Source: Phenylobacterium sp. J367 (GTDB lineage Bacteria; Pseudomonadota; Alphaproteobacteria; Caulobacterales; Caulobacteraceae). From it: DNA of 64,000 nt. Below, in pieces: positions 1 through 64,000 of the stretch. The translations under genes and the position numbers were made by a program. Positions within the stretch are counted from its first letter, which is position 1. Each line of letters opens with the position of its first letter. The stretch covers positions 1 through 64,000 of the forward strand of contig NZ_JAJONA010000001.1 in the NCBI RefSeq assembly GCF_024699985.1, given 5' to 3'. Under the pieces are notes generated by a model. The model did not search any database. It had not been told where the DNA came from and worked only from the letters and a program-made list of their open reading frames with translations.

Positions 1-834
1 GGTTGACGCCCCGCATCCCCTCCGAGGCGGAACTGATAGAAGCCGGGGTCGGCTTGATGTTGTTCTGGTCGAAGTGGAGCTGAACGACGGCGCTGATTGA
101 TCGAACGTGAAGTCCGGCTGGTTCGGGCGGACGAACTCGGGCGCAACGCCTTGGTCGGGCCTGACAAACCCGGCGAAACGCCTTGATCCGGGCGCGTGTA
201 GTCCGGCGGCGGCTGGGTCCCCGGGCGCTCGAACGTCGGCGCAGGCTGCGCGTCGGGGCGCGTCGCCGTCATGAGGTCAGTCGGGGTCCCACCGGCACCG
301 GTCTGGGCCGGCGGCGGGGCGTTCGGGTCGGCCGGAGTCGTCGGCTGTGCCGGCGTGGACTGGGTCTGCGGGAGTTGCCGCCCCTCGTTCTGCCCATAGG
401 TCTGGTGAGTGCCACTGGGCGAAGGTTTCCGGGCTTTGGAGGCCGTGCTGGCGGAAGGCCGGGCTGTTCGGGTCAGCCTTGGCGCTCTCCTGGAACTCCC
501 GCATGACGTCGGGGTTCGCCTGGAGGTAGGCGTTCCAGTCGGGCCCGCTGGGCGAAGCCGTCGAGCCACCGCCGGTGGCCGGGCCGCCACCCGTTGCGGG
601 CGCCGCAGTCGGGCCAAGGACGCGCGTGCCGAGTTGAGAGACCGCCGCGCTCCCGACATCGCGGTAAGGCGACAGGTCGGAGCGCGCCCGGTTGTAGATC
701 TCCCGATTGACCTGCGCGTTCGCGTTGGCAGCGCTCTCCGCCGCGTCGGAGGCGCGGTTCGTCGCCGAGCGGTTGATGAGCGCAGAGCCGACCGCGCTGG
801 CCGCGACTGCGGCAGCGACCCAAGGAAAAACCAT
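1..834 (-). pseudogene. Ejection protein, 5' part only, with several indels (copy 1)
   Basis: Corresponds to the N-terminal half of the 522-residue protein at 44369-45937. The first about 185 codons start at 834 and read well; indels near 490 and 404 and several below 180 then break the frame, and the window start cuts the rest off. Given the intact second copy, the damage is most simply sequence error. Confidence 0.85.
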
Positions 835-846
835 GCGTAGAGACCT

Positions 847-1098
847 TTAGGTGAAGGCTTCCCAGAACAGGTCCGTCCCGGTCCCGTCGCGGTTGGCGAG
901 CGGGCCGCTCGGAAGCGGCTGGCGGGCGGGGAACGCGACGGCCCAGACGGAACGGAACTCGTTGGTGGCGAGGCCGGCGGAAACCAGCGGGGTGCGCGCC
1001 TGAAGCGCCCGCTCCGCGCCCTTGGCCCGCCACTGGGCGAGGAGAAGCGGCGCGGGCAGGCCCCCATCAAGGAACAGGCGCGCGGAACGGATGCTCAT
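847..1098 (-). CDS. Hypothetical late protein, 83 aa (copy 1)
   Basis: Identical to the gene at 45950-46201. Its ATG overlaps the stop of the preceding gp10-like gene by four bases, so the two are probably translationally coupled. Confidence 0.7.
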   Translation of the reverse strand: MSIRSARLFLDGGLPAPLLLAQWRAKGAERALQARTPLVSAGLATNEFRSVWAVAFPARQPLPSGPLANRDGTGTDLFWEAFT

Positions 1099-2505
1099 GC
1101 CGCGTTCGCCACCAGCCGCTTGAACACCCGGCCGATGGGGTCGGACACTCGGAACTGAACGACCGCCATCTGGTGCGCCGGGACTGAGCCAAGCGCGTTA
1201 AACCGGGGGGAAGGTCTTGTATTCGCCCGTCGCCCCCATCGGGCGCTCTTTCCAGGCGCCGAACAGCTTGCCGGTGTCGCGCGAGATGCGGAGCTGAATC
1301 TTCGGGTCGGAGCCGTCCCCGTCGCGCGGCGCATCGCCGAGGTCGCAGATCATCGTCAGGCTGGCGATCGGCTGCGGAACCTCCGCCGCCTCGATCAGTG
1401 CGCAGCCCTGCGTGATGACCGGATCAGAGACGTCCGTCCGCCGATCTTCGTCCAGCCGATAGACCGTGGCGGCCAGCGCATCGCACGCCAGAACCACGTC
1501 GCCGATGTTGCAGCCGAGGTTGGCCCGCCAGTAGTCGTAACCGTAGCTCTCGAAGGTGGTCCAGCGCTCCCCTTCCCCGTCGAGGTCATAGACCCAGGTC
1601 GAGGACTGCGAGAGGCGCAGGACGTAGAACCGGTGGCCCGGGATGGTGAAGGTCCAGGCGACCAGATCCATGCTGTCCGCCTCGGCGATCAGCTTGGCGA
1701 GGCCCGGGGCCGAGACGATGCCCGGAACCCCGCCATCCCACCGCCGCACGTTGCAGCGGCTGTCCACGAACATCAGCGTCCCGACGCAGTTGACCGCCGT
1801 CGCCCGCGCCCGGCATCCGAAATCGTCGTCAAGCCCGCCATAGGGCGCGAACGGGTTGTTGCCGTCGCCGCTCAGCGCGAACACCTGGAAGGTGCTGGAG
1901 CCCAGCATGGCGAGCTGATCGCCCCGGGTCCGCACCGCCACCAGCGGGTCAGGCGCATATTCCGCCGACTGGAAGTCGAGGGGTTCCCACGAAACCGCCG
2001 CCGGGGCGAGGTAATAGAACTTGTCCGTGCCCGACGCGGAGGCGACGAAGTTCCCGGCGATGAAATCCACCGACGAGGCCCCAGCCTCCGGAAAGCTGGT
2101 GTCCTGCGTGACGAGGCCGTTCAGAACCTTGTAGAGCGCGCCGCCCGAGGCGATGTAGGCCACGCTGTTGAGGTCGGCGTCCTGCCCGAACGCGATATCC
2201 ACCAGGTCATCGCCCGCCACCGCTCCGGTGAGCGCGGTCAGGACCCCGGCGGCCGTCAGGGTGTAAACGGCGGCCCCCGAGACCACGATGGCGCTGTTGT
2301 CGAACAGTCCGTCCCGAAAGCCGATGCCGCGAAGCTGGCCGGAGCCCACCGTCTTGAAGCTGGCGAGACCGGGCCGGGCGCGGAGTTGCAGCCGCGAGCC
2401 CGAAGGCGTCAGCACGCTCTCGGCGTAGAGGTTCTTGCACACCAGCGTCGGATTGCCGGTGCGCTCGTAGGCTCCGAATCCCAAGGCGATCTCACTCATG
2501 GCCAC
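1095..2505 (-). CDS. P22 gp10-like packaged DNA stabilisation protein, frameshifted near the 3' end (copy 1)
   Basis: Copy 1 reads in frame from 2505 to the G run at 1205-1210, where it has six G against five in copy 2 and goes out of frame, losing the last about 38 residues. Copy 2 is correct here but carries one C too many further upstream. Combining them gives one frame of 469 residues. The N-terminal two thirds hold repeated short beta-rich segments (AAVYTLTAAGVLTAL, SGGALYKVLNGL), as in propeller-like tail proteins of the P22 gp10 group, which close the head after packaging. The family call rests on general resemblance and position among tail genes. Confidence 0.6.
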
Positions 2506-2907
2506 CCCGCATCAAGGTCTATCGCGTCGAGGTCGGCCCGGGTCTCGGCGCTCCGCACCAGATCCTTCATCCGCCACCAGTTGGCCTGTGCGACCGCCGC
2601 CCACGCCCGCAGCGCCCGAAGGATCAGCGACGCCTCGGAAAACGACACCACGAACGAGCGGTTGGAGGTCGCCCGGAAGCCTATCGGGATCGGCTCATCT
2701 CCCAGGCCGATCGCCTCCGCCTCGACGCACATGCCGAGCATCGCCAGCCAGTTCGTCCGATCCAGCTCGTTGCGGCATTGAAGGGTTTCCCTCGCCGAGG
2801 GCTGGGGCCGGGAAGCCACCGGCCAGGAAACGCTCGTAGCGAGAGTCGATCTGAGCGAGCCGCCGCTTCCGCCAAGGCGAGTTCGGGGTCAGGTCGTCCA
2901 CCATCAA
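2496..2907 (-). CDS. DUF4376-like protein, frameshifted (copy 1)
   Basis: Same gene as 47599-48012. Copy 1 has three C instead of five at about 2783, which splits the frame after residue 38 or so. The end overlaps the start of the gp10-like gene by 10 bases. Confidence 0.55.
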
Positions 2908-2952
2908 ACACCGCTCCCAGATGCGCGCAGGCGGCGCGCTGAGCGCGTTCGC

Positions 2953-3842
2953 CTAGGTGCGCCTCAGGACGGCGCGAAAGTGATCAATTGACGCCGGATC
3001 GCCCGGTGGGTTGCTCCTCGCTCCGGCCGCGTTCATTGCCTGCACATAAAGTTCCGGAAGCAGCCGATAGAGCGCAGTGCGCGCCCTCCATGAAAGCGAT
3101 TGCGGACCGGCTGGCCCCTTGTGCGCCTTTTGCTCGAAGCTTACGATTTCGAAAACCGTGCGCTCGCGCTGCTGCGGCGAGCGACTGACGGTTCCATGCG
3201 ATGTGATGCTCAAAAAAGATTCAGATAAGGCCAGTCCCCGGGGCGTCGTCGCATTGCGTCGGCGTCGCCGGTTTCAATGACGAGCCATCCGCTAGGCTTG
3301 AGCATGGATCGGCAGTTACCCAGTGCGGCGGACGGGTCGTACAGGTGCTCGAAGATATCGAATGCGGTTATGACGTCGTAAGGCCTTCCGCTCCACATGA
3401 GTTCAGAGCTGTCGAGGAAGCCCTCGATGAATTCGCCGCCACCGGCGGTGTCGAGCCGGTTGAACCGAACAATATCAAGGGCTGATCGCCGCCCGCCCGC
3501 GGGCAGCGCCGCCAGCCACTCTCCGCCCGCCGCGCCGACATCGAGGATGTCAGCCCCGACAAGATCAAGCGCCTCAAGGCAGGCGATCTCGTCGGCGTAG
3601 TCATAGTTGCCGCCCCACAGCGACCCCTCGGCATCGGACGTCGCGTCGGTGAGTTCTTGCGGTGCTGGAACGACGGCCTTGAAGACAAGCCCACACGTTA
3701 CACACCTATGTAAAGCAACGCCGCCCCTCGGCATCGGACGGCGACTGCCCCCAAAGCTATAGTATTTTGCCCTTAGCTTGCCGATCTTAGCGGACGCTGG
3801 TTCCTGGCAGGCTGGGCAGGCCCGCAATTCGATCCACTGCAT
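2953..3842 (-). CDS. SAM-dependent methyltransferase, frameshifted (copy 1)
   Basis: Same gene as 48058-48945. The frame is intact from 3842 to about 3215, then broken by one extra A in two A runs (near 3215 and 3155). The methyltransferase core lies in the intact part. Confidence 0.7.
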
Positions 3843-3880
3843 TCCGGAACCGTATTACTGTTTAGGCGCCGGGACAACGG

Positions 3881-5484
3881 CTACGCCCAGCCCTGCGCGA
3901 CCAGAGCATCGTACGTGACCTGCGCGTAGCCGGTGTTGCCCTTGGTGTTCGGATGGTAATCGGCGGCGGAAGTCAGGCAAGACAGCGGCCACAACCCATC
4001 CGCCACGTACTGCGTATCGTCCACCCCCGCCGTCGCTCAGCGACTGCATGTAGGCCAGGACCGGCACGGTGTTGTTCGGGTAGGCCGCCACGATGGCGTT
4101 CCACTTGGCGTCGCGGGCGATGCGGCCCGCCGAGCCCGTGGTTTCGCCCACCCCGATACCCGGCTCGATGATCAGGAAGCGGCTGTGGTTCAGCCGGCCG
4201 ATGATCTCCGCGTAGGTCGCGAGGATCGTGGAAATATCCATGCCCGACATGTCGTCGGTCATGATCAGGGTGTCGCGCCAGAAGGCCGGGGTCAGCGCCC
4301 AGCGCGCGGCCTGTTCAACGAGGGTCGAGCCCCCGACGCCATCCATGCTGAGCGGGACGGTGAGAAGCGAATCCAGCGCCGAGCGCCAGCCGGAGGAGGC
4401 GAAGCTGTCGCCCAGCCCGTGGATGGCTCGCGTGCGCACGGGAAACAGGGTGGCCCGCTCGCTCAGATCCGGGATGCGCCGGGGCGCGTAGGCCAGCCGG
4501 GCAACCGTCCCGAACCACTGGTCGCCGCCGATCTTGTTGCCGATCACCAGCCGGGTTGGAGAGGGCACCGTGGCGCTGGTCGCGCCGGTCTCCGCCGCCC
4601 CGTTGAAGGACGCGGCCATGTCGTTGGCTCTCCAGGCCAGTGCGATCCCCGGTCTTCGTCGGACTGGATGCCGACGAGACTCGGGTTCATCTGGGTAACG
4701 CCGCCATCCACGACGATTGCCGAGAGGTTCGCGCCCGCCGAAGAGCGATAGATCGCCAGCCGCTCGTTGTTGCTGGTGTCATCGATCTGGACCAGCATCT
4801 GATCCGAGGTGCGGAAGCCCTGCGCGGTGCGAGCCCACGCGACCAGCGTGCCTTCGGTGTCGCTCCAGCCGGTGAAGGGCTTGAGGAGCCATTCGGGCCG
4901 ATGACCAGGCTGTCCGCCGCGGTCCGGCTGGTCGCCATGAACGTCGAGGGATAGTCGCGCTCGCACTGGAAGCGCGTTACGTCGCCCGAGACCGTGAACG
5001 TGACCGCCGTCGTGCCGCCAAGCGTGAAGGTGACGGGGTTGCCTTCCGTCACGGTGCCGGTTGGGCCGCCCGACAGCTCAACCGAACCCGCGCCCTCAAG
5101 CCAGCAGACGTAGGTGGCTGCGGCGAGGCTTTGGGTCTGCGTGGCCGGTGCGGTCGGGCTCGTAAGGAACTGCGCGCGGTTGGCTTCCAGCACGAGGCCA
5201 AGGCCCTTCGCCGCCGCCGTCCGGTGCTGGCGGAGCGTGCCGCTGGAGGCCACCGCCCACGCCCCGGTGCTGTCGCGGTAGCCCGCCGCCGAGGCGCGAC
5301 CGAACGTGGCTCCGATGGCCGTCAGCCAGCCGCTCAGCGTCGGATAGAGCGTGCCGTTGTAGTAGTACCGCCCGGCGACAAAATCCGCGTCCCACAGGAA
5401 AGCGTCGCCCCGGTCGTCGCGCAGAACCCAGGCATCGGGCGCTTGTCCCCGCCCCGTCAGCCCCAGCGAGAGCCCGATTTCCAT
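3881..5484 (-). CDS. SGNH-hydrolase tail spike, frameshifted (copy 1)
   Basis: Same gene as 48984-50588. Copy 1 has a missing G near 4883, a missing T near 4648 and an extra C near 4025, so the spike is split over three frames. Substitutions near 5414 and 5449 change a T to C in CCTGG- and CCTG-type contexts. Confidence 0.8.
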
Positions 5485-5488
5485 CGAC

Positions 5489-5731
5489 CTAGTACAGCGC
5501 CACGATGTCTGTGGCGTCGGTGCCCGTATCGAGCACCTTAGTCACCTGAATTGGAAGAACAGCGCCAGACGGTACGTTGGCAAACGTGGCGTTGCCGCCC
5601 TCTGCCATGGTGACGGTCAAAGGGCCTCCCGTGCCGACATACAGGGCGCGAGTTGCCGGGATGATTGTCGCATCACTCTGCGTAACCGCCACAGCCCTGC
5701 TGGCGCTGTACGTGCCGGTGCTCTTGCCCAT
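5489..5731 (-). CDS. Spike base protein, RCAP_Rcc01079 family (copy 1)
   Basis: Identical to 50593-50835; see there. Confidence 0.8.
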   Translation of the reverse strand: MGKSTGTYSASRAVAVTQSDATIIPATRALYVGTGGPLTVTMAEGGNATFANVPSGAVLPIQVTKVLDTGTDATDIVALY

Positions 5732-5742
5732 GACGGCTCCTG

Positions 5743-6453
5743 CTAGTGATAGGGTGAGAGGAAGACCGACGCCTCTTCCTCGTCCCAGGACGAGAGTTGC
5801 GCGTAGAGGTCGCCGGCGCGGGCCTTGATCTCCGCGTACCCGGTCGGGTCGGTCAGGTGCATTCGGAACGGAAGGGCCAGCCTGGCGGCCAGGCCGTATT
5901 GCAGGACTTCCAGCCATTCCTGCGGGAGGTCGAAGTCGTTCTCCAGCGCGTCGAGGTCTTCGATCACCCGGAGATAGGTCACCCGGAGCGTGGTGGAGGC
6001 TGCGATGGTCGCGTCCGGCACGGGCCAGACGTAGAGCGTGCGCGTGGCCCGCTGAGGGTCGAAATAGGCTCCCAGCGGCGAGCCGGTGGAGAGCTTGTTC
6101 GGAAGCTCCTCGTACTCGTCGCGGCTGTAGATCTCCAGCGGCAGGTCGTTCTGCGACGTCCCCGAGCCGATCCGGCGGCGGGCGGACAGAACCTTGCGCA
6201 TCAGGGTCACGGGAGACGACGTGTAGGAGGCGGTCGAAGCCACCAGCGTCACGGCGGCTTCGGTCTTCAGCCAGAGCTTCGGCGCCGGGTCCGCACCCCA
6301 GGTTTTAACCATGAGGTTCAGTTGCTCGAGCGCCTTGTCCATCTCCTCGGCGTCGGGGTCCTCACCCAGTGCACGCGCGCCGATCAGGATCAACGCCGCC
6401 GTGGCGATCTGGCGAACCGTGCGGGTGAAATCGACCGAACCTGACGTGGCCAT
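5743..6453 (-). CDS. P22 gp4-like head-to-tail adaptor (copy 1)
   Basis: Same 236-residue protein as 50847-51557, with one silent base difference near 6068. Confidence 0.65.
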   Translation of the reverse strand: MATSGSVDFTRTVRQIATAALILIGARALGEDPDAEEMDKALEQLNLMVKTWGADPAPKLWLKTEAAVTLVASTASYTSSPVTLMRKVLSARRRIGSGTSQNDLPLEIYSRDEYEELPNKLSTGSPLGAYFDPQRATRTLYVWPVPDATIAASTTLRVTYLRVIEDLDALENDFDLPQEWLEVLQYGLAARLALPFRMHLTDPTGYAEIKARAGDLYAQLSSWDEEEASVFLSPYH

Positions 6454-6695
6454 CAGAGGTCGCTCTGGGTCACGTCGCCGGGCGACAGGAAGGTGTCGGT
6501 CGGTTCAGGGCTCGCCCACGGAACCCGCTGGTTGTCGGGGATGCCGCGCACGAAGTCCTGCGGGTGGCGCTGGTCAGCGAACCGGCGCAGCACATAGGCC
6601 CCGTCCCACTGCTTCACGCAGTCCGAGGCCCACGCCTTAAAACCGCTCCGCTGGCAGATTACTCTCCAGTCGCCGATGCGCTGTTCATCCGACAT
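6453..6695 (-). CDS. Small conserved podophage protein, 80 aa (copy 1)
   Basis: Identical to 51557-51799. Confidence 0.65.
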   Translation of the reverse strand: MSDEQRIGDWRVICQRSGFKAWASDCVKQWDGAYVLRRFADQRHPQDFVRGIPDNQRVPWASPEPTDTFLSPGDVTQSDL

Positions 6696-7391
6696 GCGCG
6701 AGGCCCTTCATGGCAAGAATTGCGCCGATCATGCCGCCCCCCATGACCTCCACCTCGTAGTCGGCGAAGCTGAGCTGGTTCACCGCGTCCTGCGCCTCGC
6801 AGGCCCACGTCGTGGTGGTGCGGAACTCCTGGTCGCCGACCTCGACGGTCACGTCCTGCCCGCTGTGGGGCTGGCTGACGGCGTGGTCGCGGCCATCCAT
6901 GTAGCAACCGTCCCAGCCGAAGGTGCGGAAGCGCCTCCAGCCCATCATCCGGAAGAGGCTCATCGCCGTCAGCGTGATGCTGCACGCCGTGGGCACGCCG
7001 GCCGGGTGGCTGTCGCCGATGTGCCAGAGGCGGGCGTCCCGGCCCTCCAGCGCGGCGAAGACGTCGCTGTGGCACTTGCTGGCGACGAAGTAGGTGGTGG
7101 ACGCCGGAGCGCCCTTCAGGAAGCTCGCCACGAGCGGTTGCGGATCGCAGCCCGCCCAGTAGGTCGGCGTCCCAGCTTCAGCGCTCCGTTGAGCGCGAGA
7201 GTGGTCTGGTGCTGACAGCGGTTGATCGCCTCGACGGCGCTGGGGCCGTTGGCGATGATCGTCAGGACGCCGGGCTTGTCGGCCTCGGGTTTCGCTTCGG
7301 GAAGGCCGCGCGCCGTGTTCTCCACGACGCGCTTCGCCAACACATCGTCCGGATAGGGAACCCGAACGTCGAAGTCGATGATGCCGAGCAT
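6685..7391 (-). CDS. DUF115/MptE-like protein, frameshifted (copy 1)
   Basis: Same gene as 51789-52496. One A is missing near 7171, which splits the frame after residue 74. Confidence 0.5.
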
Positions 7392-7801
7392 CAGGCGCTG
7401 GCGACCACGCGCCAGCGGGTGGCGTCCTGCGCGATGTAGATGTTGCCCTTGTTCTGGGCGATGGTCTGCGTGCCGACCGCGTTGGTCGAGGCCGCGTTGA
7501 TCCGGCCGCCGGTCTGCGGATAGACCTTCACGGCGGTCGCCGCGTCGTTATGGATCGACACCACCTTGCCGGTCGCCGCGGTAGGCAGCTTCACGGCGCG
7601 GGTCGTGGCCGAGACGGTCGTCACGATGTTGTGGAAGGCGGTGAGCGCCGTGGCGTTCGCCTGGCTGTTGGAGCCCGCGGCGACGACCGTCGCAACGGAC
7701 TTGACCTGAAGGCCGGCCAGGGCGCCGGTCACGTCGCCGACGATGTTGCCGATGAAGCCGAGGGTCGATTGCACGTACCCGCGGAATTTCGTGGTGGCCA
7801 T
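7391..7801 (-). CDS. Probable small virion structural protein, 136 aa (intact copy)
   Basis: This copy is intact, whereas copy 2 has one extra G near 52827. The protein is rich in Ala, Thr and Val and looks beta-stranded; it opens MATTKFRGYVQSTLGF and carries a region (TAVKVYPQTGGRINAAS) of the kind seen in small phage decoration or tail proteins. No catalytic motif is visible. It sits directly downstream of the capsid protein gene and its hairpin, and overlaps the next gene by one base, so a role in the particle is inferred from position only. Confidence 0.65.
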   Translation of the reverse strand: MATTKFRGYVQSTLGFIGNIVGDVTGALAGLQVKSVATVVAAGSNSQANATALTAFHNIVTTVSATTRAVKLPTAATGKVVSIHNDAATAVKVYPQTGGRINAASTNAVGTQTIAQNKGNIYIAQDATRWRVVASA

Positions 7802-7879
7802 GTGGGGTGTCCCCTAGAGGGTGCGCCCGTCCGTCTCTCTAGGCGTCGCCTTAGGCGTCTGACGGGCTGGAAAAGGAGG

Positions 7880-7903
7880 TGGGGCGAGCCCGAAGGCCCG
7901 CCC
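7880..7903 (-). terminator. Hairpin after the capsid gene (copy 1)
   Basis: Same hairpin as 52987-53010: a 10-base stem closed by a TTCG loop on the transcribed (minus) strand, followed shortly by TTTT. Lies just after the major capsid stop codon. Confidence 0.65.
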
Positions 7904-7918
7904 CTAGTCGATGCCGGA

Positions 7919-8826
7919 TCAGGCGCCGGCCGAGCCGTAGATGCCGCGAGGGTCGGTCCAGCCGAAGCTGTACCGCTCGTAGCCCTTGTACTTCAGGTTC
8001 GACGTGTCGAAGTCGTTATCCTGCGCGAACTCCGGAGAGATCCGCTCGAAGTGCTTCAGGCCGTTCGGGGCATTCGTCTTCACGAACCACGCGTCGGTGT
8101 CCGTGAGGTAGTGGTTCACCTTCGGGCCTTCCGGGAACATGCCCATCGTCCGCAGAGCGTTGACGGCGTTGTTCGCGGTGTCGTTCTGAAGCTGCGACTT
8201 CAGGATGCGGGTGGCTTCGAAGATGAGCGCCGGCGGCACGACCAGCGCCCGGGGCATCAGGGAGATGCGCAGGCCGCGGTCGTTGACGGCGTTCATGATC
8301 AGAACGGAGATGTCCTCCAGCGCGGCCTCGGAGAGGTCGGCCGGGGTGGTCAGCTCGTTCTGGAACGTGCCGGCCTGGATCGGGTGATCCGTCGCCAGCA
8401 GTTCCTTCGCGTCGCCGCCGGTGTAGGACGAGTTGAAGCCGCGGTTCAGGATGTTCGCAGCCACGTTCTCCTTCGTCTGACGGAAGGAGAAAGCGAGGTC
8501 GCGGGTCGAGCCCAGGGCCTTCTTCTCGTACTGATTGTCGTCGATCGCCTTGCGGGTCACGATGAAGCCCAGGCCGTATTCGACGTGGGTGTACGTCGAG
8601 GTGTAGCCCTGGCTGGTCGTGTCGTAGGAGACGCCGCCGCCCTCGTTCTTGATCGGCGCAAGGCCGAACCCAGGCATCAGCACCTCTTCCTCGCGGCCCT
8701 TGGTGGACGACTCGGAAGCGAAGATGTCCCGCCACTCTTGCGGGTGCTCCATGTACCCTTGCCCCAGACGGCGTTCAGCCCGGGCCAGAGAAGCTTCGCG
8801 ATGGAGCCGGTGTTGATCGTGCTCAT
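7919..8826 (-). CDS. Major capsid protein, frameshifted near the N-terminus (copy 1)
   Basis: Same gene as 53025-53933. Copy 1 reads CCCTTG where copy 2 has CTCCTTG near 8757, one base short, so the first about 24 residues are in another frame. Confidence 0.85.
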
Positions 8827-8829
8827 GGA

Positions 8830-9408
8830 TCAGACCCCCGCGACTTGGTTGGCGAAGCGGTGACGGTTGAGCGCGACGAGCCACTTTGCGTGCTCGCCGA
8901 CCTCATTGTCAGCGCGGTTGACGAGACCCACGATCTTGACGTCGAGGGTGTTGGTGGTGGCCTCGGTGGCGTTGTTCAGCTCCATGCCGGACAGGCCGGT
9001 CACGGTGCTGCCAGAGCCCACGACGACGTTGGCGTTGAAGCCGATGTCGTTCGCGGCGAGCGGGGTGCCGCCGGACACCTCCTGGATCTCGAACAGAAGG
9101 TCCGGATCGTCGGCGACGGCCAGCAGGCGCTGGGTCGAGGCGGCCCGGTACTTCAGCGAGTCCTGGGTGACGGGCAGGACGCCCACGACCACACCTTGGA
9201 AGATGTCGCCGGTGGCGGACTGCACCACGTCGGAGTACACGACCCCGTCGATGGTCTGGGCGGTGCCGGCGCCGGTCACGAGGTCGCCGACGAAGATGGC
9301 GGTCGCGTTGCCGGCGGCCACCGAATAGACGCGGAACGCCCCGTTGTAGGGCGCACCGTTCCGATGCCGGACGGGCTTGAGCCCGAACGGCGTATCAGCG
9401 TTTGCCAT
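8830..9408 (-). CDS. Capsid-associated structural protein, 192 aa (copy 1)
   Basis: Identical to 53937-54515. Confidence 0.65.
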   Translation of the reverse strand: MANADTPFGLKPVRHRNGAPYNGAFRVYSVAAGNATAIFVGDLVTGAGTAQTIDGVVYSDVVQSATGDIFQGVVVGVLPVTQDSLKYRAASTQRLLAVADDPDLLFEIQEVSGGTPLAANDIGFNANVVVGSGSTVTGLSGMELNNATEATTNTLDVKIVGLVNRADNEVGEHAKWLVALNRHRFANQVAGV

Positions 9409-9443
9409 GTTGAAAATCCTCTCGGCGGCGCCCCGTCAGGGCG

Positions 9444-9920
9444 TCAGCCGGTTTGGTGGGAGATCGAGCTGCGGTCGCGCGGCTCGTATGTGTCGGTCAT
9501 GCGCCCGGTCGTATCCGTCCCTGCCCGAAGGGCTTCCTCGAACGGCTTGAGGGCGTCTTCCTTCTCTTTCACGCCGAGGGCGTAGTCTTCGGCCCGGCAT
9601 TCCATCAGGACGAGTTGCTGCGGTTGCCCGTCGCCACGCTTTCCTCCGTGGCGGGCGATCCGCGTGCCCATCCCGTCCGTGCGGGCCTCATCACTGCCGG
9701 CCTTCTCGGCGGCCAGGGCGTAGCCCAGTTCCTCCATCGCCATGATGCGGGAGGGGTCGTTGTCCACCCAGCGGCGGACGTAGCCCTTGCGCTGCGGCGC
9801 ATCCAGTTTCTGCTTGAAGCCTCCCGTGGAGGCCCTGCGCCGGCGCTGCGACTTCGGGACGGCCCCACCTTCCGGTTGGGTGGCGGCGGTCGTTTGAGCG
9901 GGGTTTTCCTGCGTGCTCAT
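9444..9920 (-). CDS. Conserved head-operon protein, 158 aa (copy 1)
   Basis: Identical to 54551-55027. The start is the ATG at 9920, which overlaps the scaffold stop codon. Confidence 0.65.
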   Translation of the reverse strand: MSTQENPAQTTAATQPEGGAVPKSQRRRRASTGGFKQKLDAPQRKGYVRRWVDNDPSRIMAMEELGYALAAEKAGSDEARTDGMGTRIARHGGKRGDGQPQQLVLMECRAEDYALGVKEKEDALKPFEEALRAGTDTTGRMTDTYEPRDRSSISHQTG

Positions 9921-10726
9921 TGTCCGAAGAAATCTTTCAGATATTGGGCCTCGGTCATGAGGCCCTGTTTCACCATGCGGTCCATGAAGGAGCGCGCATC
10001 GGCAGGGAGGTCGGCGCGGGACTTGCTGCCGCGTCGGGCCGGCGCTCCGCCGCCCTCCACCGCTGCGGCCTGCTGCCGGTTCGGGTTGGCGGGCTTGGCG
10101 AACTTCTCGGGGAAGGCGGCCTTCAGACGGCTCGTCGCCTCCTTCAGCCCAGCCTTGGGCTTGGTGTAACCCTCCTCCAGAACGTCCTTGCACAGGGCGT
10201 CGAACGCGGCGGAGAGCGCCCTGTCGGTTCCGTACCACTCGTTCTCGGCCTGCCAGGCTTTGAACTCCTCGTTCGGACCCTGTTCGGCGGGCTTGGCGCC
10301 CGCCTTGGCGTCGGCGCGGAGGTCCGCAAGCTCGTCCGCCGCATCCATGACGCCTTGGGCGTCGCCCGCCGCGGTCGCCTCCGCAATGCGCGCCTCGATG
10401 TCCCGCAGGGCGCGCTGGTATTCGCGCTCCGCCGTCTTCGAGTGGTGCTCGGCGAGCTTGGCGAGGTCCGCACGGGTGCGATCCAGCGCCTTTTCCAGCC
10501 GGGCGTTGTTGGCCTTCAGGAACGGCAGGAACTCCTCGCCGCGCTTGACGAAGGTTTCCGCATCGACCCACTTGGCCGGGTCGCCCTTGAACTGGCCCTG
10601 CGGGGTCCAGCCCATCGCAAGGGCGCGGTCCTCGACGGATGGGCCCTGATCCTGTTCGCCGCCCTGCGCTTCCGCGCCGACGACCTGCGACTCCTCGCCT
10701 TCGATGTGCTCCGGGGCTTCGCTCAT
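9917..10726 (-). CDS. Scaffolding protein (copy 1)
   Basis: Identical to 55024-55833. Confidence 0.75.
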   Translation of the reverse strand: MSEAPEHIEGEESQVVGAEAQGGEQDQGPSVEDRALAMGWTPQGQFKGDPAKWVDAETFVKRGEEFLPFLKANNARLEKALDRTRADLAKLAEHHSKTAEREYQRALRDIEARIAEATAAGDAQGVMDAADELADLRADAKAGAKPAEQGPNEEFKAWQAENEWYGTDRALSAAFDALCKDVLEEGYTKPKAGLKEATSRLKAAFPEKFAKPANPNRQQAAAVEGGGAPARRGSKSRADLPADARSFMDRMVKQGLMTEAQYLKDFFGQ

Positions 10727-11045
10727 TCGGACGCCCCCTCGATCACGGTGAGGAGGTCTTCATCGTTCATGATGATGTAGTCCTCGCCGTCCGCCCCCTT
10801 CTCCCGGGCGCCGGTGTACTGCGCGAACAGCACCCTCTCCCCGGGCATCGGCTTGCGGGCGTGGTCGCCCCAATCTCGGAACGCATTGCAGCCAACGGCG
10901 ACAAGGGTGGCCTTGGTGGCTGCGTACTTGAGCGGTCGCGGGTCGTGTCGGCGAGGATGATCCCGCCCTTCGACACTTCCTCCACCGGGTCCGGCTTGAC
11001 CAGAATCCGCTGGTCAACGGGGACATGCCCGCTGGCGTTATCCAT
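10723..11045 (-). CDS. GroES-like co-chaperonin, frameshifted (copy 1)
   Basis: Same gene as 55830-56153. One G is missing near 10929 (CTTGAGCGG against CTTGGAGCGG), so the frame breaks after residue 39. Confidence 0.7.
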
Positions 11046-11096
11046 GCTTGCCTATAGTGCTGGTGCTGAGCCCGGTTTCCTGCGGGCTATCGGGCG

Positions 11097-11354
11097 CTAC
11101 TGCGCGCCAGATTCTGTCTCGTCCGCCTCGGGCGGGATCTCGTAGAAGTCTCTGACGTCAGCCCATTCCAGGGACGCCAGTTCCCCCATCAGGCGGGCCG
11201 AGCATTGCTCCGCCTCCGACATCGGGGTTCCCTTCGCCCATAGGCGGGCCGCCGCCTCCTGCCGGTCCTTGAAGAACTGGAGGAGGAGCGGGGTCAGCGG
11301 GTGGTTGGCCCATGCCTCGAACGTCTTGCGGTCGAACCTCCGGGGCTCCGCCAT
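11097..11354 (-). CDS. Small protein overlapping the portal 3' end, 85 aa (copy 1)
   Basis: Identical to 56204-56461. Confidence 0.6.
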   Translation of the reverse strand: MAEPRRFDRKTFEAWANHPLTPLLLQFFKDRQEAAARLWAKGTPMSEAEQCSARLMGELASLEWADVRDFYEIPPEADETESGAQ

Positions 11355-13260
11355 TCGCCATCATCTCCATGGCCTGACGCACGCCCTGCTGCACAGCGGC
11401 GTCGATGGCCGCCTTGAACTGCGGCGCCATCATCAGGGTTTCGAGTTCGGTCTTCTCGGTCTGGGCGTTGGTCTGGGCGATGTTCGCCGCGGCCTCCGCC
11501 GCCTTGATGCTCAGTTCGCGGTCCTTGGCGTCCGCCTTGGCCTTCTCGACGAGGAGCTTCGGATCGGGCGGCGGCGGGCCTTGCGGAGCCGGGAACAGCT
11601 CCTCGGGCTCCGGCACGCGGGCCGCTTCCAGCGCCCTCAGGGCAATGGCCCGGCTATCCGCCCCCGGCGCACCCATGAACTGCATGGTGAACTGCGCCTG
11701 CGCCATGCGCTGCATGTCCGTCGCCATGTTCGGGTCCGACACCGGCACGACGTCCATATCCCGCGCCTGGTAGTCGGCCTGCGCCACCACGCCTTCCACG
11801 TCCTGGAACGTGAAGTACGCTTCGGGTTGCAGGAACCGGCCATTCAGCCGGTAGAGGATCGCCAACTCCTTCTTCAGCGCTCGGTGCAGGCGCTTCACGA
11901 TGGCGGTGAAGGTCTTCAGGCCCTGTTCGATCAGCGCCGAGACCGTGCCCACCGGCATCGTGCCGCGACCCGCGTCCCCGCCCAGAATGTCCTGCGTCGC
12001 CGTGACGTCCTTCGCCGCCTCGATCAGCATTCCGAGGAGTTGGAAGAGGACCGCGGACGGCCCTTGACCGGCAAGGGCACGATGCTCTGCTGGAGGTTGG
12101 CCCCCGCTGACGTGACCCGCTTCCATTCGCCCGGCTTGAAGCGCAGGTTGCCGGACTTGATCGACACGCCGTCGCCGATGAACCCGCCCTGCACGTTGGC
12201 CAGGTGGCCCGCGTCCATGAGCTGGTTGATGGTCGAGTTGATGGTGGCGGACAGCGGCTCCAGCAGGGTCCCGAACCCGATGTCGTAGAAGCTGCCATCC
12301 GGCGCCTGGATGAAACCGTACTTCGTAAAGGCGCGCGTCGGCGTGATCCGGACGATCTCGCCTTCCTCGCTCATCTCGACGCCTGTTTCGTCGTAGCGCG
12401 CGACGATCCGAACGACCCGCTCGGTCTCCTTGTGCACCGTGACGATGTACGGCTCGGGATAGCCGTCCTCGTCCAGGTCCCACAGCCGATGCTGTTCCAG
12501 GAACACGTGCGGCGCGTCGTCGTCGTTCGCCGCGTCCGGAGCCCGGCCCAGATCCACCCGCAGCCACAGGCCCGAGCGCATCTTCTCCTCGGCCTCGTAC
12601 GGGTACATCGGCGGCAGGACGTGCGTCGCCCGCGGGCAGGTCTCCAGGTCGCGGGTCCAGTAGTTGACCACGAAGTCGCCGGCCGAGACGAGATGCGAGC
12701 AGTTGTAGCCCTTCAGCGGGTCGAACCACGTCTTGCGGAACGCACAGCCCACAATCGGAAGCTGGATCAGAAGGCGGTCGGTGTCCTCCTCCCAGTCGTC
12801 CATCTCCTCCAAGAGTTGCCAGGACATGTGCTTGCCGATGCGGTCGGCGCGGTCCTGCTTCTCAGGCGTCGGGCGGCCCTTGATGGCGCCCTTGACGATG
12901 TTCGGGCCGTCGATCATCGCCGGGTAGGCGCGGGCGTTGAACTGGATCGCCGCCGTCGAGATCAGCGGGAACTTGATGTTCGACGCCTTCGGCCAGGGAT
13001 AGCTCTTCTCCTCCTTCGTCTGGAGGGCGAGCTTCATGGCCTCTTCGTATCGTTCGTCCCAGCCTTCGCGCTTACGGCTATCGACGTCGATCCGGTACTC
13101 TTCGCAGACCTTGGCGCCGATGCGGGCGAGCGTGTTCTCATCCAGGTCGAAGGCGAGGTTCGGGCTGTTGATCGCCGCGGCGAGGTCGAAGCCCGCGCGG
13201 CTGCTCCTCGGCCATCTCCTCTTCGGGCAATTCGGCTTCGGTGTCGAAGGCTTCGCTCAC
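11158..13260 (-). CDS. Portal protein, frameshifted (copy 1)
   Basis: Same gene as 56265-58367 with an extra C near 13190 and a missing base near 12067; the two compensate in length but leave the middle in a different frame. One substitution near 12305 changes Pro to Gln. Confidence 0.85.
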
Positions 13261-13263
13261 CGT

Positions 13264-14550
13264 CTAGTACCCCGTGGCGCTGTTGCGTCCTGCATCGTCG
13301 CGCCACTCCTCTTCGTCGTCGTAGGTGCCGCCCGGCTCTTGGTAGGCGATGCACATCAGCCCGAAGGCGTCCGCCGGGTCCGAGGCCCAGTCGTGCTCCG
13401 GCCCCAGCCCAGCCTTGCGCCGGTCGTCACGCCGCTCGTGGTAGGCCGCCAGCGCCTTGATGCCGATCGCCACCGTGGGCGTGTCGTTGAACCAGATGCG
13501 CGGGAACAGACGCCGCGCCGCAGCCACACGCTCGAGCGCCGCGCCCTTGCCCTGGTTGGGCGTGACGTTGACCTCAAAGCCCGCCGCTCGCAGTTGCTGC
13601 TGCGCCGAACCCGACGACGTGACCGTCACGTTCTGGCCGTCGTGGGGAAGCTCCATCAGGGCCTGGTCCCATCCGCCGGCCCGGAGCGCGCTGACGTAGT
13701 AACCCAGCTCCTGCCCGCGGCCCTCGATGTAGTCGAGCACGCGGATTTCACGCCCGACGAACTGCGCAACCCAGATGGCCGTCGCGTCGCGCCAGCCCAG
13801 ATCCCAGAATGCCCGAACCCGCATCAGCGGATCGCGGGCCAGCGCCGTTATCCGGCCCTCGCTCCGCACCGCGGCAAGCTGGGCGGCGTAGTAGGCGCCA
13901 TCGACCGCGGAGACGTACTCGCCACCCCACACATGGGCGGCCATCGCCGGGTCAACGCGGTAATCGTTCTCCATCTCCGCCAGCAACGGCGTATCGGCGA
14001 ACCACGGATTGTCCTTCCAGGACACCTCGCGCACGATGCTGTTGGGCGGTGGCCCCGCTGGACCCCGGAACAGCATGTCAACCGGGTCGTGGTCGAACTC
14101 CGGGTTCCACGACCAGATCATCCGCGATCCGGGCTTCCGCATCGTCGGGCGGATCAGGCGGATGGAGCGGCCGGAGAAGCGGTTCGCCTCTTCGCCCCAG
14201 AACACATCGGCGCCCTCGAGCGACTTCAGCGCGTCGGGGTTTCGCCACATGCCCTTGTAGACGAACCGGCCGCCGTTCTTGGCGCGGGTCTCGTCCCTCA
14301 GGCTCTCGAAGTGATCCTCGAGCCCATAGTCGGCAATCTTGTCCTCGATGAGCTGCTTGACCGAGTCCCGCAGGCTCTCCTGGATCTCGCGGGCGCAGAC
14401 GATCCGCAGCGGGCTTGCCGCGGCCTGGATCACGAGCGCCCCAGCGATGCTGTGCGACTTCGCCCCGCCCCGGCCGCCGTAGTAGGCGTAGTCCCGGTGC
14501 TGCGGGTCGAACAGCTCCCGGAACGCGCCCGGGATCTTCACCTCAGACAA
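13264..14550 (-). CDS. terL: Terminase large subunit (copy 1)
   Basis: Identical to 58371-59657. Confidence 0.9.
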   Translation of the reverse strand: MSEVKIPGAFRELFDPQHRDYAYYGGRGGAKSHSIAGALVIQAAASPLRIVCAREIQESLRDSVKQLIEDKIADYGLEDHFESLRDETRAKNGGRFVYKGMWRNPDALKSLEGADVFWGEEANRFSGRSIRLIRPTMRKPGSRMIWSWNPEFDHDPVDMLFRGPAGPPPNSIVREVSWKDNPWFADTPLLAEMENDYRVDPAMAAHVWGGEYVSAVDGAYYAAQLAAVRSEGRITALARDPLMRVRAFWDLGWRDATAIWVAQFVGREIRVLDYIEGRGQELGYYVSALRAGGWDQALMELPHDGQNVTVTSSGSAQQQLRAAGFEVNVTPNQGKGAALERVAAARRLFPRIWFNDTPTVAIGIKALAAYHERRDDRRKAGLGPEHDWASDPADAFGLMCIAYQEPGGTYDDEEEWRDDAGRNSATGY

Positions 14551-14905
14551 ACTTGACCGTCAGTTCCGACTTGATCGGCGCATCGGCGTCGTCGCCGCCA
14601 ACGTGCGCGATCTTGTCTTTCCACTCCTCGGGCGCGGCGTTCTTCAGCGCGAAGATGCGCGCCGTCACCTTGGGCCCGCTGTCGCCGTCCAGAAGCCCGC
14701 GCTCCAGGATCGCCGTGCGTTTGGCCTGGCCGACTTTTACCGCTTCCGAAAAGTCGGGGTGCGCAGCCATCCACTCGTTGATGGAAGAGCGCGCCACGCC
14801 GATCTCGCCGGCATAGGCGGTGAGGCTGTAGCCCTGCCCCATGAACTCTTTCACGCCCTCGCAGTAGGAGGGGTCGTACTTCGTTGGGCGCCCGACCTGG
14901 GCCAT
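14543..14905 (-). CDS. terS: Terminase small subunit (copy 1)
   Basis: Identical to 59650-60012. Confidence 0.75.
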   Translation of the reverse strand: MAQVGRPTKYDPSYCEGVKEFMGQGYSLTAYAGEIGVARSSINEWMAAHPDFSEAVKVGQAKRTAILERGLLDGDSGPKVTARIFALKNAAPEEWKDKIAHVGGDDADAPIKSELTVKFV

Positions 14906-14948
14906 ATCCCCTCCTCTGCCGCTCGGTTTCTGTTGCGGCGTCGGTTGG

Positions 14949-15149
14949 TTAGATCTGCTCTTGCGGCACCTGGCTGAAGCGCAGGGCGTTGGCGAGTTCT
15001 TCGTCCTTGATCCAGCCGACCTTGATGTAGGACCCGCCGCCCATGTGCTTCCAGATGGCGCCGTCGTCTCCGACCACCACCCAGGCGCGGGACTGTTCGT
15101 GGGCCTTGAGGGCTTGCTGGATCAGGCCGTGAAGGACTTGCTCCGACAC
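14949..15149 (-). CDS. Hypothetical protein, 66 aa (copy 1)
   Basis: Identical to 60056-60256. Confidence 0.6.
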   Translation of the reverse strand: MSEQVLHGLIQQALKAHEQSRAWVVVGDDGAIWKHMGGGSYIKVGWIKDEELANALRFSQVPQEQI

Positions 15150-15153
15150 GGCC

Positions 15154-15387
15154 TCAGGCCCTCCCCCGCGCCCGGGCCTCGTACGCCGCCATCAAGCCAT
15201 CGGCGTTGGGGACGGCCATGAACTCCAAGGAGAGCCGGTTGAGAGCGATGTCGCAGTCCAGGCACACGCCGAGCCAGCGGTTTCCGTTGGCGCAGACCTG
15301 CCACTGGTGGAGGGACGGCGAGCCACAACGAGAACAGGGCACCCGATGGATGCCGCGCGCGGTGTAGGGCTTCCGCCTCCCGGTCAT
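15154..15387 (-). CDS. Zinc-ribbon-like protein, 77 aa (copy 1)
   Basis: Identical to 60261-60494. Confidence 0.65.
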   Translation of the reverse strand: MTGRRKPYTARGIHRVPCSRCGSPSLHQWQVCANGNRWLGVCLDCDIALNRLSLEFMAVPNADGLMAAYEARARGRA

Positions 15388-15709
15388 CGTGACCTCGCGT
15401 GAGGGTGAGCCGCTTATGCGGTAGAGCGCATACCGCTTGGTTATGCGGGTTTGCGAATAAGGAGCCCGCTCGCAGACCTCTTGCGTACAGACAATGTTGG
15501 CGGGTGTGTCTGGGCGGGCGTTGGGTTGCCGCAGGCAAGCGGCGAAGTGGGCATGGCCTTCCCAACGTGGCGCGAGTCGAACTCAGCGCCTGGGTTGCCC
15601 GGCCGGCACGGCACGGAACGCGGACAGTGGCCAACTGCGCTTATAACGCGGGCGCGCGAGCTTTGCAACAACTAATAGCGGTCACGTGTGCGTGAGTCCG
15701 CTAGATGTG
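15388..15709 (-). other. Non-coding leader upstream of the late genes (copy 1)
   Basis: Identical to 60495-60816: no convincing gene, a sigma70-like promoter at 15641-15668 on the minus strand, and nested inverted repeats near 15415-15436. Confidence 0.6.
15641..15668 (-). promoter_or_regulatory. Candidate late promoter (copy 1)
   Basis: Same site as 60748-60775: TTGCAA, 16 bases, TTATAA on the minus strand. Confidence 0.5.
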
Positions 15710-15917
15710 CTATTCGGCGTCGCCCTTCGGCGGCAGGAAGGCGCTCACCCGGAGCGACAGGTACTTGCCCTTCGCGTTGGACTGTATCCAGCCGCCGAGC
15801 TGCATGGTGGAGCCGTCGGGCAGGGTCAGCGTGCCCTTATAGTCGGGCTGGTGATCCTTCCTCCTTGCGATCGTTCTTGAACAGCGTGCCGGTGCCGGGC
15901 TTGGGAACGTAGCTCAT
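15710..15917 (-). CDS. Small conserved phage protein, frameshifted (copy 1)
   Basis: Same gene as 60817-61023, with one extra C near 15858. Confidence 0.55.
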
Positions 15918-16484
15918 GCCGCCCTCTTCTCGTCCATGGCGCCGCTGTAGTCGGGCTCTTCGTCCGGCTCGGGCTCGACCTTCACCCCGAGGAACGCGCC
16001 CAAGGCCCGAAGCTTCTCTTCCTCGCTCATGGCCTTGAAGTCTTCCAGCTTCTGCCAGGTGCTTCGCTCTGCGCCCTTGGCTCGGGTCCGGCTGAGCGTG
16101 CGGTCGAACTTGCCTGCGTCCTCTGCGGTGCGGAGCTTGTCCACGAAGGCGTCGGGGATCGGCGTCGGGATTCGCCGGCCGTCCTCGCGGGCGTGATCCA
16201 GAACTTTGTACACGCCGAACACGTCCTCGACGCGCCACAGCTCGCGGGGCTCTACGCGGGTGAAGAGGTAGCCGACCAGCAGCGGGCGCTCCTTCACCTC
16301 GCGGGTCTTGCCGTCCCGCTTGTAAGGCCCCCCAGCGGCGTTCGCAGGGGAGATACACGTCGAAGTCGCCCGATCCCCAGCCGCGCTCGCGATAGAGTTC
16401 GCGGAGGCTGGCAACGGTCTTCTGCTCCTGCCGGGTCGCCGTTCGGACGGCGTACCATTTCGGCTGTTCGGCTGCGTCGTCCAT
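15914..16484 (-). CDS. NusG-like factor, frameshifted (copy 1)
   Basis: Same gene as 61020-61589. Copy 1 has six C instead of five near 16328, which breaks the frame inside the NGN domain after about residue 51. Confidence 0.7.
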
Positions 16485-16532
16485 CTGTTCCTCGATAATG
16501 CGCTAAGTGGGTTGTTTTGTCTAGTGTTTCTG

Positions 16533-16673
16533 CTATTCTGAACGCGCTGCAGAGCTGGCTTCCGCCAGCAATGCCAGCGATGCTACGAGCACGGCGACAA
16601 AGGCTGGCCACTCCCCGGCAAGCGCCGTCTGGGGCATGGCGAAGCCGAGCGCCAAGTAGGTGAGCATCCTCAC
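16533..16673 (-). CDS. Tiny membrane protein, 46 aa (copy 1)
   Basis: Same as 61638-61778. Confidence 0.45.
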   Translation of the reverse strand: MRMLTYLALGFAMPQTALAGEWPAFVAVLVASLALLAEASSAARSE

Positions 16674-16795
16674 CGGATCACCACGTGCTCGGCGAGCCAC
16701 AACACCCCGGCAAGCAGGCAGCCGAGGCTAGCCACCACACCGATGACGGACAGGACGCAAAGCGCCCTAATCAGCGGCCCAACATCAGGCATCAT
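16670..16795 (-). CDS. Tiny membrane protein, 41 aa (copy 1)
   Basis: Same as 61775-61900. Confidence 0.5.
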   Translation of the reverse strand: MMPDVGPLIRALCVLSVIGVVASLGCLLAGVLWLAEHVVIR

Positions 16796-17131
16796 TCACC
16801 CCTCTCCTTCTCCATCTGGTCTTTGATCTCCAAGAACCAGAGCTGCTGTAAGGTCGTGACCAGATCCAGATCGAAGCTCTTCGGCTCGCACAGCCATCGC
16901 GGCATGGTGTTCGTATCCGGCCTGAGTTCTGTTCGGAGCCGCTTCCTCAACAGCCTTCCAGGCTTCACACAGAGCCCGGAAGCAGGAGGAGGCGCGTTCG
17001 ATGTTGTAGGCCCGGTCTTCCCGGGAGAGATCACCAGACGCAGCCCCGTGGCCGTGGAACGAGAGCTTCCCAGCGATCACAGCAACAGCCTTCGCGGCCG
17101 ATCCGAGGGCGTCGGGGGCGTGGCGGGTCAT
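16796..17131 (-). CDS. Hypothetical protein, 111 aa (copy 1)
   Basis: Same as 61901-62236. Confidence 0.6.
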   Translation of the reverse strand: MTRHAPDALGSAAKAVAVIAGKLSFHGHGAASGDLSREDRAYNIERASSCFRALCEAWKAVEEAAPNRTQAGYEHHAAMAVRAEELRSGSGHDLTAALVLGDQRPDGEGEG

Positions 17132-17841
17132 GCGGCGAGCTCGCCCACCCGGTAGGCCAGGTATTGCAGCCACAGGTGCTCCATGTAGGCCGGCGGGATC
17201 GCTTCACTCAGTTCGTTGAGCGTCGCCCAATCCATACCCATGGCTTCTGAGCACGCGGCGCGGTGTCCGCCCTCCCAGACGTCGCGAGTGCCCCGGCCTC
17301 CGAACTTGGCCGAGCGCTTCCGGCCGTGGCCGCCATAGACTCCGATGACGGGGCCGCCGGAGTGAGCGCACTGGCAGGGGGCGCTGATCGGAAAGCTCGC
17401 CATGAAGAGGCGGTGGCGGTGGAGTTCGCAGCCCTGCGCCCCCAGGCCAAACATCGTGCCGCAAAGCGTGATCGCGCCGGGCATCCACGGGGCGGCGTCT
17501 TCGACGTTCTCCAGGGTCCAGTCGCAGCCGCTGGCCTTCAGGATAGCCAGCGTATCGGGGATCTGGTTCGGGTGCTCGTCACCCTTGGCGCCCGGCGCGT
17601 GCTTCAGCTTCGTGAACTTCTGACACTTCGGCGAGGCATGGACGAAGTCGAACCGCTCGCGCAGCTCTTCAGCGGTGATCGCCAGCACGTCCCGCTGCTC
17701 GAAGGCGTCGCCGCAATAGCGGCGCTGCGGCTTGATATCGAAGCCGGTGACGTGGATGCGGACACCGGCCCGGGACGCGGCGCGCTGGATGCCCCGCGTC
17801 GCTCCGCCCGAACAGCAGTAGAGATCAGCGACCCGCAGCAT
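17128..17841 (-). CDS. C5 cytosine DNA methyltransferase (copy 1)
   Basis: Identical to 62233-62946. Confidence 0.85.
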   Translation of the reverse strand: MLRVADLYCCSGGATRGIQRAASRAGVRIHVTGFDIKPQRRYCGDAFEQRDVLAITAEELRERFDFVHASPKCQKFTKLKHAPGAKGDEHPNQIPDTLAILKASGCDWTLENVEDAAPWMPGAITLCGTMFGLGAQGCELHRHRLFMASFPISAPCQCAHSGGPVIGVYGGHGRKRSAKFGGRGTRDVWEGGHRAACSEAMGMDWATLNELSEAIPPAYMEHLWLQYLAYRVGELAA

Positions 17842-18371
17842 CACTCGGCCGCCATGGGCGCGCGCTGCGCCTCGAACAGCTTCGACCGGAGGCGTGAGGC
17901 CTCCTCCAGGTGGCGCTTCTCCTCGGCCTTCCAGATGCGCCAGTTGTCGGGCATCTCCTCGGCATCCAAGTGAACGCCCATCATCCGCTTGCCTTGCGAG
18001 GTGTTGCGGAACATCGGCCCGGCCTTGGACCCCGCCTCGTGGGCGAGGATCGTGTGCTCCCGGATCTTCTCGCGGAGGCTCATGGCGGCGTACTCGCTCG
18101 CCGTCGCCGGGCGCCAGATCTGAACCCGCTCGCCCTGCACCGGCAGGCTTTCGCGGATCAGCGGCAGGAGCTGGCCGGCGGTCGGAAACTTCGCCGTCCC
18201 CGAGTGCCGCCACTTCCGGCAGGCCGTGTTGATCGAATCCAGCGGGAACTCGGCCAGGTCGTTCGCCCAGTCCCGCAGCCAGAGCGTCCGCTGCTCCACG
18301 CTCATCAGCGGCGGGCGGCAGTGGACGGCGAGGGCTTCGATGGCGTCGTAAACTTCGGTCTTTTCGGCCAT
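17841..18371 (-). CDS. Replication-module protein, possible helicase loader (copy 1)
   Basis: Identical to 62946-63476. Confidence 0.6.
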   Translation of the reverse strand: MAEKTEVYDAIEALAVHCRPPLMSVEQRTLWLRDWANDLAEFPLDSINTACRKWRHSGTAKFPTAGQLLPLIRESLPVQGERVQIWRPATASEYAAMSLREKIREHTILAHEAGSKAGPMFRNTSQGKRMMGVHLDAEEMPDNWRIWKAEEKRHLEEASRLRSKLFEAQRAPMAAE

Positions 18372-18377
18372 TGGGGT

Positions 18378-19112
18378 CTAGCTTTCGAGGGCTCTGCGGC
18401 GGGCTTCGGCGTGGTCGGCGGCGATCTGGGCGACCATGCCCGGAGGCCCCTGCCCCCTCGGCGCAACCCGGGCTTCGGGGATCTCCAGCGCGGCGCGGTT
18501 CTCGGCGATGGAGCGGGCAATGGCCGCGTCGAAGAACTTCCAGGTGCTGATCCGGGAGCGTTGCTTGGCGCACACGCCGGTCACGACCGGCAGGACGTCG
18601 TGCTCCCAGCTTGCGCCCTCCCGCTTCCAGGCGATCAGCCGGCCGACCGTGGTGTGCAGGTCCGGCGAGCGGTTCAGGTCGAGGTGCGGGCTTGCGGCGG
18701 CTTCGACCAGCAGCTTGGCGAGGTGGGGACCGTTGCCCTTGGGCCAGTCATCGGCGGGTTTCTGAGCACGCTCGCGCGTTTCACCACCATCACCACCACC
18801 AACCTCTTCTGAACGAAGTGAAGAAGAGATAGGGTTAACTACCTGCGCGTACGTACGAGGGGCGACGTCCGCTTCCTCACGCTTCGTCACGGCATTGTCG
18901 GCATTGTCACGCTTTGTCACGTCCTCGGGCGTGACGTCGGCAGTCGTCCGCTCGCGGTGCCTCGCCTGTCGATCGCGGTCGACGGCGCGGCGGCGCTGCG
19001 TGGCGGCGGCGGCCTCTTCGTCGGCGCGCATGGAGTTCAACAGCGCAACCTTGGCCTCGGTCGGCGCATCCATCTCCATGAGGAGGCGCATGGTGCGGTC
19101 GGAAAGGAACAC
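18378..19112 (-). CDS. Replication-module protein, possible initiator (only complete copy)
   Basis: The protein has 244 residues from a GTG start at 19112. That GTG shares one base with the stop of the DnaA-like gene and has TGGAGG about 10 bases upstream; the ATG at 19091 lacks such a site. An Arg-, Asp- and Thr-rich region (DVTPEDVTKRDNADNAVTKR) is followed by a low-complexity linker with a Gly run (EVGGGDGGE). The C-terminal about 100 residues look alpha-helical and contain a STWKFF motif. Its place between the DnaA-like gene and a loader-like gene parallels lambda O/P, but no family is certain. The linker DNA at about 18800-18860 is the most AT-rich part of the gene and contains an inverted repeat. 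Confidence 0.65.
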   Translation of the reverse strand: MFLSDRTMRLLMEMDAPTEAKVALLNSMRADEEAAAATQRRRAVDRDRQARHRERTTADVTPEDVTKRDNADNAVTKREEADVAPRTYAQVVNPISSSLRSEEVGGGDGGETRERAQKPADDWPKGNGPHLAKLLVEAAASPHLDLNRSPDLHTTVGRLIAWKREGASWEHDVLPVVTGVCAKQRSRISTWKFFDAAIARSIAENRAALEIPEARVAPRGQGPPGMVAQIAADHAEARRRALES

Positions 19113-19675
19113 TACTCCGCCGCCTCCAACGTGACGGACGCCTGGGCCCGATATGCGTCCAGGCGTCTGCGGTGCGCCGCGTCGGCCCATGAGACCGTGC
19201 TGTGGTCACGGTTGAAGAATTTGCCGATCTGGAGCGTGCTCCAGCCGACCTGACGCATCAGGGACATGGCCTCTTGGCGCGGAACGACGAGGTAAGGCTG
19301 GCGCCCGGGAGACCTCATCTCCTTGACGCTGATCTCGTACCGCTCAGCCACAAGATCGGCGATGTCCTCCATCCGCCTGTCCGGCATTCGCGCCTCGATG
19401 GCGGAAAGGTGAAGCGGGGCGGCCCGCCTCCTTTTGGGCTCGTCGCCGGCCGCGTTGGCAGGCAGGCCCAGAGCCACCAGGAGGGCCCGGCGATGCGGAT
19501 ACGCTCGATCGCCGCCAATGCCGCCACCGACGCCATCGGCCTTGTAGAACCGCACCTCGCGCCCACTCGGGCTCACGAAGAACTCCAGCTCGACGCCGTG
19601 CGAGAACCGAACGGTTCCCGCGTACCAGCCGTCGGTGCGCTTGAGGTTGACGACCTCGGCGGTGATCCGGCTCAT
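19112..19675 (-). CDS. DNA-binding protein with DnaA domain IV
   Basis: The 187-residue protein ends in a clear DnaA C-terminal domain (about 103-172). A helix (DIADLVAERYEISVKEM) and PRQEAMSLMRQVGWST are followed by the box-recognition signature NRDHSTVSWA at 155-164, which matches the RDHTTVLHA type of DnaA. The N-terminal about 90 residues are not AAA+ and carry no Walker motifs; they look like a small beta domain. It therefore can bind DnaA-box-like DNA but not hydrolyse ATP. The neighbours on both sides are coupled by 1- to 4-base overlaps in a replication operon. Likely jobs are origin recognition or titration of host DnaA boxes; neither is shown by the sequence. Confidence 0.75.
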   Translation of the reverse strand: MSRITAEVVNLKRTDGWYAGTVRFSHGVELEFFVSPSGREVRFYKADGVGGGIGGDRAYPHRRALLVALGLPANAAGDEPKRRRAAPLHLSAIEARMPDRRMEDIADLVAERYEISVKEMRSPGRQPYLVVPRQEAMSLMRQVGWSTLQIGKFFNRDHSTVSWADAAHRRRLDAYRAQASVTLEAAE

Positions 19676-19992
19676 GCCGCCACCCGATAGGCCGCGCGCA
19701 GGTCGTAGAAGGGAAACCCCTTGCCGTTGTTAGCGCGCGCCACCTGCATGAGGTGAACGTCGTCGCTGGACCGCACCGGGTCGGGCCGACTGCTCAGGGC
19801 GGCAGCGGCGGCGGTCGCGCGGGCCGGGATGTGCTCTGCGCCGAGCTTTGCCCGGATAGAGTTCGTGGTTCGGCCGAGCGCAGCCGCCATCTCCTCTACG
19901 GTCGCGCCAGCTTCGATCATCGCGTTCAGCGCGATGACGCGCTCCGCGGTCCAGCCGTTACGAGGGCGCGAGGGAACGCTTACGGTCTTCAT
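19672..19992 (-). CDS. GcrA/SANT-like small DNA-binding protein
   Basis: 106 residues. Positions 13-50 (WTAERVIALNAMIEAGATVE, then EMAAALGRTTNSIRAKL) form a Myb/SANT- or GcrA-like helix-turn-helix: GcrA starts with the same WTDERV...AAELG...RNAVIGK pattern. GcrA is an alphaproteobacterial cell-cycle regulator that reads methylated DNA with sigma70. This protein lacks the rest of GcrA, so only the DNA-binding module is inferred. Its stop overlaps the start of the DnaA-like gene by four bases. Confidence 0.6.
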   Translation of the reverse strand: MKTVSVPSRPRNGWTAERVIALNAMIEAGATVEEMAAALGRTTNSIRAKLGAEHIPARATAAAAALSSRPDPVRSSDDVHLMQVARANNGKGFPFYDLRAAYRVAA

Positions 19993-20159
19993 GCGGCCCT
20001 CCTGGGCTTGCCGGTGAGGCGGTCGGCGATGCGCTGATAGGCAGAGGCGGTCTGCGCGCCGCCGTCGCCGTCGCGGTGCGCGAGGATGCCGGCGATGTGC
20101 GCGGCCATCTCGCGCAGCTCCTCGCTGGAGCGGTCGTGGAGATCTTGGACGTCGATCAT
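19989..20159 (-). CDS. Small hypothetical protein, 56 aa
   Basis: Starts with MIDVQDLHDRSSEELREMA; mostly helical and hydrophilic, with no known motif. ATG at 20159 lies one base after the DUF1064 stop, and its TGA overlaps the next ATG, so it fits the coupled chain of the left operon. Confidence 0.6.
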   Translation of the reverse strand: MIDVQDLHDRSSEELREMAAHIAGILAHRDGDGGAQTASAYQRIADRLTGKPRRAA

Positions 20160-20160
20160 C

Positions 20161-20538
20161 TCAGACCTCCCTCACCGGGAAGCCGTAGATGGCCTTGAAA
20201 AGCTTGGACTTTAGCCGCCAAACAGGTAGAGTGCGGGTGTAGGCGGACTTCACGTCCTCCACCACGACTTCGCCCTTCTCGCGGTACTCGAAGTCCACGA
20301 TGAGCTTGGCGACGCGCACGCCGTCCACGGTCAGCGGATAGGGCACCTGGCGGCGGAGGTTGGTGATCTGGCCGGCGCGCTCCAGGAGCTGAAGTTCGCC
20401 CCAGCGCTTGGCTTCCTTGGCGCTATCGAACTCGATCCCGCCGACCGTGGTCTTGCGGTTGCCGTACTTGGTCTTCCGCCGGGCGTCGTGATCCGCCAGC
20501 TCGCCAAGCGTCTTGAGGGGGCTGAACGGGCGGGTCAC
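20161..20538 (-). CDS. DUF1064-type nuclease-like protein
   Basis: 125 residues from the GTG at 20538, which overlaps the previous stop (GTGA); a longer ATG form at 20583 is possible. It matches the DUF1064 pattern: KYGNRKTTVGGIEFDSAKEA, then E-x-L-LERAGQITNLRRQV, IVDFEYREKGEVVVEDVKS, and K near the end. The E...D-F...E-D-V-K arrangement is that of PD-(D/E)XK nucleases, related to T7 endonuclease I-like resolvases. It probably acts on branched or replicating DNA. Confidence 0.7.
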   Translation of the reverse strand: MTRPFSPLKTLGELADHDARRKTKYGNRKTTVGGIEFDSAKEAKRWGELQLLERAGQITNLRRQVPYPLTVDGVRVAKLIVDFEYREKGEVVVEDVKSAYTRTLPVWRLKSKLFKAIYGFPVREV

Positions 20539-20672
20539 CGGAGGAAGCTCCAGCAAGCGAACGCAACCGCCACCCCGATCCATCCGAACGGGGTGCAGAA
20601 GATCACCACCAGGGCAGAGGCAATGCCAAGGCCTATGGCGTCATAGGGTTTGAGGTTGGTGAGGTCGGTCAT
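20535..20672 (-). CDS. Small membrane protein, 45 aa
   Basis: Starts at the ATG at 20672 (MTDLTNLKPYDAIG), which overlaps the upstream stop (ATGA). One to two hydrophobic segments (IGLGIASALVVIFCTPFGWI). No family recognised. Confidence 0.55.
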   Translation of the reverse strand: MTDLTNLKPYDAIGLGIASALVVIFCTPFGWIGVAVAFACWSFLR

Positions 20673-20800
20673 GCGAACACCCGCACGGCCAGATAGATGC
20701 CACCGCCAAGCGCCACGCCGCGGCAAGCGCTTAGCCAGAGCCGGTTGATGTCGAGCGTTGCGAGCCCGATAAGGACGCCGCCGAGGAAGGCTTCCATCAT
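20669..20800 (-). CDS. Small membrane protein, 43 aa
   Basis: MMEAFLGGVLIGLATLDINR begins at 20800, where ATGA overlaps the previous stop; the stop overlaps the next ATG. Two short hydrophobic stretches. Function unknown. Confidence 0.5.
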   Translation of the reverse strand: MMEAFLGGVLIGLATLDINRLWLSACRGVALGGGIYLAVRVFA

Positions 20801-20985
20801 CGCCCTCCCCGCAGATCAGCGAGGCGCTTTGCAGCCGTCAGGCGCGCGGCGAACCCGGGCTTATAGGTGAACCCGAGGATTTGGAGGGCGAGACCCAGCC
20901 CCCACAGCAGCCACAGGGCGGCGGCGTAGAAACGCCTCGGCATCGGCGAGTTCACGCGCTCGCCGCTCTCGTGCCTGAGCTTCAT
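20797..20985 (-). CDS. Small membrane protein, 62 aa, overlapping its upstream neighbour
   Basis: ATG at 20985 has GGGAG about nine bases upstream; it has one membrane segment (FYAAALWLLWGLGLALQIL). The first part overlaps the 3' end of the upstream gene by 125 bases in another frame. A shorter form starting at MPRRF is equally possible. Confidence 0.5.
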   Translation of the reverse strand: MKLRHESGERVNSPMPRRFYAAALWLLWGLGLALQILGFTYKPGFAARLTAAKRLADLRGGR

Positions 20986-21307
20986 GCTCAAGCTCCCTTC
21001 TCTCAGCTTCGATGAAGTCTTCGAGGCTGTGGCCGATCACGCTCCCCATGATCGGCAGGACCACACGCCAGCCGCCGTTGCGGTGACGGATGATCTTTTC
21101 CCAGACAGCCTCCGAGGCGTTGCCTTTCAGAAGGTCTTTCGCCTCGTACGTTTCGAGATCCCACGTCTCGCGAACCCAAGCCTGGGGGGCCTTGTCAGCC
21201 TTCGCCGCAGACCGGCTCGCGAACACCATCAGCGCATCACGGCGCCGGCGGTTGAGGGGTAAAATGGTCCCTCCGAGGGAGGTGATCTCGTCCATCGTTA
21301 CGTCCAT
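20861..21307 (-). CDS. Hypothetical protein, 148 aa
   Basis: Start chosen at 21307 (MDVTMDEITSLGG), which has GAGG five bases upstream. The protein is charged, with a long helical stretch (EDFIEAERRELEHEAQARER) near the C-terminus that is likely coiled coil. No family recognised. It lies downstream of the HNH-AP2 gene in the left operon. Confidence 0.55.
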   Translation of the reverse strand: MDVTMDEITSLGGTILPLNRRRRDALMVFASRSAAKADKAPQAWVRETWDLETYEAKDLLKGNASEAVWEKIIRHRNGGWRVVLPIMGSVIGHSLEDFIEAERRELEHEAQARERRARELADAEAFLRRRPVAAVGAGSRPPNPRVHL

Positions 21308-21583
21308 CGTTGCCTCGCTTGCGGCGCGGGGCCGCTGGGGCAATCGGACGGATGGACATGACGGAGGTTGGACGGACGGACGGACTTACCCAGGCTTTCC
21401 GGTGCTTGGCCGCGATGGAAGGCGAGGATGTGGAAACCCGAGTGGCGCTTTGGCGAGCGGCGCTCCGGTACCATCAGCGCGATAGGTTGGAGCGGGCGGC
21501 CCGGCTGGAGATCCAGGCCAGCCCGCTCCCGCGCGTTTTGGGGGGAGGAGACGCGCGAACGTGTTCAGTGATGCGGAGGTCAT
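21308..21583. other. Uncertain stretch between left-operon genes
   Basis: On the minus strand an ATG at 21583 overlaps the HNH-AP2 stop and opens a 65-codon frame to 21386, but after MTSASLNTFARLL it becomes Pro/Gly-rich, as if shifted at the six-G run near 21540-21545. On the plus strand an ATG at 21356 opens a frame with a plausible residue mix (MTEVGRTDGLTQAFRCLAAM). Neither can be decided from sequence alone. A GGAC tandem repeat lies near 21370. Confidence 0.35.
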
Positions 21584-22050
21584 GCAGCCTCCGGGAAGTT
21601 GAGGCTGGCGAACTCCCCGTACAGCTCGCGCGCAGCCTTGTCGTATGCGCGCGCCGCCGCCTCGGCGGTTTCGAACTGTCCGAGGTACTGCGAGTTGATT
21701 TGCGCCTTGAAGGGCCGCACTCGCGACAGCGGCGTGTGGCAGACGCCGCGGAAGCCGGCCGCGGACCAAACCCGATGCTTGTTGGCGTTGTTCTGGCGGC
21801 GCGTTGCTAGTCGGAGATTGCTGCGCCGATTATCGAGGGTGTCGCCGCTGATATGATCGACCACCAAGCCGAGATCGGCATTCAGGATGAGGCGGTGCAT
21901 CAGCACGTAGGCACAATCCGCGCGGCGACGGGCATAGACAAAGCCCGCCTTCGGCACGACCGCGTGCCACTTCCACTTGTTCAGCCAGTCGAAGTCCTCA
22001 TCGCCCACGATGGCGACGAAGCCCTTGGTGAGTGGGATTTCGCGCGCCAT
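21580..22050 (-). CDS. HNH homing endonuclease with AP2 domain
   Basis: 156 residues from ATG at 22050. HNH core: YVLMHRLIL, then VVDHISGDTLDNRRSNLR, with the catalytic His in DH and the Asn in DNRRSNLR. The C-terminal third (GFRGVCHTPLSRVRPFKAQI ... AARAYDKAARELYG) is an AP2 DNA-binding domain. This HNH-plus-AP2 layout is typical of free-standing phage homing endonucleases. It follows the Cro-like gene with a one-base overlap, so it is transcribed from the left early promoter. Confidence 0.85.
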   Translation of the reverse strand: MAREIPLTKGFVAIVGDEDFDWLNKWKWHAVVPKAGFVYARRRADCAYVLMHRLILNADLGLVVDHISGDTLDNRRSNLRLATRRQNNANKHRVWSAAGFRGVCHTPLSRVRPFKAQINSQYLGQFETAEAAARAYDKAARELYGEFASLNFPEAA

Positions 22051-22310
22051 CAGGCGGCCTTCCGCCGCTTCGGCTTGGCCGTAGCGACCGCGACGATCTG
22101 CGCGACCTCGTCGGTCATCAGCTCGGAGAGCGCGACCTTTCCGCCCGACTTCTCGACCAACGTCGCCCAGTGTTTCTGGGGGACGCGGTTGTTGTGTCCG
22201 CGCGGCGCGTCGTACGTCCACCGCTGGACAGCGTTGCGAGTGATGCCGAGCTGGTCGGCCACGGCCTTGAAGCCGCCGAGCCGTTCCACGATCTCCGAAG
22301 CCGGTGTCAT
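22050..22310 (-). CDS. Cro-like helix-turn-helix repressor
   Basis: Starts at ATG 22310 (MTPASEIVERLGGF), 86 residues. The helix-turn-helix GGFKAVADQLGITRNAVQRW spans about residues 12-31, as in Cro/YdaS-type regulators, with a basic C-terminus. The -10 element of the leftward promoter ends only about six bases before this ATG and no ribosome site precedes it, so the mRNA is probably leaderless. An ATG at 22334 would lie inside the operator and is rejected. It faces the CI-like gene, so it is the early antagonist of the switch. Confidence 0.75.
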   Translation of the reverse strand: MTPASEIVERLGGFKAVADQLGITRNAVQRWTYDAPRGHNNRVPQKHWATLVEKSGGKVALSELMTDEVAQIVAVATAKPKRRKAA

Positions 22311-22315
22311 GGTCG

Positions 22316-22344
22316 AACTATGACGCTTCCTCATAGTTCCGTCA
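22316..22344 (-). promoter_or_regulatory. Leftward early promoter with palindromic operator
   Basis: On the minus strand TTGACG, 17 bases, CATAGT. The palindrome AACTATGA-N7-TCATAGTT (22316-22338) covers the spacer and -10. The same layout recurs at 23523-23549, which supports it as the binding site of the CI- and/or Cro-like protein. Confidence 0.75.
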
Positions 22345-22361
22345 ATGACAAAGGCGCAGGA

Positions 22362-22406
22362 AACTATGATGCATCCGCTATAGGCGACTCCATGCCGGAC
22401 ATAGTT
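22362..22406. promoter_or_regulatory. Additional operator half-sites before the CI-like gene
   Basis: AACTATGA at 22362-22369 with a weak partner (ATAG at 22380-22383), and CATAGTT at 22400-22406 inside the first codons of the repressor gene. They match the half-site of the two strong operators and may serve autoregulation. Confidence 0.5.
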
Positions 22407-23084
22407 TCTGTCCTACCCATGGATGGGACACAGCCCTTGGGTATCGATCCGGCTTGGCTGAAGGCGGAACTGGCGAAGCCGGGGCGCTCTCAGAGCGCCT
22501 TGGCGCGGTTTATGGGTCTGGCGGCCGAGCAGGTGAACCGCATGTGCGCGGGCTCGCGCCGGATACAAGCCGATGAGGCCGACAAGATCCGCGCTTACCT
22601 GGCCGCCACCTCCCCAGGCGGCGCGACGATACCGCACATATCGCCTAAGCCGCAGGCCGCCGTAGGGTTACCGATCAAAGGCACCGTAGAGGCGGGGAGC
22701 TGGCGGGAAGTGGCGTTTACCGATCTGGAACACGAGCCGGAAACGCTACCTGCGCCAAAATCAGTCGTGGACTCTGGTGCTTTTGCCCTGCGCGTGTCTG
22801 GCCCCAGCATGGACCAGCGCTACCCGGACGGCTCCTATGTGATCGTCCAGCCCTGGCACGGCGGCCCGCTGCCCATCGGCAAGCGTGTCGTGGTTGAGAG
22901 GGCGCGCCCCGACGGCCTCGTAGAGACGACGGTCAAAGAGCTTGTGGTGAATGGACGGGGCGACCTGGAACTATGGCCCCGGTCCACGCACCCCGCCCAT
23001 CAGACGCCGATCCCCCACAAGGATCTCGACGGCGTGACCGTGCGGATCGTTGGCACGGTGATGTACTCTTTCCAGCCGGACTAG
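22392..23084 (+). CDS. CI-like repressor with S24 autoprotease domain
   Basis: 230 residues. The N-terminal helix-turn-helix is RSQSALARFMGLAAEQVNRM (about 32-51). The C-terminal LexA/CI domain has SGPSM with catalytic Ser139 and Lys182 in ETTVKEL, 43 residues apart as in lambda CI; Ala-Gly at 101-102 in TVEAGSW is the likely self-cleavage site. It keeps the prophage silent and would be cut upon RecA activation. Transcribed rightward from between the operators; the ribosome site is weak. Its stop overlaps the convergent downstream gene by four bases. Confidence 0.9.
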   Translation: MPDIVSVLPMDGTQPLGIDPAWLKAELAKPGRSQSALARFMGLAAEQVNRMCAGSRRIQADEADKIRAYLAATSPGGATIPHISPKPQAAVGLPIKGTVEAGSWREVAFTDLEHEPETLPAPKSVVDSGAFALRVSGPSMDQRYPDGSYVIVQPWHGGPLPIGKRVVVERARPDGLVETTVKELVVNGRGDLELWPRSTHPAHQTPIPHKDLDGVTVRIVGTVMYSFQPD

Positions 23085-23450
23085 TTGCAGGTCCGAAGCG
23101 CGCCCTTGCCGATGCAGGTCGTGCCATCGGAACTCATGTATGATCCGGTGCTCTCGTTGTAGCGCCACATGTTGCCGCGGCTATCGACGCCGCGCTGGTC
23201 GCCGTTCGCCTCGATGGTCGAGCGCCACATTGCCCCGGTGTTCATGTTGCTGCCCCGGATAGACGTCGAGCCGTCCTGGTTGGGGGTCGCCGTGATGCGG
23301 TTGCCGGACTGCCAGTCGTAGCTGGTCTTAGGCTGCGCGGGCGCCGGCGGAGAGTATGGCTTGTACGGCTGATAGGGCTTGTAGCCCTGCGCGACCGCCG
23401 CGGTCGCCACTGAGGCGAGGAATGCCGCCCCCCACAATCATAGCTTTCAT
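23081..23450 (-). CDS. Secreted small protein, frameshifted at a C run
   Basis: From ATG 23450 the frame reads MKAMIV and then leaves the long frame at the six-C run 23428-23433. Removing one C gives MKAMIVGAAFLASVATAAVA, a textbook signal peptide with an AVA-Q cleavage site, continuing into a 118-codon frame. The mature part has a KPYQPYKPY segment, short SGNRITATPNQDGSTS-type repeats, and Cys in TTCIGKGALRTCN. As it lies back to back with the repressor it may be expressed in the lysogen and alter the host envelope; that is inference. Confidence 0.6.
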
Positions 23451-23522
23451 TAAAGCCTCCGCTGTCTGGGGAAGCTTCAGTGTGTCCGCGAACGGCATAT
23501 GACGTCCTTGGATAATTTGTCA

Positions 23523-23549
23523 TTGACTAGCTATGAGGTTCTGTCATAG
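23523..23549 (+). promoter_or_regulatory. Rightward early promoter with palindromic operator
   Basis: TTGACT (23523-23528), 16 bases, CATAGT; the palindrome CTATGA-GGTTCTG-TCATAG (23531-23549) overlaps the spacer and -10. It matches the leftward operator in half-site and spacing. The start of transcription would be near 23557, leading into the gene at 23608. Confidence 0.75.
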
Positions 23550-23607
23550 TCCTCCCATCGAACGAGGACGCCAGCCGCTGGCTAGCTCCTCTGGATAGGA
23601 GCGAGAG

Positions 23608-23901
23608 ATGGGCGCAATTACCAGCCTCCTGATGGATGAAGCCGCGGCGCTTCTCAGAGAAGCCCGGCAGGAACGCGATAGCGCGCGCCAAGAGGCGGCC
23701 GATCTTCGCGAGGCGCTGCGTCTGGCGCAGATCACCCCGGAAAGCCTGCTGCGGCGCGTTCGCCTGGACGGCCTGCCCGACAGCGCGCGCCTTCTGGTGA
23801 AGGCGCAGAACCCCGCGGACAACCATCACTGGTCGCGCTCGGTCAGCGAAATCATCACGGCTGGCGAAATCCGCGCCGCCCTTTCCAAGGCCGAGGCCTG
23901 A
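23608..23901 (+). CDS. First rightward early gene, hypothetical, 97 aa
   Basis: A good ribosome site (AGGAGCGAGAG) precedes ATG 23608. Residues 10-45 form a heptad-like helix (LLREARQERDSARQEAADLR), likely coiled coil. The rest has no recognised motif. Being first after the rightward promoter it could be an early regulator, but there is no direct evidence. Confidence 0.65.
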   Translation: MGAITSLLMDEAAALLREARQERDSARQEAADLREALRLAQITPESLLRRVRLDGLPDSARLLVKAQNPADNHHWSRSVSEIITAGEIRAALSKAEA

Positions 23902-23904
23902 CCC

Positions 23905-24168
23905 ATGGCCCACGCCCACACCCCCGCCGAGCTGGCCTGCATCCGGGCCTTCCGCGTCCTCGTGGAAGACCAGGGCGTAGAGGCCGCCTCGCCGAAGAAG
24001 CCCTTCGTGCTCAAGAGCGCGCTGGACGATCTGCCGGCCGCCTTCGCCGAGATCAACGCGGCGTTCGGGAAGCACCCCCGCTCCGCCACCTACACCGGCC
24101 CGCTGGACGGGCTCGCCGACAGCATGGGCGCGGCCCTGGCTCATCGGCTTCGGAATGAGGATCGCTGA
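23905..24168 (+). CDS. Hypothetical early protein, 87 aa
   Basis: Begins MAHAHTPAELACIRAFRVL, three bases after the previous stop. Small helical protein with no recognised family. Confidence 0.6.
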   Translation: MAHAHTPAELACIRAFRVLVEDQGVEAASPKKPFVLKSALDDLPAAFAEINAAFGKHPRSATYTGPLDGLADSMGAALAHRLRNEDR

Positions 24169-24169
24169 G

Positions 24170-24565
24170 ATGGAAGCCTTCACGCTCGATACGAGCGGCT
24201 ACGTGACGGCCCAGCGGGCCACGAGCGGCGGACCTTTCACCTTCTCGTGGTCCGACCTCACCCCCTTCCAGCAAGGGTACGTGGAGGCGCTGTTTGCGAG
24301 CATTGCTGCGAGGGCGACCCGCGAAGCCGGCTGGCGGGATGTGCCGTATGGCTTCCACCACCTCGCCCCCGAGACGCTGGCGCGCATCCTGAAGGACTGC
24401 GAGGCGTATCAAGGCCGCTACCTCGCGATGCAGCTCACCGGCAGCGACGCGACCTGGGGGCGCTACTTCTGGGCCGACCGTCAGAACGGCATCTACGCCG
24501 ACTGGCCTCCCCTCACCGTCACGCTCGGCGACGACGGGTTGATCTACCTGCGTGAGGGCGCGTGA
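24170..24565 (+). CDS. Hypothetical early protein, 131 aa
   Basis: Start chosen at 24170 (MEAFTLDTSGYVTA) because GAGGA lies about nine bases upstream; an ATG at 24155 is possible. The block LTPFQQGYVEALFASI and LAPETLARILKDCE recurs in phage proteins of unknown role. Confidence 0.6.
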   Translation: MEAFTLDTSGYVTAQRATSGGPFTFSWSDLTPFQQGYVEALFASIAARATREAGWRDVPYGFHHLAPETLARILKDCEAYQGRYLAMQLTGSDATWGRYFWADRQNGIYADWPPLTVTLGDDGLIYLREGA

Positions 24566-24906
24566 TGGAAGCCCCCAAGAAGCCGAGCGAAGTGCTCGAA
24601 GCCGCTGCTGCGCTGATCGAGCCGGAAGGGGCTTGGACGACGGGCATTCGCGCGAGGACGGCGACCGGCCTTCCAATCGAACCCGTCGAGCAAGACGCGG
24701 TGTGCTGGTGTGCGGTGGGCGCCGTTGAGCGGGTCTCGCCCCAATACGCCTACACGCCGTATGCACACCCAGCGCTGCGCTGGGTCCGCCGCGTCATCCG
24801 CTTGGACGAGGTCGGCTACTGGAACGACCGCCCCAACCGCACCCAGGCCGAGGTCGTCGCCGCCCTTCGCCAAGCCGCTGAGCTTGCCCGCGCGGAGGGC
24901 CAGTGA
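24565..24906 (+). CDS. DUF6197-like protein
   Basis: 113 residues. The pattern EAAAALIEPEGAWTTGI ... EQDAVCWCAVGAVERV fits DUF6197, a small family found in phages and actinobacteria with unknown function. ATG overlaps the upstream TGA by one base. Confidence 0.55.
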   Translation: MEAPKKPSEVLEAAAALIEPEGAWTTGIRARTATGLPIEPVEQDAVCWCAVGAVERVSPQYAYTPYAHPALRWVRRVIRLDEVGYWNDRPNRTQAEVVAALRQAAELARAEGQ

Positions 24907-25169
24907 TGCCCTGCATCGAGATCACCGACGCCGACTTCGACGACCTCCACCACGCCCTCGGGCGGCCGGACCTCAGCACGCTCCGCGAAGGTGAGTGCTA
25001 CCGGAACTTCTACGCCACCGAGCGCGGCTCCGAGTGGGCCAAGCGCGCGGAGGCTAGCGGCCTCTGGGACCTCATCACCGGCTCCGAGGCGCGGATGGTC
25101 ACGTACCGGGTCAACGCGGACGGCAAGTCGGCGCTTGAAGACTGGCTGAGCCTCCGGGAGCCGTCCTGA
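24906..25169 (+). CDS. Hypothetical early protein, 87 aa
   Basis: Starts at 24906 within TGATG. Contains FYATERGSEWAKRAEASGLW and a C-terminal VNADGKSALEDWL. The latter resembles helix endings of small phage proteins; no family named. Confidence 0.55.
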   Translation: MPCIEITDADFDDLHHALGRPDLSTLREGECYRNFYATERGSEWAKRAEASGLWDLITGSEARMVTYRVNADGKSALEDWLSLREPS

Positions 25170-25312
25170 TGCTCCCCACCCCCGCCAACCAGAACGAGCC
25201 CGAAGCTTCCCCTTCCATCTGGGAGAGGCCGTCGTTTCGGGAACTCGCAAAGCAAATCACCCAGGCCTCTGAGGAAGAGATCGAGGCCTTGATCGAGAGG
25301 GAGAGAGCTTGA
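25169..25312 (+). CDS. Small hypothetical protein, 47 aa
   Basis: MLPTPANQNEPEASPSIWER; ends in an acidic helix (EEEIEALIERERA). Both ends overlap neighbouring codons (TGATG), so it sits in the translational chain. Confidence 0.5.
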   Translation: MLPTPANQNEPEASPSIWERPSFRELAKQITQASEEEIEALIERERA

Positions 25313-25575
25313 TGGAAGAGGTCAAGCATACATGGGCTGAGCTTTCGAGCGACATGGCGCTGGTCTGCCGGCGAGAGATCAACTCGGAGCAAGGTAACGC
25401 GACCGTCTGGATGGTCCTGCTGTCGGACGGACATCTTCTCGACTGCGGGCTGAGCAAGGCGCGCGCCGCGATCCTCGCGACCATGATCAACGAGGCTGGG
25501 CCGGAACGCCTGTCTCGAGCCGCCATCGCCAAAGCCTCTCCCCCCGCCCTCTCCAAATCCTCTGAGGAGAAATAG
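25312..25575 (+). CDS. Hypothetical early protein, 87 aa
   Basis: ATG 25312 overlaps the previous TGA. Beta-like N-terminal half (TVWMVLLSDGHLLDCG) and a helical C-terminal half. No family recognised. Confidence 0.55.
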   Translation: MEEVKHTWAELSSDMALVCRREINSEQGNATVWMVLLSDGHLLDCGLSKARAAILATMINEAGPERLSRAAIAKASPPALSKSSEEK

Positions 25576-25577
25576 AG

Positions 25578-25847
25578 ATGGTTCATCCCGGAGCCAGCCC
25601 AGAAGCGAACGGTGCCGTAGCCCGTTCGCGCGGCGACGCCGAGCCTTCTGCGGCAGGAGAGGAATTCCTTGAGTTCAAGGAAGCACTCGCTGACCTACGC
25701 GCGCTCCGCCACGAATACGAGTGCCTGACGGGCGGCGGCCCGGGGTGGGCAGCGCGCAATGCGGCGGCATGGGCGCGCGTGGACGAACTCTTCGCCGACG
25801 AAGACGAGGCGGCCTGGGTTCGCCAGCAAGAGGACGCGCACGGATGA
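25578..25847 (+). CDS. Hypothetical early protein, 89 aa
   Basis: Low-complexity N-terminus, then an acidic helical region (FKEALADLRALRHEYECL). The stop overlaps the ATG of the PAPS-reductase-like gene. Confidence 0.5.
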   Translation: MVHPGASPEANGAVARSRGDAEPSAAGEEFLEFKEALADLRALRHEYECLTGGGPGWAARNAAAWARVDELFADEDEAAWVRQQEDAHG

Positions 25848-26620
25848 CCAGGCATATCGGCTGGTACTCGGATGGCATCGCCAGCGCCATTGCTTGCAAG
25901 TACCTCCTCAGGGAGGAACCCGAAGCCCTGATCGTTAAGTGCGACACGGGCTCCGAGGACGAAGATAACGCACGGTTTCGGGCAGAGTGTGCGCGCTGGT
26001 TCAACCGCGAAATCCTAATCCTTAAGAACCCGGAGTTCGAGGACAACTACGCCGTTTGGACCAAGCGGCGGTACATGAGTGGCATAGCCGGTGCGCCGTG
26101 CACCATGGAGCAGAAGGTTACGCCGAGGCTCGCCTTCCAGCAGCCGGGCGACGTGCATGTCTTCGGCTACACCTGGGACAAGCTGGACGTCGCGCGCTTC
26201 GAGGCTTTCCAGAAGAACTACCCCGACCTTATCGCCCGCGCGCCGCTGATCGAGCGAGAGATCACCAAGGCGAACTGCCTGGCGATGATGCAGGACACCG
26301 GTATTGAGCCGCCGCGCACGTACGCGATGGGTTTCCCGAACGCTAACTGCCTACAGACCGGCTGCGTGAAGGCGACCAGTCCCGACTACTGGGCGCTGTT
26401 CCGCAAAGTCTTCCCGGATCGCTTCGCGAAGACCGCGGCGCTCGCACGCGAGCTGAACGTCCGGTTGGTCATCATGGACCGCGAGACGCTTCCAGACGGG
26501 CGAGTCCACAACATCCGCGGGTTCATCGACGACATCCCCGCCGACTGGCCGACGCTCAACCCGGTCGCACCCGCTTGCGACTTCCTCTGCCACATCAACG
26601 GACAGGACCTGGCAGCATGA
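25844..26620 (+). CDS. PAPS-reductase/adenine nucleotide alpha-hydrolase family protein
   Basis: 258 residues. The N-terminal HIGWYSDGIASAIACKYLL is the PP-loop region (SGGxDS type, here SDGIASA) that binds ATP or PAPS. A distal cluster of Cys (PNANCLQTGCVKA, then ACDFLCHIN) could ligate a metal or an iron-sulphur cluster. Phages often carry such enzymes without any other sulphur-assimilation gene; members take part in sulphate activation, thiolation or DNA phosphorothioation (DndC). The exact reaction cannot be told. Its ATG overlaps the previous stop, and it is one of the largest genes in the early unit. Confidence 0.75.
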   Translation: MTRHIGWYSDGIASAIACKYLLREEPEALIVKCDTGSEDEDNARFRAECARWFNREILILKNPEFEDNYAVWTKRRYMSGIAGAPCTMEQKVTPRLAFQQPGDVHVFGYTWDKLDVARFEAFQKNYPDLIARAPLIEREITKANCLAMMQDTGIEPPRTYAMGFPNANCLQTGCVKATSPDYWALFRKVFPDRFAKTAALARELNVRLVIMDRETLPDGRVHNIRGFIDDIPADWPTLNPVAPACDFLCHINGQDLAA

Positions 26621-26940
26621 CGTATTCGCCCCTGACCGATCCTTACCGCCAGTGGGACCCCTACGCCGCCTGTCCACGCTGCGGTTGGGTCGCCGAGTAC
26701 AACGCGTGCCGTTGCTTGACCGGGCCGGCGCTGCCGCTCGTGCCCAGCCCTCGGAGCTGGGAAATGGGCACGGCGATCCTGCCGACCTGGAGCGAGCATA
26801 ACCGCTGCTGGGAGCCCACGCGGGAGATCTCACGAACCTTGGAGACCCGAGGGGCAACGGCACCCGAGGGCGCACCGGTGTCTCAACAGCCCCGGGATGA
26901 ACCCCTTCCTCAAAGCCTTCTGCACAGGGAGAGATCCTGA
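26617..26940 (+). CDS. Zinc-ribbon-like hypothetical protein, 107 aa
   Basis: N-terminal CPRCGW ... CRC cluster (residues about 19-33) suggests a small zinc ribbon; the C-terminal half is Pro/Glu-rich and probably disordered. ATGA coupling to the PAPS-reductase-like gene. Confidence 0.55.
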   Translation: MTYSPLTDPYRQWDPYAACPRCGWVAEYNACRCLTGPALPLVPSPRSWEMGTAILPTWSEHNRCWEPTREISRTLETRGATAPEGAPVSQQPRDEPLPQSLLHRERS

Positions 26941-27506
26941 TGAATGTCACCGACCTCGGCTTCACGGCCGACGAACTCCGCACGCTCGTCATCGAGCGCG
27001 CCGCCGACAAGCTCTGCGCCGAGGTGCTGGGCGCTGACACGGCCGACTACGCTGAGGAAGCCCTGTCGGCAGTAGACCGCAAGATCAAGGCCCACATCGA
27101 CGAAGCGATCACGCCGCTTATCGACGCGGCCATCGCCAAGCACGTGGAGCCCTACTTCTCCTCGGAGATCGAGAAGCTCGTCTTTGAAGAGACCAACCGC
27201 TGGGGCGAGAAGGTCGGCAAAACGCTGACGTTCCGCGAAATGGTGATCGAGCGCGCCCAAGCCTACATCGAGGAGCCCGTCAGCTACGACGGCAAGGCCA
27301 AATCGCAGGACTCGTACAACTGGCGGCCCAACACCACGCGGATCGCCTACGAGGTCGACAAACACATCCAGTACGAAATCTCGGTCGCCCTTAAGGATGC
27401 GATCGGAAACCTCAACTCCAGCATCGCGAGCGGTCTCGCCGGCGCGGTGAAGGTCTCACTCGCCCAGGCAGTTGAGGGCGTCAAGGTCGCGGTGACCACC
27501 AAGTGA
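26940..27506 (+). CDS. Hypothetical early protein, 188 aa
   Basis: Starts MNVTDLGFTADELRTLVI within TGATG. Almost entirely helical with Ala- and charge-rich segments; contains FREMVIERAQAYIEEPV. Similar proteins occur in phage early regions, but I cannot name a family or role. Confidence 0.6.
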   Translation: MNVTDLGFTADELRTLVIERAADKLCAEVLGADTADYAEEALSAVDRKIKAHIDEAITPLIDAAIAKHVEPYFSSEIEKLVFEETNRWGEKVGKTLTFREMVIERAQAYIEEPVSYDGKAKSQDSYNWRPNTTRIAYEVDKHIQYEISVALKDAIGNLNSSIASGLAGAVKVSLAQAVEGVKVAVTTK

Positions 27507-27715
27507 CCCGCCTCCCCATCACCCCCAACGCCTCCACCCTCTTCGACGCCATGCAGGCGGATATGAGGTCTGTCGCTTCCACACTGAGCGGAGGCTTCAC
27601 GACAGCCGGTGGGATTGAACAGGCCCTGGCTGCTCTTACCCGCCTTCAGGATGAAGCCCCGGCTCTCAGGAGAGAGCTAAGGGCTATCCGGGCTGGGATC
27701 AGGAGGGTGGCATGA
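27503..27715 (+). CDS. Hypothetical protein, 70 aa
   Basis: GTG start at 27503 inside GTGA that overlaps the previous stop. Short amphipathic helices (LAALTRLQDEAPALRRELRA). No family. Confidence 0.55.
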   Translation: MTRLPITPNASTLFDAMQADMRSVASTLSGGFTTAGGIEQALAALTRLQDEAPALRRELRAIRAGIRRVA

Positions 27716-27933
27716 AGGAAATGGTTCCTCCCGTGCCAGTCGTGCGGGGACGCGAAGCCGCGCTCCCACCGACCGCCCAGCCATATGCTCCGGTCGCGCA
27801 CCGGGTCCAATGCGACCTCTGCGACGGGGTGATGAGCGTCCCCGAACACTGCCTCGCCGAGGGCCGGATCGACGGCCTTCTCACCTGCACCCAATGCATT
27901 GAGGACGAGCTGACCGCTCGCGTCTGCCAATGA
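27712..27933 (+). CDS. Zinc-ribbon protein, 73 aa
   Basis: Two CxxC pairs (CDLC and CTQC, about residues 34-37 and 59-62) predict a small treble-clef or zinc-ribbon fold. Overlaps both neighbours by four bases (ATGA). Role unknown. Confidence 0.6.
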   Translation: MKEMVPPVPVVRGREAALPPTAQPYAPVAHRVQCDLCDGVMSVPEHCLAEGRIDGLLTCTQCIEDELTARVCQ

Positions 27934-28688
27934 ACAAGCCTGTCGCAAAGCTGGAGCCGGAAAGCGAAGTCTCGCTCGATCCGCTCGCCAAGCTCCGCGA
28001 TCCGTTCCCCCCCAACCAGGTCAGCAAGCTCCCGAAGGAGACGAAGGCCCAGAAGGAGGAGCGCGAGAAGGACCGATCCAAGGGCATCAACTGCAACATC
28101 TGCGGCGGCTGGCACCACAAGAACACCATCCATCTCGACTACGTGGGCCACGCCGCGCTGACGGATCGGCTGCTGGACGTGGATCCGCTGTGGTCGTGGG
28201 AGCCGGTGGCGTTCCGCGACGGCCTCCCCGCCTTCGATCAGACCGGGGGTCTCTGGATCAAGCTGACCGTGTGCGGCGTGACCCGGCTCGGCTACGGCCA
28301 CGCCGCCGGGAAGCCGAACATGGACCCGGGCGCCCGCGAAAAGGAGGTCATCGGCGACGCGCTCCGCAATGCCGCCATGCGCTTCGGGGCCGCCCTGGAC
28401 CTCTGGCACAAGGGCGATCTGCACGCCCACGAGGAAGAGCCCACGCCGAGCCTGGAGGAGCGCGCCGTCGCGCACCTGAAGGCGTGCGCCATCGACCGGG
28501 CGACCTTCAAGGATGGCTGGGAGAAGAACAAGGCCGGCTGGGAGGCCGCGCTGGATCGCGCCGCCTATGCCCGCGTGGTCGCGGAGATGAAGCGGCTGGC
28601 CGCCACCCTCCCCGCTGAGCCCGAACCGCCGAAAGAAGAACCGGCGGCCGACGACTTCGGCCTGGCCGACGACGAAATCCCCTTCTGA
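27930..28688 (+). CDS. Rad52-like single-strand annealing protein
   Basis: 252 residues. After a charged N-terminus and a CNICGGWHH motif comes a core (YVGHAALTDRLLDVDPLW, then KLTVCGVTRLGYG, then KEVIGDALRNAAMRFG) that follows the Rad52/Sak pattern of a beta sheet and a final helix. Such proteins anneal single strands during phage recombination and replication. The last residues, DDEIPF, copy the acidic tip of bacterial SSB, which docks DNA-maintenance enzymes. The next gene is a coiled-coil protein of the type often found beside phage recombinases. Confidence 0.7.
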   Translation: MNKPVAKLEPESEVSLDPLAKLRDPFPPNQVSKLPKETKAQKEEREKDRSKGINCNICGGWHHKNTIHLDYVGHAALTDRLLDVDPLWSWEPVAFRDGLPAFDQTGGLWIKLTVCGVTRLGYGHAAGKPNMDPGAREKEVIGDALRNAAMRFGAALDLWHKGDLHAHEEEPTPSLEERAVAHLKACAIDRATFKDGWEKNKAGWEAALDRAAYARVVAEMKRLAATLPAEPEPPKEEPAADDFGLADDEIPF

Positions 28689-28698
28689 GGAGCTGACC

Positions 28699-29442
28699 AT
28701 GCCGGACGGCGCAACGGCCCCGCTGGGCCACAACAACCCCCCAGACCCCTTCCTCGCGATCAAGGTCCACGTCGATGACCTGATGACTGAGGCCAAGAAC
28801 TGGTGCGACGGCTCGTCCATCGAGAACCAGAAGCAGGCCGATATGGTCGCCAAGCTGATCGATGACTTCCGCGCCGCCCAGAAGGCCGCGGACGAGGCCC
28901 GCAAGGAAGAGGCCCGCCCCTTCGATGAGGGCAAGGCGGCGGTGCAGGAGAAGTACGCGGTTCTGATCGCCGACACAAAGACCGCCAAGGGCGCCATCGT
29001 GAAGGCACTGGAGGCGCTGAAGGCGACCCTGACGCCCTGGCTCCAGAAGCTGGAGCGGGAGCGCCGCGAGGCCGAGGAAGCCGCCCGGCGGGAAGCCGAG
29101 GAGAAGGCGCGGGCCGCCGCCGAAGCCATGCGGGCGCGGGACGCTTCCAACCTGGAGGACACCGAAGCCGCCGAACTCCTGGTCGCCGATGCGGAAGCCG
29201 CCGAGGCCGCCGCCAACGCGCTCGCCAAGGACAAGGCCCACGCGAAGGGCGAAGGCCGCGCCATCGGCCTGCGGAAGTTCTACCGGGCCGAGCTGGTGGA
29301 TCGGAAGGCCGCCCTCCTCCACTACGCCCAGACGCGCCCCGACGACATCGTGGGTCTGCTCTGCCGCCTCGCCGACGTCGATGTGCGCGAGGGCAAGCGC
29401 CAGATCCCCGGCTTCAACGTGGTCGAGGAGACCCGCGTCTAA
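28699..29442 (+). CDS. Coiled-coil protein next to the annealing protein
   Basis: 247 residues; begins MPDGATAPLGHNNPP, then a long charged helical region (about 60-190) with dense Lys, Glu and Ala (ERERREAEEAARREAEEKAR). The last 60 residues (FYRAELVDRKAALLHYAQ ... VREGKRQIPGF) are globular. Proteins of this layout accompany Rad52- or RecT-type phage annealases; their role is not known. Confidence 0.6.
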   Translation: MPDGATAPLGHNNPPDPFLAIKVHVDDLMTEAKNWCDGSSIENQKQADMVAKLIDDFRAAQKAADEARKEEARPFDEGKAAVQEKYAVLIADTKTAKGAIVKALEALKATLTPWLQKLERERREAEEAARREAEEKARAAAEAMRARDASNLEDTEAAELLVADAEAAEAAANALAKDKAHAKGEGRAIGLRKFYRAELVDRKAALLHYAQTRPDDIVGLLCRLADVDVREGKRQIPGFNVVEETRV

Positions 29443-29588
29443 TGCGCCCCGCCCCGATCTGGCGAGAGGGCGAGCTGCGCGAGTGCTGCCGCGCCGTCCT
29501 CCGCGTCTGGCCGGGGACCGTCATCACCCTACGCAATCCACCGGGAGAGGAGCGGGGTCAGCCCAACAAGCGCCCGCAACCCCGATAA
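29442..29588 (+). CDS. Small basic protein, 48 aa
   Basis: MRPAPIWREGELRECCRAVL; overlaps the neighbours on both sides (TAATG). Basic and Pro-rich at the end. No family. Confidence 0.45.
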   Translation: MRPAPIWREGELRECCRAVLRVWPGTVITLRNPPGEERGQPNKRPQPR

Positions 29589-29914
29589 TGTTCATCAGCG
29601 ACCGCCAAGTGCAGGAGGCCTTCGACGTCCTCCACGACCAGGCGCACGCCAAGGCTCGCGCGGCCTACGAGTACGCGGAGAAGCGGCTGAAGGTGGTTCT
29701 GGCGAAGGCTCAGCTCACCGCCAACGGCAAGACCGTGGGCGAGCGGGAGGCCACCGCCCTCACCTCCGACGAATACGAGGCCGCCACCAAGACCTTCCGC
29801 ATGATCGCCGAGGCCTACTACCTCGAACGCGACCGCCGGGACGCGGCGTCGGCCGTCATCGACGCGTGGCGCACCCAGCAATCCGACATGCGGGCAATGG
29901 GGAAGGTCGCTTGA
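29588..29914 (+). CDS. Hypothetical protein, 108 aa, in the recombination cluster
   Basis: Helical throughout (VQEAFDVLHDQAHAKARAAY, then YYLERDRRDAASAVIDAWRT). The shape and place beside an annealing protein and an HNH nuclease suggest recombination or replication, but there is no diagnostic motif. Confidence 0.6.
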   Translation: MFISDRQVQEAFDVLHDQAHAKARAAYEYAEKRLKVVLAKAQLTANGKTVGEREATALTSDEYEAATKTFRMIAEAYYLERDRRDAASAVIDAWRTQQSDMRAMGKVA

Positions 29915-30288
29915 GCCGTACCGTCGAAATCTGGGTCGGCTCCACCGACGATGCCGCGATCCCCACGCGGGTTCGCTTGCGGGTGTTCGAGCGCCATGGC
30001 GGGGTCTGCGCCCTCTCCGGCCGTAAGATCATGCCGGGAGACGCGTGGGATCTTGACCACCGCGTGCCGCTCATTCTCGGAGGCCGTCACGCTGAGGACA
30101 ACCTGCAGCCGGTCCTACGAGACGCCCACCGCGAGAAGACCAAGGCCGACGTGAGCGCCAAGGCCAAGGCCGACCGCATCCGCGCGAAGCACCTGGGCGT
30201 GTTCCCACGGGCCAAGCGCCCCCTCCAGAGCCGAGGGTTCGAGAGCGCTCGGGATTTCCCACGAGACAACCGGAGGAAGCGGACGTGA
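29911..30288 (+). CDS. HNH endonuclease
   Basis: 125 residues from TTG 29911, which overlaps the stop before it (TTGA). HNH signature: RLRVFERHGGVCALSGRKI, DLDHRVPLILGGRHAEDN, LQPVLRDAHREKTKAD, with Asp-His and the final Asn-Leu...His-xx-Lys-T. This is the recombination-associated HNH type (as next to phage annealases), not the AP2 homing type. A tail of basic residues may help DNA contact. Confidence 0.75.
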   Translation: MSRTVEIWVGSTDDAAIPTRVRLRVFERHGGVCALSGRKIMPGDAWDLDHRVPLILGGRHAEDNLQPVLRDAHREKTKADVSAKAKADRIRAKHLGVFPRAKRPLQSRGFESARDFPRDNRRKRT

Positions 30289-30866
30289 GCGAAGCAACCC
30301 CCAACAAACCCGTAGAGGTGGATGTGGCGAAGTTGGTCGAGCGGCTTGAAGCTCGCCCGAAGGTTCACGCCGATTTGGTCGGCGGCATCACCTACAACAG
30401 CCACGACGCGCAACTAGACCGCGACATCGCCAAGCTTGTCCGCTCGCTCTCCTCCCGCCTCTCAGAGGTAGAGGGAGAGAATGAGAGGCTTCGCCGCGCG
30501 CTGGACCGCTATCGCGAAGGCAGCATCGCAGCGTTCGAGGCCCTGTGCCCGACGTGCCGCGGTGACGCTGAATTGCCTGACTGGGCAAAGGAACGCTCCG
30601 CCCTTACCGCCCAGAGAGAAGGTGGTTCATCCGTTGCCCAGATAGGCGGTAGCCCGGCTCAAGAGCCGGTCAAGTCCGATGGGCTCTGCAAGTCGGAAGG
30701 GGGCGCGTGGTCGGCCGTCCGGCTCTTCACGCAGCCGACGGCGAGCGGCGGTGGCGCTCACGTCATCGTCTCTGTTGAGCGGCTCGACGGGGCCGAGCGC
30801 GAACTCATCCGCGAGTTCGCCGACGTCTCCGACACCATTATTGATCACTGGGCGAGGCTCCCATGA
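30285..30866 (+). CDS. Hypothetical early protein, 193 aa
   Basis: GTG start in GTGA. The N-terminal half is helical with a likely coiled coil (LSSRLSEVEGENERLRRALD) and a CPTC pair; the middle is low-complexity with TAQREGGSS. The DNA encoding SALTAQREGG is repeated at about 31700 in another gene. The C-terminal part (GGGAHVIVSVERLDGAEREL) looks globular. Confidence 0.55.
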   Translation: MSEATPNKPVEVDVAKLVERLEARPKVHADLVGGITYNSHDAQLDRDIAKLVRSLSSRLSEVEGENERLRRALDRYREGSIAAFEALCPTCRGDAELPDWAKERSALTAQREGGSSVAQIGGSPAQEPVKSDGLCKSEGGAWSAVRLFTQPTASGGGAHVIVSVERLDGAERELIREFADVSDTIIDHWARLP

Positions 30867-31261
30867 ACATCGCGGAAAAGCACGAATTGGAGTGTCTCCG
30901 GGCGCGGGTCGCTCAGCTCGACTATCCTTGCTCACCGCACTGCGAAGGCTATTTGCGGGAGTTGTCCTCGCGGAACGTTGCGGGGTTTCTATCCGAGCCT
31001 GACGATGCGTGGGCGGAGCGCTTCTGCGCGTATGTGAACTGGTCGCCCGACGGGCAAAACGTCTCGTTCAACGCTGACGGCCCCTTGGCGATTAGCTTCC
31101 GTCAGATGGCGAAGAACTACATCAAGGCCGCTCAGGAGGCGTGGGTTTCAACGCGCGTTGAAGCCGCCGCCCCTCCAGCGGAGGGCAGCGCCAGCAGTCC
31201 GAGCGAAGCGAGTGCCGGCAATTTTGCTCAAGATGAACTCAAGGCCTCCCCCAATGACTAG
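30863..31261 (+). CDS. Hypothetical early protein, 132 aa
   Basis: Starts MNIAEKHELECLRARVAQLD, ATGA-coupled to the previous gene. Charged helix, a CSPHC pair, then a globular middle and a disordered Ser/Ala-rich C-terminus. No family recognised. Confidence 0.55.
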   Translation: MNIAEKHELECLRARVAQLDYPCSPHCEGYLRELSSRNVAGFLSEPDDAWAERFCAYVNWSPDGQNVSFNADGPLAISFRQMAKNYIKAAQEAWVSTRVEAAAPPAEGSASSPSEASAGNFAQDELKASPND

Positions 31262-31737
31262 CCCCCTTGATCTGGAAAGGCTGGAGGAGATCGCTCGGGC
31301 GGCTACTCCGGGGCCTTGGGAAGTTCAGGACGGCTGTTCGTGGCGTCGGATCGGGACGCAAGGACACAGCGGCAACGTGCTGTGCCCGACGAACCACCCC
31401 TACGACCGGCACCCGGACCTGGGGGGCTGGCCGCGGCGAAGACGTCATGGCGAATCTTCGCCACATCGCCACCTTCGACCCGCCCACCGTCCTTCGTCTG
31501 ATCTCCCTCCTCAAGGAGCAAGAAGCAGAGATAGGAAGGCTGAGAGGCCAAGTCGGGGTCCAAGAGGCGTTGTGCGACAGCAACTATCTCGCCGGGCTGA
31601 AGCGGGGCTGGAACTACTGCGTCGCGGCCGACCACGCCGGTTACGCGGCCAGCATCAGGAGCCGAGAAGGCACGATCGCCGCGATCAGGGCCGCCCGCTC
31701 CGCCTTTACCGCCCAGAGAGAAGGTGGGGAGGGCTGA
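31254..31737 (+). CDS. Ead/Ea22-like early protein, frameshifted at a G run
   Basis: The frame opens MTSPLDLERLEEIARAATPG and is lost at the six-G run 31421-31426. With five G it continues as MANLRHIATFDPPTVLRLIS and on to 31737, about 160 residues. Both halves belong to one common phage pattern (LERLEEIARAATPGPW, then HIATFDPPTVLRLISLLKEQ), so the shift is most likely a sequence error. The 3' end carries the SAFTAQREGG repeat shared with the gene at 30285. Function unknown. Confidence 0.65.
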
Positions 31738-31738
31738 G

Positions 31739-31963
31739 ATGGTGGAGACCTACCCAGCTTGGATTTGCTGCGATTGCGGCGAACAGTGCGGTTCGCGCAT
31801 CCCGAAGCTTGCGACCTACCACGAAGGCGAGTGCGGCTGGTGCGGGGCCGAAGGCGTCCCTGTCACCGAGCCTCGCGACTTCGGCTATCCGCCAGCGCCC
31901 GGCCTTCCCGTCACGCGCGTCCCCTCCTCCCCGCCCCCCAGCACGAATGGGGGTGGAGGATGA
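31739..31963 (+). CDS. Zinc-ribbon protein, 74 aa
   Basis: Starts at ATG 31739, one base after the previous stop. CCDC...C and CGWC pairs (about residues 8-16 and 35-39) predict zinc binding; the C-terminus is Pro-rich. Confidence 0.55.
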   Translation: MVETYPAWICCDCGEQCGSRIPKLATYHEGECGWCGAEGVPVTEPRDFGYPPAPGLPVTRVPSSPPPSTNGGGG

Positions 31964-32093
31964 GACAACCTCCGACGCATTGCCTTCGGAGAAGGGAGGA
32001 TTGCCGTATCCCGGAACACCGGGCGCCACCGATGCGGCGGGAGGGACCTACAGCCTCCCGCGCGGCGACGCCTTGCCTCCATCGAGGCCGCAC

Positions 32094-32399
32094 ATGAGTG
32101 GGGTCGCCACCCTTTCGCGCCTGGAGGCGTCCCGCTATCTCGGCGTGTCGCTGGCGACGCTTGATCGCCTGCGGGCCTGTGGCGCCATCCCGGCTAGCCA
32201 GGTGAGCCCTCGGCTGGTCAAGTACCGGCGCGAAGACCTGGATACCTACCTGATCGAATGCCGGACTACAGCCTCACCAAGATCGGAAACTCGCCCAACT
32301 GGTACATCCAGTGGTTCGAGGACGGACATTCGCGACGCGCTTCAACTCGCACGGCAGATCGCGGCGCGGCAGAACAAGTCCTTGCGGCGTTCCGCCTAG
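32094..32399 (+). CDS. Excisionase-like MerR/HTH_17 DNA-binding protein
   Basis: Start chosen at 32094 (MSGVATLSRLEASRYLG), with GAGG six bases upstream; the open frame extends back to 31947. LSRLEASRYLGVSLATLDRL ... RLVKYRREDLDTYL is the winged helix-turn-helix seen in excisionases and HTH_17 proteins. The 3' end overlaps the integrase gene by 142 bases in another frame, so the last about 45 codons may be fortuitous. Position directly before the integrase supports an Xis-like role. Confidence 0.6.
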   Translation: MSGVATLSRLEASRYLGVSLATLDRLRACGAIPASQVSPRLVKYRREDLDTYLIECRTTASPRSETRPTGTSSGSRTDIRDALQLARQIAARQNKSLRRSA

Positions 32400-33274
32400 T
32401 CCGCGCCGACAAGCCCCTATCGGATCTGACCGTTGGGCAGGCGCTGGACTGGTACTGGGACAGCCACGCCAAGAACACCATGCGACCGTCGAACGCCGAA
32501 CTCGGCATCCGGTATCTGCGCCCCTACCTCGGCGCGCTCCTCGTCTCTGAACTCACCCTCGCCAAGCAACAAGCCTTCGTGGAGGCCCGGCGCAAAGACG
32601 GCGCGGGCGAGGAGTCGATCCGCCGGGACCTGTCCGTCCTCTCCGCCGCGCTTCGCCGAGCCGAGAAGTTCAATCGGATCGACCGCGCGCCGCCTGCGCT
32701 ATCCCTGAGCCCCGCCCCGCCGCGCGAGCGCTGGCTGACGCGGGCCGAGGTCGCCAAGCTGTTCCGCCAGATGCGTAAGCGCCACCGCGGCAAGCGGCAC
32801 GCCCACGTCCTGCTGTTCACCCGGCTGGCGCTCTACACCAGCGCCCGAACCGGCGCGATCCTGGACCTGACGTGGGACCGGGTGGACTTCGAAGCCGGGC
32901 GGATCGACTTCCACAAGCCGGGCCGAAAGCTGACCAGGAAGCGCCGGACGGTCACGCCCATGACCCCGCAGATACGGCGGATGCTGATGCACGCCCACAA
33001 GCACAGGCGGTCGGACTTTGTGGTGAGCTGGGCAGGCAAGGGGGTCGATCGCGTGGCGAAGGCGGTCATCGCGCACGCCGAGAAGGCAGGGCTGGAGGAC
33101 GTCAGCCCCCACGTCCTGCGCCACACCTTCGCGACCTGGGGCGCGCGGAAGGGCGTGCCGATTTGGCTTCTCGGGAAGGCGCTGGGACAGACCGTGGCGT
33201 CCACAACCGAGCGATACGCCAAGCACCAGCCGGAGGATTTGGCGCGTGTTCTCGACGCAGTACGGCGCAAGTAG
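32258..33274 (+). CDS. int: Tyrosine-type integrase
   Basis: 338 residues. The N-terminal arm and core-binding region (about 1-150) is followed by the catalytic domain: Arg197 in TSARTGAILDLTW, Lys near 224, His285 and Arg288 in HVLRHTFATW, and nucleophile Tyr320 in TTERYAKH. The usual His of the LGH motif is replaced (LGQTV), a common variation. It integrates and, with an excisionase, excises the prophage. Downstream at 33264-33464 lie repeated GGCGCAA elements that may be its arm sites. Confidence 0.9.
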   Translation: MPDYSLTKIGNSPNWYIQWFEDGHSRRASTRTADRGAAEQVLAAFRLVRADKPLSDLTVGQALDWYWDSHAKNTMRPSNAELGIRYLRPYLGALLVSELTLAKQQAFVEARRKDGAGEESIRRDLSVLSAALRRAEKFNRIDRAPPALSLSPAPPRERWLTRAEVAKLFRQMRKRHRGKRHAHVLLFTRLALYTSARTGAILDLTWDRVDFEAGRIDFHKPGRKLTRKRRTVTPMTPQIRRMLMHAHKHRRSDFVVSWAGKGVDRVAKAVIAHAEKAGLEDVSPHVLRHTFATWGARKGVPIWLLGKALGQTVASTTERYAKHQPEDLARVLDAVRRK

Positions 33275-33464
33275 GCGCAAGCGGAGACTATCGAGTTGCG
33301 AAAAGTTGTTACCACAGTTGGACTTGACGCCGATGACACCTTATGGCACAACTAAGCATTCGCTGCCTCACGGCGTTGATTTTGCTCGCGCTTTTCTGAG
33401 ACTAAGTCCGCAGAAGTCGGCGCAAAACCCGTGAACGCAGCGGGAACACAGCGCAACTTGCGCC
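33264..33464. promoter_or_regulatory. Candidate attP region with GGCGCAA repeats
   Basis: GGCGCAA occurs directly at 33264-33270, 33274-33280 and 33419-33425 and inverted at 33458-33464; AGCGCAA at 33450-33456 forms a palindrome with the inverted copy. Between them is the most AT-rich stretch here (about 33290-33400). Position right after the integrase and lack of a gene in 33275-33499 fit an attachment site with arm sites; the core cannot be located without the host. Confidence 0.45.
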
Positions 33465-33499
33465 TTTGAACGGGCGCGGCGCGAGCCGGAGGATGCAAG

Positions 33500-33721
33500 A
33501 TGATCCAGAACCCAGCGCACCCCGCGAACCCTCCTGGAGCGGAGGAGCGCGTTCAGCCCGGAAGCCCCGCCTCGGGTGAGGTGAAAGAGCGGGGCAGCGT
33601 TGACCGCGAGTGGATGATCAGCCTTCTGCGCTCGATCCCGACCTACGCCACGGATGACTACGACCGCGGCTTCCGTGACGGCGTAGCGCTGTGCATCCTC
33701 AAGCTGCGGGAGGCAAAGTGA
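33500..33721 (+). CDS. Hypothetical protein, 73 aa
   Basis: First gene after the putative attP. Disordered N-terminus, then DREWMISLLRSIPTYATDDY ... GFRDGVALCILKL, a helical end. Promoter not identified. Confidence 0.55.
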   Translation: MIQNPAHPANPPGAEERVQPGSPASGEVKERGSVDREWMISLLRSIPTYATDDYDRGFRDGVALCILKLREAK

Positions 33722-34104
33722 TGAGCGCCTTCGAAGTCGGCAAGCCCGCCCCCTACTACTGCAAGGCCTGTCAGGCTGTTCCGCAGGCAGGGTACTGCAA
33801 GATGGCGGGGTGTCCTACGGCTCCTGCGGCCCCGGGCTCACCATCAGCATCGCGGCGCGACGGGGATGACCTAGCGGCCCTGATCCGAGAGGTGCGCGGC
33901 TACGCCGTTGCTGGCGGCGCGCTCGACCTGTCAGAGCGCGATGCGCTTCTGGCGCTGACCGCCAGAACAGAGCGCCTGCTTGGAGCGCTGAAGGCGGCCG
34001 AAAGCGAGCTCAGCTGGGCACACCTCGGCGGGTCCTCGGTCGAGCGGTTGGCGAATGCGAGCCTTGCCGCGAAAGCCGCTATCGACAACGCGGAGGGGTA
34101 TTGA
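33721..34104 (+). CDS. Hypothetical protein, 127 aa, with N-terminal Cys cluster
   Basis: CKAC ... CKMAGC within residues 14-31 suggests a small zinc site; a helical C-terminal half follows (LTARTERLLGALKAAESELS). ATG overlaps the previous TGA. Confidence 0.55.
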   Translation: MSAFEVGKPAPYYCKACQAVPQAGYCKMAGCPTAPAAPGSPSASRRDGDDLAALIREVRGYAVAGGALDLSERDALLALTARTERLLGALKAAESELSWAHLGGSSVERLANASLAAKAAIDNAEGY

Positions 34105-34313
34105 TGAGCGGCTGGCAGCCTATCGAGACTGCGCCAAGGGATCAGACCGCCTGGGTCCTGCTTTGGAACGGCCACTGGCGCGGCGTCGGCCGCTTCAACC
34201 CGCCTTACGCGGATGAAGACGATCCGCTTTGGGTCGATGAGACCACTGAGTTCATCGAACCATCGCCCACGCACTGGATGCCGCTTCCTCCCCCGCCGGA
34301 GGGGCTGTCATGA
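34104..34313 (+). CDS. DUF551-like protein, 69 aa
   Basis: WQPIETAPRDQTAWVLLWN ... PTHWMPLPPPP is the DUF551 pattern found in many temperate phages. Role unknown. Confidence 0.7.
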   Translation: MSGWQPIETAPRDQTAWVLLWNGHWRGVGRFNPPYADEDDPLWVDETTEFIEPSPTHWMPLPPPPEGLS

Positions 34314-34630
34314 CTGCCCGTGCCGCCCTCATCAGCGAAGCCCTACGCCTGGAAGGGAACGCCAAGGCTCTCGATCCAGCATGGGGTGAGAACCAGCCCG
34401 ACATCAAACGGTGGAGGGCCAGGGCCACGCTCCTGCGCAAGGCCGCCGCCGACATGGACGAAGCCGCCCGCTGCCTTGCGTGGGCTCTGGACCTTCTCGA
34501 CATCTACGACGAAGGCGCAATCCGCGAAGGCCATTGCGAAACCATCGTGCTCACTGAGCAGCACATCGAGGCGAAGCTGCGTTCCCGCGCTGTGCTCGCC
34601 GCCCTCTCAAATGCGGAACCACCCCAATGA
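34310..34630 (+). CDS. Hypothetical protein, 106 aa
   Basis: All-helical protein (LISEALRLEGNAKALDPAWG, RARATLLRKAAADMDEAAR), ATGA-coupled to both neighbours. Confidence 0.55.
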   Translation: MTARAALISEALRLEGNAKALDPAWGENQPDIKRWRARATLLRKAAADMDEAARCLAWALDLLDIYDEGAIREGHCETIVLTEQHIEAKLRSRAVLAALSNAEPPQ

Positions 34631-34845
34631 CCGACCACACCACTATCCCTGCCACGCCTGCTGCAGAACTCGACGCCTACCTGCGCGAGCTTGGCGGATG
34701 CAGCGACGGCCACTGCATCATCATCAAGCCCATCGGGATGCACACCAACGGCGGATGCCGGTGCGCGCGCGACGAGATGAAGATGCGACGCGTGGTGTTT
34801 GCCTATCGGCGCTACCGCTCCGCGATGGAGCGCGCCGATGTCTGA
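34627..34845 (+). CDS. Hypothetical protein, 72 aa
   Basis: Begins MTDHTTIPATPAAEL. The DNA behind DHTTIP is repeated at the start of the next frame (34838), a 19-base direct repeat. Cys-rich centre (CSDGHC, CRC). Confidence 0.55.
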   Translation: MTDHTTIPATPAAELDAYLRELGGCSDGHCIIIKPIGMHTNGGCRCARDEMKMRRVVFAYRRYRSAMERADV

Positions 34846-34914
34846 CCACACCACTATCCCTGTAGAGGGAGGATGGAGACCACCTCTTCTTCCTCTCCCC
34901 CGAAGCCTCGTTAA
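34838..34914 (+). CDS. Tiny protein, about 25 aa, if one C is missing
   Basis: MSDHTTIPVEGGWRPP runs into the C run 34897-34901. As written the frame continues as antisense of the spanin genes; with one C added it stops at 34912-34914 after about 25 residues. The same single base also gives the facing o-spanin a sensible end. Confidence 0.35.
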
Positions 34915-35170
34915 GCGCATCGAGGATATCCACGAGCCCCGCCCTTCGCTTGTCGCAGTCGATCCGGGCTTTCTCCAGGTCCACGATCAGGCGTCCTGCG
35001 TCTCCGTCTGTGGCGAGGGAGCCGGTCGGCGCATCGCAGGCTTCCCGGTAGATCTGGGGAACCTCAACCTTCAGTGCAGGCCGGTGAGCCTCGCATCCGC
35101 TCAAGCTCAGCGCAGACAGTAGAAGAAGGCTCGAACACGTCAGGGGAGCCGGGGTCCTTGCGGATGGCAT
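34854..35170 (-). CDS. o-spanin (Rz1-like lipoprotein), embedded; probably one base short
   Basis: Starts at ATG 35170 with GAGG six bases upstream. Signal sequence and lipobox: LTCSSLLLLSALSLSGC, so Cys is the lipidation site. The mature part is Pro/Asp-rich and then helical (RIDCDKRRAGLVDILDALNE). The gene starts inside the i-spanin gene in another frame, the classic Rz/Rz1 nesting. As written it runs on to 34724; adding one base at 34897-34901 stops it at 34854 with 105 residues. It would bridge to the i-spanin to fuse outer and inner membranes at lysis. Confidence 0.7.
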
Positions 35171-35402
35171 CGTGGGCCTCGTGGGCTTGCTTTTCGAGGG
35201 TTCGGGAGGAGCGGGCGTAGGCGTCGAGGCTTTCGGACGTCGCGCCCTTGATGGCGGCATCGTCCCGCGCGAGTTCGGCCGCCGCCTCGGCCTTCGCGGC
35301 CCGGTCGTTGGCGCGGTCGAGCATGAGCCAGAGCCCGGCGAGCGTGATCAGGGCGGCTCCGATCAGGTACGGCGCGACCGGCGCTAGAAGCCTCTGCCAC
35401 AT
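35064..35402 (-). CDS. i-spanin (Rz-like)
   Basis: 112 residues from ATG 35402. N-terminal membrane anchor (APYLIGAALITLAGLWLML), then a long periplasmic coiled coil (DRANDRAAKAEAAAELARDD) with two Cys near the end. This topology and the embedded lipoprotein gene define an Rz-like spanin. It is downstream of the endolysin in the same direction. Confidence 0.75.
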   Translation of the reverse strand: MWQRLLAPVAPYLIGAALITLAGLWLMLDRANDRAAKAEAAAELARDDAAIKGATSESLDAYARSSRTLEKQAHEAHDAIRKDPGSPDVFEPSSTVCAELERMRGSPACTEG

Positions 35403-35449
35403 TAACGATTTCCCTTGCAGATTCAATGGGAGAGTGGGACTCTCCGCAC

Positions 35450-35695
35450 ATGATCCAGACCGTCGCCCGACGCATCTACGAGAAGCGCAACGGCGCTGGC
35501 TGCACGCCCTGGTCGCGCCTTCCGCGGTCGCATCAGGAGCCCTATCTGGGCGATGCCCGCGCCGCCATCGAGGCCATGCGCGAGCCTACCGAGGCGATGC
35601 TGGATGCGTCCGGGCGAGGAAGGCTGCGAGCTCGGATCGATTGGGAGGCGTTCATCGACGCCGCCCTCACCACTCCCCCCGCAGCCACTTCTTAG
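35450..35695 (+). CDS. Hypothetical protein, 81 aa, opposite the lysis genes
   Basis: MIQTVARRIYEKRNGAGCTP ... WSRLPRSHQEPYLGDARAAI, then MREPTEAML and WEAFIDAAL: a common small phage family. It is on the plus strand between the spanins and the endolysin, overlapping the tiny membrane gene by 29 bases tail to tail. Confidence 0.6.
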   Translation: MIQTVARRIYEKRNGAGCTPWSRLPRSHQEPYLGDARAAIEAMREPTEAMLDASGRGRLRARIDWEAFIDAALTTPPAATS

Positions 35696-35774
35696 CCGCC
35701 ACGACAGCGAACACGATCAAGGCGCAGATCGAGGCCAGCCAGAAGCCGATACCGATGACGACCGCGGTGATCAT
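35667..35774 (-). CDS. Tiny membrane protein in the lysis cassette, 35 aa
   Basis: MITAVVIGIGFWLASICALI ... then a KKWLRGEW tail: one membrane helix with a basic C-terminus. Its ATG overlaps the endolysin stop (ATGA), so it is co-expressed with it. It could act as a holin-like or regulatory peptide, inferred from position only. Confidence 0.5.
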   Translation of the reverse strand: MITAVVIGIGFWLASICALIVFAVVAAKKWLRGEW

Positions 35775-36256
35775 CCTTCCCTCACCCCTTGCAGGCAGAG
35801 TTCACGTTCTGCGGCGCGGCGACGGACAAGGCCGCGAAGCTCCTTCCCGCCGGCCTTCGTCCAGAGCATCAGGGCGTCACAGGCCCCGCGCAGGTCCCCT
35901 GCCCTCGCCTTCCGGGCCATGGACGAGCCACAGAACCCACCCACGCCGATGTTGTAGGCCGTGGCGGTGAAGGCGGCCCGGGTCTTGTTCGGAAGCTTCT
36001 CAGGCAGGCAGGCGGCTATATCTATGCCGTGCTTAACGGCGTCTTCGGCCAATAGCTCGGCGCACTTCTCTGGCGAGTAGCGCTTGCCGAGAACGCCGCG
36101 CTCCATGTGACCGTAGCAGATAGTCTCGAACGCGCCGGGAGCAGGATCTCGGTAGCCGACCGGCTCGTAACCTTCGAAGTGAGCGATCACCGGGACAGCA
36201 ATCGCCGCCGCAGCGAGAATTGCGGCGACTTTGGCAGCGGGTCCTTTTACTTGCAT
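35771..36256 (-). CDS. SAR endolysin, GH24 lysozyme
   Basis: 161 residues. An N-terminal signal-anchor (AAKVAAILAAAAIAVPVIA, about 7-25) is followed directly by the catalytic region HFEGYEPVGYRDPAPGAFET, with Glu28, Asp37 and Thr45. Later come AFTATAYNIGVGGFCGSSMA and the RRRAAERELC end typical of phage lysozymes. The weakly hydrophobic, Ala-rich anchor suggests export by Sec and later release, as in P1 Lyz and phage 21 R. It cuts the glycan strands of peptidoglycan. Confidence 0.85.
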   Translation of the reverse strand: MQVKGPAAKVAAILAAAAIAVPVIAHFEGYEPVGYRDPAPGAFETICYGHMERGVLGKRYSPEKCAELLAEDAVKHGIDIAACLPEKLPNKTRAAFTATAYNIGVGGFCGSSMARKARAGDLRGACDALMLWTKAGGKELRGLVRRRAAERELCLQGVREG

Positions 36257-36272
36257 ATCGCGAGCGTTCCCC

Positions 36273-36300
36273 TTTTACCCCTACGCCGTCGTGGTATAAT
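36273..36300 (+). promoter_or_regulatory. Promoter of the plus-strand homing-nuclease-like gene
   Basis: TATAAT at 36295-36300, with TTTTAC about 16 bases upstream. The expected start of transcription falls on or next to the ATG at 36306 and there is no ribosome site, so the transcript would be leaderless. Confidence 0.6.
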
Positions 36301-36305
36301 TGCGC

Positions 36306-37007
36306 ATGGCAAAGAACCCCCGACTGATTGATCTGTCCGGGCGCTCATTTGGGCGCTGGGTCGTGTTGGCGAAGGCCGGAAACAAGCCCCGGGGCGCGGC
36401 GCTGTGGCTCTGCCGTTGTGAGTGTGGCGTCGAGAGAGCAGTGCTCGGCGGAGATCTCCGCTCGGGAAGGTCCGCTAGCTGCGGCTGCGCGAACCGGAAG
36501 CGGCTGGGCGACCTTCGGAGGTCACACGGCCAGACAGGTCAGCGCATCTACCGGGCCTGGCAGAATATGCGTAGGAGGTGTGGGGACCCGCGCAACCCGC
36601 GTTACCCGAGCTACGGAGGGCGCGGGATTACCGTCTGTGCGGCTTGGAGCAAGTTTGAACCGTTCCGCGATTGGGCGCTGGCGAACGGTTATGGAGACAC
36701 CTTGAGCATTGAGCGCATCGACGTGGACGGGAATTACACCCCGGAAAACTGCGCGTGGGCCGATGCGAAGACACAATCCAGAAACCGCCGCTTCGTGAGG
36801 AAGACGCCGGATGGCGTGGCGTGGTCAGCGGTGGCGGAAGCCCACGGCATTCCCGGGCGCGTCCTCATCAATCGGATTAATTCCGGCGGCTGGCCCCCGG
36901 AAATGGCCGCTACATGGCCCCTCGGCAAGCGCCGGCCGTCAGCGCAGAACGCGAGAGATGACGCGGGCCGCTTCGTGGCGCGGGAACAGCACTACTGGCG
37001 GCGATAG
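36306..37007 (+). CDS. Homing-endonuclease-like protein (PENCRW type), first paralogue
   Basis: 233 residues. N-terminal SGRSFGRWVVLAKAG and a zinc-like cluster (CRCECGVE ... SCGC), then RIYRAWQNMRRRCGDP, YGGRGITVCAAW, LSIERIDVDGNYTPENCAWA. This is the widespread phage family with YGGRG and PENCxW blocks, related to HNH/AP2 homing endonucleases. It lies opposite the lysis genes, has its own promoter and resembles the gene at 38905, which suggests independent insertion. Confidence 0.7.
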   Translation: MAKNPRLIDLSGRSFGRWVVLAKAGNKPRGAALWLCRCECGVERAVLGGDLRSGRSASCGCANRKRLGDLRRSHGQTGQRIYRAWQNMRRRCGDPRNPRYPSYGGRGITVCAAWSKFEPFRDWALANGYGDTLSIERIDVDGNYTPENCAWADAKTQSRNRRFVRKTPDGVAWSAVAEAHGIPGRVLINRINSGGWPPEMAATWPLGKRRPSAQNARDDAGRFVAREQHYWRR

Positions 37008-37232
37008 CTATTCATCCTGCCGGGTCCGCGGCGAACGGGAACGCTTGGCCTCCTTGTGAGCCTCCCACGCCTTCCACAGCCTGAACCCGCTCTCAGCAGC
37101 CAGGAACACGGTGTAGATGGCCGAGGCCACAGCCGCGACCGCTCCGACGATGGTGTGCAGGTAGGCCATGGAAACGCCCACGCCTCCGGCAAGCGGAAGC
37201 AGGCGCGCAAGGCCGGTGGCGAGCGCTCTCAT
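37008..37232 (-). CDS. Membrane protein, possible holin, 74 aa
   Basis: ATG 37232 has GAGGA upstream. One to two membrane segments (LLPLAGGVGVSMAYLHTIVG, then AVAAVASAIYTVFLAA) and a basic C-terminus (HKEAKRSRSPR). Size and topology suit a holin beside the endolysin, but no sequence signature proves it. Confidence 0.5.
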   Translation of the reverse strand: MRALATGLARLLPLAGGVGVSMAYLHTIVGAVAAVASAIYTVFLAAESGFRLWKAWEAHKEAKRSRSPRTRQDE

Positions 37233-37263
37233 GTGTCCTCGCGTATAGACGTGTGATGACGGG

Positions 37264-38301
37264 CTAGGCGGCCTTCTTCCGGCGCAGGAAGGCCAGGTAG
37301 TCGGCCCCCGCCTCCGGCTCGTAGAAGTGCTTCACCAGCTCAGGGTCGGTGTCCGGCCGGCGGGGGTCGATGACCAGGGCCAGCGCCGGGGATGTGTGCC
37401 GGTCCAGCAGACCCAGCGTGTCGGCGTAGTCGTCGTGGATTTTGAACGAGGCGAGCTGATAGACGAACGTGTACTTGCCGGTCACCGGGTCGCGCTCGAC
37501 GCTCTCGCCCGAGACGTGGGTGTGGCCGCCCAGCAGGATCGTATCTCGCACGCCCAGGCGGGCCGCCTTCTTCAGCGCATGGACTTCCGACCACTGCGAC
37601 CGGCCCGGCCACGAGTGGCGGCCGTGAACGGTGATCTCCCGGCCGGAGGGGCAGCGGTAGCGGACGCGGAGCGAGTTGTTCCGGTGCAGCACGCCATGCT
37701 GTTCCATGAGCATCGCCAGCACATCGGAGTGGCCTGACCATGCGTCGTGGTTGCCGCCGATGGAACAGTCGAGGTCGGGGCCGATCTGATCGAGGTAGTG
37801 TTGCAGGAGTATCCAGCCCTCGGGCGCCGCGGTCTCCGCGTTGCCGTAGAGGTGGGCCAGCGGCTTCACCCAGTTGTCCAGGACGTCGCCCATGGACCAG
37901 CCGGTGATCCGCTTGGAGCGGTCCAGCACGGCGATCCAGCGCTCGAACAGGTTCAGGTCCGTGCCGGAGTTGTCGAGGCGTTCGTCGCCCAGCGGGACCA
38001 GCATGAACGGCGTGTCGTCGGGCAGATGGATGACGTTGCCGTTGTGGCGCAAGGAGCGGTCCAGGCGCTCGAACTCGGCCTTGCGGGCGGCGACGATCTC
38101 AGCGCCGGGCCGCCAGCGTGACGGCGTGGACTCGACGGTCAGGCGCTTTGTCAGCCCCCTCTCCTCCGCGACCCTGATGCGGTTCTGCATCGTCGTTCGG
38201 CTGACGCCGGCCTTGCGGGCGGCGGCCATGATCGAGCCTTCGGTGACGACGAGGCGGATAGCCTCGTTCAGCTCCGCATCTGTGTGGGGGCGCTGGGGCA
38301 T
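37264..38301 (-). CDS. Metallophosphoesterase with N-terminal helix-turn-helix
   Basis: 345 residues. Residues about 8-50 form a Fis/resolvase-type helix-turn-helix (EGSIMAAARKAGVSRTTMQN). The calcineurin-like domain shows its metal-binding blocks: GDERLDN, GDVLDNW, GGNHDAW, GRHSW and GGHTHVSG. It is a two-metal phosphoesterase that may act on DNA or nucleotides; similar HTH-phosphoesterase fusions are frequent in podovirus late regions with no known role. Coupled (TGATG) to the small gene before it. Confidence 0.8.
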   Translation of the reverse strand: MPQRPHTDAELNEAIRLVVTEGSIMAAARKAGVSRTTMQNRIRVAEERGLTKRLTVESTPSRWRPGAEIVAARKAEFERLDRSLRHNGNVIHLPDDTPFMLVPLGDERLDNSGTDLNLFERWIAVLDRSKRITGWSMGDVLDNWVKPLAHLYGNAETAAPEGWILLQHYLDQIGPDLDCSIGGNHDAWSGHSDVLAMLMEQHGVLHRNNSLRVRYRCPSGREITVHGRHSWPGRSQWSEVHALKKAARLGVRDTILLGGHTHVSGESVERDPVTGKYTFVYQLASFKIHDDYADTLGLLDRHTSPALALVIDPRRPDTDPELVKHFYEPEAGADYLAFLRRKKAA

Positions 38302-38474
38302 CAGCCTTCGACCTCTTGCGGCGCCTCATAGAGGCCGGGGATGGGCTTGCGTTTGGTGGGGCGCTTCGGCCAAGGGCGCAGGCCGTTGGCGGGGTCGGCC
38401 ACGTAGGCGCGGCGCGCGTCGAGATACCGACGCTGGAGCAGCCGAGCGACCGCCGGGAGTGCGTTGTCCATCAT
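38301..38474 (-). CDS. Small basic protein, 57 aa
   Basis: MMDNALPAVARLLQRRYLDA, then a Pro/Lys/Arg-rich tail (KRPTKRKPIPGLYEAP). Its stop overlaps the metallophosphoesterase ATG by one base. No family. Confidence 0.55.
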   Translation of the reverse strand: MMDNALPAVARLLQRRYLDARRAYVADPANGLRPWPKRPTKRKPIPGLYEAPQEVEG

Positions 38475-38624
38475 GGCGGATCGACTCGCTTTTGGACTAA
38501 TCGTTGTTGCGAATGCTCGGGGGCAGTGGCATCATCGGGGTTCCATTTCTTGGCTCAACTGAGTCAATCTTGGAGACCGCCATGTAGACCGCAGCGCGGG
38601 GCGCGCAGCACCTTGATTTAGCGA

Positions 38625-38664
38625 GGCGGCGCTTTGAGCCGGGCACCCGGCGCGCCGCCTTTTT
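38625..38664 (+). terminator. Rho-independent terminator
   Basis: GGCGGCGC ... GCGCCGCC encloses the inner stem GCCGGG-CA-CCCGGC and is followed by TTTTT on the plus strand. It would stop plus-strand transcripts that read antisense through the metallophosphoesterase region, for example from the promoter at 36273. Confidence 0.75.
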
Positions 38665-38868
38665 GCTGCCTAGGCCACCACCTCGCCATTCGGCCCGAGG
38701 CACGGCACGCCCGGATAGCAATTCTTGATCGAAGACGACCAGCCGTGACGCCGTTCAGGCGGGCTCACATACCTATCCAGCTTGAGCGCCGGAAAGCTCC
38801 TCGGAACAGACCTGTACTCAAACGGAGCTGTGCAGGTCACCATGAGGAACGCGCACGGTGTTACGCGG

Positions 38869-38897
38869 ATGACAGCGATAGCGTGTTCCGCTATTGT
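38869..38897 (+). promoter_or_regulatory. Promoter of the second homing-nuclease-like gene
   Basis: ATGACA, 17 bases, TATTGT, with the -10 ending seven bases before ATG 38905. No ribosome site precedes the ATG, so this transcript too would be leaderless. Confidence 0.55.
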
Positions 38898-38904
38898 TCT
38901 GGGC

Positions 38905-39597
38905 ATGCCAAACCCCGTCGAAATGATTGGTCGGCGCTTTGGGAGGCTCACCGTGACGGCGGACGCCGGACACGCTGTGGGCACGACGCGCCCCGTGCGA
39001 ATGTTCACCGCCGTCTGCGACTGCGGGCGGTCAGTGGTGGTGTCAGGGATGCAGTTGCGCGATAAGCGCCGGACCCTGAAGAGCTGCGGCTGCGCGCGAG
39101 GTGATGCGCGCCGCAAACACGGCCACATTAGAGGCCGGCGGAAGTCCTCTACCTATGCGATCTGGTGCACAATGAAGGCGCGCTGCCAGAACCCAGCCTC
39201 CCGAGGATTTCGGTTCTACGGAGCGCGGGGCACCAAGGTGTGCGAGCGGTGGATGTCCTTCGACGCTTTTCTGGCGGATATGGGGGAGCGCCCCCCAGGG
39301 ATGTCGCTGGATCGGATCGATCCTTGGGGAGACTACACCCCGGAGAACTGTCGCTGGGCGACAATTCTGGAGCAGGCGAACAACAAGCGGGCCGGTCCAG
39401 CGACCCGCGCCGGCAGTTTTGCCGAGTTGGCGCGGCAGCATGGTGTCGGGGCAACCGGCCTGCGACGGCGCGTGCGGCTCGGCCAGACGGTTGAAGAGGC
39501 GATTGCAGGCCTAAAGGCCGGGACAAGGAGACCGCGCCGCTGGTGGAAACGGCCACCCGAGGCTAACGACCAGCGGACGCATGGACCGGAGCCTTGA
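38905..39597 (+). CDS. Homing-endonuclease-like protein (PENCRW type), second paralogue
   Basis: 230 residues, start [17 protein letters not shown]. It shares block order with the gene at 36306: [16 protein letters not shown] ... [54 protein letters not shown]-terminal helix-turn-helix-like segment ([20 protein letters not shown]) could direct DNA binding. It overlaps the convergent membrane gene by 35 bases. Confidence 0.7.
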
Positions 39598-39823
39598 TTT
39601 CGTCGTTCCGCCCGTTCCAGAGCTGAACCCCCATCCAGCCTACTAGGGCGATCAGGAGCCCCAGCAGCCAGCGGTTCTGCCAGGTCGCGCCTGACTTCAG
39701 TTCCCCCAACGTGTCGTTGATCGCCCGGTACCGCTCTGCGCACAGTTCCTCGTGACTTTCGATCTTCTGGTGTGCGCTGTCGGCGCGTGCGAGCGCGCTC
39801 GCCGCGGAGGGGCGTTCAGTCAT
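39563..39823 (-). CDS. Membrane protein with coiled coil, 86 aa
   Basis: N-terminal charged helix ([20 protein letters not shown]) followed by one membrane helix ([20 protein letters not shown]) and a short tail. This is the XhlA/holin-like layout of some phage lysis genes; it lies between the tail fibre and the lysis region. Function inferred from shape. Confidence 0.5.
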
Positions 39824-39891
39824 TCGGTAGCGCTCGCGCTGGAGGGTGGAGTGAGGCGGCGGCGCGCCTGCGTGTGCACCGCCGGGTCTGG

Positions 39892-40926
39892 CTACTCGCC
39901 GTAGCCGTAAAGCGGCGTCACCCGGTACGCGCCCGTGATGGTCGAGCTGACGAGATACAGGCGGACGTGCGTCGCTCGCCCGTAACCCCCCAGCCCGAAC
40001 GCGCTTCCCATCTGCGTCTCCGGCGCGGTCCCGCCGTTCAAGAGTGCGTCGAGCGTCCAGGCGAGCCGGGTGGCGGAGGCCCCACTGTCAGGGGTGATGA
40101 TCCGGAGACGAAGCATCCCGGGCTTGTTGGTCGCCGTCTCGGGCGAAACGCCGATGTCGATGAAGGCGTCCGGCGAACCCCCACCAGCCGCCGTGAAATT
40201 GGTGTGGTAGATGATCCCCTGATAGTCCGACGCGCCGCTCTTGTAGCTCAGGCCGCCGTCATAGCTGAGAAGCGCGCGAACATTCCCGGTCGTGGCCCCG
40301 AGGTACAGGTCGAAGACGTCGATGTCCCAGGCCCGGACGCCATCCACATTCTCGGTGAGCGGGATATCGACCTGCGAGGCGGCGGAGAAGGTGGTCGCTT
40401 CGGTGTAAACGACGCCGGTCAGCTTCTTGCCGCGCTCCTTCAGGGCGCCCGTGGAGCTGACCGTTGCGAAGTCCAGCTCCAGCGCGTCGCCCTGGGTCCC
40501 CGCCCAGCCGCCGATCCGCCCTTCCCCGCCGGTGTCATCGCCGGTCGGATCGCCGAACTCGACGTTCGGCATACCGCCCGTGTCGGCGTTGACCGAGAAC
40601 CGCCCGTTGGCGCCGAAGTCGCGCTCGATGTCGCCGGAGTTGTCGCCGACAAAGACCGAATCCTCGAAGCTCTGGCCGGACAGCACGTTGTTGCTGGCGT
40701 CGAGGAAGGCCCCATCAACCGCCGTGCCCTCGGCGGCATAGATCATCGGAAGCCAGCCGTTGGAGGCGGCGACGACCGGGTTGGTGAGCGGAGTGGTCAG
40801 GCCGGCGTCGGAGAAGACCGGCGTCAGGTTCGTCGTGCCGGCATCGTAGAGCCGGAGTTTGCCGCCCGAGATGACGGCGTTGGCGGAGTCGGTGACGCGC
40901 AGCGGCGTCCGCGTGAATGCGGCCAA
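39892..40926 (-). CDS. Tail fibre or spike protein
   Basis: 344 residues. The N-terminus (SGGKLRLYDAGTTNLTPVFS, then DAGLTTPLTNPVVAASNGWL) is the virion-anchoring domain shared by many phage tail proteins. A Gly/Asp-rich middle and a beta-rich C-terminal domain with LAWTLDALLNGG and YGRATHVRLYLV follow. It probably contacts the host surface together with the SGNH spike. It follows the ejection protein genes in the late operon. Confidence 0.7.
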   Translation of the reverse strand: MAAFTRTPLRVTDSANAVISGGKLRLYDAGTTNLTPVFSDAGLTTPLTNPVVAASNGWLPMIYAAEGTAVDGAFLDASNNVLSGQSFEDSVFVGDNSGDIERDFGANGRFSVNADTGGMPNVEFGDPTGDDTGGEGRIGGWAGTQGDALELDFATVSSTGALKERGKKLTGVVYTEATTFSAASQVDIPLTENVDGVRAWDIDVFDLYLGATTGNVRALLSYDGGLSYKSGASDYQGIIYHTNFTAAGGGSPDAFIDIGVSPETATNKPGMLRLRIITPDSGASATRLAWTLDALLNGGTAPETQMGSAFGLGGYGRATHVRLYLVSSTITGAYRVTPLYGYGE

Positions 40927-40989
40927 GGGCGGACCTCACATGCTGGATTTTGCGCGCGCTGTAGGCGCGGCTGTGGTATGCGTTAGGGG

Positions 40990-41142
40990 ATGCGCGACCC
41001 CAACGTGATCGACGCCAAGTTCAAGGTTGTCCGACGCCCCCGGCATGAGCGGGGCATCTGGTTCGACTGGCGAAACTTCCTGTTGGTCGGCGGACTTAGC
41101 GCCGCCGCGGCTCTTCGGCTGCTGCTGGGCGACTCGCCGTAG
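40990..41142 (+). CDS. Small membrane protein, 50 aa
   Basis: MRDPNVIDAKFKVVRRPRHE, then one membrane helix (NFLLVGGLSAAAALRLLLG). Plus strand, tail to tail with the 642-residue ejection protein gene (overlap 47 bases). No ribosome site is obvious; similar short proteins occur in related phages. Confidence 0.4.
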   Translation: MRDPNVIDAKFKVVRRPRHERGIWFDWRNFLLVGGLSAAAALRLLLGDSP

Positions 41143-43024
41143 CGCCTGCGATGGCGCCGACGCCGATGGCGTTCCGCAGCGACAAGAACTCCTGCCGCTC
41201 GCGGGGAGCCAGCCGGGCCGCAATCGCCTGAATGGCCGCGTCGGTCTGGTTGGGATCGACCGCCATCATGGCGAGTTCCCGCGCCTGCTGCTCCGACAAC
41301 CCGCGGCCCCGCCACATGTCGATCGCACGCGCGGCAAGGCCGATCACATCGCCCGAAAGGCCCTGACGCACCGCCCCAACCGTCTGCTGCGCCTGGTTGC
41401 CGACGTCGTTGGCGAGGACGGCGGTTCGCGACCCCGCGTTTGGCTGCACGAACTGGGCGTTCCGGGCCTGAGCGACCCGCGCGCCCACCTCGTTCAGGAA
41501 CCGATCCGCCCCGTCCCCAAACGCCGCGCTCAGGTTCTGCCGGGCGTACTGCGAGGAGGTGAGCTGATCCAGAGCGCCGAAGCTGTTCTCGCGTTGCTTT
41601 CCGAGCGTGTCCAGGATCTGCTGGCGGATGGCGACGCGGTTGGCTTCCTGCGCTTCAGGCGGAAGGCTCCGAACCCACGCGGCGTAGTCTCGAGGGTCGG
41701 TGGAGAGCGGGTCCAGGCGGTTCTCGCCGCGGGCGACCTCGATGGCGCGCGATTGGTTGCGATAGGTCTCCCGGGCCGGGCGCAGGCCCTCGACGCCCTC
41801 TAGCGTCTGGTCGAGCTGGTCGCGCCGGGCGAGCGCGCCCCGGGCTCGGTTGTTGTTGCCACGCCGCGCGAAGGCGGCTCCCCGCTCCCGGGCGGCAATG
41901 ACGAGGCGGTCAATCGTTCCGGCCGAGACGCGCGGGATCGGGCCAACGCCGCCGCGGTCGGGCATTTGCAGGAGCCGGTCAAGTTCGACTTGGCGGCCCC
42001 AGTCCTGGTTTTCAATGGCGTCGGCGCGGGCGCGGGCGATGATGCTGCGGCCAGCGCTGTCCGACAGCATGTCGAGCACCGTATCCGGCACCTCGATCTG
42101 GTCAGCGTCGAACTGGCCGTAGTTCTCTGCCGCCTGCTGACCGCGCACTCGCTCCATGTCGTCGGCGTATTGGTTGGCCGAGCGCTGGTCCGGCGTCAGG
42201 CGCCGGGCGGCGGCCATCGACGCGGGCTTGGCATCAGCCGAGCGCGTAGAGGCATTGGCCGTCAGGGCTTCGCCCGCCTCCTCGCCCTTCACGCCAACGG
42301 CGCGGATCATGCGGCGCCCGCGCTCGCCGGCCACATCGACCAGCGTCGGCTCGACGCCAGCCGCGCGCATCTCCTCCGCGCGCTGACGCATCGCCGGAAC
42401 GTCCGGCTTGGCGCGGGTGGCGAAGGTCTCCGCTGGCGTCGGGGGCGCACGGCGAGCCGGGACGCGCACGCTCGCAACCGCGCTGCCGGCCAGCCCGCCG
42501 ACAACACGCGCAGCGGTCTCGCCGCGGGGGCCGGCTCCAGCCTCACGCGCCACCTGACCCGCCGTTTCCGACGCGATGGCGGGGGCGAACACGTTCACCG
42601 CGCGCTGGGCCGCTCCGCCAGGAGCCAAGGCGTTCGGGACATTCTGGCCGATGGTCCGCAGGTACTCTTCTTCCTTGGTCTGCGGCTTGGGCGCCCCACG
42701 CTGCGCAGCCTCGGCGAACCCGGAGAACGGGTTGCCCGTCACCCGCGTCGGCAGCTTGCCCTTCAGGACATCCGCGGCGATGGCGGCATCCTCGAACATG
42801 GCGAGGCTGCTCGCGAACGGGTTCGCGGTCATGACCATATCGGCGAGGCCAGCGACACCCTCGGCCACGCCGCCGCCGAACACCTTGGCTTTGTCGGCGA
42901 AGGTGCGCTTCGGCTTCGGGCGCGACGCGTAGTGTTCCTGCGCGCCTCGGATCGCGGTCGCCTGGTCCCGCGCCTCGACCTTGATGATCGAGCCGTCCGG
43001 CGCTTGGACTTTGAAGACGGGCAT
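41096..43024 (-). CDS. Large ejection (internal virion) protein, 642 aa
   Basis: Starts MPVFKVQAPDGSIIKVEARD, a short beta module often at the front of such proteins. Hydrophobic Gly/Ala segments (GGGVAEGVAGLADMVMTANP and around 140-190) and then about 400 residues of charged helix (QRAEEMRAAGVEPTLVDVAG onwards). P22 gp16/gp20-type proteins have this amphipathic, helical make-up and leave the capsid with the DNA to form a channel through the envelope. Last of four consecutive genes of this kind. Confidence 0.65.
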   Translation of the reverse strand: MPVFKVQAPDGSIIKVEARDQATAIRGAQEHYASRPKPKRTFADKAKVFGGGVAEGVAGLADMVMTANPFASSLAMFEDAAIAADVLKGKLPTRVTGNPFSGFAEAAQRGAPKPQTKEEEYLRTIGQNVPNALAPGGAAQRAVNVFAPAIASETAGQVAREAGAGPRGETAARVVGGLAGSAVASVRVPARRAPPTPAETFATRAKPDVPAMRQRAEEMRAAGVEPTLVDVAGERGRRMIRAVGVKGEEAGEALTANASTRSADAKPASMAAARRLTPDQRSANQYADDMERVRGQQAAENYGQFDADQIEVPDTVLDMLSDSAGRSIIARARADAIENQDWGRQVELDRLLQMPDRGGVGPIPRVSAGTIDRLVIAARERGAAFARRGNNNRARGALARRDQLDQTLEGVEGLRPARETYRNQSRAIEVARGENRLDPLSTDPRDYAAWVRSLPPEAQEANRVAIRQQILDTLGKQRENSFGALDQLTSSQYARQNLSAAFGDGADRFLNEVGARVAQARNAQFVQPNAGSRTAVLANDVGNQAQQTVGAVRQGLSGDVIGLAARAIDMWRGRGLSEQQARELAMMAVDPNQTDAAIQAIAARLAPRERQEFLSLRNAIGVGAIAGATASRPAAAEEPRRR

Positions 43025-43620
43025 TACGGGACGATCTTCCAGCCAGCGCCTTCGGTCTTCGGGCCCGGGGCGGGCCGCTTTTCCGAGGCTTGCTTCTGCC
43101 GCCAGTAGGTCTGGAACGCCTCCTCGGCCCCCTTGAGCGTGCCCCTCTCCTGGGCGTAGCGGTCGAGGAAGTAGGCGCGCTGCTGCCGCTTGGTCGTCAG
43201 CGACTGCATGTCCTTGACGATGCCCTGGTTGGCCGTGCCCATCCGCGAGGTGGAGGGGATCGCCTTGAGGAACAGGGCGAGGTCGCGGTCAGAGGTGGTG
43301 CCGGAGCCGGGAACCCGCTGCGCAGGCGCCATGCGCGCCGTCAGGGCGTCCATCTGGGCGATCTCGGGACGGAAGATGCCCATGACTTCCGACGCACCCG
43401 GGACCGCGTACACGGGGCCGGTCGAGGCCTTCTTGTTCAGCTCAAGGAAGCGGGTCGCCTGGTCCGTGATGTCGGCGAAGACGTTGGCGGACTCGCGCGC
43501 TTCCTTGAGCTGGATCTCCTCTTGCTGCGTGAGCCTGCCGACCGGCGCCCACTGACCACCGCGGTAGATGAGCTTCTGGCCGGTCTTCGGGTTCGTGGCG
43601 GTTTGGCCTTCGCGATACAT
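43024..43620 (-). CDS. Ejection-associated virion protein, 198 aa
   Basis: MYREGQTATNPKTGQKLIYR is a small N-terminal module; then VGRLTQQEEIQLKEARESAN and a helical body with SGTTSDRDLALFLKAIPSTS, a block common in phage internal proteins. Position in the ejection cluster supports the role. Confidence 0.6.
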   Translation of the reverse strand: MYREGQTATNPKTGQKLIYRGGQWAPVGRLTQQEEIQLKEARESANVFADITDQATRFLELNKKASTGPVYAVPGASEVMGIFRPEIAQMDALTARMAPAQRVPGSGTTSDRDLALFLKAIPSTSRMGTANQGIVKDMQSLTTKRQQRAYFLDRYAQERGTLKGAEEAFQTYWRQKQASEKRPAPGPKTEGAGWKIVP

Positions 43621-43625
43621 GGGCG

Positions 43626-44369
43626 CTAGTCCAGAATGAAGCCGGGGGGAAGTTTGGCGGTCGGCGAGGACGCACCGCGGCCGGTGGCCCTGGCCCCTGC
43701 GGCGCGGCGCTCGGCGAGGTTGCCGGCGGCGACGCTTTCGCGGGCTCGGTTGCTCCGCTTCGTCTCTTCGAACTGGGCGTCGGCGCGGGCGTTGTCCTGC
43801 TGGCGGTCGAGCTGGGCGATCAGATCCTTCACGCCCAGCGATTCATTGATCAGGCCCTGAACCGCGCCCGGCGCCGTGTAGTCGAACTTCGCCGGGTCGA
43901 TACCGCGCGCCTGGAGCTGAGCGTCGATGCGCGGCTTGGCGGCGGCGATCTGCTCCGGCGTTGCGTCCTTGTAGGCGTACAGGATCGCGGCGGCGGTGTC
44001 GGTGATCTCGGCGACCTGCGCCCGCTGGGCCTTGTCCATCTCCATCAGGCTCTTGGCGAGGTCGAACTCCCCGACCTGCGCCGCCTTCTGCGCCGCGACG
44101 CCCGGTCCCTTGGTCTGGGTGACGACGTTCACGAGGCCCTGGCGATCCTTGGTCTCGCGCTCCTCGCGGCGCTTGCGCACGGCTTCCGCCGAGCGCATGT
44201 CCCCGATGCGCAGGAACTCTTGCTCAGCGGCGGCGGGGTCCGTGGCGAAGAGGTTCGCCGCCCGACGCCGGGCGTTTTCCTCCGCCCGCTCACGCCCCAA
44301 CTCCTGTCCCGCCGGGAAGTCGGCGAAGACGTTGCGCTGCTGAAGCCCGCCCCAGTTTATGCCGTCCAT
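43626..44369 (-). CDS. Ejection-associated virion protein, 247 aa
   Basis: Helical and charged (QELGRERAEENARRRAANLF ... AEAVRKRREERETKDRQGLV), with a C-terminal low-complexity tail. Directly follows the 522-residue protein with a one-base overlap. Resembles structural proteins of the injection machinery in composition only. Confidence 0.55.
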   Translation of the reverse strand: MDGINWGGLQQRNVFADFPAGQELGRERAEENARRRAANLFATDPAAAEQEFLRIGDMRSAEAVRKRREERETKDRQGLVNVVTQTKGPGVAAQKAAQVGEFDLAKSLMEMDKAQRAQVAEITDTAAAILYAYKDATPEQIAAAKPRIDAQLQARGIDPAKFDYTAPGAVQGLINESLGVKDLIAQLDRQQDNARADAQFEETKRSNRARESVAAGNLAERRAAGARATGRGASSPTAKLPPGFILD

Positions 44370-45937
44370 CAGTACATCCTCCCGCCGTAGTACATGCCGG
44401 CGGCCTGCGCGACCTGACCGGCCGCGTTGGTGAAGTTGTTCGCATTCGCGATGGCGGCGTTCGCCGTGGTGTTGGCCCGGTTGTTGTTGTTGGCGATCGT
44501 GTTCTGGGCATAGACGTTGCCCGCGCTCGCCGTGCCGGCCGCCGCGTTCTGGCCGATGTTGGTCAGGTTGAACATGTCGGCGGTCTGCTGGTCGTAGCGC
44601 TGGGTCTGGTAGCCGCGGTCGGTATCGAACACGTTGTCCGAGCGGTTCACGCCCCAGCGGTAGGCGTCCGTTGCGTAGTTCCGGTCGAGGTTAAAGTTGG
44701 TGTTCGCGAAGTCGCGCTGGTCGGCCCACAGGTTGGTGCCGTAGGAGCGGTCAGACTCGAAGTTGTTGTTTAGGTTGTTCCGGTCGCTTTCGAAGACGCT
44801 GCGCCCATACCCGCGGTCGGACTCGAAATTGTCGTTCAGATTGTTCCGGTCGTTCTCGAAGACGTTCCGCCCATAGGTGCGGTCGCTCGCGAAGTTGTTG
44901 TTCAGATTGTTGCGGTCGCTTTCGAAGACGTTGCGCGAGAAGCCGCGATCCGTGTTGAACTGCGCCTGATCCGCCGAGTATCGGCGCATCGCACGGTCGA
45001 AGGCGGCCTGGAACTCCTGCGAGGCGGCTTCCTGGGCGTAGTTGTTGAACGCCTTGAGCGCCCCGCCCGACTTCAGGAGGCCGCGCGCGCCGTAGCCCTG
45101 GTTGACGCCCCGCATCCCCTCCTTGAGGCGGAACTGATAGCCGGGGTCGGCTTGGATGTTGTTCGGGTCGAAGTAGGAGCTGAACGACGGCGCCGATTGA
45201 TCGAACGTGAAGTCCGGCTGGTCTGGGCGGACGAACTCGGGCGCAACGCCTTGGTCGGGCCTGACAAACTCCGGCGAAACGCCTTGATCCGGGCGCGTGT
45301 AGTCCGGCGGCGGCTGGGTCCCCGGGCGCTCGAACGTCGGCGCAGGCTGCGCGTCGGGGCGCGTCGCCGTCATGAGGTCAGTCGGGGTCCCACCGGCACC
45401 GGTCTGGGCCGGCGGCGGGGCGTTCGGGTCGGCCGGAGTCGTCGGCTGTGCCGGCGTGGACTGGGTCTGCGGGAGTTGCCGCCCCTCGTTCTGCCCATAG
45501 GTCTGGTAGTGCCACTGGGCGAAGGTTTCCGGGCTTTGGAGGCCGTGCTGGCGGAAGGCCGGGCTGTTCGGGTCAGCCTTGGCGCTCTCCTCCTGGAACT
45601 CCCGCATGACGTCGGGGTTCGCCTGGAGGTAGGCGTTCCAGTCGGGCCCGCTGGGCGAAGCCGTCGAGCCACCGCCGGTGGCCGGGCCGCCACCCGTTGC
45701 GGGCGCCGCAGTCGGGCCAAGGACGCGCGTGCCGAGTTGAGAGACCGCCGCGCTCCCGACATCGCGGTAAGGCGACAGGTCGGAGCGCGTCTGGTTGTAG
45801 ATCTCCCGATTGACCTGCGCGTTCGCGTTGGCAGCGCTCTCCGCCGCGTCGGAGGCGCGGTTCGTCGCCGAGCGGTTGATGAGCGCAGAGCCGACCGCGC
45901 TGGCCGCGACTGCGGCAGCGACCCAAGGAAAAACCAT
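44369..45937 (-). CDS. DNA transfer/ejection protein with tandem repeats, 522 aa
   Basis: Begins MVFPWVAAAVAASAVGSALI, a hydrophobic Ala-rich start that looks like a membrane segment and is typical of podovirus DNA-transfer proteins. A Pro/Thr-rich middle (about 175-245) contains PEFVRPDQGVAPEFVRPDQ repeats. From about 335 to 430 a unit close to NVFESDRNNLNNNFESDR repeats about five times with drift. The C-terminus is Asn/Ala-rich and ends AAGMYYGGRMY. Complete only here; copy 1 holds a damaged 5' part. Confidence 0.65.
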   Translation of the reverse strand: MVFPWVAAAVAASAVGSALINRSATNRASDAAESAANANAQVNREIYNQTRSDLSPYRDVGSAAVSQLGTRVLGPTAAPATGGGPATGGGSTASPSGPDWNAYLQANPDVMREFQEESAKADPNSPAFRQHGLQSPETFAQWHYQTYGQNEGRQLPQTQSTPAQPTTPADPNAPPPAQTGAGGTPTDLMTATRPDAQPAPTFERPGTQPPPDYTRPDQGVSPEFVRPDQGVAPEFVRPDQPDFTFDQSAPSFSSYFDPNNIQADPGYQFRLKEGMRGVNQGYGARGLLKSGGALKAFNNYAQEAASQEFQAAFDRAMRRYSADQAQFNTDRGFSRNVFESDRNNLNNNFASDRTYGRNVFENDRNNLNDNFESDRGYGRSVFESDRNNLNNNFESDRSYGTNLWADQRDFANTNFNLDRNYATDAYRWGVNRSDNVFDTDRGYQTQRYDQQTADMFNLTNIGQNAAAGTASAGNVYAQNTIANNNNRANTTANAAIANANNFTNAAGQVAQAAGMYYGGRMY

Positions 45938-45949
45938 GCGTAGAGACCT

Positions 45950-46201
45950 TTAGGTGAAGGCTTCCCAGAACAGGTCCGTCCCGGTCCCGTCGCGGTTGGC
46001 GAGCGGGCCGCTCGGAAGCGGCTGGCGGGCGGGGAACGCGACGGCCCAGACGGAACGGAACTCGTTGGTGGCGAGGCCGGCGGAAACCAGCGGGGTGCGC
46101 GCCTGAAGCGCCCGCTCCGCGCCCTTGGCCCGCCACTGGGCGAGGAGAAGCGGCGCGGGCAGGCCCCCATCAAGGAACAGGCGCGCGGAACGGATGCTCA
46201 T
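45950..46201 (-). CDS. Hypothetical late protein, 83 aa (copy 2)
   Basis: Starts MSIRSARLFLDGGLPAPLLL, with ATGA coupling to the gp10-like gene, and ends 13 bases before the 522-residue ejection gene. No family recognised; conserved identically in both copies. Confidence 0.7.
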   Translation of the reverse strand: MSIRSARLFLDGGLPAPLLLAQWRAKGAERALQARTPLVSAGLATNEFRSVWAVAFPARQPLPSGPLANRDGTGTDLFWEAFT

Positions 46202-47608
46202 GCCGCGTTCGCCACCAGCCGCTTGAACACCCGGCCGATGGGGTCGGACACTCGGAACTGAACGACCGCCATCTGGTGCGCCGGGACTGAGCCAAGCGCG
46301 TTAAACCGGGGGAAGGTCTTGTATTCGCCCGTCGCCCCCATCGGGCGCTCTTTCCAGGCGCCGAACAGCTTGCCGGTGTCGCGCGAGATGCGGAGCTGAA
46401 TCTTCGGGTCGGAGCCGTCCCCGTCGCGCGGCGCATCGCCGAGGTCGCAGATCATCGTCAGGCTGGCGATCGGCTGCGGAACCTCCGCCGCCTCGATCAG
46501 TGCGCAGCCCTGCGTGATGACCGGATCAGAGACGTCCGTCCGCCGATCTTCGTCCAGCCGATAGACCGTGGCGGCCAGCGCATCGCACGCCAGAACCACG
46601 TCGCCGATGTTGCAGCCGAGGTTGGCCCGCCAGTAGTCGTAACCGTAGCTCTCGAAGGTGGTCCAGCGCTCCCCCTTCCCCGTCGAGGTCATAGACCCAG
46701 GTCGAGGACTGCGAGAGGCGCAGGACGTAGAACCGGTGGCCCGGGATGGTGAAGGTCCAGGCGACCAGATCCATGCTGTCCGCCTCGGCGATCAGCTTGG
46801 CGAGGCCCGGGGCCGAGACGATGCCCGGAACCCCGCCATCCCACCGCCGCACGTTGCAGCGGCTGTCCACGAACATCAGCGTCCCGACGCAGTTGACCGC
46901 CGTCGCCCGCGCCCGGCATCCGAAATCGTCGTCAAGCCCGCCATAGGGCGCGAACGGGTTGTTGCCGTCGCCGCTCAGCGCGAACACCTGGAAGGTGCTG
47001 GAGCCCAGCATGGCGAGCTGATCGCCCCGGGTCCGCACCGCCACCAGCGGGTCAGGCGCATATTCCGCCGACTGGAAGTCGAGGGGTTCCCACGAAACCG
47101 CCGCCGGGGCGAGGTAATAGAACTTGTCCGTGCCCGACGCGGAGGCGACGAAGTTCCCGGCGATGAAATCCACCGACGAGGCCCCAGCCTCCGGAAAGCT
47201 GGTGTCCTGCGTGACGAGGCCGTTCAGAACCTTGTAGAGCGCGCCGCCCGAGGCGATGTAGGCCACGCTGTTGAGGTCGGCGTCCTGCCCGAACGCGATA
47301 TCCACCAGGTCATCGCCCGCCACCGCTCCGGTGAGCGCGGTCAGGACCCCGGCGGCCGTCAGGGTGTAAACGGCGGCCCCCGAGACCACGATGGCGCTGT
47401 TGTCGAACAGTCCGTCCCGAAAGCCGATGCCGCGAAGCTGGCCGGAGCCCACCGTCTTGAAGCTGGCGAGACCGGGCCGGGCGCGGAGTTGCAGCCGCGA
47501 GCCCGAAGGCGTCAGCACGCTCTCGGCGTAGAGGTTCTTGCACACCAGCGTCGGATTGCCGGTGCGCTCGTAGGCTCCGAATCCCAAGGCGATCTCACTC
47601 ATGGCCAC
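46198..47608 (-). CDS. P22 gp10-like packaged DNA stabilisation protein, frameshifted (copy 2)
   Basis: Reads in frame from 47608 for about 310 residues until the C run at 46671-46675, which has five C against four in copy 1. After that the second half continues in another frame to 46198 with the correct C-terminus (FNALGSVPAHQMAVVQFRVS). Repairing this one base gives 469 residues. P22 gp10 caps the packaged head above gp4; the order adaptor, spike, gp10-like, ejection proteins fits this. Confidence 0.65.
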
Positions 47609-48012
47609 CCCGCATCAAGGTCTATCGCGTCGAGGTCGGCCCGGGTCTCGGCGCTCCGCACCAGATCCTTCATCCGCCACCAGTTGGCCTGTGCGACCGC
47701 CGCCCACGCCCGCAGCGCCCGAAGGATCAGCGACGCCTCGGAAAACGACACCACGAACGAGCGGTTGGAGGTCGCCCGGAAGCCTATCGGGATCGGCTCA
47801 TCTCCCAGGCCGATCGCCTCCGCCTCGACGCACATGCCGAGCATCGCCAGCCAGTTCGTCCGATCCAGCTCGTTGCGGCATTGAAGGGTTTCCCCCTCGC
47901 CGAGGGCTGGGGCCGGGAAGCCACCGGCCAGGAAACGCTCGTAGCGAGAGTCGATCTGAGCGAGCCGCCGCTTCCGCCAAGGCGAGTTCGGGGTCAGGTC
48001 GTCCACCATCAA
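47599..48012 (-). CDS. DUF4376-like late protein (intact copy)
   Basis: 137 residues. WRKRRLAQIDSRYERFLAGG, LQCRNELDRTNWLAMLGMCV, and a helical end (ALRAWAAVAQANWWRMKDLV) follow the DUF4376 pattern, a domain often in or beside phage tail fibre genes. It overlaps the gp10-like gene start by 10 bases. Function unknown; tail association inferred. Confidence 0.6.
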   Translation of the reverse strand: MMVDDLTPNSPWRKRRLAQIDSRYERFLAGGFPAPALGEGETLQCRNELDRTNWLAMLGMCVEAEAIGLGDEPIPIGFRATSNRSFVVSFSEASLILRALRAWAAVAQANWWRMKDLVRSAETRADLDAIDLDAGWP

Positions 48013-48057
48013 ACACCGCTCCCAGATGCGCGCAGGCGGCGCGCTGAGCGCGTTCGC

Positions 48058-48945
48058 CTAGGTGCGCCTCAGGACGGCGCGAAAGTGATCAATTGACGCC
48101 GGATCGCCCGGTGGGTTGCTCCTCGCTCCGGCCGCGTTCATTGCCTGCACATAAAGTTCCGGAAGCAGCCGATAGAGCGCAGTGCGCGCCCTCCATGAAA
48201 GCGATTGCGGACCGGCTGGCCCCTTGTGCGCCTTTTGCTCGAAGCTTACGATTTCGAAACCGTGCGCTCGCGCTGCTGCGGCGAGCGACTGACGGTTCCA
48301 TGCGATGTGATGCTCAAAAAGATTCAGATAAGGCCAGTCCCCGGGGCGTCGTCGCATTGCGTCGGCGTCGCCGGTTTCAATGACGAGCCATCCGCTAGGC
48401 TTGAGCATGGATCGGCAGTTACCCAGTGCGGCGGACGGGTCGTACAGGTGCTCGAAGATATCGAATGCGGTTATGACGTCGTAAGGCCTTCCGCTCCACA
48501 TGAGTTCAGAGCTGTCGAGGAAGCCCTCGATGAATTCGCCGCCACCGGCGGTGTCGAGCCGGTTGAACCGAACAATATCAAGGGCTGATCGCCGCCCGCC
48601 CGCGGGCAGCGCCGCCAGCCACTCTCCGCCCGCCGCGCCGACATCGAGGATGTCAGCCCCGACAAGATCAAGCGCCTCAAGGCAGGCGATCTCGTCGGCG
48701 TAGTCATAGTTGCCGCCCCACAGCGACCCCTCGGCATCGGACGTCGCGTCGGTGAGTTCTTGCGGTGCTGGAACGACGGCCTTGAAGACAAGCCCACACG
48801 TTACACACCTATGTAAAGCAACGCCGCCCCTCGGCATCGGACGGCGACTGCCCCCAAAGCTATAGTATTTTGCCCTTAGCTTGCCGATCTTAGCGGACGC
48901 TGGTTCCTGGCAGGCTGGGCAGGCCCGCAATTCGATCCACTGCAT
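48058..48945 (-). CDS. Class I SAM-dependent methyltransferase (intact copy)
   Basis: 295 residues. An N-terminal zinc ribbon (CPAC at about 9-12 and CVTC at about 48-51) precedes the Methyltransf_23-type core: ADILDVGAAGGEWLAALPAG binds SAM, ITAFDIFEHLYDPSAALGNC and GWLVIETGD follow. Such zinc-ribbon methyltransferases usually act on sugars or polyketides rather than DNA. It lies between the spike and the DUF4376-like gene, so it may modify surface glycans or a virion protein. The flanks and the gene are noticeably richer in A and T than neighbours, which hints at transfer. Confidence 0.75.
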   Translation of the reverse strand: MQWIELRACPACQEPASAKIGKLRAKYYSFGGSRRPMPRGGVALHRCVTCGLVFKAVVPAPQELTDATSDAEGSLWGGNYDYADEIACLEALDLVGADILDVGAAGGEWLAALPAGGRRSALDIVRFNRLDTAGGGEFIEGFLDSSELMWSGRPYDVITAFDIFEHLYDPSAALGNCRSMLKPSGWLVIETGDADAMRRRPGDWPYLNLFEHHIAWNRQSLAAAARAHGFEIVSFEQKAHKGPAGPQSLSWRARTALYRLLPELYVQAMNAAGARSNPPGDPASIDHFRAVLRRT

Positions 48946-48983
48946 TCCGGAACCGTATTACTGTTTAGGCGCCGGGACAACGG

Positions 48984-50588
48984 CTACGCCCAGCCCTGCG
49001 CGACCAGAGCATCGTACGTGACCTGCGCGTAGCCGGTGTTGCCCTTGGTGTTCGGATGGTAATCGGCGGCGGAAGTCAGGCAAGACAGCGGCCACAACCC
49101 ATCCGCCACGTACTGCGTATCGTCCACCCCGCCGTCGCTCAGCGACTGCATGTAGGCCAGGACCGGCACGGTGTTGTTCGGGTAGGCCGCCACGATGGCG
49201 TTCCACTTGGCGTCGCGGGCGATGCGGCCCGCCGAGCCCGTGGTTTCGCCCACCCCGATACCCGGCTCGATGATCAGGAAGCGGCTGTGGTTCAGCCGGC
49301 CGATGATCTCCGCGTAGGTCGCGAGGATCGTGGAAATATCCATGCCCGACATGTCGTCGGTCATGATCAGGGTGTCGCGCCAGAAGGCCGGGGTCAGCGC
49401 CCAGCGCGCGGCCTGTTCAACGAGGGTCGAGCCCCCGACGCCATCCATGCTGAGCGGGACGGTGAGAAGCGAATCCAGCGCCGAGCGCCAGCCGGAGGAG
49501 GCGAAGCTGTCGCCCAGCCCGTGGATGGCTCGCGTGCGCACGGGAAACAGGGTGGCCCGCTCGCTCAGATCCGGGATGCGCCGGGGCGCGTAGGCCAGCC
49601 GGGCAACCGTCCCGAACCACTGGTCGCCGCCGATCTTGTTGCCGATCACCAGCCGGGTTGGAGAGGGCACCGTGGCGCTGGTCGCGCCGGTCTCCGCCGC
49701 CCCGTTGAAGGACGCGGCCATGTCGTTGGCTCTCCAGGCCAGTGCGATCCCCTGGTCTTCGTCGGACTGGATGCCGACGAGACTCGGGTTCATCTGGGTA
49801 ACGCCGCCATCCACGACGATTGCCGAGAGGTTCGCGCCCGCCGAAGAGCGATAGATCGCCAGCCGCTCGTTGTTGCTGGTGTCATCGATCTGGACCAGCA
49901 TCTGATCCGAGGTGCGGAAGCCCTGCGCGGTGCGAGCCCACGCGACCAGCGTGCCTTCGGTGTCGCTCCAGCCGGTGAAGGGCTTGGAGGAGCCATTCGG
50001 GCCGATGACCAGGCTGTCCGCCGCGGTCCGGCTGGTCGCCATGAACGTCGAGGGATAGTCGCGCTCGCACTGGAAGCGCGTTACGTCGCCCGAGACCGTG
50101 AACGTGACCGCCGTCGTGCCGCCAAGCGTGAAGGTGACGGGGTTGCCTTCCGTCACGGTGCCGGTTGGGCCGCCCGACAGCTCAACCGAACCCGCGCCCT
50201 CAAGCCAGCAGACGTAGGTGGCTGCGGCGAGGCTTTGGGTCTGCGTGGCCGGTGCGGTCGGGCTCGTAAGGAACTGCGCGCGGTTGGCTTCCAGCACGAG
50301 GCCAAGGCCCTTCGCCGCCGCCGTCCGGTGCTGGCGGAGCGTGCCGCTGGAGGCCACCGCCCACGCCCCGGTGCTGTCGCGGTAGCCCGCCGCCGAGGCG
50401 CGACCGAACGTGGCTCCGATGGCCGTCAGCCAGCCGCTCAGCGTCGGATAGAGCGTGCCGTTGTAGTAGTACCGCCCGGCGACAAAATCCGCGTCCCACA
50501 GGAAAGCGTCGCCCTGGTCGTCGCGCAGAACCCAGGCATCGGGCGCTTGTCCCTGCCCCGTCAGCCCCAGCGAGAGCCCGATTTCCAT
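48984..50588 (-). CDS. Tail spike with C-terminal SGNH hydrolase (intact copy)
   Basis: 534 residues. The first about 110 residues (MEIGLSLGLTGQGQAPDAWV, RYYYNGTLYPTLSGWLTAIG) form the part expected to sit on the virion. Residues about 115-330 are beta-rich and lectin-like. The C-terminal about 190 residues are an SGNH esterase: GLGDSFASSGW holds the nucleophile Ser, and SAADYHPNTKGNTGYAQVTY the Asp-xx-His pair. It likely deacetylates or cleaves a host surface polysaccharide. It follows the spike base protein gene by four bases, as in gene transfer agents and related phages. Confidence 0.8.
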   Translation of the reverse strand: MEIGLSLGLTGQGQAPDAWVLRDDQGDAFLWDADFVAGRYYYNGTLYPTLSGWLTAIGATFGRASAAGYRDSTGAWAVASSGTLRQHRTAAAKGLGLVLEANRAQFLTSPTAPATQTQSLAAATYVCWLEGAGSVELSGGPTGTVTEGNPVTFTLGGTTAVTFTVSGDVTRFQCERDYPSTFMATSRTAADSLVIGPNGSSKPFTGWSDTEGTLVAWARTAQGFRTSDQMLVQIDDTSNNERLAIYRSSAGANLSAIVVDGGVTQMNPSLVGIQSDEDQGIALAWRANDMAASFNGAAETGATSATVPSPTRLVIGNKIGGDQWFGTVARLAYAPRRIPDLSERATLFPVRTRAIHGLGDSFASSGWRSALDSLLTVPLSMDGVGGSTLVEQAARWALTPAFWRDTLIMTDDMSGMDISTILATYAEIIGRLNHSRFLIIEPGIGVGETTGSAGRIARDAKWNAIVAAYPNNTVPVLAYMQSLSDGGVDDTQYVADGLWPLSCLTSAADYHPNTKGNTGYAQVTYDALVAQGWA

Positions 50589-50592
50589 CGAC

Positions 50593-50835
50593 CTAGTACA
50601 GCGCCACGATGTCTGTGGCGTCGGTGCCCGTATCGAGCACCTTAGTCACCTGAATTGGAAGAACAGCGCCAGACGGTACGTTGGCAAACGTGGCGTTGCC
50701 GCCCTCTGCCATGGTGACGGTCAAAGGGCCTCCCGTGCCGACATACAGGGCGCGAGTTGCCGGGATGATTGTCGCATCACTCTGCGTAACCGCCACAGCC
50801 CTGCTGGCGCTGTACGTGCCGGTGCTCTTGCCCAT
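50593..50835 (-). CDS. Spike base protein, RCAP_Rcc01079 family (copy 2)
   Basis: 80 residues from ATG 50835 (MGKSTGTYSASRAVAVTQSD). ATIIPATRALYVGTGGPLTV, NVPSGAVLPIQVTKVLDTGT and the final ATDIVALY match the family named after the head-spike base protein of the Rhodobacter capsulatus gene transfer agent. It should anchor the SGNH spike encoded next. An open frame upstream of the ATG is ignored because it lies opposite the adaptor gene. Confidence 0.85.
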   Translation of the reverse strand: MGKSTGTYSASRAVAVTQSDATIIPATRALYVGTGGPLTVTMAEGGNATFANVPSGAVLPIQVTKVLDTGTDATDIVALY

Positions 50836-50846
50836 GACGGCTCCTG

Positions 50847-51557
50847 CTAGTGATAGGGTGAGAGGAAGACCGACGCCTCTTCCTCGTCCCAGGACGAGAG
50901 TTGCGCGTAGAGGTCGCCGGCGCGGGCCTTGATCTCCGCGTACCCGGTCGGGTCGGTCAGGTGCATTCGGAACGGAAGGGCCAGCCTGGCGGCCAGGCCG
51001 TATTGCAGGACTTCCAGCCATTCCTGCGGGAGGTCGAAGTCGTTCTCCAGCGCGTCGAGGTCTTCGATCACCCGGAGATAGGTCACCCGGAGCGTGGTGG
51101 AGGCTGCGATGGTCGCGTCCGGCACGGGCCAGACGTAGAGCGTGCGCGTGGCCCGCTGAGGGTCGAAATAGGCGCCCAGCGGCGAGCCGGTGGAGAGCTT
51201 GTTCGGAAGCTCCTCGTACTCGTCGCGGCTGTAGATCTCCAGCGGCAGGTCGTTCTGCGACGTCCCCGAGCCGATCCGGCGGCGGGCGGACAGAACCTTG
51301 CGCATCAGGGTCACGGGAGACGACGTGTAGGAGGCGGTCGAAGCCACCAGCGTCACGGCGGCTTCGGTCTTCAGCCAGAGCTTCGGCGCCGGGTCCGCAC
51401 CCCAGGTTTTAACCATGAGGTTCAGTTGCTCGAGCGCCTTGTCCATCTCCTCGGCGTCGGGGTCCTCACCCAGTGCACGCGCGCCGATCAGGATCAACGC
51501 CGCCGTGGCGATCTGGCGAACCGTGCGGGTGAAATCGACCGAACCTGACGTGGCCAT
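50847..51557 (-). CDS. P22 gp4-like head-to-tail adaptor (copy 2)
   Basis: 236 residues. The N-terminal helices VRQIATAALILIGARALGED and EEMDKALEQLNLMVKTWGAD, the central SYTSSPVTLMRKVLSARRRI and the C-terminal LPQEWLEVLQYGLAARLALP follow the gp4/tail accessory factor pattern. Such proteins bind below the portal and start tail assembly. Position downstream of the capsid genes agrees. Confidence 0.7.
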   Translation of the reverse strand: MATSGSVDFTRTVRQIATAALILIGARALGEDPDAEEMDKALEQLNLMVKTWGADPAPKLWLKTEAAVTLVASTASYTSSPVTLMRKVLSARRRIGSGTSQNDLPLEIYSRDEYEELPNKLSTGSPLGAYFDPQRATRTLYVWPVPDATIAASTTLRVTYLRVIEDLDALENDFDLPQEWLEVLQYGLAARLALPFRMHLTDPTGYAEIKARAGDLYAQLSSWDEEEASVFLSPYH

Positions 51558-51799
51558 CAGAGGTCGCTCTGGGTCACGTCGCCGGGCGACAGGAAGGTGT
51601 CGGTCGGTTCAGGGCTCGCCCACGGAACCCGCTGGTTGTCGGGGATGCCGCGCACGAAGTCCTGCGGGTGGCGCTGGTCAGCGAACCGGCGCAGCACATA
51701 GGCCCCGTCCCACTGCTTCACGCAGTCCGAGGCCCACGCCTTAAAACCGCTCCGCTGGCAGATTACTCTCCAGTCGCCGATGCGCTGTTCATCCGACAT
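51557..51799 (-). CDS. Small conserved podophage protein, 80 aa (copy 2)
   Basis: VKQWDGAYVLRRFADQRHPQ, then DFVRGIPDNQRVPWASPEPT: a short family common beside podovirus adaptor genes. In many relatives a C-x-x-C opens the protein; here only single Cys remain (ICQRSG, SDCV), so metal binding is doubtful. Function unknown. Confidence 0.7.
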   Translation of the reverse strand: MSDEQRIGDWRVICQRSGFKAWASDCVKQWDGAYVLRRFADQRHPQDFVRGIPDNQRVPWASPEPTDTFLSPGDVTQSDL

Positions 51800-52496
51800 G
51801 CGCGAGGCCCTTCATGGCAAGAATTGCGCCGATCATGCCGCCCCCCATGACCTCCACCTCGTAGTCGGCGAAGCTGAGCTGGTTCACCGCGTCCTGCGCC
51901 TCGCAGGCCCACGTCGTGGTGGTGCGGAACTCCTGGTCGCCGACCTCGACGGTCACGTCCTGCCCGCTGTGGGGCTGGCTGACGGCGTGGTCGCGGCCAT
52001 CCATGTAGCAACCGTCCCAGCCGAAGGTGCGGAAGCGCCTCCAGCCCATCATCCGGAAGAGGCTCATCGCCGTCAGCGTGATGCTGCACGCCGTGGGCAC
52101 GCCGGCCGGGTGGCTGTCGCCGATGTGCCAGAGGCGGGCGTCCCGGCCCTCCAGCGCGGCGAAGACGTCGCTGTGGCACTTGCTGGCGACGAAGTAGGTG
52201 GTGGACGCCGGAGCGCCCTTCAGGAAGCTCGCCACGAGCGGTTGCGGATCGCAGCCCGCCCAGTAGGTCGGCGTCCCAAGCTTCAGCGCTCCGTTGAGCG
52301 CGAGAGTGGTCTGGTGCTGACAGCGGTTGATCGCCTCGACGGCGCTGGGGCCGTTGGCGATGATCGTCAGGACGCCGGGCTTGTCGGCCTCGGGTTTCGC
52401 TTCGGGAAGGCCGCGCGCCGTGTTCTCCACGACGCGCTTCGCCAACACATCGTCCGGATAGGGAACCCGAACGTCGAAGTCGATGATGCCGAGCAT
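51789..52496 (-). CDS. DUF115/MptE-like Rossmann protein (intact copy)
   Basis: 235 residues. VLTIIANGPSAVEAINRCQ, TTLALNGALKLG and FGWDGCYMDGRDHAV follow the DUF115/MptE-like pattern (GNGPS, NG), a group that includes pterin pyrophosphokinases and flagellin-glycosylation (Maf) proteins. Its place between virion genes is odd for an enzyme; it might alter a glycan or a nucleotide. The family call is tentative. Confidence 0.5.
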   Translation of the reverse strand: MLGIIDFDVRVPYPDDVLAKRVVENTARGLPEAKPEADKPGVLTIIANGPSAVEAINRCQHQTTLALNGALKLGTPTYWAGCDPQPLVASFLKGAPASTTYFVASKCHSDVFAALEGRDARLWHIGDSHPAGVPTACSITLTAMSLFRMMGWRRFRTFGWDGCYMDGRDHAVSQPHSGQDVTVEVGDQEFRTTTTWACEAQDAVNQLSFADYEVEVMGGGMIGAILAMKGLAHVG

Positions 52497-52907
52497 CAGG
52501 CGCCGGCGACCACGCGCCAGCGGGTGGCGTCCTGCGCGATGTAGATGTTGCCCTTGTTCTGGGCGATGGTCTGCGTGCCGACCGCGTTGGTCGAGGCCGC
52601 GTTGATCCGGCCGCCGGTCTGCGGATAGACCTTCACGGCGGTCGCCGCGTCGTTATGGATCGACACCACCTTGCCGGTCGCCGCGGTAGGCAGCTTCACG
52701 GCGCGGGTCGTGGCCGAGACGGTCGTCACGATGTTGTGGAAGGCGGTGAGCGCCGTGGCGTTCGCCTGGCTGTTGGAGCCCGCGGCGACGACCGTCGCAA
52801 CGGACTTGACCTGAAGGCCGGCCAGGGGCGCCGGTCACGTCGCCGACGATGTTGCCGATGAAGCCGAGGGTCGATTGCACGTACCCGCGGAATTTCGTGG
52901 TGGCCAT
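52496..52907 (-). CDS. Probable small virion structural protein, frameshifted (copy 2)
   Basis: Same gene as 7391-7801. Copy 2 has four G instead of three near 52827, which breaks the frame after about residue 26. Confidence 0.6.
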
Positions 52908-52986
52908 GTGGGGTGTCCCCTAGAGGGTGCGCCCGTCCGTCTCTCTAGGCGTCGCCTTAGGCGTCTGACGGGCTGGAAAAGGAGGT

Positions 52987-53010
52987 GGGGCGAGCCCGAA
53001 GGCCCGCCCC
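52987..53010 (-). terminator. Hairpin after the capsid gene (copy 2)
   Basis: On the minus strand GGGGCGGGCC-TTCG-GGCTCGCCCC, a stable stem with tetraloop, followed after four bases by CCTTTTCC. Placed 14 bases past the capsid stop codon; it may end part of the transcripts or protect the capsid mRNA. Confidence 0.65.
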
Positions 53011-53024
53011 TAGTCGATGCCGGA

Positions 53025-53933
53025 TCAGGCGCCGGCCGAGCCGTAGATGCCGCGAGGGTCGGTCCAGCCGAAGCTGTACCGCTCGTAGCCCTTGTACTTC
53101 AGGTTCGACGTGTCGAAGTCGTTATCCTGCGCGAACTCCGGAGAGATCCGCTCGAAGTGCTTCAGGCCGTTCGGGGCATTCGTCTTCACGAACCACGCGT
53201 CGGTGTCCGTGAGGTAGTGGTTCACCTTCGGGCCTTCCGGGAACATGCCCATCGTCCGCAGAGCGTTGACGGCGTTGTTCGCGGTGTCGTTCTGAAGCTG
53301 CGACTTCAGGATGCGGGTGGCTTCGAAGATGAGCGCCGGCGGCACGACCAGCGCCCGGGGCATCAGGGAGATGCGCAGGCCGCGGTCGTTGACGGCGTTC
53401 ATGATCAGAACGGAGATGTCCTCCAGCGCGGCCTCGGAGAGGTCGGCCGGGGTGGTCAGCTCGTTCTGGAACGTGCCGGCCTGGATCGGGTGATCCGTCG
53501 CCAGCAGTTCCTTCGCGTCGCCGCCGGTGTAGGACGAGTTGAAGCCGCGGTTCAGGATGTTCGCAGCCACGTTCTCCTTCGTCTGACGGAAGGAGAAAGC
53601 GAGGTCGCGGGTCGAGCCCAGGGCCTTCTTCTCGTACTGATTGTCGTCGATCGCCTTGCGGGTCACGATGAAGCCCAGGCCGTATTCGACGTGGGTGTAC
53701 GTCGAGGTGTAGCCCTGGCTGGTCGTGTCGTAGGAGACGCCGCCGCCCTCGTTCTTGATCGGCGCAAGGCCGAACCCAGGCATCAGCACCTCTTCCTCGC
53801 GGCCCTTGGTGGACGACTCGGAAGCGAAGATGTCCCGCCACTCTTGCGGGTGCTCCATGTACTCCTTGCCCCAGACGGCGTTCAGCCCGGGCCAGAGAAG
53901 CTTCGCGATGGAGCCGGTGTTGATCGTGCTCAT
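53025..53933 (-). CDS. Major capsid protein (intact copy)
   Basis: 302 residues from ATG 53933. MSTINTGSIAKLLWPGLNAV, then YTSTYTHVEYGLGFIVTRKA, SFRQTKENVAANILNRGFN, LFR-like loops and MPRALVVPPALIFEATRILK follow the pattern of HK97-fold capsid proteins without a protease domain. It lies three genes after the scaffold, in the usual order, and is followed by a hairpin. No N-terminal cleavage signature is obvious. Confidence 0.85.
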   Translation of the reverse strand: MSTINTGSIAKLLWPGLNAVWGKEYMEHPQEWRDIFASESSTKGREEEVLMPGFGLAPIKNEGGGVSYDTTSQGYTSTYTHVEYGLGFIVTRKAIDDNQYEKKALGSTRDLAFSFRQTKENVAANILNRGFNSSYTGGDAKELLATDHPIQAGTFQNELTTPADLSEAALEDISVLIMNAVNDRGLRISLMPRALVVPPALIFEATRILKSQLQNDTANNAVNALRTMGMFPEGPKVNHYLTDTDAWFVKTNAPNGLKHFERISPEFAQDNDFDTSNLKYKGYERYSFGWTDPRGIYGSAGA

Positions 53934-53936
53934 GGA

Positions 53937-54515
53937 TCAGACCCCCGCGACTTGGTTGGCGAAGCGGTGACGGTTGAGCGCGACGAGCCACTTTGCGTGC
54001 TCGCCGACCTCATTGTCAGCGCGGTTGACGAGACCCACGATCTTGACGTCGAGGGTGTTGGTGGTGGCCTCGGTGGCGTTGTTCAGCTCCATGCCGGACA
54101 GGCCGGTCACGGTGCTGCCAGAGCCCACGACGACGTTGGCGTTGAAGCCGATGTCGTTCGCGGCGAGCGGGGTGCCGCCGGACACCTCCTGGATCTCGAA
54201 CAGAAGGTCCGGATCGTCGGCGACGGCCAGCAGGCGCTGGGTCGAGGCGGCCCGGTACTTCAGCGAGTCCTGGGTGACGGGCAGGACGCCCACGACCACA
54301 CCTTGGAAGATGTCGCCGGTGGCGGACTGCACCACGTCGGAGTACACGACCCCGTCGATGGTCTGGGCGGTGCCGGCGCCGGTCACGAGGTCGCCGACGA
54401 AGATGGCGGTCGCGTTGCCGGCGGCCACCGAATAGACGCGGAACGCCCCGTTGTAGGGCGCACCGTTCCGATGCCGGACGGGCTTGAGCCCGAACGGCGT
54501 ATCAGCGTTTGCCAT
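53937..54515 (-). CDS. Capsid-associated structural protein, 192 aa (copy 2)
   Basis: MANADTPFGLKPVRHRNGAP is the typical start of a protein that precedes the capsid gene in many podoviruses; the body is beta-rich (FVGDLVTGAGTAQTIDGVVY). It is likely a decoration or head-fibre protein on the capsid surface. It has 35 bases of spacing upstream and four downstream. Confidence 0.7.
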   Translation of the reverse strand: MANADTPFGLKPVRHRNGAPYNGAFRVYSVAAGNATAIFVGDLVTGAGTAQTIDGVVYSDVVQSATGDIFQGVVVGVLPVTQDSLKYRAASTQRLLAVADDPDLLFEIQEVSGGTPLAANDIGFNANVVVGSGSTVTGLSGMELNNATEATTNTLDVKIVGLVNRADNEVGEHAKWLVALNRHRFANQVAGV

Positions 54516-54550
54516 GTTGAAAATCCTCTCGGCGGCGCCCCGTCAGGGCG

Positions 54551-55027
54551 TCAGCCGGTTTGGTGGGAGATCGAGCTGCGGTCGCGCGGCTCGTATGTGT
54601 CGGTCATGCGCCCGGTCGTATCCGTCCCTGCCCGAAGGGCTTCCTCGAACGGCTTGAGGGCGTCTTCCTTCTCTTTCACGCCGAGGGCGTAGTCTTCGGC
54701 CCGGCATTCCATCAGGACGAGTTGCTGCGGTTGCCCGTCGCCACGCTTTCCTCCGTGGCGGGCGATCCGCGTGCCCATCCCGTCCGTGCGGGCCTCATCA
54801 CTGCCGGCCTTCTCGGCGGCCAGGGCGTAGCCCAGTTCCTCCATCGCCATGATGCGGGAGGGGTCGTTGTCCACCCAGCGGCGGACGTAGCCCTTGCGCT
54901 GCGGCGCATCCAGTTTCTGCTTGAAGCCTCCCGTGGAGGCCCTGCGCCGGCGCTGCGACTTCGGGACGGCCCCACCTTCCGGTTGGGTGGCGGCGGTCGT
55001 TTGAGCGGGGTTTTCCTGCGTGCTCAT
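54551..55027 (-). CDS. Conserved head-operon protein, 158 aa (copy 2)
   Basis: ATG 55027 (MSTQENPAQTTAATQPEGGA) overlaps the scaffold stop. A basic N-terminal region (PKSQRRRRASTGGFKQKLDA) and GYVRRWVDNDPSRIMAMEEL mark a family found between scaffold and capsid genes in podoviruses. A larger in-frame extension upstream is only antisense to the scaffold and is ignored. Role in head assembly inferred. Confidence 0.7.
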   Translation of the reverse strand: MSTQENPAQTTAATQPEGGAVPKSQRRRRASTGGFKQKLDAPQRKGYVRRWVDNDPSRIMAMEELGYALAAEKAGSDEARTDGMGTRIARHGGKRGDGQPQQLVLMECRAEDYALGVKEKEDALKPFEEALRAGTDTTGRMTDTYEPRDRSSISHQTG

Positions 55028-55833
55028 TGTCCGAAGAAATCTTTCAGATATTGGGCCTCGGTCATGAGGCCCTGTTTCACCATGCGGTCCATGAAGGAGC
55101 GCGCATCGGCAGGGAGGTCGGCGCGGGACTTGCTGCCGCGTCGGGCCGGCGCTCCGCCGCCCTCCACCGCTGCGGCCTGCTGCCGGTTCGGGTTGGCGGG
55201 CTTGGCGAACTTCTCGGGGAAGGCGGCCTTCAGACGGCTCGTCGCCTCCTTCAGCCCAGCCTTGGGCTTGGTGTAACCCTCCTCCAGAACGTCCTTGCAC
55301 AGGGCGTCGAACGCGGCGGAGAGCGCCCTGTCGGTTCCGTACCACTCGTTCTCGGCCTGCCAGGCTTTGAACTCCTCGTTCGGACCCTGTTCGGCGGGCT
55401 TGGCGCCCGCCTTGGCGTCGGCGCGGAGGTCCGCAAGCTCGTCCGCCGCATCCATGACGCCTTGGGCGTCGCCCGCCGCGGTCGCCTCCGCAATGCGCGC
55501 CTCGATGTCCCGCAGGGCGCGCTGGTATTCGCGCTCCGCCGTCTTCGAGTGGTGCTCGGCGAGCTTGGCGAGGTCCGCACGGGTGCGATCCAGCGCCTTT
55601 TCCAGCCGGGCGTTGTTGGCCTTCAGGAACGGCAGGAACTCCTCGCCGCGCTTGACGAAGGTTTCCGCATCGACCCACTTGGCCGGGTCGCCCTTGAACT
55701 GGCCCTGCGGGGTCCAGCCCATCGCAAGGGCGCGGTCCTCGACGGATGGGCCCTGATCCTGTTCGCCGCCCTGCGCTTCCGCGCCGACGACCTGCGACTC
55801 CTCGCCTTCGATGTGCTCCGGGGCTTCGCTCAT
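55024..55833 (-). CDS. Scaffolding protein (copy 2)
   Basis: 269 residues, acidic and highly helical. An N-terminal acidic segment and RALAMGWTPQGQFKGDPAKW, DAETFVKRGEEFLPFLK, a long coiled coil (ALDRTRADLAKLAEHHSKTA) and a C-terminal helix ending QGLMTEAQYLKDFF. This layout is shared by podovirus scaffolds, whose basic or helical C-terminus docks to the capsid. Placed before the capsid gene as expected. Confidence 0.8.
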   Translation of the reverse strand: MSEAPEHIEGEESQVVGAEAQGGEQDQGPSVEDRALAMGWTPQGQFKGDPAKWVDAETFVKRGEEFLPFLKANNARLEKALDRTRADLAKLAEHHSKTAEREYQRALRDIEARIAEATAAGDAQGVMDAADELADLRADAKAGAKPAEQGPNEEFKAWQAENEWYGTDRALSAAFDALCKDVLEEGYTKPKAGLKEATSRLKAAFPEKFAKPANPNRQQAAAVEGGGAPARRGSKSRADLPADARSFMDRMVKQGLMTEAQYLKDFFGQ

Positions 55834-56153
55834 TCGGACGCCCCCTCGATCACGGTGAGGAGGTCTTCATCGTTCATGATGATGTAGTCCTCGCCGTCCG
55901 CCCCCTTCTCCCGGGCGCCGGTGTACTGCGCGAACAGCACCCTCTCCCCGGGCATCGGCTTGCGGGCGTGGTCGCCCCAATCTCGGAACGCATTGCAGCC
56001 AACGGCGACAAGGGTGGCCTTGGTGGCTGCGTACTTGGAGCGGTCGCGGGTCGTGTCGGCGAGGATGATCCCGCCCTTCGACACTTCCTCCACCGGGTCC
56101 GGCTTGACCAGAATCCGCTGGTCAACGGGGACATGCCCGCTGGCGTTATCCAT
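55830..56153 (-). CDS. GroES-like co-chaperonin (intact copy)
   Basis: 107 residues. VPVDQRILVKPDPVEEVSKG, GGIILADTTRDRSKY (the mobile loop that docks to GroEL), ATLVAVGCNAF, PGERVLFAQYTG and EDYIIMNDEDLLTVIEG follow Cpn10 from end to end. It probably pairs with host GroEL to fold the capsid protein, as phage T4 gp31 does. Its gene overlaps the scaffold start by four bases, so it is made with the head proteins. Confidence 0.8.
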   Translation of the reverse strand: MDNASGHVPVDQRILVKPDPVEEVSKGGIILADTTRDRSKYAATKATLVAVGCNAFRDWGDHARKPMPGERVLFAQYTGAREKGADGEDYIIMNDEDLLTVIEGASE

Positions 56154-56203
56154 GCTTGCCTATGTGCTGGTGCTGAGCCCGGTTTCCTGCGGGCTATCGG
56201 GCG

Positions 56204-56461
56204 CTACTGCGCGCCAGATTCTGTCTCGTCCGCCTCGGGCGGGATCTCGTAGAAGTCTCTGACGTCAGCCCATTCCAGGGACGCCAGTTCCCCCATCAGG
56301 CGGGCCGAGCATTGCTCCGCCTCCGACATCGGGGTTCCCTTCGCCCATAGGCGGGCCGCCGCCTCCTGCCGGTCCTTGAAGAACTGGAGGAGGAGCGGGG
56401 TCAGCGGGTGGTTGGCCCATGCCTCGAACGTCTTGCGGTCGAACCTCCGGGGCTCCGCCAT
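56204..56461 (-). CDS. Small protein overlapping the portal 3' end, 85 aa (copy 2)
   Basis: MAEPRRFDRKTFEAWANHPL, then LLQFFKDRQEAAARLWAKG and SLEWADVRDFYEIPPEADET. Related short proteins lie next to portal genes in many podoviruses. Most of it (56265-56461) overlaps the last 65 codons of the portal in another frame, and both copies agree, so it is not an artefact of one error. Confidence 0.65.
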   Translation of the reverse strand: MAEPRRFDRKTFEAWANHPLTPLLLQFFKDRQEAAARLWAKGTPMSEAEQCSARLMGELASLEWADVRDFYEIPPEADETESGAQ

Positions 56462-58367
56462 TCGCCATCATCTCCATGGCCTGACGCACGCCCTGCTGCA
56501 CAGCGGCGTCGATGGCCGCCTTGAACTGCGGCGCCATCATCAGGGTTTCGAGTTCGGTCTTCTCGGTCTGGGCGTTGGTCTGGGCGATGTTCGCCGCGGC
56601 CTCCGCCGCCTTGATGCTCAGTTCGCGGTCCTTGGCGTCCGCCTTGGCCTTCTCGACGAGGAGCTTCGGATCGGGCGGCGGCGGGCCTTGCGGAGCCGGG
56701 AACAGCTCCTCGGGCTCCGGCACGCGGGCCGCTTCCAGCGCCCTCAGGGCAATGGCCCGGCTATCCGCCCCCGGCGCACCCATGAACTGCATGGTGAACT
56801 GCGCCTGCGCCATGCGCTGCATGTCCGTCGCCATGTTCGGGTCCGACACCGGCACGACGTCCATATCCCGCGCCTGGTAGTCGGCCTGCGCCACCACGCC
56901 TTCCACGTCCTGGAACGTGAAGTACGCTTCGGGTTGCAGGAACCGGCCATTCAGCCGGTAGAGGATCGCCAACTCCTTCTTCAGCGCTCGGTGCAGGCGC
57001 TTCACGATGGCGGTGAAGGTCTTCAGGCCCTGTTCGATCAGCGCCGAGACCGTGCCCACCGGCATCGTGCCGCGACCCGCGTCCCCGCCCAGAATGTCCT
57101 GCGTCGCCGTGACGTCCTTCGCCGCCTCGATCAGCATTCCGAGGAGTTGGAAGAGGACCGCGGACGGCTCCTTGACCGGCAAGGGCACGATGCTCTGCTG
57201 GAGGTTGGCCCCCGCTGACGTGACCCGCTTCCATTCGCCCGGCTTGAAGCGCAGGTTGCCGGACTTGATCGACACGCCGTCGCCGATGAACCCGCCCTGC
57301 ACGTTGGCCAGGTGGCCCGCGTCCATGAGCTGGTTGATGGTCGAGTTGATGGTGGCGGACAGCGGCTCCAGCAGGGTCCCGAACCCGATGTCGTAGAAGC
57401 TGCCATCCGGCGCCGGGATGAAACCGTACTTCGTAAAGGCGCGCGTCGGCGTGATCCGGACGATCTCGCCTTCCTCGCTCATCTCGACGCCTGTTTCGTC
57501 GTAGCGCGCGACGATCCGAACGACCCGCTCGGTCTCCTTGTGCACCGTGACGATGTACGGCTCGGGATAGCCGTCCTCGTCCAGGTCCCACAGCCGATGC
57601 TGTTCCAGGAACACGTGCGGCGCGTCGTCGTCGTTCGCCGCGTCCGGAGCCCGGCCCAGATCCACCCGCAGCCACAGGCCCGAGCGCATCTTCTCCTCGG
57701 CCTCGTACGGGTACATCGGCGGCAGGACGTGCGTCGCCCGCGGGCAGGTCTCCAGGTCGCGGGTCCAGTAGTTGACCACGAAGTCGCCGGCCGAGACGAG
57801 ATGCGAGCAGTTGTAGCCCTTCAGCGGGTCGAACCACGTCTTGCGGAACGCACAGCCCACAATCGGAAGCTGGATCAGAAGGCGGTCGGTGTCCTCCTCC
57901 CAGTCGTCCATCTCCTCCAAGAGTTGCCAGGACATGTGCTTGCCGATGCGGTCGGCGCGGTCCTGCTTCTCAGGCGTCGGGCGGCCCTTGATGGCGCCCT
58001 TGACGATGTTCGGGCCGTCGATCATCGCCGGGTAGGCGCGGGCGTTGAACTGGATCGCCGCCGTCGAGATCAGCGGGAACTTGATGTTCGACGCCTTCGG
58101 CCAGGGATAGCTCTTCTCCTCCTTCGTCTGGAGGGCGAGCTTCATGGCCTCTTCGTATCGTTCGTCCCAGCCTTCGCGCTTACGGCTATCGACGTCGATC
58201 CGGTACTCTTCGCAGACCTTGGCGCCGATGCGGGCGAGCGTGTTCTCATCCAGGTCGAAGGCGAGGTTCGGGCTGTTGATCGCCGCGGCGAGGTCGAAGC
58301 CGCGCGGCTGCTCCTCGGCCATCTCCTCTTCGGGCAATTCGGCTTCGGTGTCGAAGGCTTCGCTCAC
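56265..58367 (-). CDS. Portal protein (intact copy)
   Basis: 700 residues from GTG 58367, close to P22 gp1 in length. Acidic start, then the portal body (KASNIKFPLISTAAIQFNAR, GKHMSWQLLEEMDDWEEDTD, LPIVGCAFRKTWFDPLKGYN, LEPLSATINSTINQLMDAGH), a helical barrel region near 560-620 and a Gly/Pro/Met-rich tail. It forms the 12-fold DNA gate. The tail is encoded in DNA that also codes for the 85-residue protein in another frame. Confidence 0.9.
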   Translation of the reverse strand: MSEAFDTEAELPEEEMAEEQPRGFDLAAAINSPNLAFDLDENTLARIGAKVCEEYRIDVDSRKREGWDERYEEAMKLALQTKEEKSYPWPKASNIKFPLISTAAIQFNARAYPAMIDGPNIVKGAIKGRPTPEKQDRADRIGKHMSWQLLEEMDDWEEDTDRLLIQLPIVGCAFRKTWFDPLKGYNCSHLVSAGDFVVNYWTRDLETCPRATHVLPPMYPYEAEEKMRSGLWLRVDLGRAPDAANDDDAPHVFLEQHRLWDLDEDGYPEPYIVTVHKETERVVRIVARYDETGVEMSEEGEIVRITPTRAFTKYGFIPAPDGSFYDIGFGTLLEPLSATINSTINQLMDAGHLANVQGGFIGDGVSIKSGNLRFKPGEWKRVTSAGANLQQSIVPLPVKEPSAVLFQLLGMLIEAAKDVTATQDILGGDAGRGTMPVGTVSALIEQGLKTFTAIVKRLHRALKKELAILYRLNGRFLQPEAYFTFQDVEGVVAQADYQARDMDVVPVSDPNMATDMQRMAQAQFTMQFMGAPGADSRAIALRALEAARVPEPEELFPAPQGPPPPDPKLLVEKAKADAKDRELSIKAAEAAANIAQTNAQTEKTELETLMMAPQFKAAIDAAVQQGVRQAMEMMANGGAPEVRPQDVRGMGQPPADPAPPPVLQGPAGGGGPPMGEGNPDVGGGAMLGPPDGGTGVPGMG

Positions 58368-58370
58368 CGT

Positions 58371-59657
58371 CTAGTACCCCGTGGCGCTGTTGCGTCCTGC
58401 ATCGTCGCGCCACTCCTCTTCGTCGTCGTAGGTGCCGCCCGGCTCTTGGTAGGCGATGCACATCAGCCCGAAGGCGTCCGCCGGGTCCGAGGCCCAGTCG
58501 TGCTCCGGCCCCAGCCCAGCCTTGCGCCGGTCGTCACGCCGCTCGTGGTAGGCCGCCAGCGCCTTGATGCCGATCGCCACCGTGGGCGTGTCGTTGAACC
58601 AGATGCGCGGGAACAGACGCCGCGCCGCAGCCACACGCTCGAGCGCCGCGCCCTTGCCCTGGTTGGGCGTGACGTTGACCTCAAAGCCCGCCGCTCGCAG
58701 TTGCTGCTGCGCCGAACCCGACGACGTGACCGTCACGTTCTGGCCGTCGTGGGGAAGCTCCATCAGGGCCTGGTCCCATCCGCCGGCCCGGAGCGCGCTG
58801 ACGTAGTAACCCAGCTCCTGCCCGCGGCCCTCGATGTAGTCGAGCACGCGGATTTCACGCCCGACGAACTGCGCAACCCAGATGGCCGTCGCGTCGCGCC
58901 AGCCCAGATCCCAGAATGCCCGAACCCGCATCAGCGGATCGCGGGCCAGCGCCGTTATCCGGCCCTCGCTCCGCACCGCGGCAAGCTGGGCGGCGTAGTA
59001 GGCGCCATCGACCGCGGAGACGTACTCGCCACCCCACACATGGGCGGCCATCGCCGGGTCAACGCGGTAATCGTTCTCCATCTCCGCCAGCAACGGCGTA
59101 TCGGCGAACCACGGATTGTCCTTCCAGGACACCTCGCGCACGATGCTGTTGGGCGGTGGCCCCGCTGGACCCCGGAACAGCATGTCAACCGGGTCGTGGT
59201 CGAACTCCGGGTTCCACGACCAGATCATCCGCGATCCGGGCTTCCGCATCGTCGGGCGGATCAGGCGGATGGAGCGGCCGGAGAAGCGGTTCGCCTCTTC
59301 GCCCCAGAACACATCGGCGCCCTCGAGCGACTTCAGCGCGTCGGGGTTTCGCCACATGCCCTTGTAGACGAACCGGCCGCCGTTCTTGGCGCGGGTCTCG
59401 TCCCTCAGGCTCTCGAAGTGATCCTCGAGCCCATAGTCGGCAATCTTGTCCTCGATGAGCTGCTTGACCGAGTCCCGCAGGCTCTCCTGGATCTCGCGGG
59501 CGCAGACGATCCGCAGCGGGCTTGCCGCGGCCTGGATCACGAGCGCCCCAGCGATGCTGTGCGACTTCGCCCCGCCCCGGCCGCCGTAGTAGGCGTAGTC
59601 CCGGTGCTGCGGGTCGAACAGCTCCCGGAACGCGCCCGGGATCTTCACCTCAGACAA
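58371..59657 (-). CDS. terL: Terminase large subunit (copy 2)
   Basis: 428 residues. Walker A GGRGGAKS at 25-32, Walker B ADVFWGEE at 114-121, then the RNase H-like nuclease with RAFWDLGWRDATAIW and HDWASDPADAFGL. PBSX/SPP1-type terminases of this size pack by the headful. The start is a TTG that overlaps terS by eight bases; a GTG nine bases further in is an alternative. Motor and nuclease for packaging the concatemer. Confidence 0.9.
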   Translation of the reverse strand: MSEVKIPGAFRELFDPQHRDYAYYGGRGGAKSHSIAGALVIQAAASPLRIVCAREIQESLRDSVKQLIEDKIADYGLEDHFESLRDETRAKNGGRFVYKGMWRNPDALKSLEGADVFWGEEANRFSGRSIRLIRPTMRKPGSRMIWSWNPEFDHDPVDMLFRGPAGPPPNSIVREVSWKDNPWFADTPLLAEMENDYRVDPAMAAHVWGGEYVSAVDGAYYAAQLAAVRSEGRITALARDPLMRVRAFWDLGWRDATAIWVAQFVGREIRVLDYIEGRGQELGYYVSALRAGGWDQALMELPHDGQNVTVTSSGSAQQQLRAAGFEVNVTPNQGKGAALERVAAARRLFPRIWFNDTPTVAIGIKALAAYHERRDDRRKAGLGPEHDWASDPADAFGLMCIAYQEPGGTYDDEEEWRDDAGRNSATGY

Positions 59658-60012
59658 ACTTGACCGTCAGTTCCGACTTGATCGGCGCATCGGCGTCGTC
59701 GCCGCCAACGTGCGCGATCTTGTCTTTCCACTCCTCGGGCGCGGCGTTCTTCAGCGCGAAGATGCGCGCCGTCACCTTGGGCCCGCTGTCGCCGTCCAGA
59801 AGCCCGCGCTCCAGGATCGCCGTGCGTTTGGCCTGGCCGACTTTTACCGCTTCCGAAAAGTCGGGGTGCGCAGCCATCCACTCGTTGATGGAAGAGCGCG
59901 CCACGCCGATCTCGCCGGCATAGGCGGTGAGGCTGTAGCCCTGCCCCATGAACTCTTTCACGCCCTCGCAGTAGGAGGGGTCGTACTTCGTTGGGCGCCC
60001 GACCTGGGCCAT
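59650..60012 (-). CDS. terS: Terminase small subunit (copy 2)
   Basis: 120 residues. GRPTKYDPSYCEGVKEFMGQ and GEIGVARSSINEWMAAHPDF form the N-terminal DNA-binding helix-turn-helix; the helical centre (ILERGLLDGDSGPKVTARIF) and ALKNAAPEEWKDK fit the Terminase_2-like small subunits that recognise pac. Upstream of and overlapping terL. Confidence 0.8.
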   Translation of the reverse strand: MAQVGRPTKYDPSYCEGVKEFMGQGYSLTAYAGEIGVARSSINEWMAAHPDFSEAVKVGQAKRTAILERGLLDGDSGPKVTARIFALKNAAPEEWKDKIAHVGGDDADAPIKSELTVKFV

Positions 60013-60055
60013 ATCCCCTCCTCTGCCGCTCGGTTTCTGTTGCGGCGTCGGTTGG

Positions 60056-60256
60056 TTAGATCTGCTCTTGCGGCACCTGGCTGAAGCGCAGGGCGTTGGC
60101 GAGTTCTTCGTCCTTGATCCAGCCGACCTTGATGTAGGACCCGCCGCCCATGTGCTTCCAGATGGCGCCGTCGTCTCCGACCACCACCCAGGCGCGGGAC
60201 TGTTCGTGGGCCTTGAGGGCTTGCTGGATCAGGCCGTGAAGGACTTGCTCCGACAC
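60056..60256 (-). CDS. Hypothetical protein, 66 aa (copy 2)
   Basis: MSEQVLHGLIQQALKAHEQS, then WVVVGDDGAIWKHMGGG: small mixed alpha/beta protein between the zinc-ribbon gene and terS. No family recognised. Confidence 0.6.
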   Translation of the reverse strand: MSEQVLHGLIQQALKAHEQSRAWVVVGDDGAIWKHMGGGSYIKVGWIKDEELANALRFSQVPQEQI

Positions 60257-60260
60257 GGCC

Positions 60261-60494
60261 TCAGGCCCTCCCCCGCGCCCGGGCCTCGTACGCCGCCATC
60301 AAGCCATCGGCGTTGGGGACGGCCATGAACTCCAAGGAGAGCCGGTTGAGAGCGATGTCGCAGTCCAGGCACACGCCGAGCCAGCGGTTTCCGTTGGCGC
60401 AGACCTGCCACTGGTGGAGGGACGGCGAGCCACAACGAGAACAGGGCACCCGATGGATGCCGCGCGCGGTGTAGGGCTTCCGCCTCCCGGTCAT
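60261..60494 (-). CDS. Zinc-ribbon-like protein, 77 aa (copy 2)
   Basis: CSRCGSPSLHQWQVCANGNR, then LGVCLDCDIALNRL: paired CxxC motifs (about 18-21 and 41-44) predict a zinc ribbon. First gene after the late leader. Role unknown; a transcription or packaging link is possible only by position. Confidence 0.65.
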   Translation of the reverse strand: MTGRRKPYTARGIHRVPCSRCGSPSLHQWQVCANGNRWLGVCLDCDIALNRLSLEFMAVPNADGLMAAYEARARGRA

Positions 60495-60816
60495 CGTGAC
60501 CTCGCGTGAGGGTGAGCCGCTTATGCGGTAGAGCGCATACCGCTTGGTTATGCGGGTTTGCGAATAAGGAGCCCGCTCGCAGACCTCTTGCGTACAGACA
60601 ATGTTGGCGGGTGTGTCTGGGCGGGCGTTGGGTTGCCGCAGGCAAGCGGCGAAGTGGGCATGGCCTTCCCAACGTGGCGCGAGTCGAACTCAGCGCCTGG
60701 GTTGCCCGGCCGGCACGGCACGGAACGCGGACAGTGGCCAACTGCGCTTATAACGCGGGCGCGCGAGCTTTGCAACAACTAATAGCGGTCACGTGTGCGT
60801 GAGTCCGCTAGATGTG
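60495..60816 (-). other. Non-coding leader upstream of the late genes (copy 2)
   Basis: No convincing gene in 322 bases. It contains the promoter at 60748-60775 and, close to the first late gene, nested inverted repeats: TATGCG-GTAGAG-CGCATA (60522-60539) and GCGGTA-GAGCGCA-TACCGC (60525-60543), which exclude each other. TATGCGG recurs at 60549-60555. Identical in copy 1. Confidence 0.6.
60748..60775 (-). promoter_or_regulatory. Candidate late promoter (copy 2)
   Basis: On the minus strand TTGCAA (60775-60770), 16 bases, TTATAA (60753-60748). It would start a transcript near 60740 with an about 245-base leader before the zinc-ribbon gene. Both hexamers are palindromic, so direction is set by context. 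Confidence 0.5.
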
Positions 60817-61023
60817 CTATTCGGCGTCGCCCTTCGGCGGCAGGAAGGCGCTCACCCGGAGCGACAGGTACTTGCCCTTCGCGTTGGACTGTATCCAGCC
60901 GCCGAGCTGCATGGTGGAGCCGTCGGGCAGGGTCAGCGTGCCCTTATAGTCGGGCTGGTGATCCTTCTCCTTGCGATCGTTCTTGAACAGCGTGCCGGTG
61001 CCGGGCTTGGGAACGTAGCTCAT
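60817..61023 (-). CDS. Small conserved phage protein, 68 aa (intact copy)
   Basis: MSYVPKPGTGTLFKNDRKEK, HQPDYKGTLTLPDGSTMQLG, GWIQSNAKGKYLSLRVS: a beta-rich small protein of a type seen in many temperate phages near replication genes. Overlaps the NusG-like stop by four bases. Function unknown. Confidence 0.65.
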   Translation of the reverse strand: MSYVPKPGTGTLFKNDRKEKDHQPDYKGTLTLPDGSTMQLGGWIQSNAKGKYLSLRVSAFLPPKGDAE

Positions 61024-61589
61024 GCCGCCCTCTTCTCGTCCATGGCGCCGCTGTAGTCGGGCTCTTCGTCCGGCTCGGGCTCGACCTTCACCCCGAGGAA
61101 CGCGCCCAAGGCCCGAAGCTTCTCTTCCTCGCTCATGGCCTTGAAGTCTTCCAGCTTCTGCCAGGTGCTTCGCTCTGCGCCCTTGGCTCGGGTCCGGCTG
61201 AGCGTGCGGTCGAACTTGCCTGCGTCCTCTGCGGTGCGGAGCTTGTCCACGAAGGCGTCGGGGATCGGCGTCGGGATTCGCCGGCCGTCCTCGCGGGCGT
61301 GATCCAGAACTTTGTACACGCCGAACACGTCCTCGACGCGCCACAGCTCGCGGGGCTCTACGCGGGTGAAGAGGTAGCCGACCAGCAGCGGGCGCTCCTT
61401 CACCTCGCGGGTCTTGCCGTCCCGCTTGTAAGGCCCCCAGCGGCGTTCGCAGGGGAGATACACGTCGAAGTCGCCCGATCCCCAGCCGCGCTCGCGATAG
61501 AGTTCGCGGAGGCTGGCAACGGTCTTCTGCTCCTGCCGGGTCGCCGTTCGGACGGCGTACCATTTCGGCTGTTCGGCTGCGTCGTCCAT
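61020..61589 (-). CDS. NusG-like transcription factor (intact copy)
   Basis: 189 residues. WYAVRTATRQEQKTVASLRE, VYLPCERRW, then REVKERPLLVGYLFTRVEPR and VYKVLDH match the NGN domain of NusG/RfaH (about 9-95), which grips the RNA polymerase clamp. No KOW domain is evident; the C-terminal about 90 residues are helical and acidic (EPEPDEEPDYSG). It sits just upstream of the late leader and promoter, the place of Q in lambda, so it may be the late antiterminator. Host NusG recruits Rho or ribosomes through KOW; lack of KOW would free it of both. Confidence 0.75.
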   Translation of the reverse strand: MDDAAEQPKWYAVRTATRQEQKTVASLRELYRERGWGSGDFDVYLPCERRWGPYKRDGKTREVKERPLLVGYLFTRVEPRELWRVEDVFGVYKVLDHAREDGRRIPTPIPDAFVDKLRTAEDAGKFDRTLSRTRAKGAERSTWQKLEDFKAMSEEEKLRALGAFLGVKVEPEPDEEPDYSGAMDEKRAA

Positions 61590-61637
61590 CTGTTCCTCGA
61601 TAATGCGCTAAGTGGGTTGTTTTGTCTAGTGTTTCTG

Positions 61638-61778
61638 CTATTCTGAACGCGCTGCAGAGCTGGCTTCCGCCAGCAATGCCAGCGATGCTACGAGCACGGC
61701 GACAAAGGCTGGCCACTCCCCGGCAAGCGCCGTCTGGGGCATGGCGAAGCCGAGCGCCAAGTAGGTGAGCATCCTCAC
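61638..61778 (-). CDS. Tiny membrane protein, 46 aa (copy 2)
   Basis: GTG start overlapping the previous stop (GTGA), or ATG at 61772. LTYLALGFAMPQTALAGEWP looks like a signal peptide (ALA-G); then VAVLVASLALLAEA, one more hydrophobic run. Pairs with the next tiny gene. Confidence 0.45.
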   Translation of the reverse strand: MRMLTYLALGFAMPQTALAGEWPAFVAVLVASLALLAEASSAARSE

Positions 61779-61900
61779 CGGATCACCACGTGCTCGGCGA
61801 GCCACAACACCCCGGCAAGCAGGCAGCCGAGGCTAGCCACCACACCGATGACGGACAGGACGCAAAGCGCCCTAATCAGCGGCCCAACATCAGGCATCAT
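61775..61900 (-). CDS. Tiny membrane protein, 41 aa (copy 2)
   Basis: MMPDVGPLIRALCVLSVIGV, then VASLGCLLAGVLWLAEHVV: one long membrane helix. The ATG follows the upstream TGA directly, and its stop overlaps the next start. Unknown role. Confidence 0.5.
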   Translation of the reverse strand: MMPDVGPLIRALCVLSVIGVVASLGCLLAGVLWLAEHVVIR

Positions 61901-62236
61901 TCACCCCTCTCCTTCTCCATCTGGTCTTTGATCTCCAAGAACCAGAGCTGCTGTAAGGTCGTGACCAGATCCAGATCGAAGCTCTTCGGCTCGCACAGCC
62001 ATCGCGGCATGGTGTTCGTATCCGGCCTGAGTTCTGTTCGGAGCCGCTTCCTCAACAGCCTTCCAGGCTTCACACAGAGCCCGGAAGCAGGAGGAGGCGC
62101 GTTCGATGTTGTAGGCCCGGTCTTCCCGGGAGAGATCACCAGACGCAGCCCCGTGGCCGTGGAACGAGAGCTTCCCAGCGATCACAGCAACAGCCTTCGC
62201 GGCCGATCCGAGGGCGTCGGGGGCGTGGCGGGTCAT
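61901..62236 (-). CDS. Hypothetical protein, 111 aa (copy 2)
   Basis: Start at 62236 (MTRHAPDALGSAAKAVAVIA), whose ATGA overlaps the methyltransferase stop. Helical, with RAYNIERASSCFRALCEAWK. A frame beginning at 62139 in another phase is considered a shadow. Confidence 0.6.
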   Translation of the reverse strand: MTRHAPDALGSAAKAVAVIAGKLSFHGHGAASGDLSREDRAYNIERASSCFRALCEAWKAVEEAAPNRTQAGYEHHAAMAVRAEELRSGSGHDLTAALVLGDQRPDGEGEG

Positions 62237-62946
62237 GCGGCGAGCTCGCCCACCCGGTAGGCCAGGTATTGCAGCCACAGGTGCTCCATGTAGGCCGGCG
62301 GGATCGCTTCACTCAGTTCGTTGAGCGTCGCCCAATCCATACCCATGGCTTCTGAGCACGCGGCGCGGTGTCCGCCCTCCCAGACGTCGCGAGTGCCCCG
62401 GCCTCCGAACTTGGCCGAGCGCTTCCGGCCGTGGCCGCCATAGACTCCGATGACGGGGCCGCCGGAGTGAGCGCACTGGCAGGGGGCGCTGATCGGAAAG
62501 CTCGCCATGAAGAGGCGGTGGCGGTGGAGTTCGCAGCCCTGCGCCCCCAGGCCAAACATCGTGCCGCAAAGCGTGATCGCGCCGGGCATCCACGGGGCGG
62601 CGTCTTCGACGTTCTCCAGGGTCCAGTCGCAGCCGCTGGCCTTCAGGATAGCCAGCGTATCGGGGATCTGGTTCGGGTGCTCGTCACCCTTGGCGCCCGG
62701 CGCGTGCTTCAGCTTCGTGAACTTCTGACACTTCGGCGAGGCATGGACGAAGTCGAACCGCTCGCGCAGCTCTTCAGCGGTGATCGCCAGCACGTCCCGC
62801 TGCTCGAAGGCGTCGCCGCAATAGCGGCGCTGCGGCTTGATATCGAAGCCGGTGACGTGGATGCGGACACCGGCCCGGGACGCGGCGCGCTGGATGCCCC
62901 GCGTCGCTCCGCCCGAACAGCAGTAGAGATCAGCGACCCGCAGCAT
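62233..62946 (-). CDS. C5 cytosine DNA methyltransferase (copy 2)
   Basis: 237 residues from ATG 62946, which shares one base with the previous stop. Motif I ADLYCCSGGATRGIQRA (5-21) binds SAM; motif IV is ASPKCQKFT with the catalytic Cys73, but Lys replaces the Pro normally before it (PPCQ or SPPCQ); motif VI is LENVEDA; HRHRLF is motif VIII. The target-recognition region is short. There is no restriction gene nearby, so it is an orphan enzyme that likely protects phage DNA or alters regulation. A long upstream extension of the frame is antisense to neighbours and ignored. Confidence 0.85.
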   Translation of the reverse strand: MLRVADLYCCSGGATRGIQRAASRAGVRIHVTGFDIKPQRRYCGDAFEQRDVLAITAEELRERFDFVHASPKCQKFTKLKHAPGAKGDEHPNQIPDTLAILKASGCDWTLENVEDAAPWMPGAITLCGTMFGLGAQGCELHRHRLFMASFPISAPCQCAHSGGPVIGVYGGHGRKRSAKFGGRGTRDVWEGGHRAACSEAMGMDWATLNELSEAIPPAYMEHLWLQYLAYRVGELAA

Positions 62947-63476
62947 CACTCGGCCGCCATGGGCGCGCGCTGCGCCTCGAACAGCTTCGACCGGAGGCGT
63001 GAGGCCTCCTCCAGGTGGCGCTTCTCCTCGGCCTTCCAGATGCGCCAGTTGTCGGGCATCTCCTCGGCATCCAAGTGAACGCCCATCATCCGCTTGCCTT
63101 GCGAGGTGTTGCGGAACATCGGCCCGGCCTTGGACCCCGCCTCGTGGGCGAGGATCGTGTGCTCCCGGATCTTCTCGCGGAGGCTCATGGCGGCGTACTC
63201 GCTCGCCGTCGCCGGGCGCCAGATCTGAACCCGCTCGCCCTGCACCGGCAGGCTTTCGCGGATCAGCGGCAGGAGCTGGCCGGCGGTCGGAAACTTCGCC
63301 GTCCCCGAGTGCCGCCACTTCCGGCAGGCCGTGTTGATCGAATCCAGCGGGAACTCGGCCAGGTCGTTCGCCCAGTCCCGCAGCCAGAGCGTCCGCTGCT
63401 CCACGCTCATCAGCGGCGGGCGGCAGTGGACGGCGAGGGCTTCGATGGCGTCGTAAACTTCGGTCTTTTCGGCCAT
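62946..63476 (-). CDS. Replication-module protein, possible helicase loader (copy 2)
   Basis: 176 residues. WLRDWANDLAEFPLDSINTA, CRKWRHSGTAKFPTAGQLLP, LIRESLP resembles the N-terminal part of phage proteins found beside replication initiators (EFP, W-R, P-T-x-x-x-L), some of which load DnaB helicase. The C-terminal half is charged helix. Name and role are provisional; support comes from its place after the DnaA-like and initiator-like genes. Confidence 0.6.
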   Translation of the reverse strand: MAEKTEVYDAIEALAVHCRPPLMSVEQRTLWLRDWANDLAEFPLDSINTACRKWRHSGTAKFPTAGQLLPLIRESLPVQGERVQIWRPATASEYAAMSLREKIREHTILAHEAGSKAGPMFRNTSQGKRMMGVHLDAEEMPDNWRIWKAEEKRHLEEASRLRSKLFEAQRAPMAAE

Positions 63477-63482
63477 TGGGGT

Positions 63483-64000
63483 CTAGCTTTCGAGGGCTCT
63501 GCGGCGGGCTTCGGCGTGGTCGGCGGCGATCTGGGCGACCATGCCCGGAGGCCCCTGCCCCCTCGGCGCAACCCGGGCTTCGGGGATCTCCAGCGCGGCG
63601 CGGTTCTCGGCGATGGAGCGGGCAATGGCCGCGTCGAAGAACTTCCAGGTGCTGATCCGGGAGCGTTGCTTGGCGCACACGCCGGTCACGACCGGCAGGA
63701 CGTCGTGCTCCCAGCTTGCGCCCTCCCGCTTCCAGGCGATCAGCCGGCCGACCGTGGTGTGCAGGTCCGGCGAGCGGTTCAGGTCGAGGTGCGGGCTTGC
63801 GGCGGCTTCGACCAGCAGCTTGGCGAGGTGGGGACCGTTGCCCTTGGGCCAGTCATCGGCGGGTTTCTGAGCACGCTCGCGCGTTTCACCACCATCACCA
63901 CCACCAACCTCTTCTGAACGAAGTGAAGAAGAGATAGGGTTAACTACCTGCGCGTACGTACGAGGGGCGACGTCCGCTTCCTCACGCTTCGTCACGGCAT
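63483..64000 (-). CDS. Replication-module protein, possible initiator, cut by window end (copy 2)
   Basis: C-terminal about 172 residues of the protein fully seen at 18378-19112; identical as far as it goes. Confidence 0.7.
   Translation of the reverse strand, partial: AVTKREEADVAPRTYAQVVNPISSSLRSEEVGGGDGGETRERAQKPADDWPKGNGPHLAKLLVEAAASPHLDLNRSPDLHTTVGRLIAWKREGASWEHDVLPVVTGVCAKQRSRISTWKFFDAAIARSIAENRAALEIPEARVAPRGQGPPGMVAQIAADHAEARRRALES

Follow-up and report, generated by a model that had tools for sequence, protein, structure and literature searches.

The closest described counterparts of the gene analysed here are found in rhizobial phages. A NusG-like antiterminator is already annotated in the records of Sinorhizobium phage phiLM21 and Rhizobium phages RHph_N28_2 and RHph_TM3_3_3. 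The available portion of a 2025 study reports a transcription antiterminator ORF in all the phiLM21-like prophages covered there, and has the early region of phiLM21 end with it (PMC12429752). Prophage-borne rfaH-like genes are noted in the sections available of PMC7593976, and the phage passages available of PMC7819879 deal with lambda and host factors; no word beginning with "phage" occurs in PMC9247905 or PMC13015549, nor does "nusg" in PMC5537653. Among the open-access matches listed, no title or abstract describes a test of a phage NGN-domain protein as a late regulator.

The window, by which we mean the whole 64,000-nucleotide stretch analysed, is the start of a 4.8-Mb contig of the soil bacterium Phenylobacterium sp. 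J367. Its minus strand encodes, at 61020..61589, a 189-aa NGN-domain protein of NusG type without KOW, which we consider likely to be a Q-like late antiterminator, a phage-borne NusG paralogue serving as the late switch. Upstream lie a DNA methyltransferase-like ORF and replication-like ORFs, as read from the ORF list (PHROG has no match for the ORF at 62946-63476), and just 5' of the gene, on its strand, is a possible promoter of its own, TAGACA-17-CATTAT (61600..61628; 1 such site found vs 0.2 expected). Downstream on the same strand, a 67-aa ORF (60817..61020) overlaps the NGN stop codon by ATGA and has weak likeness to DUF736 (E 0.11, below cut-off). It is followed by a non-coding late leader of about 320 bp (60495..60816), a 77-aa ORF with CxxC pairs (60261..60494) as the first of two small ORFs before terS, and then the genes for the terminase small subunit (terS, 59650..60012; phrog_309, 2.1e-25), terminase large subunit (terL, 58371..59657; phrog_3717, 1.7e-45), portal protein (56265..58367; phrog_1216, 8.6e-24) and major head protein (53025..53933; phrog_371, 1.3e-18). 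The original prediction had put the gene at the position of lambda Q, before the virion operon, and both placements are borne out: the early genes lie on one side of it and the late leader on the other, with a promoter-like site directly downstream and terS, terL, portal and major capsid genes following on its strand. It had also put the gene immediately before the non-coding leader, which is nearly so, the 67-aa ORF alone intervening before the non-coding part at about 60495-60816.

Positions 1-33352 of the contig are repeated at 45100-78456 with 99.87% identity, and one complete prophage of ~45.1 kb appears to be preceded by a partial second copy in tandem. The NGN gene of this partial copy (15840..16484, minus strand) is frame shifted by a homopolymer length difference near 16328. 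Because homopolymer indels, concentrated toward the contig start, account for most differences between the prophage copies, the duplication may be an assembly error, and the shifted frame probably is one.

The NGN assignment of the 189-aa protein, and the lack of a visible KOW that was predicted with it, both hold up. Pfam NusG (PF02357) matches residues 9-118 (E 4.5e-11; 43.6 bits vs a cut-off of 22.2) and PHROG 6386, "transcription antiterminator", matches at 4.1e-11; KOW has no Pfam match in the protein, and is found by Pfam in 1/28 of its phage relatives. Same-genus relatives retain, by eye, a KOW-like end. The NCBIfam equivalogs for NusG (21.1 against 135.7), UpxY and LoaP all stay below cut-off. 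Structure prediction against NusG and RfaH had been proposed as a check, and an AlphaFold2 model built from 28 aligned phage proteins (mean pLDDT 80, pTM 0.72) has an NGN fold over about residues 6-125, with pLDDT blocks of 75-95 across residues 1-130. Foldseek and VIA-align both lead from this model to NusG and RfaH structures (best Foldseek E 1.7e-6; VIA against NusG, Z 13.5 over 119 residues, rmsd 3.5). Beyond the fold, the model has no C-terminal strands and places helices at residues 128-164 with low confidence (pLDDT roughly 58-73 there, about 48-73 over the tail); this low-confidence tail aligns to the helical hairpin of autoinhibited RfaH in 2oug (Z 10.1, 127 residues, rmsd 5.0) and in 8pfg (Z 10.5, 126 residues, rmsd 4.0). 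The tail of the gene is real coding sequence, since its codon bias is normal: third-codon-position GC is 0.88 there, 0.86 in the NGN part, 0.89 in terL and 0.87 in the portal gene.

The host encodes its housekeeping NusG elsewhere (C1:4356664-4356975, 111 bits), and the phage protein is therefore a paralogue. Single-protein searches found no close relatives in IMG/VR, INPHARED phages (1e-5) or the species genomes. Loosening the INPHARED search to E up to 10 gave 10 matching phage records, in 5 of which, one of the two phiLM21 entries among them, gene order was inspected. Among 149 relative genomes, 7 have a match, our own genome counted; the weakest (G134) resembles a housekeeping NusG on reading and was set aside.

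More distant relatives are plentiful, and their gene order repeats that of the window. Searching IMG/VR with an alignment of four proteins yielded 54 NGN loci, 42 of which have terL downstream on the same strand, at a median of 2430 bp from the NGN stop. Of the 12 loci without a terL match, 9 have more than 5.6 kb of downstream sequence, and in these terL is either too diverged for the profiles used or absent. The order NGN gene, then terL, also occurs in phiLM21, N28_2 and TM3_3_3 and, under no antiterminator name, in Bradyrhizobium phage ppBjS10J-1 (where terL is our own profile match and not the record's annotation) and Synechococcus phage MinM1. An NGN gene before terL is a recurrent phage design, already named in three phage records, and the "unusual regulatory design" of the original prediction has to be given up.

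The slot before terL is also occupied by a second, dissimilar family. Among 20 IMG/VR loci with a related terL, three have NGN upstream (L086, L088, L104) and eight have a protein of another family in its place (L087, L089-L091, L093, L094, L101 and L103); in these eight, terL shares 62-82% identity with the terL of the window. Neither family is seen in the remaining nine, seven of which have less than 2 kb upstream; L095 and L097, with 4 kb and 8 kb upstream, are true misses. The other family, of ~184-233 aa (one ORF is longer, with an uncertain start), stands upstream of terL in 20 of the 26 loci found with it (L243-L268). It has no profile similarity to NGN. A comparison with DUF6456 by hhalign gives a probability of 69% (E 4.4e-5) against 0.38-0.79 for four control comparisons; an earlier comparison with fewer sequences had given 21%, and Pfam finds no DUF6456 match in these proteins. 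Weak DUF6456 matches in our own genome look like sigma factors on reading and were discarded. Enrichment of promoter-like sites in the 300 bp after the genes of this family gives p 0.02 over 6 loci. GafZ of Caulobacter is, we take it, a DUF6456 protein. In the parts available of PMC11150451, published evidence makes GafZ the antiterminator of the Caulobacter gene transfer agent. Since the slot occupant is DUF6456-like and GafZ antiterminates, the exchange supports, by analogy, antitermination as the job of the slot.

Within the late leader of the window, one short block is conserved. When 60000-62300 was compared with the other loci by blastn, the sole kind of match was a 28-bp block (60756..60783, minus strand) that is 26/28 identical in a prophage of Phenylobacterium deserti, a genome listed under the same genus, where two overlapping loci show it. 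With it goes a promoter-like site, TTGCAA-17-TATAAG (60747..60775, minus strand), our candidate late promoter, whose P. deserti counterpart is TTGCAA-17-CATAGT; in both prophages, the block lies ~180-240 bp and the site 189-244 bp past the NGN stop. Against 200 shuffles, p is 0.03 for the window site and 0.06 for its P. deserti counterpart. The late genes of the two prophages are collinear yet diverged (42% amino-acid identity for the portal, 49% for the capsid; no match of the P. deserti terL to that of the window). The 18-bp core of the block is the longest exact match between these two prophages, the pair on which the comparison rests, but other exact matches of 17 bp also join the two, some of them in reversed orientation. 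Of the 101 genus genomes, 2 contain a 25-base pattern taken from the block (two degenerate positions, up to two mismatches); its three occurrences all follow NGN genes. With a 21-base form in which 19 bases are fixed, IMG/VR and the species genomes give a single stretch each, and each time it is the P. deserti prophage. Within the collections searched, the block is thus confined, at the level of sequence, to the window phage and the P. deserti prophage. Both also have CACATCTAGCG (60806..60816, minus strand) at a nearly equal distance upstream of the block, the spacing being judged by eye, and a distal leader block with GCCCGC...GCGGGC arms (60568..60628, minus strand) has, by eye, a similar counterpart in P. 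deserti.

Rfam has no family at gathering score in the leader, nor in four Phenylobacterium or terL-related loci; its fold is not clearly better than those of shuffled sequences (z -1.15); and no intrinsic terminator was found on its strand, the single site being on the opposite one. It looks tRNA-like by eye, but ARAGORN finds no tRNA in the window. Directly 3' of the capsid gene is a 10-bp GC hairpin with a TTCG loop and a T-rich tail (52987..53010, minus strand), a candidate read-through site and probably the capsid hairpin past which the original prediction suggested reporter assays. Over the late region as a whole, terminator-like sites are not in excess (9 found vs 12.0 +- 3.4 expected).

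In the rhizobial relatives, both a predicted promoter and an RNA element can be placed. In the stretch that runs from 70 bp ahead of the NGN stop to 60 bp beyond it, 31 NGN loci (the window excluded) have a median sigma70-like score of 5.2, against 2.1 at 319 other gene ends (Mann-Whitney p 7e-12); 19 of the 31 exceed the 95% level of the controls. At the best site, the last base of the -10 box falls 11 nt short of the stop codon's final base in 6/31 loci; in 10/31 (L088 scoring low) the box overlies the stop, ending 3 nt past it. In the 300 bp after NGN genes, promoter-like sites are not enriched (4 of 33 loci at p<0.05; Fisher p 0.49); the rhizobial phages have theirs across the end of the gene.

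Many of the leaders that follow contain a conserved element. From 75 slot loci we took 39 non-redundant leaders, the loci left out being the copies in our own genome, those that were too short and a small number besides; the 8-mer GGGAATAC occurs in 12 of these 39 and in 18 of 955 windows from the same loci. Aligned, the element around it reads GUGAUUUG, a variable part, CGGACC, a hairpin and GGGAAUACUCG; A3 took in 22 of 29 unique motif leaders. A scan of IMG/VR with the motif alone returned at least 120 stretches. An NGN gene stands no more than 1.5 kb upstream in 70 of the 80 motif loci examined, which speaks for specificity and not for independent discovery, because NGN loci had supplied the pattern and near-identical prophages are numerous; of the other ten, three have enough sequence and no NGN gene, and seven have less than 300 nt upstream. 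The conserved GUGAUUUG...CGGACC-hairpin-GGGAAUACUCG arrangement is seen across the NGN-gene leaders L123-L202. In 55 of 65 unique motif loci, TTGnnn-N17-TAnnn[T/A/G] ends 6-15 nt before UGAUUUG (0.8% of random windows), with a gap of exactly 8 nt in 36 of the 55. Given this spacing, the RNA element most likely starts at the first bases of the late transcript, whose start is predicted.

The inner hairpin of this RNA holds in a shuffle test, with at least two extra pairs in 39/57 (8.7 expected), and RNAalifold gives 10 pairs, two of them with changes on both sides that may be lineage effects. An outer stem drawn by eye failed its control (mean 4.42 vs 4.54 for shuffled partners) and was dropped. 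Five single folds gave z of -1.70, -2.21, -2.10, +1.12 and +0.24. The covariance model R1 recovered three further strong leaders (L085, L040, L048) and three weak ones, and matches two of three named phage records once each, the third, ppBjS10J-1, having no match. A search of 385 class genomes gave no match, but scored no more than 10 candidates in each and is hence uninformative. At gathering score, Rfam reports tRNAs alone in six rhizobial loci and has no match for the element. In the window leader R1 has no match at E up to 5, and its best match in the window lies outside the leader (15.8 bits, E 2.1). The modelled phiLM21-type protein of L050 has an all-helical end, with pLDDT blocks of 83-93, one of 69, and values down to 44 in the last 16 residues.

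A few other features of these leaders were seen in passing. A tRNA-Met gene lies between the NGN gene and terminase in two rhizobial phages (L012, 16440-16516; L031, 1347-1422), one of the two on the strand opposite the late genes. By eye, the leaders of L017 and L086 have in common a GGCCGATCC-CGAG...CCGGGCACGACGCCGGG...CTC block with a paired change in its outer arms, and a different, repeated-looking element, TTGGGATGCC...GCGATCCACA...GCCGGTCCC, follows the NGN gene in L048, L035, L056, L071, L074 and L079; the RNA element modelled as R1 lies 0.6-1 kb further downstream in L048 and L040.

Three other explanations bear on these data. The NGN protein might act in general anti-silencing, competing with host NusG and blocking Rho on all phage transcripts from no specific loading site. 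An NGN domain can bind polymerase by itself. A 189-aa protein without KOW, from a family in which KOW is so rare, would suit such a role, KOW being the Rho-binding part of NusG in the sections available of PMC7593976. We nevertheless think this unlikely: the tight linkage to a promoter, joined in the relatives by a conserved RNA where the late transcript begins, points to a specific target, and the KOW-like end kept by same-genus relatives also speaks against it. Quite improbable is an N-like role, in which the protein would target lysis genes or the early transcript and not the late operon. Such a role is proposed for a NusG-like protein of Helicobacter pylori prophages, likened to lambda N and with targets that include the lysis cassette, in the available text of PMC11321410, and the promoter-like site 5' of the window gene would fit it; in the phages examined, however, the NGN gene adjoins the late promoter and terminase and not the start of the early genes. 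That the gene is a neutral passenger or a decaying remnant that has lost KOW and function, as the frame-shifted copy and the lack of close relatives in single-protein searches might suggest, is highly improbable given normal codon bias over its full length, an intact frame in the other copy, a slot conserved across phages and a conserved promoter block downstream.

If the NGN protein is a late antiterminator, as we think probable, it would be made as the final regulatory product of the early region, its NGN domain would bind host RNA polymerase, and it would be loaded near the late promoter just past its own gene. Polymerase so loaded would no longer stop at pauses and terminators, whether in the leader or within the ~20-kb virion operon, and would read through hairpins such as 53010-52987. 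In the rhizobial relatives, the conserved RNA with which the late transcript starts would probably guide loading. The window yielded no such RNA element; the loading signal there may therefore be either the 28-bp promoter block itself or a leader element that escaped recognition. A wider reading, which we offer tentatively and hold to be somewhat doubtful, is that alphaproteobacterial phages have a second class of RNA-guided NusG paralogues, in which a KOW-less NGN protein with a helical end is brought onto RNA polymerase by a conserved element at the extreme 5' end of a late transcript that starts from a promoter overlapping the end of the antiterminator gene; the window phage would then be a divergent representative, its own loading signal residing in the 28-bp block. 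New here are the promoter-like block common to the window and P. deserti, the rhizobial gene-end promoter with its 5' RNA, and the exchange of the slot. If these proposals are true, phages have made a late switch out of NusG, the universal elongation factor, at the place that Q holds in lambda, and unrelated proteins have been swapped in a lambda-Q-like slot. This would also offer a way into the question of how NusG without KOW evades Rho.

Set against known systems, the window protein is most like the rhizobial antiterminators (phiLM21 gp34, RHph_N28_2, RHph_TM3_3_3), having in common with them the NGN domain, a predicted helical end without KOW and a gene before leader and terminase. It differs in being 31-32% identical to them, and the 5' RNA element, which was not detected in the window, and the phiLM21-type promoter over the gene end are theirs. 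Lambda Q with pR' is alike in position (regulator gene, late promoter, predicted in the window, leader, late genes) and is an unrelated protein; no Q family is among the Pfam or PHROG matches of the 189-aa protein. The Q binding element sits between -35 and -10 in the sections available of PMC11150451. GafZ is likewise the antiterminator of a phage-like cluster, with a distant DUF6456 relative in the same slot, but its family has no profile similarity to NGN. RfaH and UpxY are specialised NusG paralogues too, and the predicted helical tail aligns, at low confidence, with the autoinhibited RfaH hairpin, while the UpxY score is 36.1 against a cut-off of 100. LoaP of Bacillus velezensis is alike in being a NusG paralogue whose target is a leader that precedes a long operon, although the window protein scores 19.1 against the LoaP cut-off of 125 and LoaP differs in touching RNA, in the part of its description available, via both N- and C-terminal domains. 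Its leader RNA element gives it a likeness to the rhizobial leaders, though the RNA differs; the promoter and RNA of these relatives make up a defined cis element, and LoaP alone is otherwise reported with a specific RNA.
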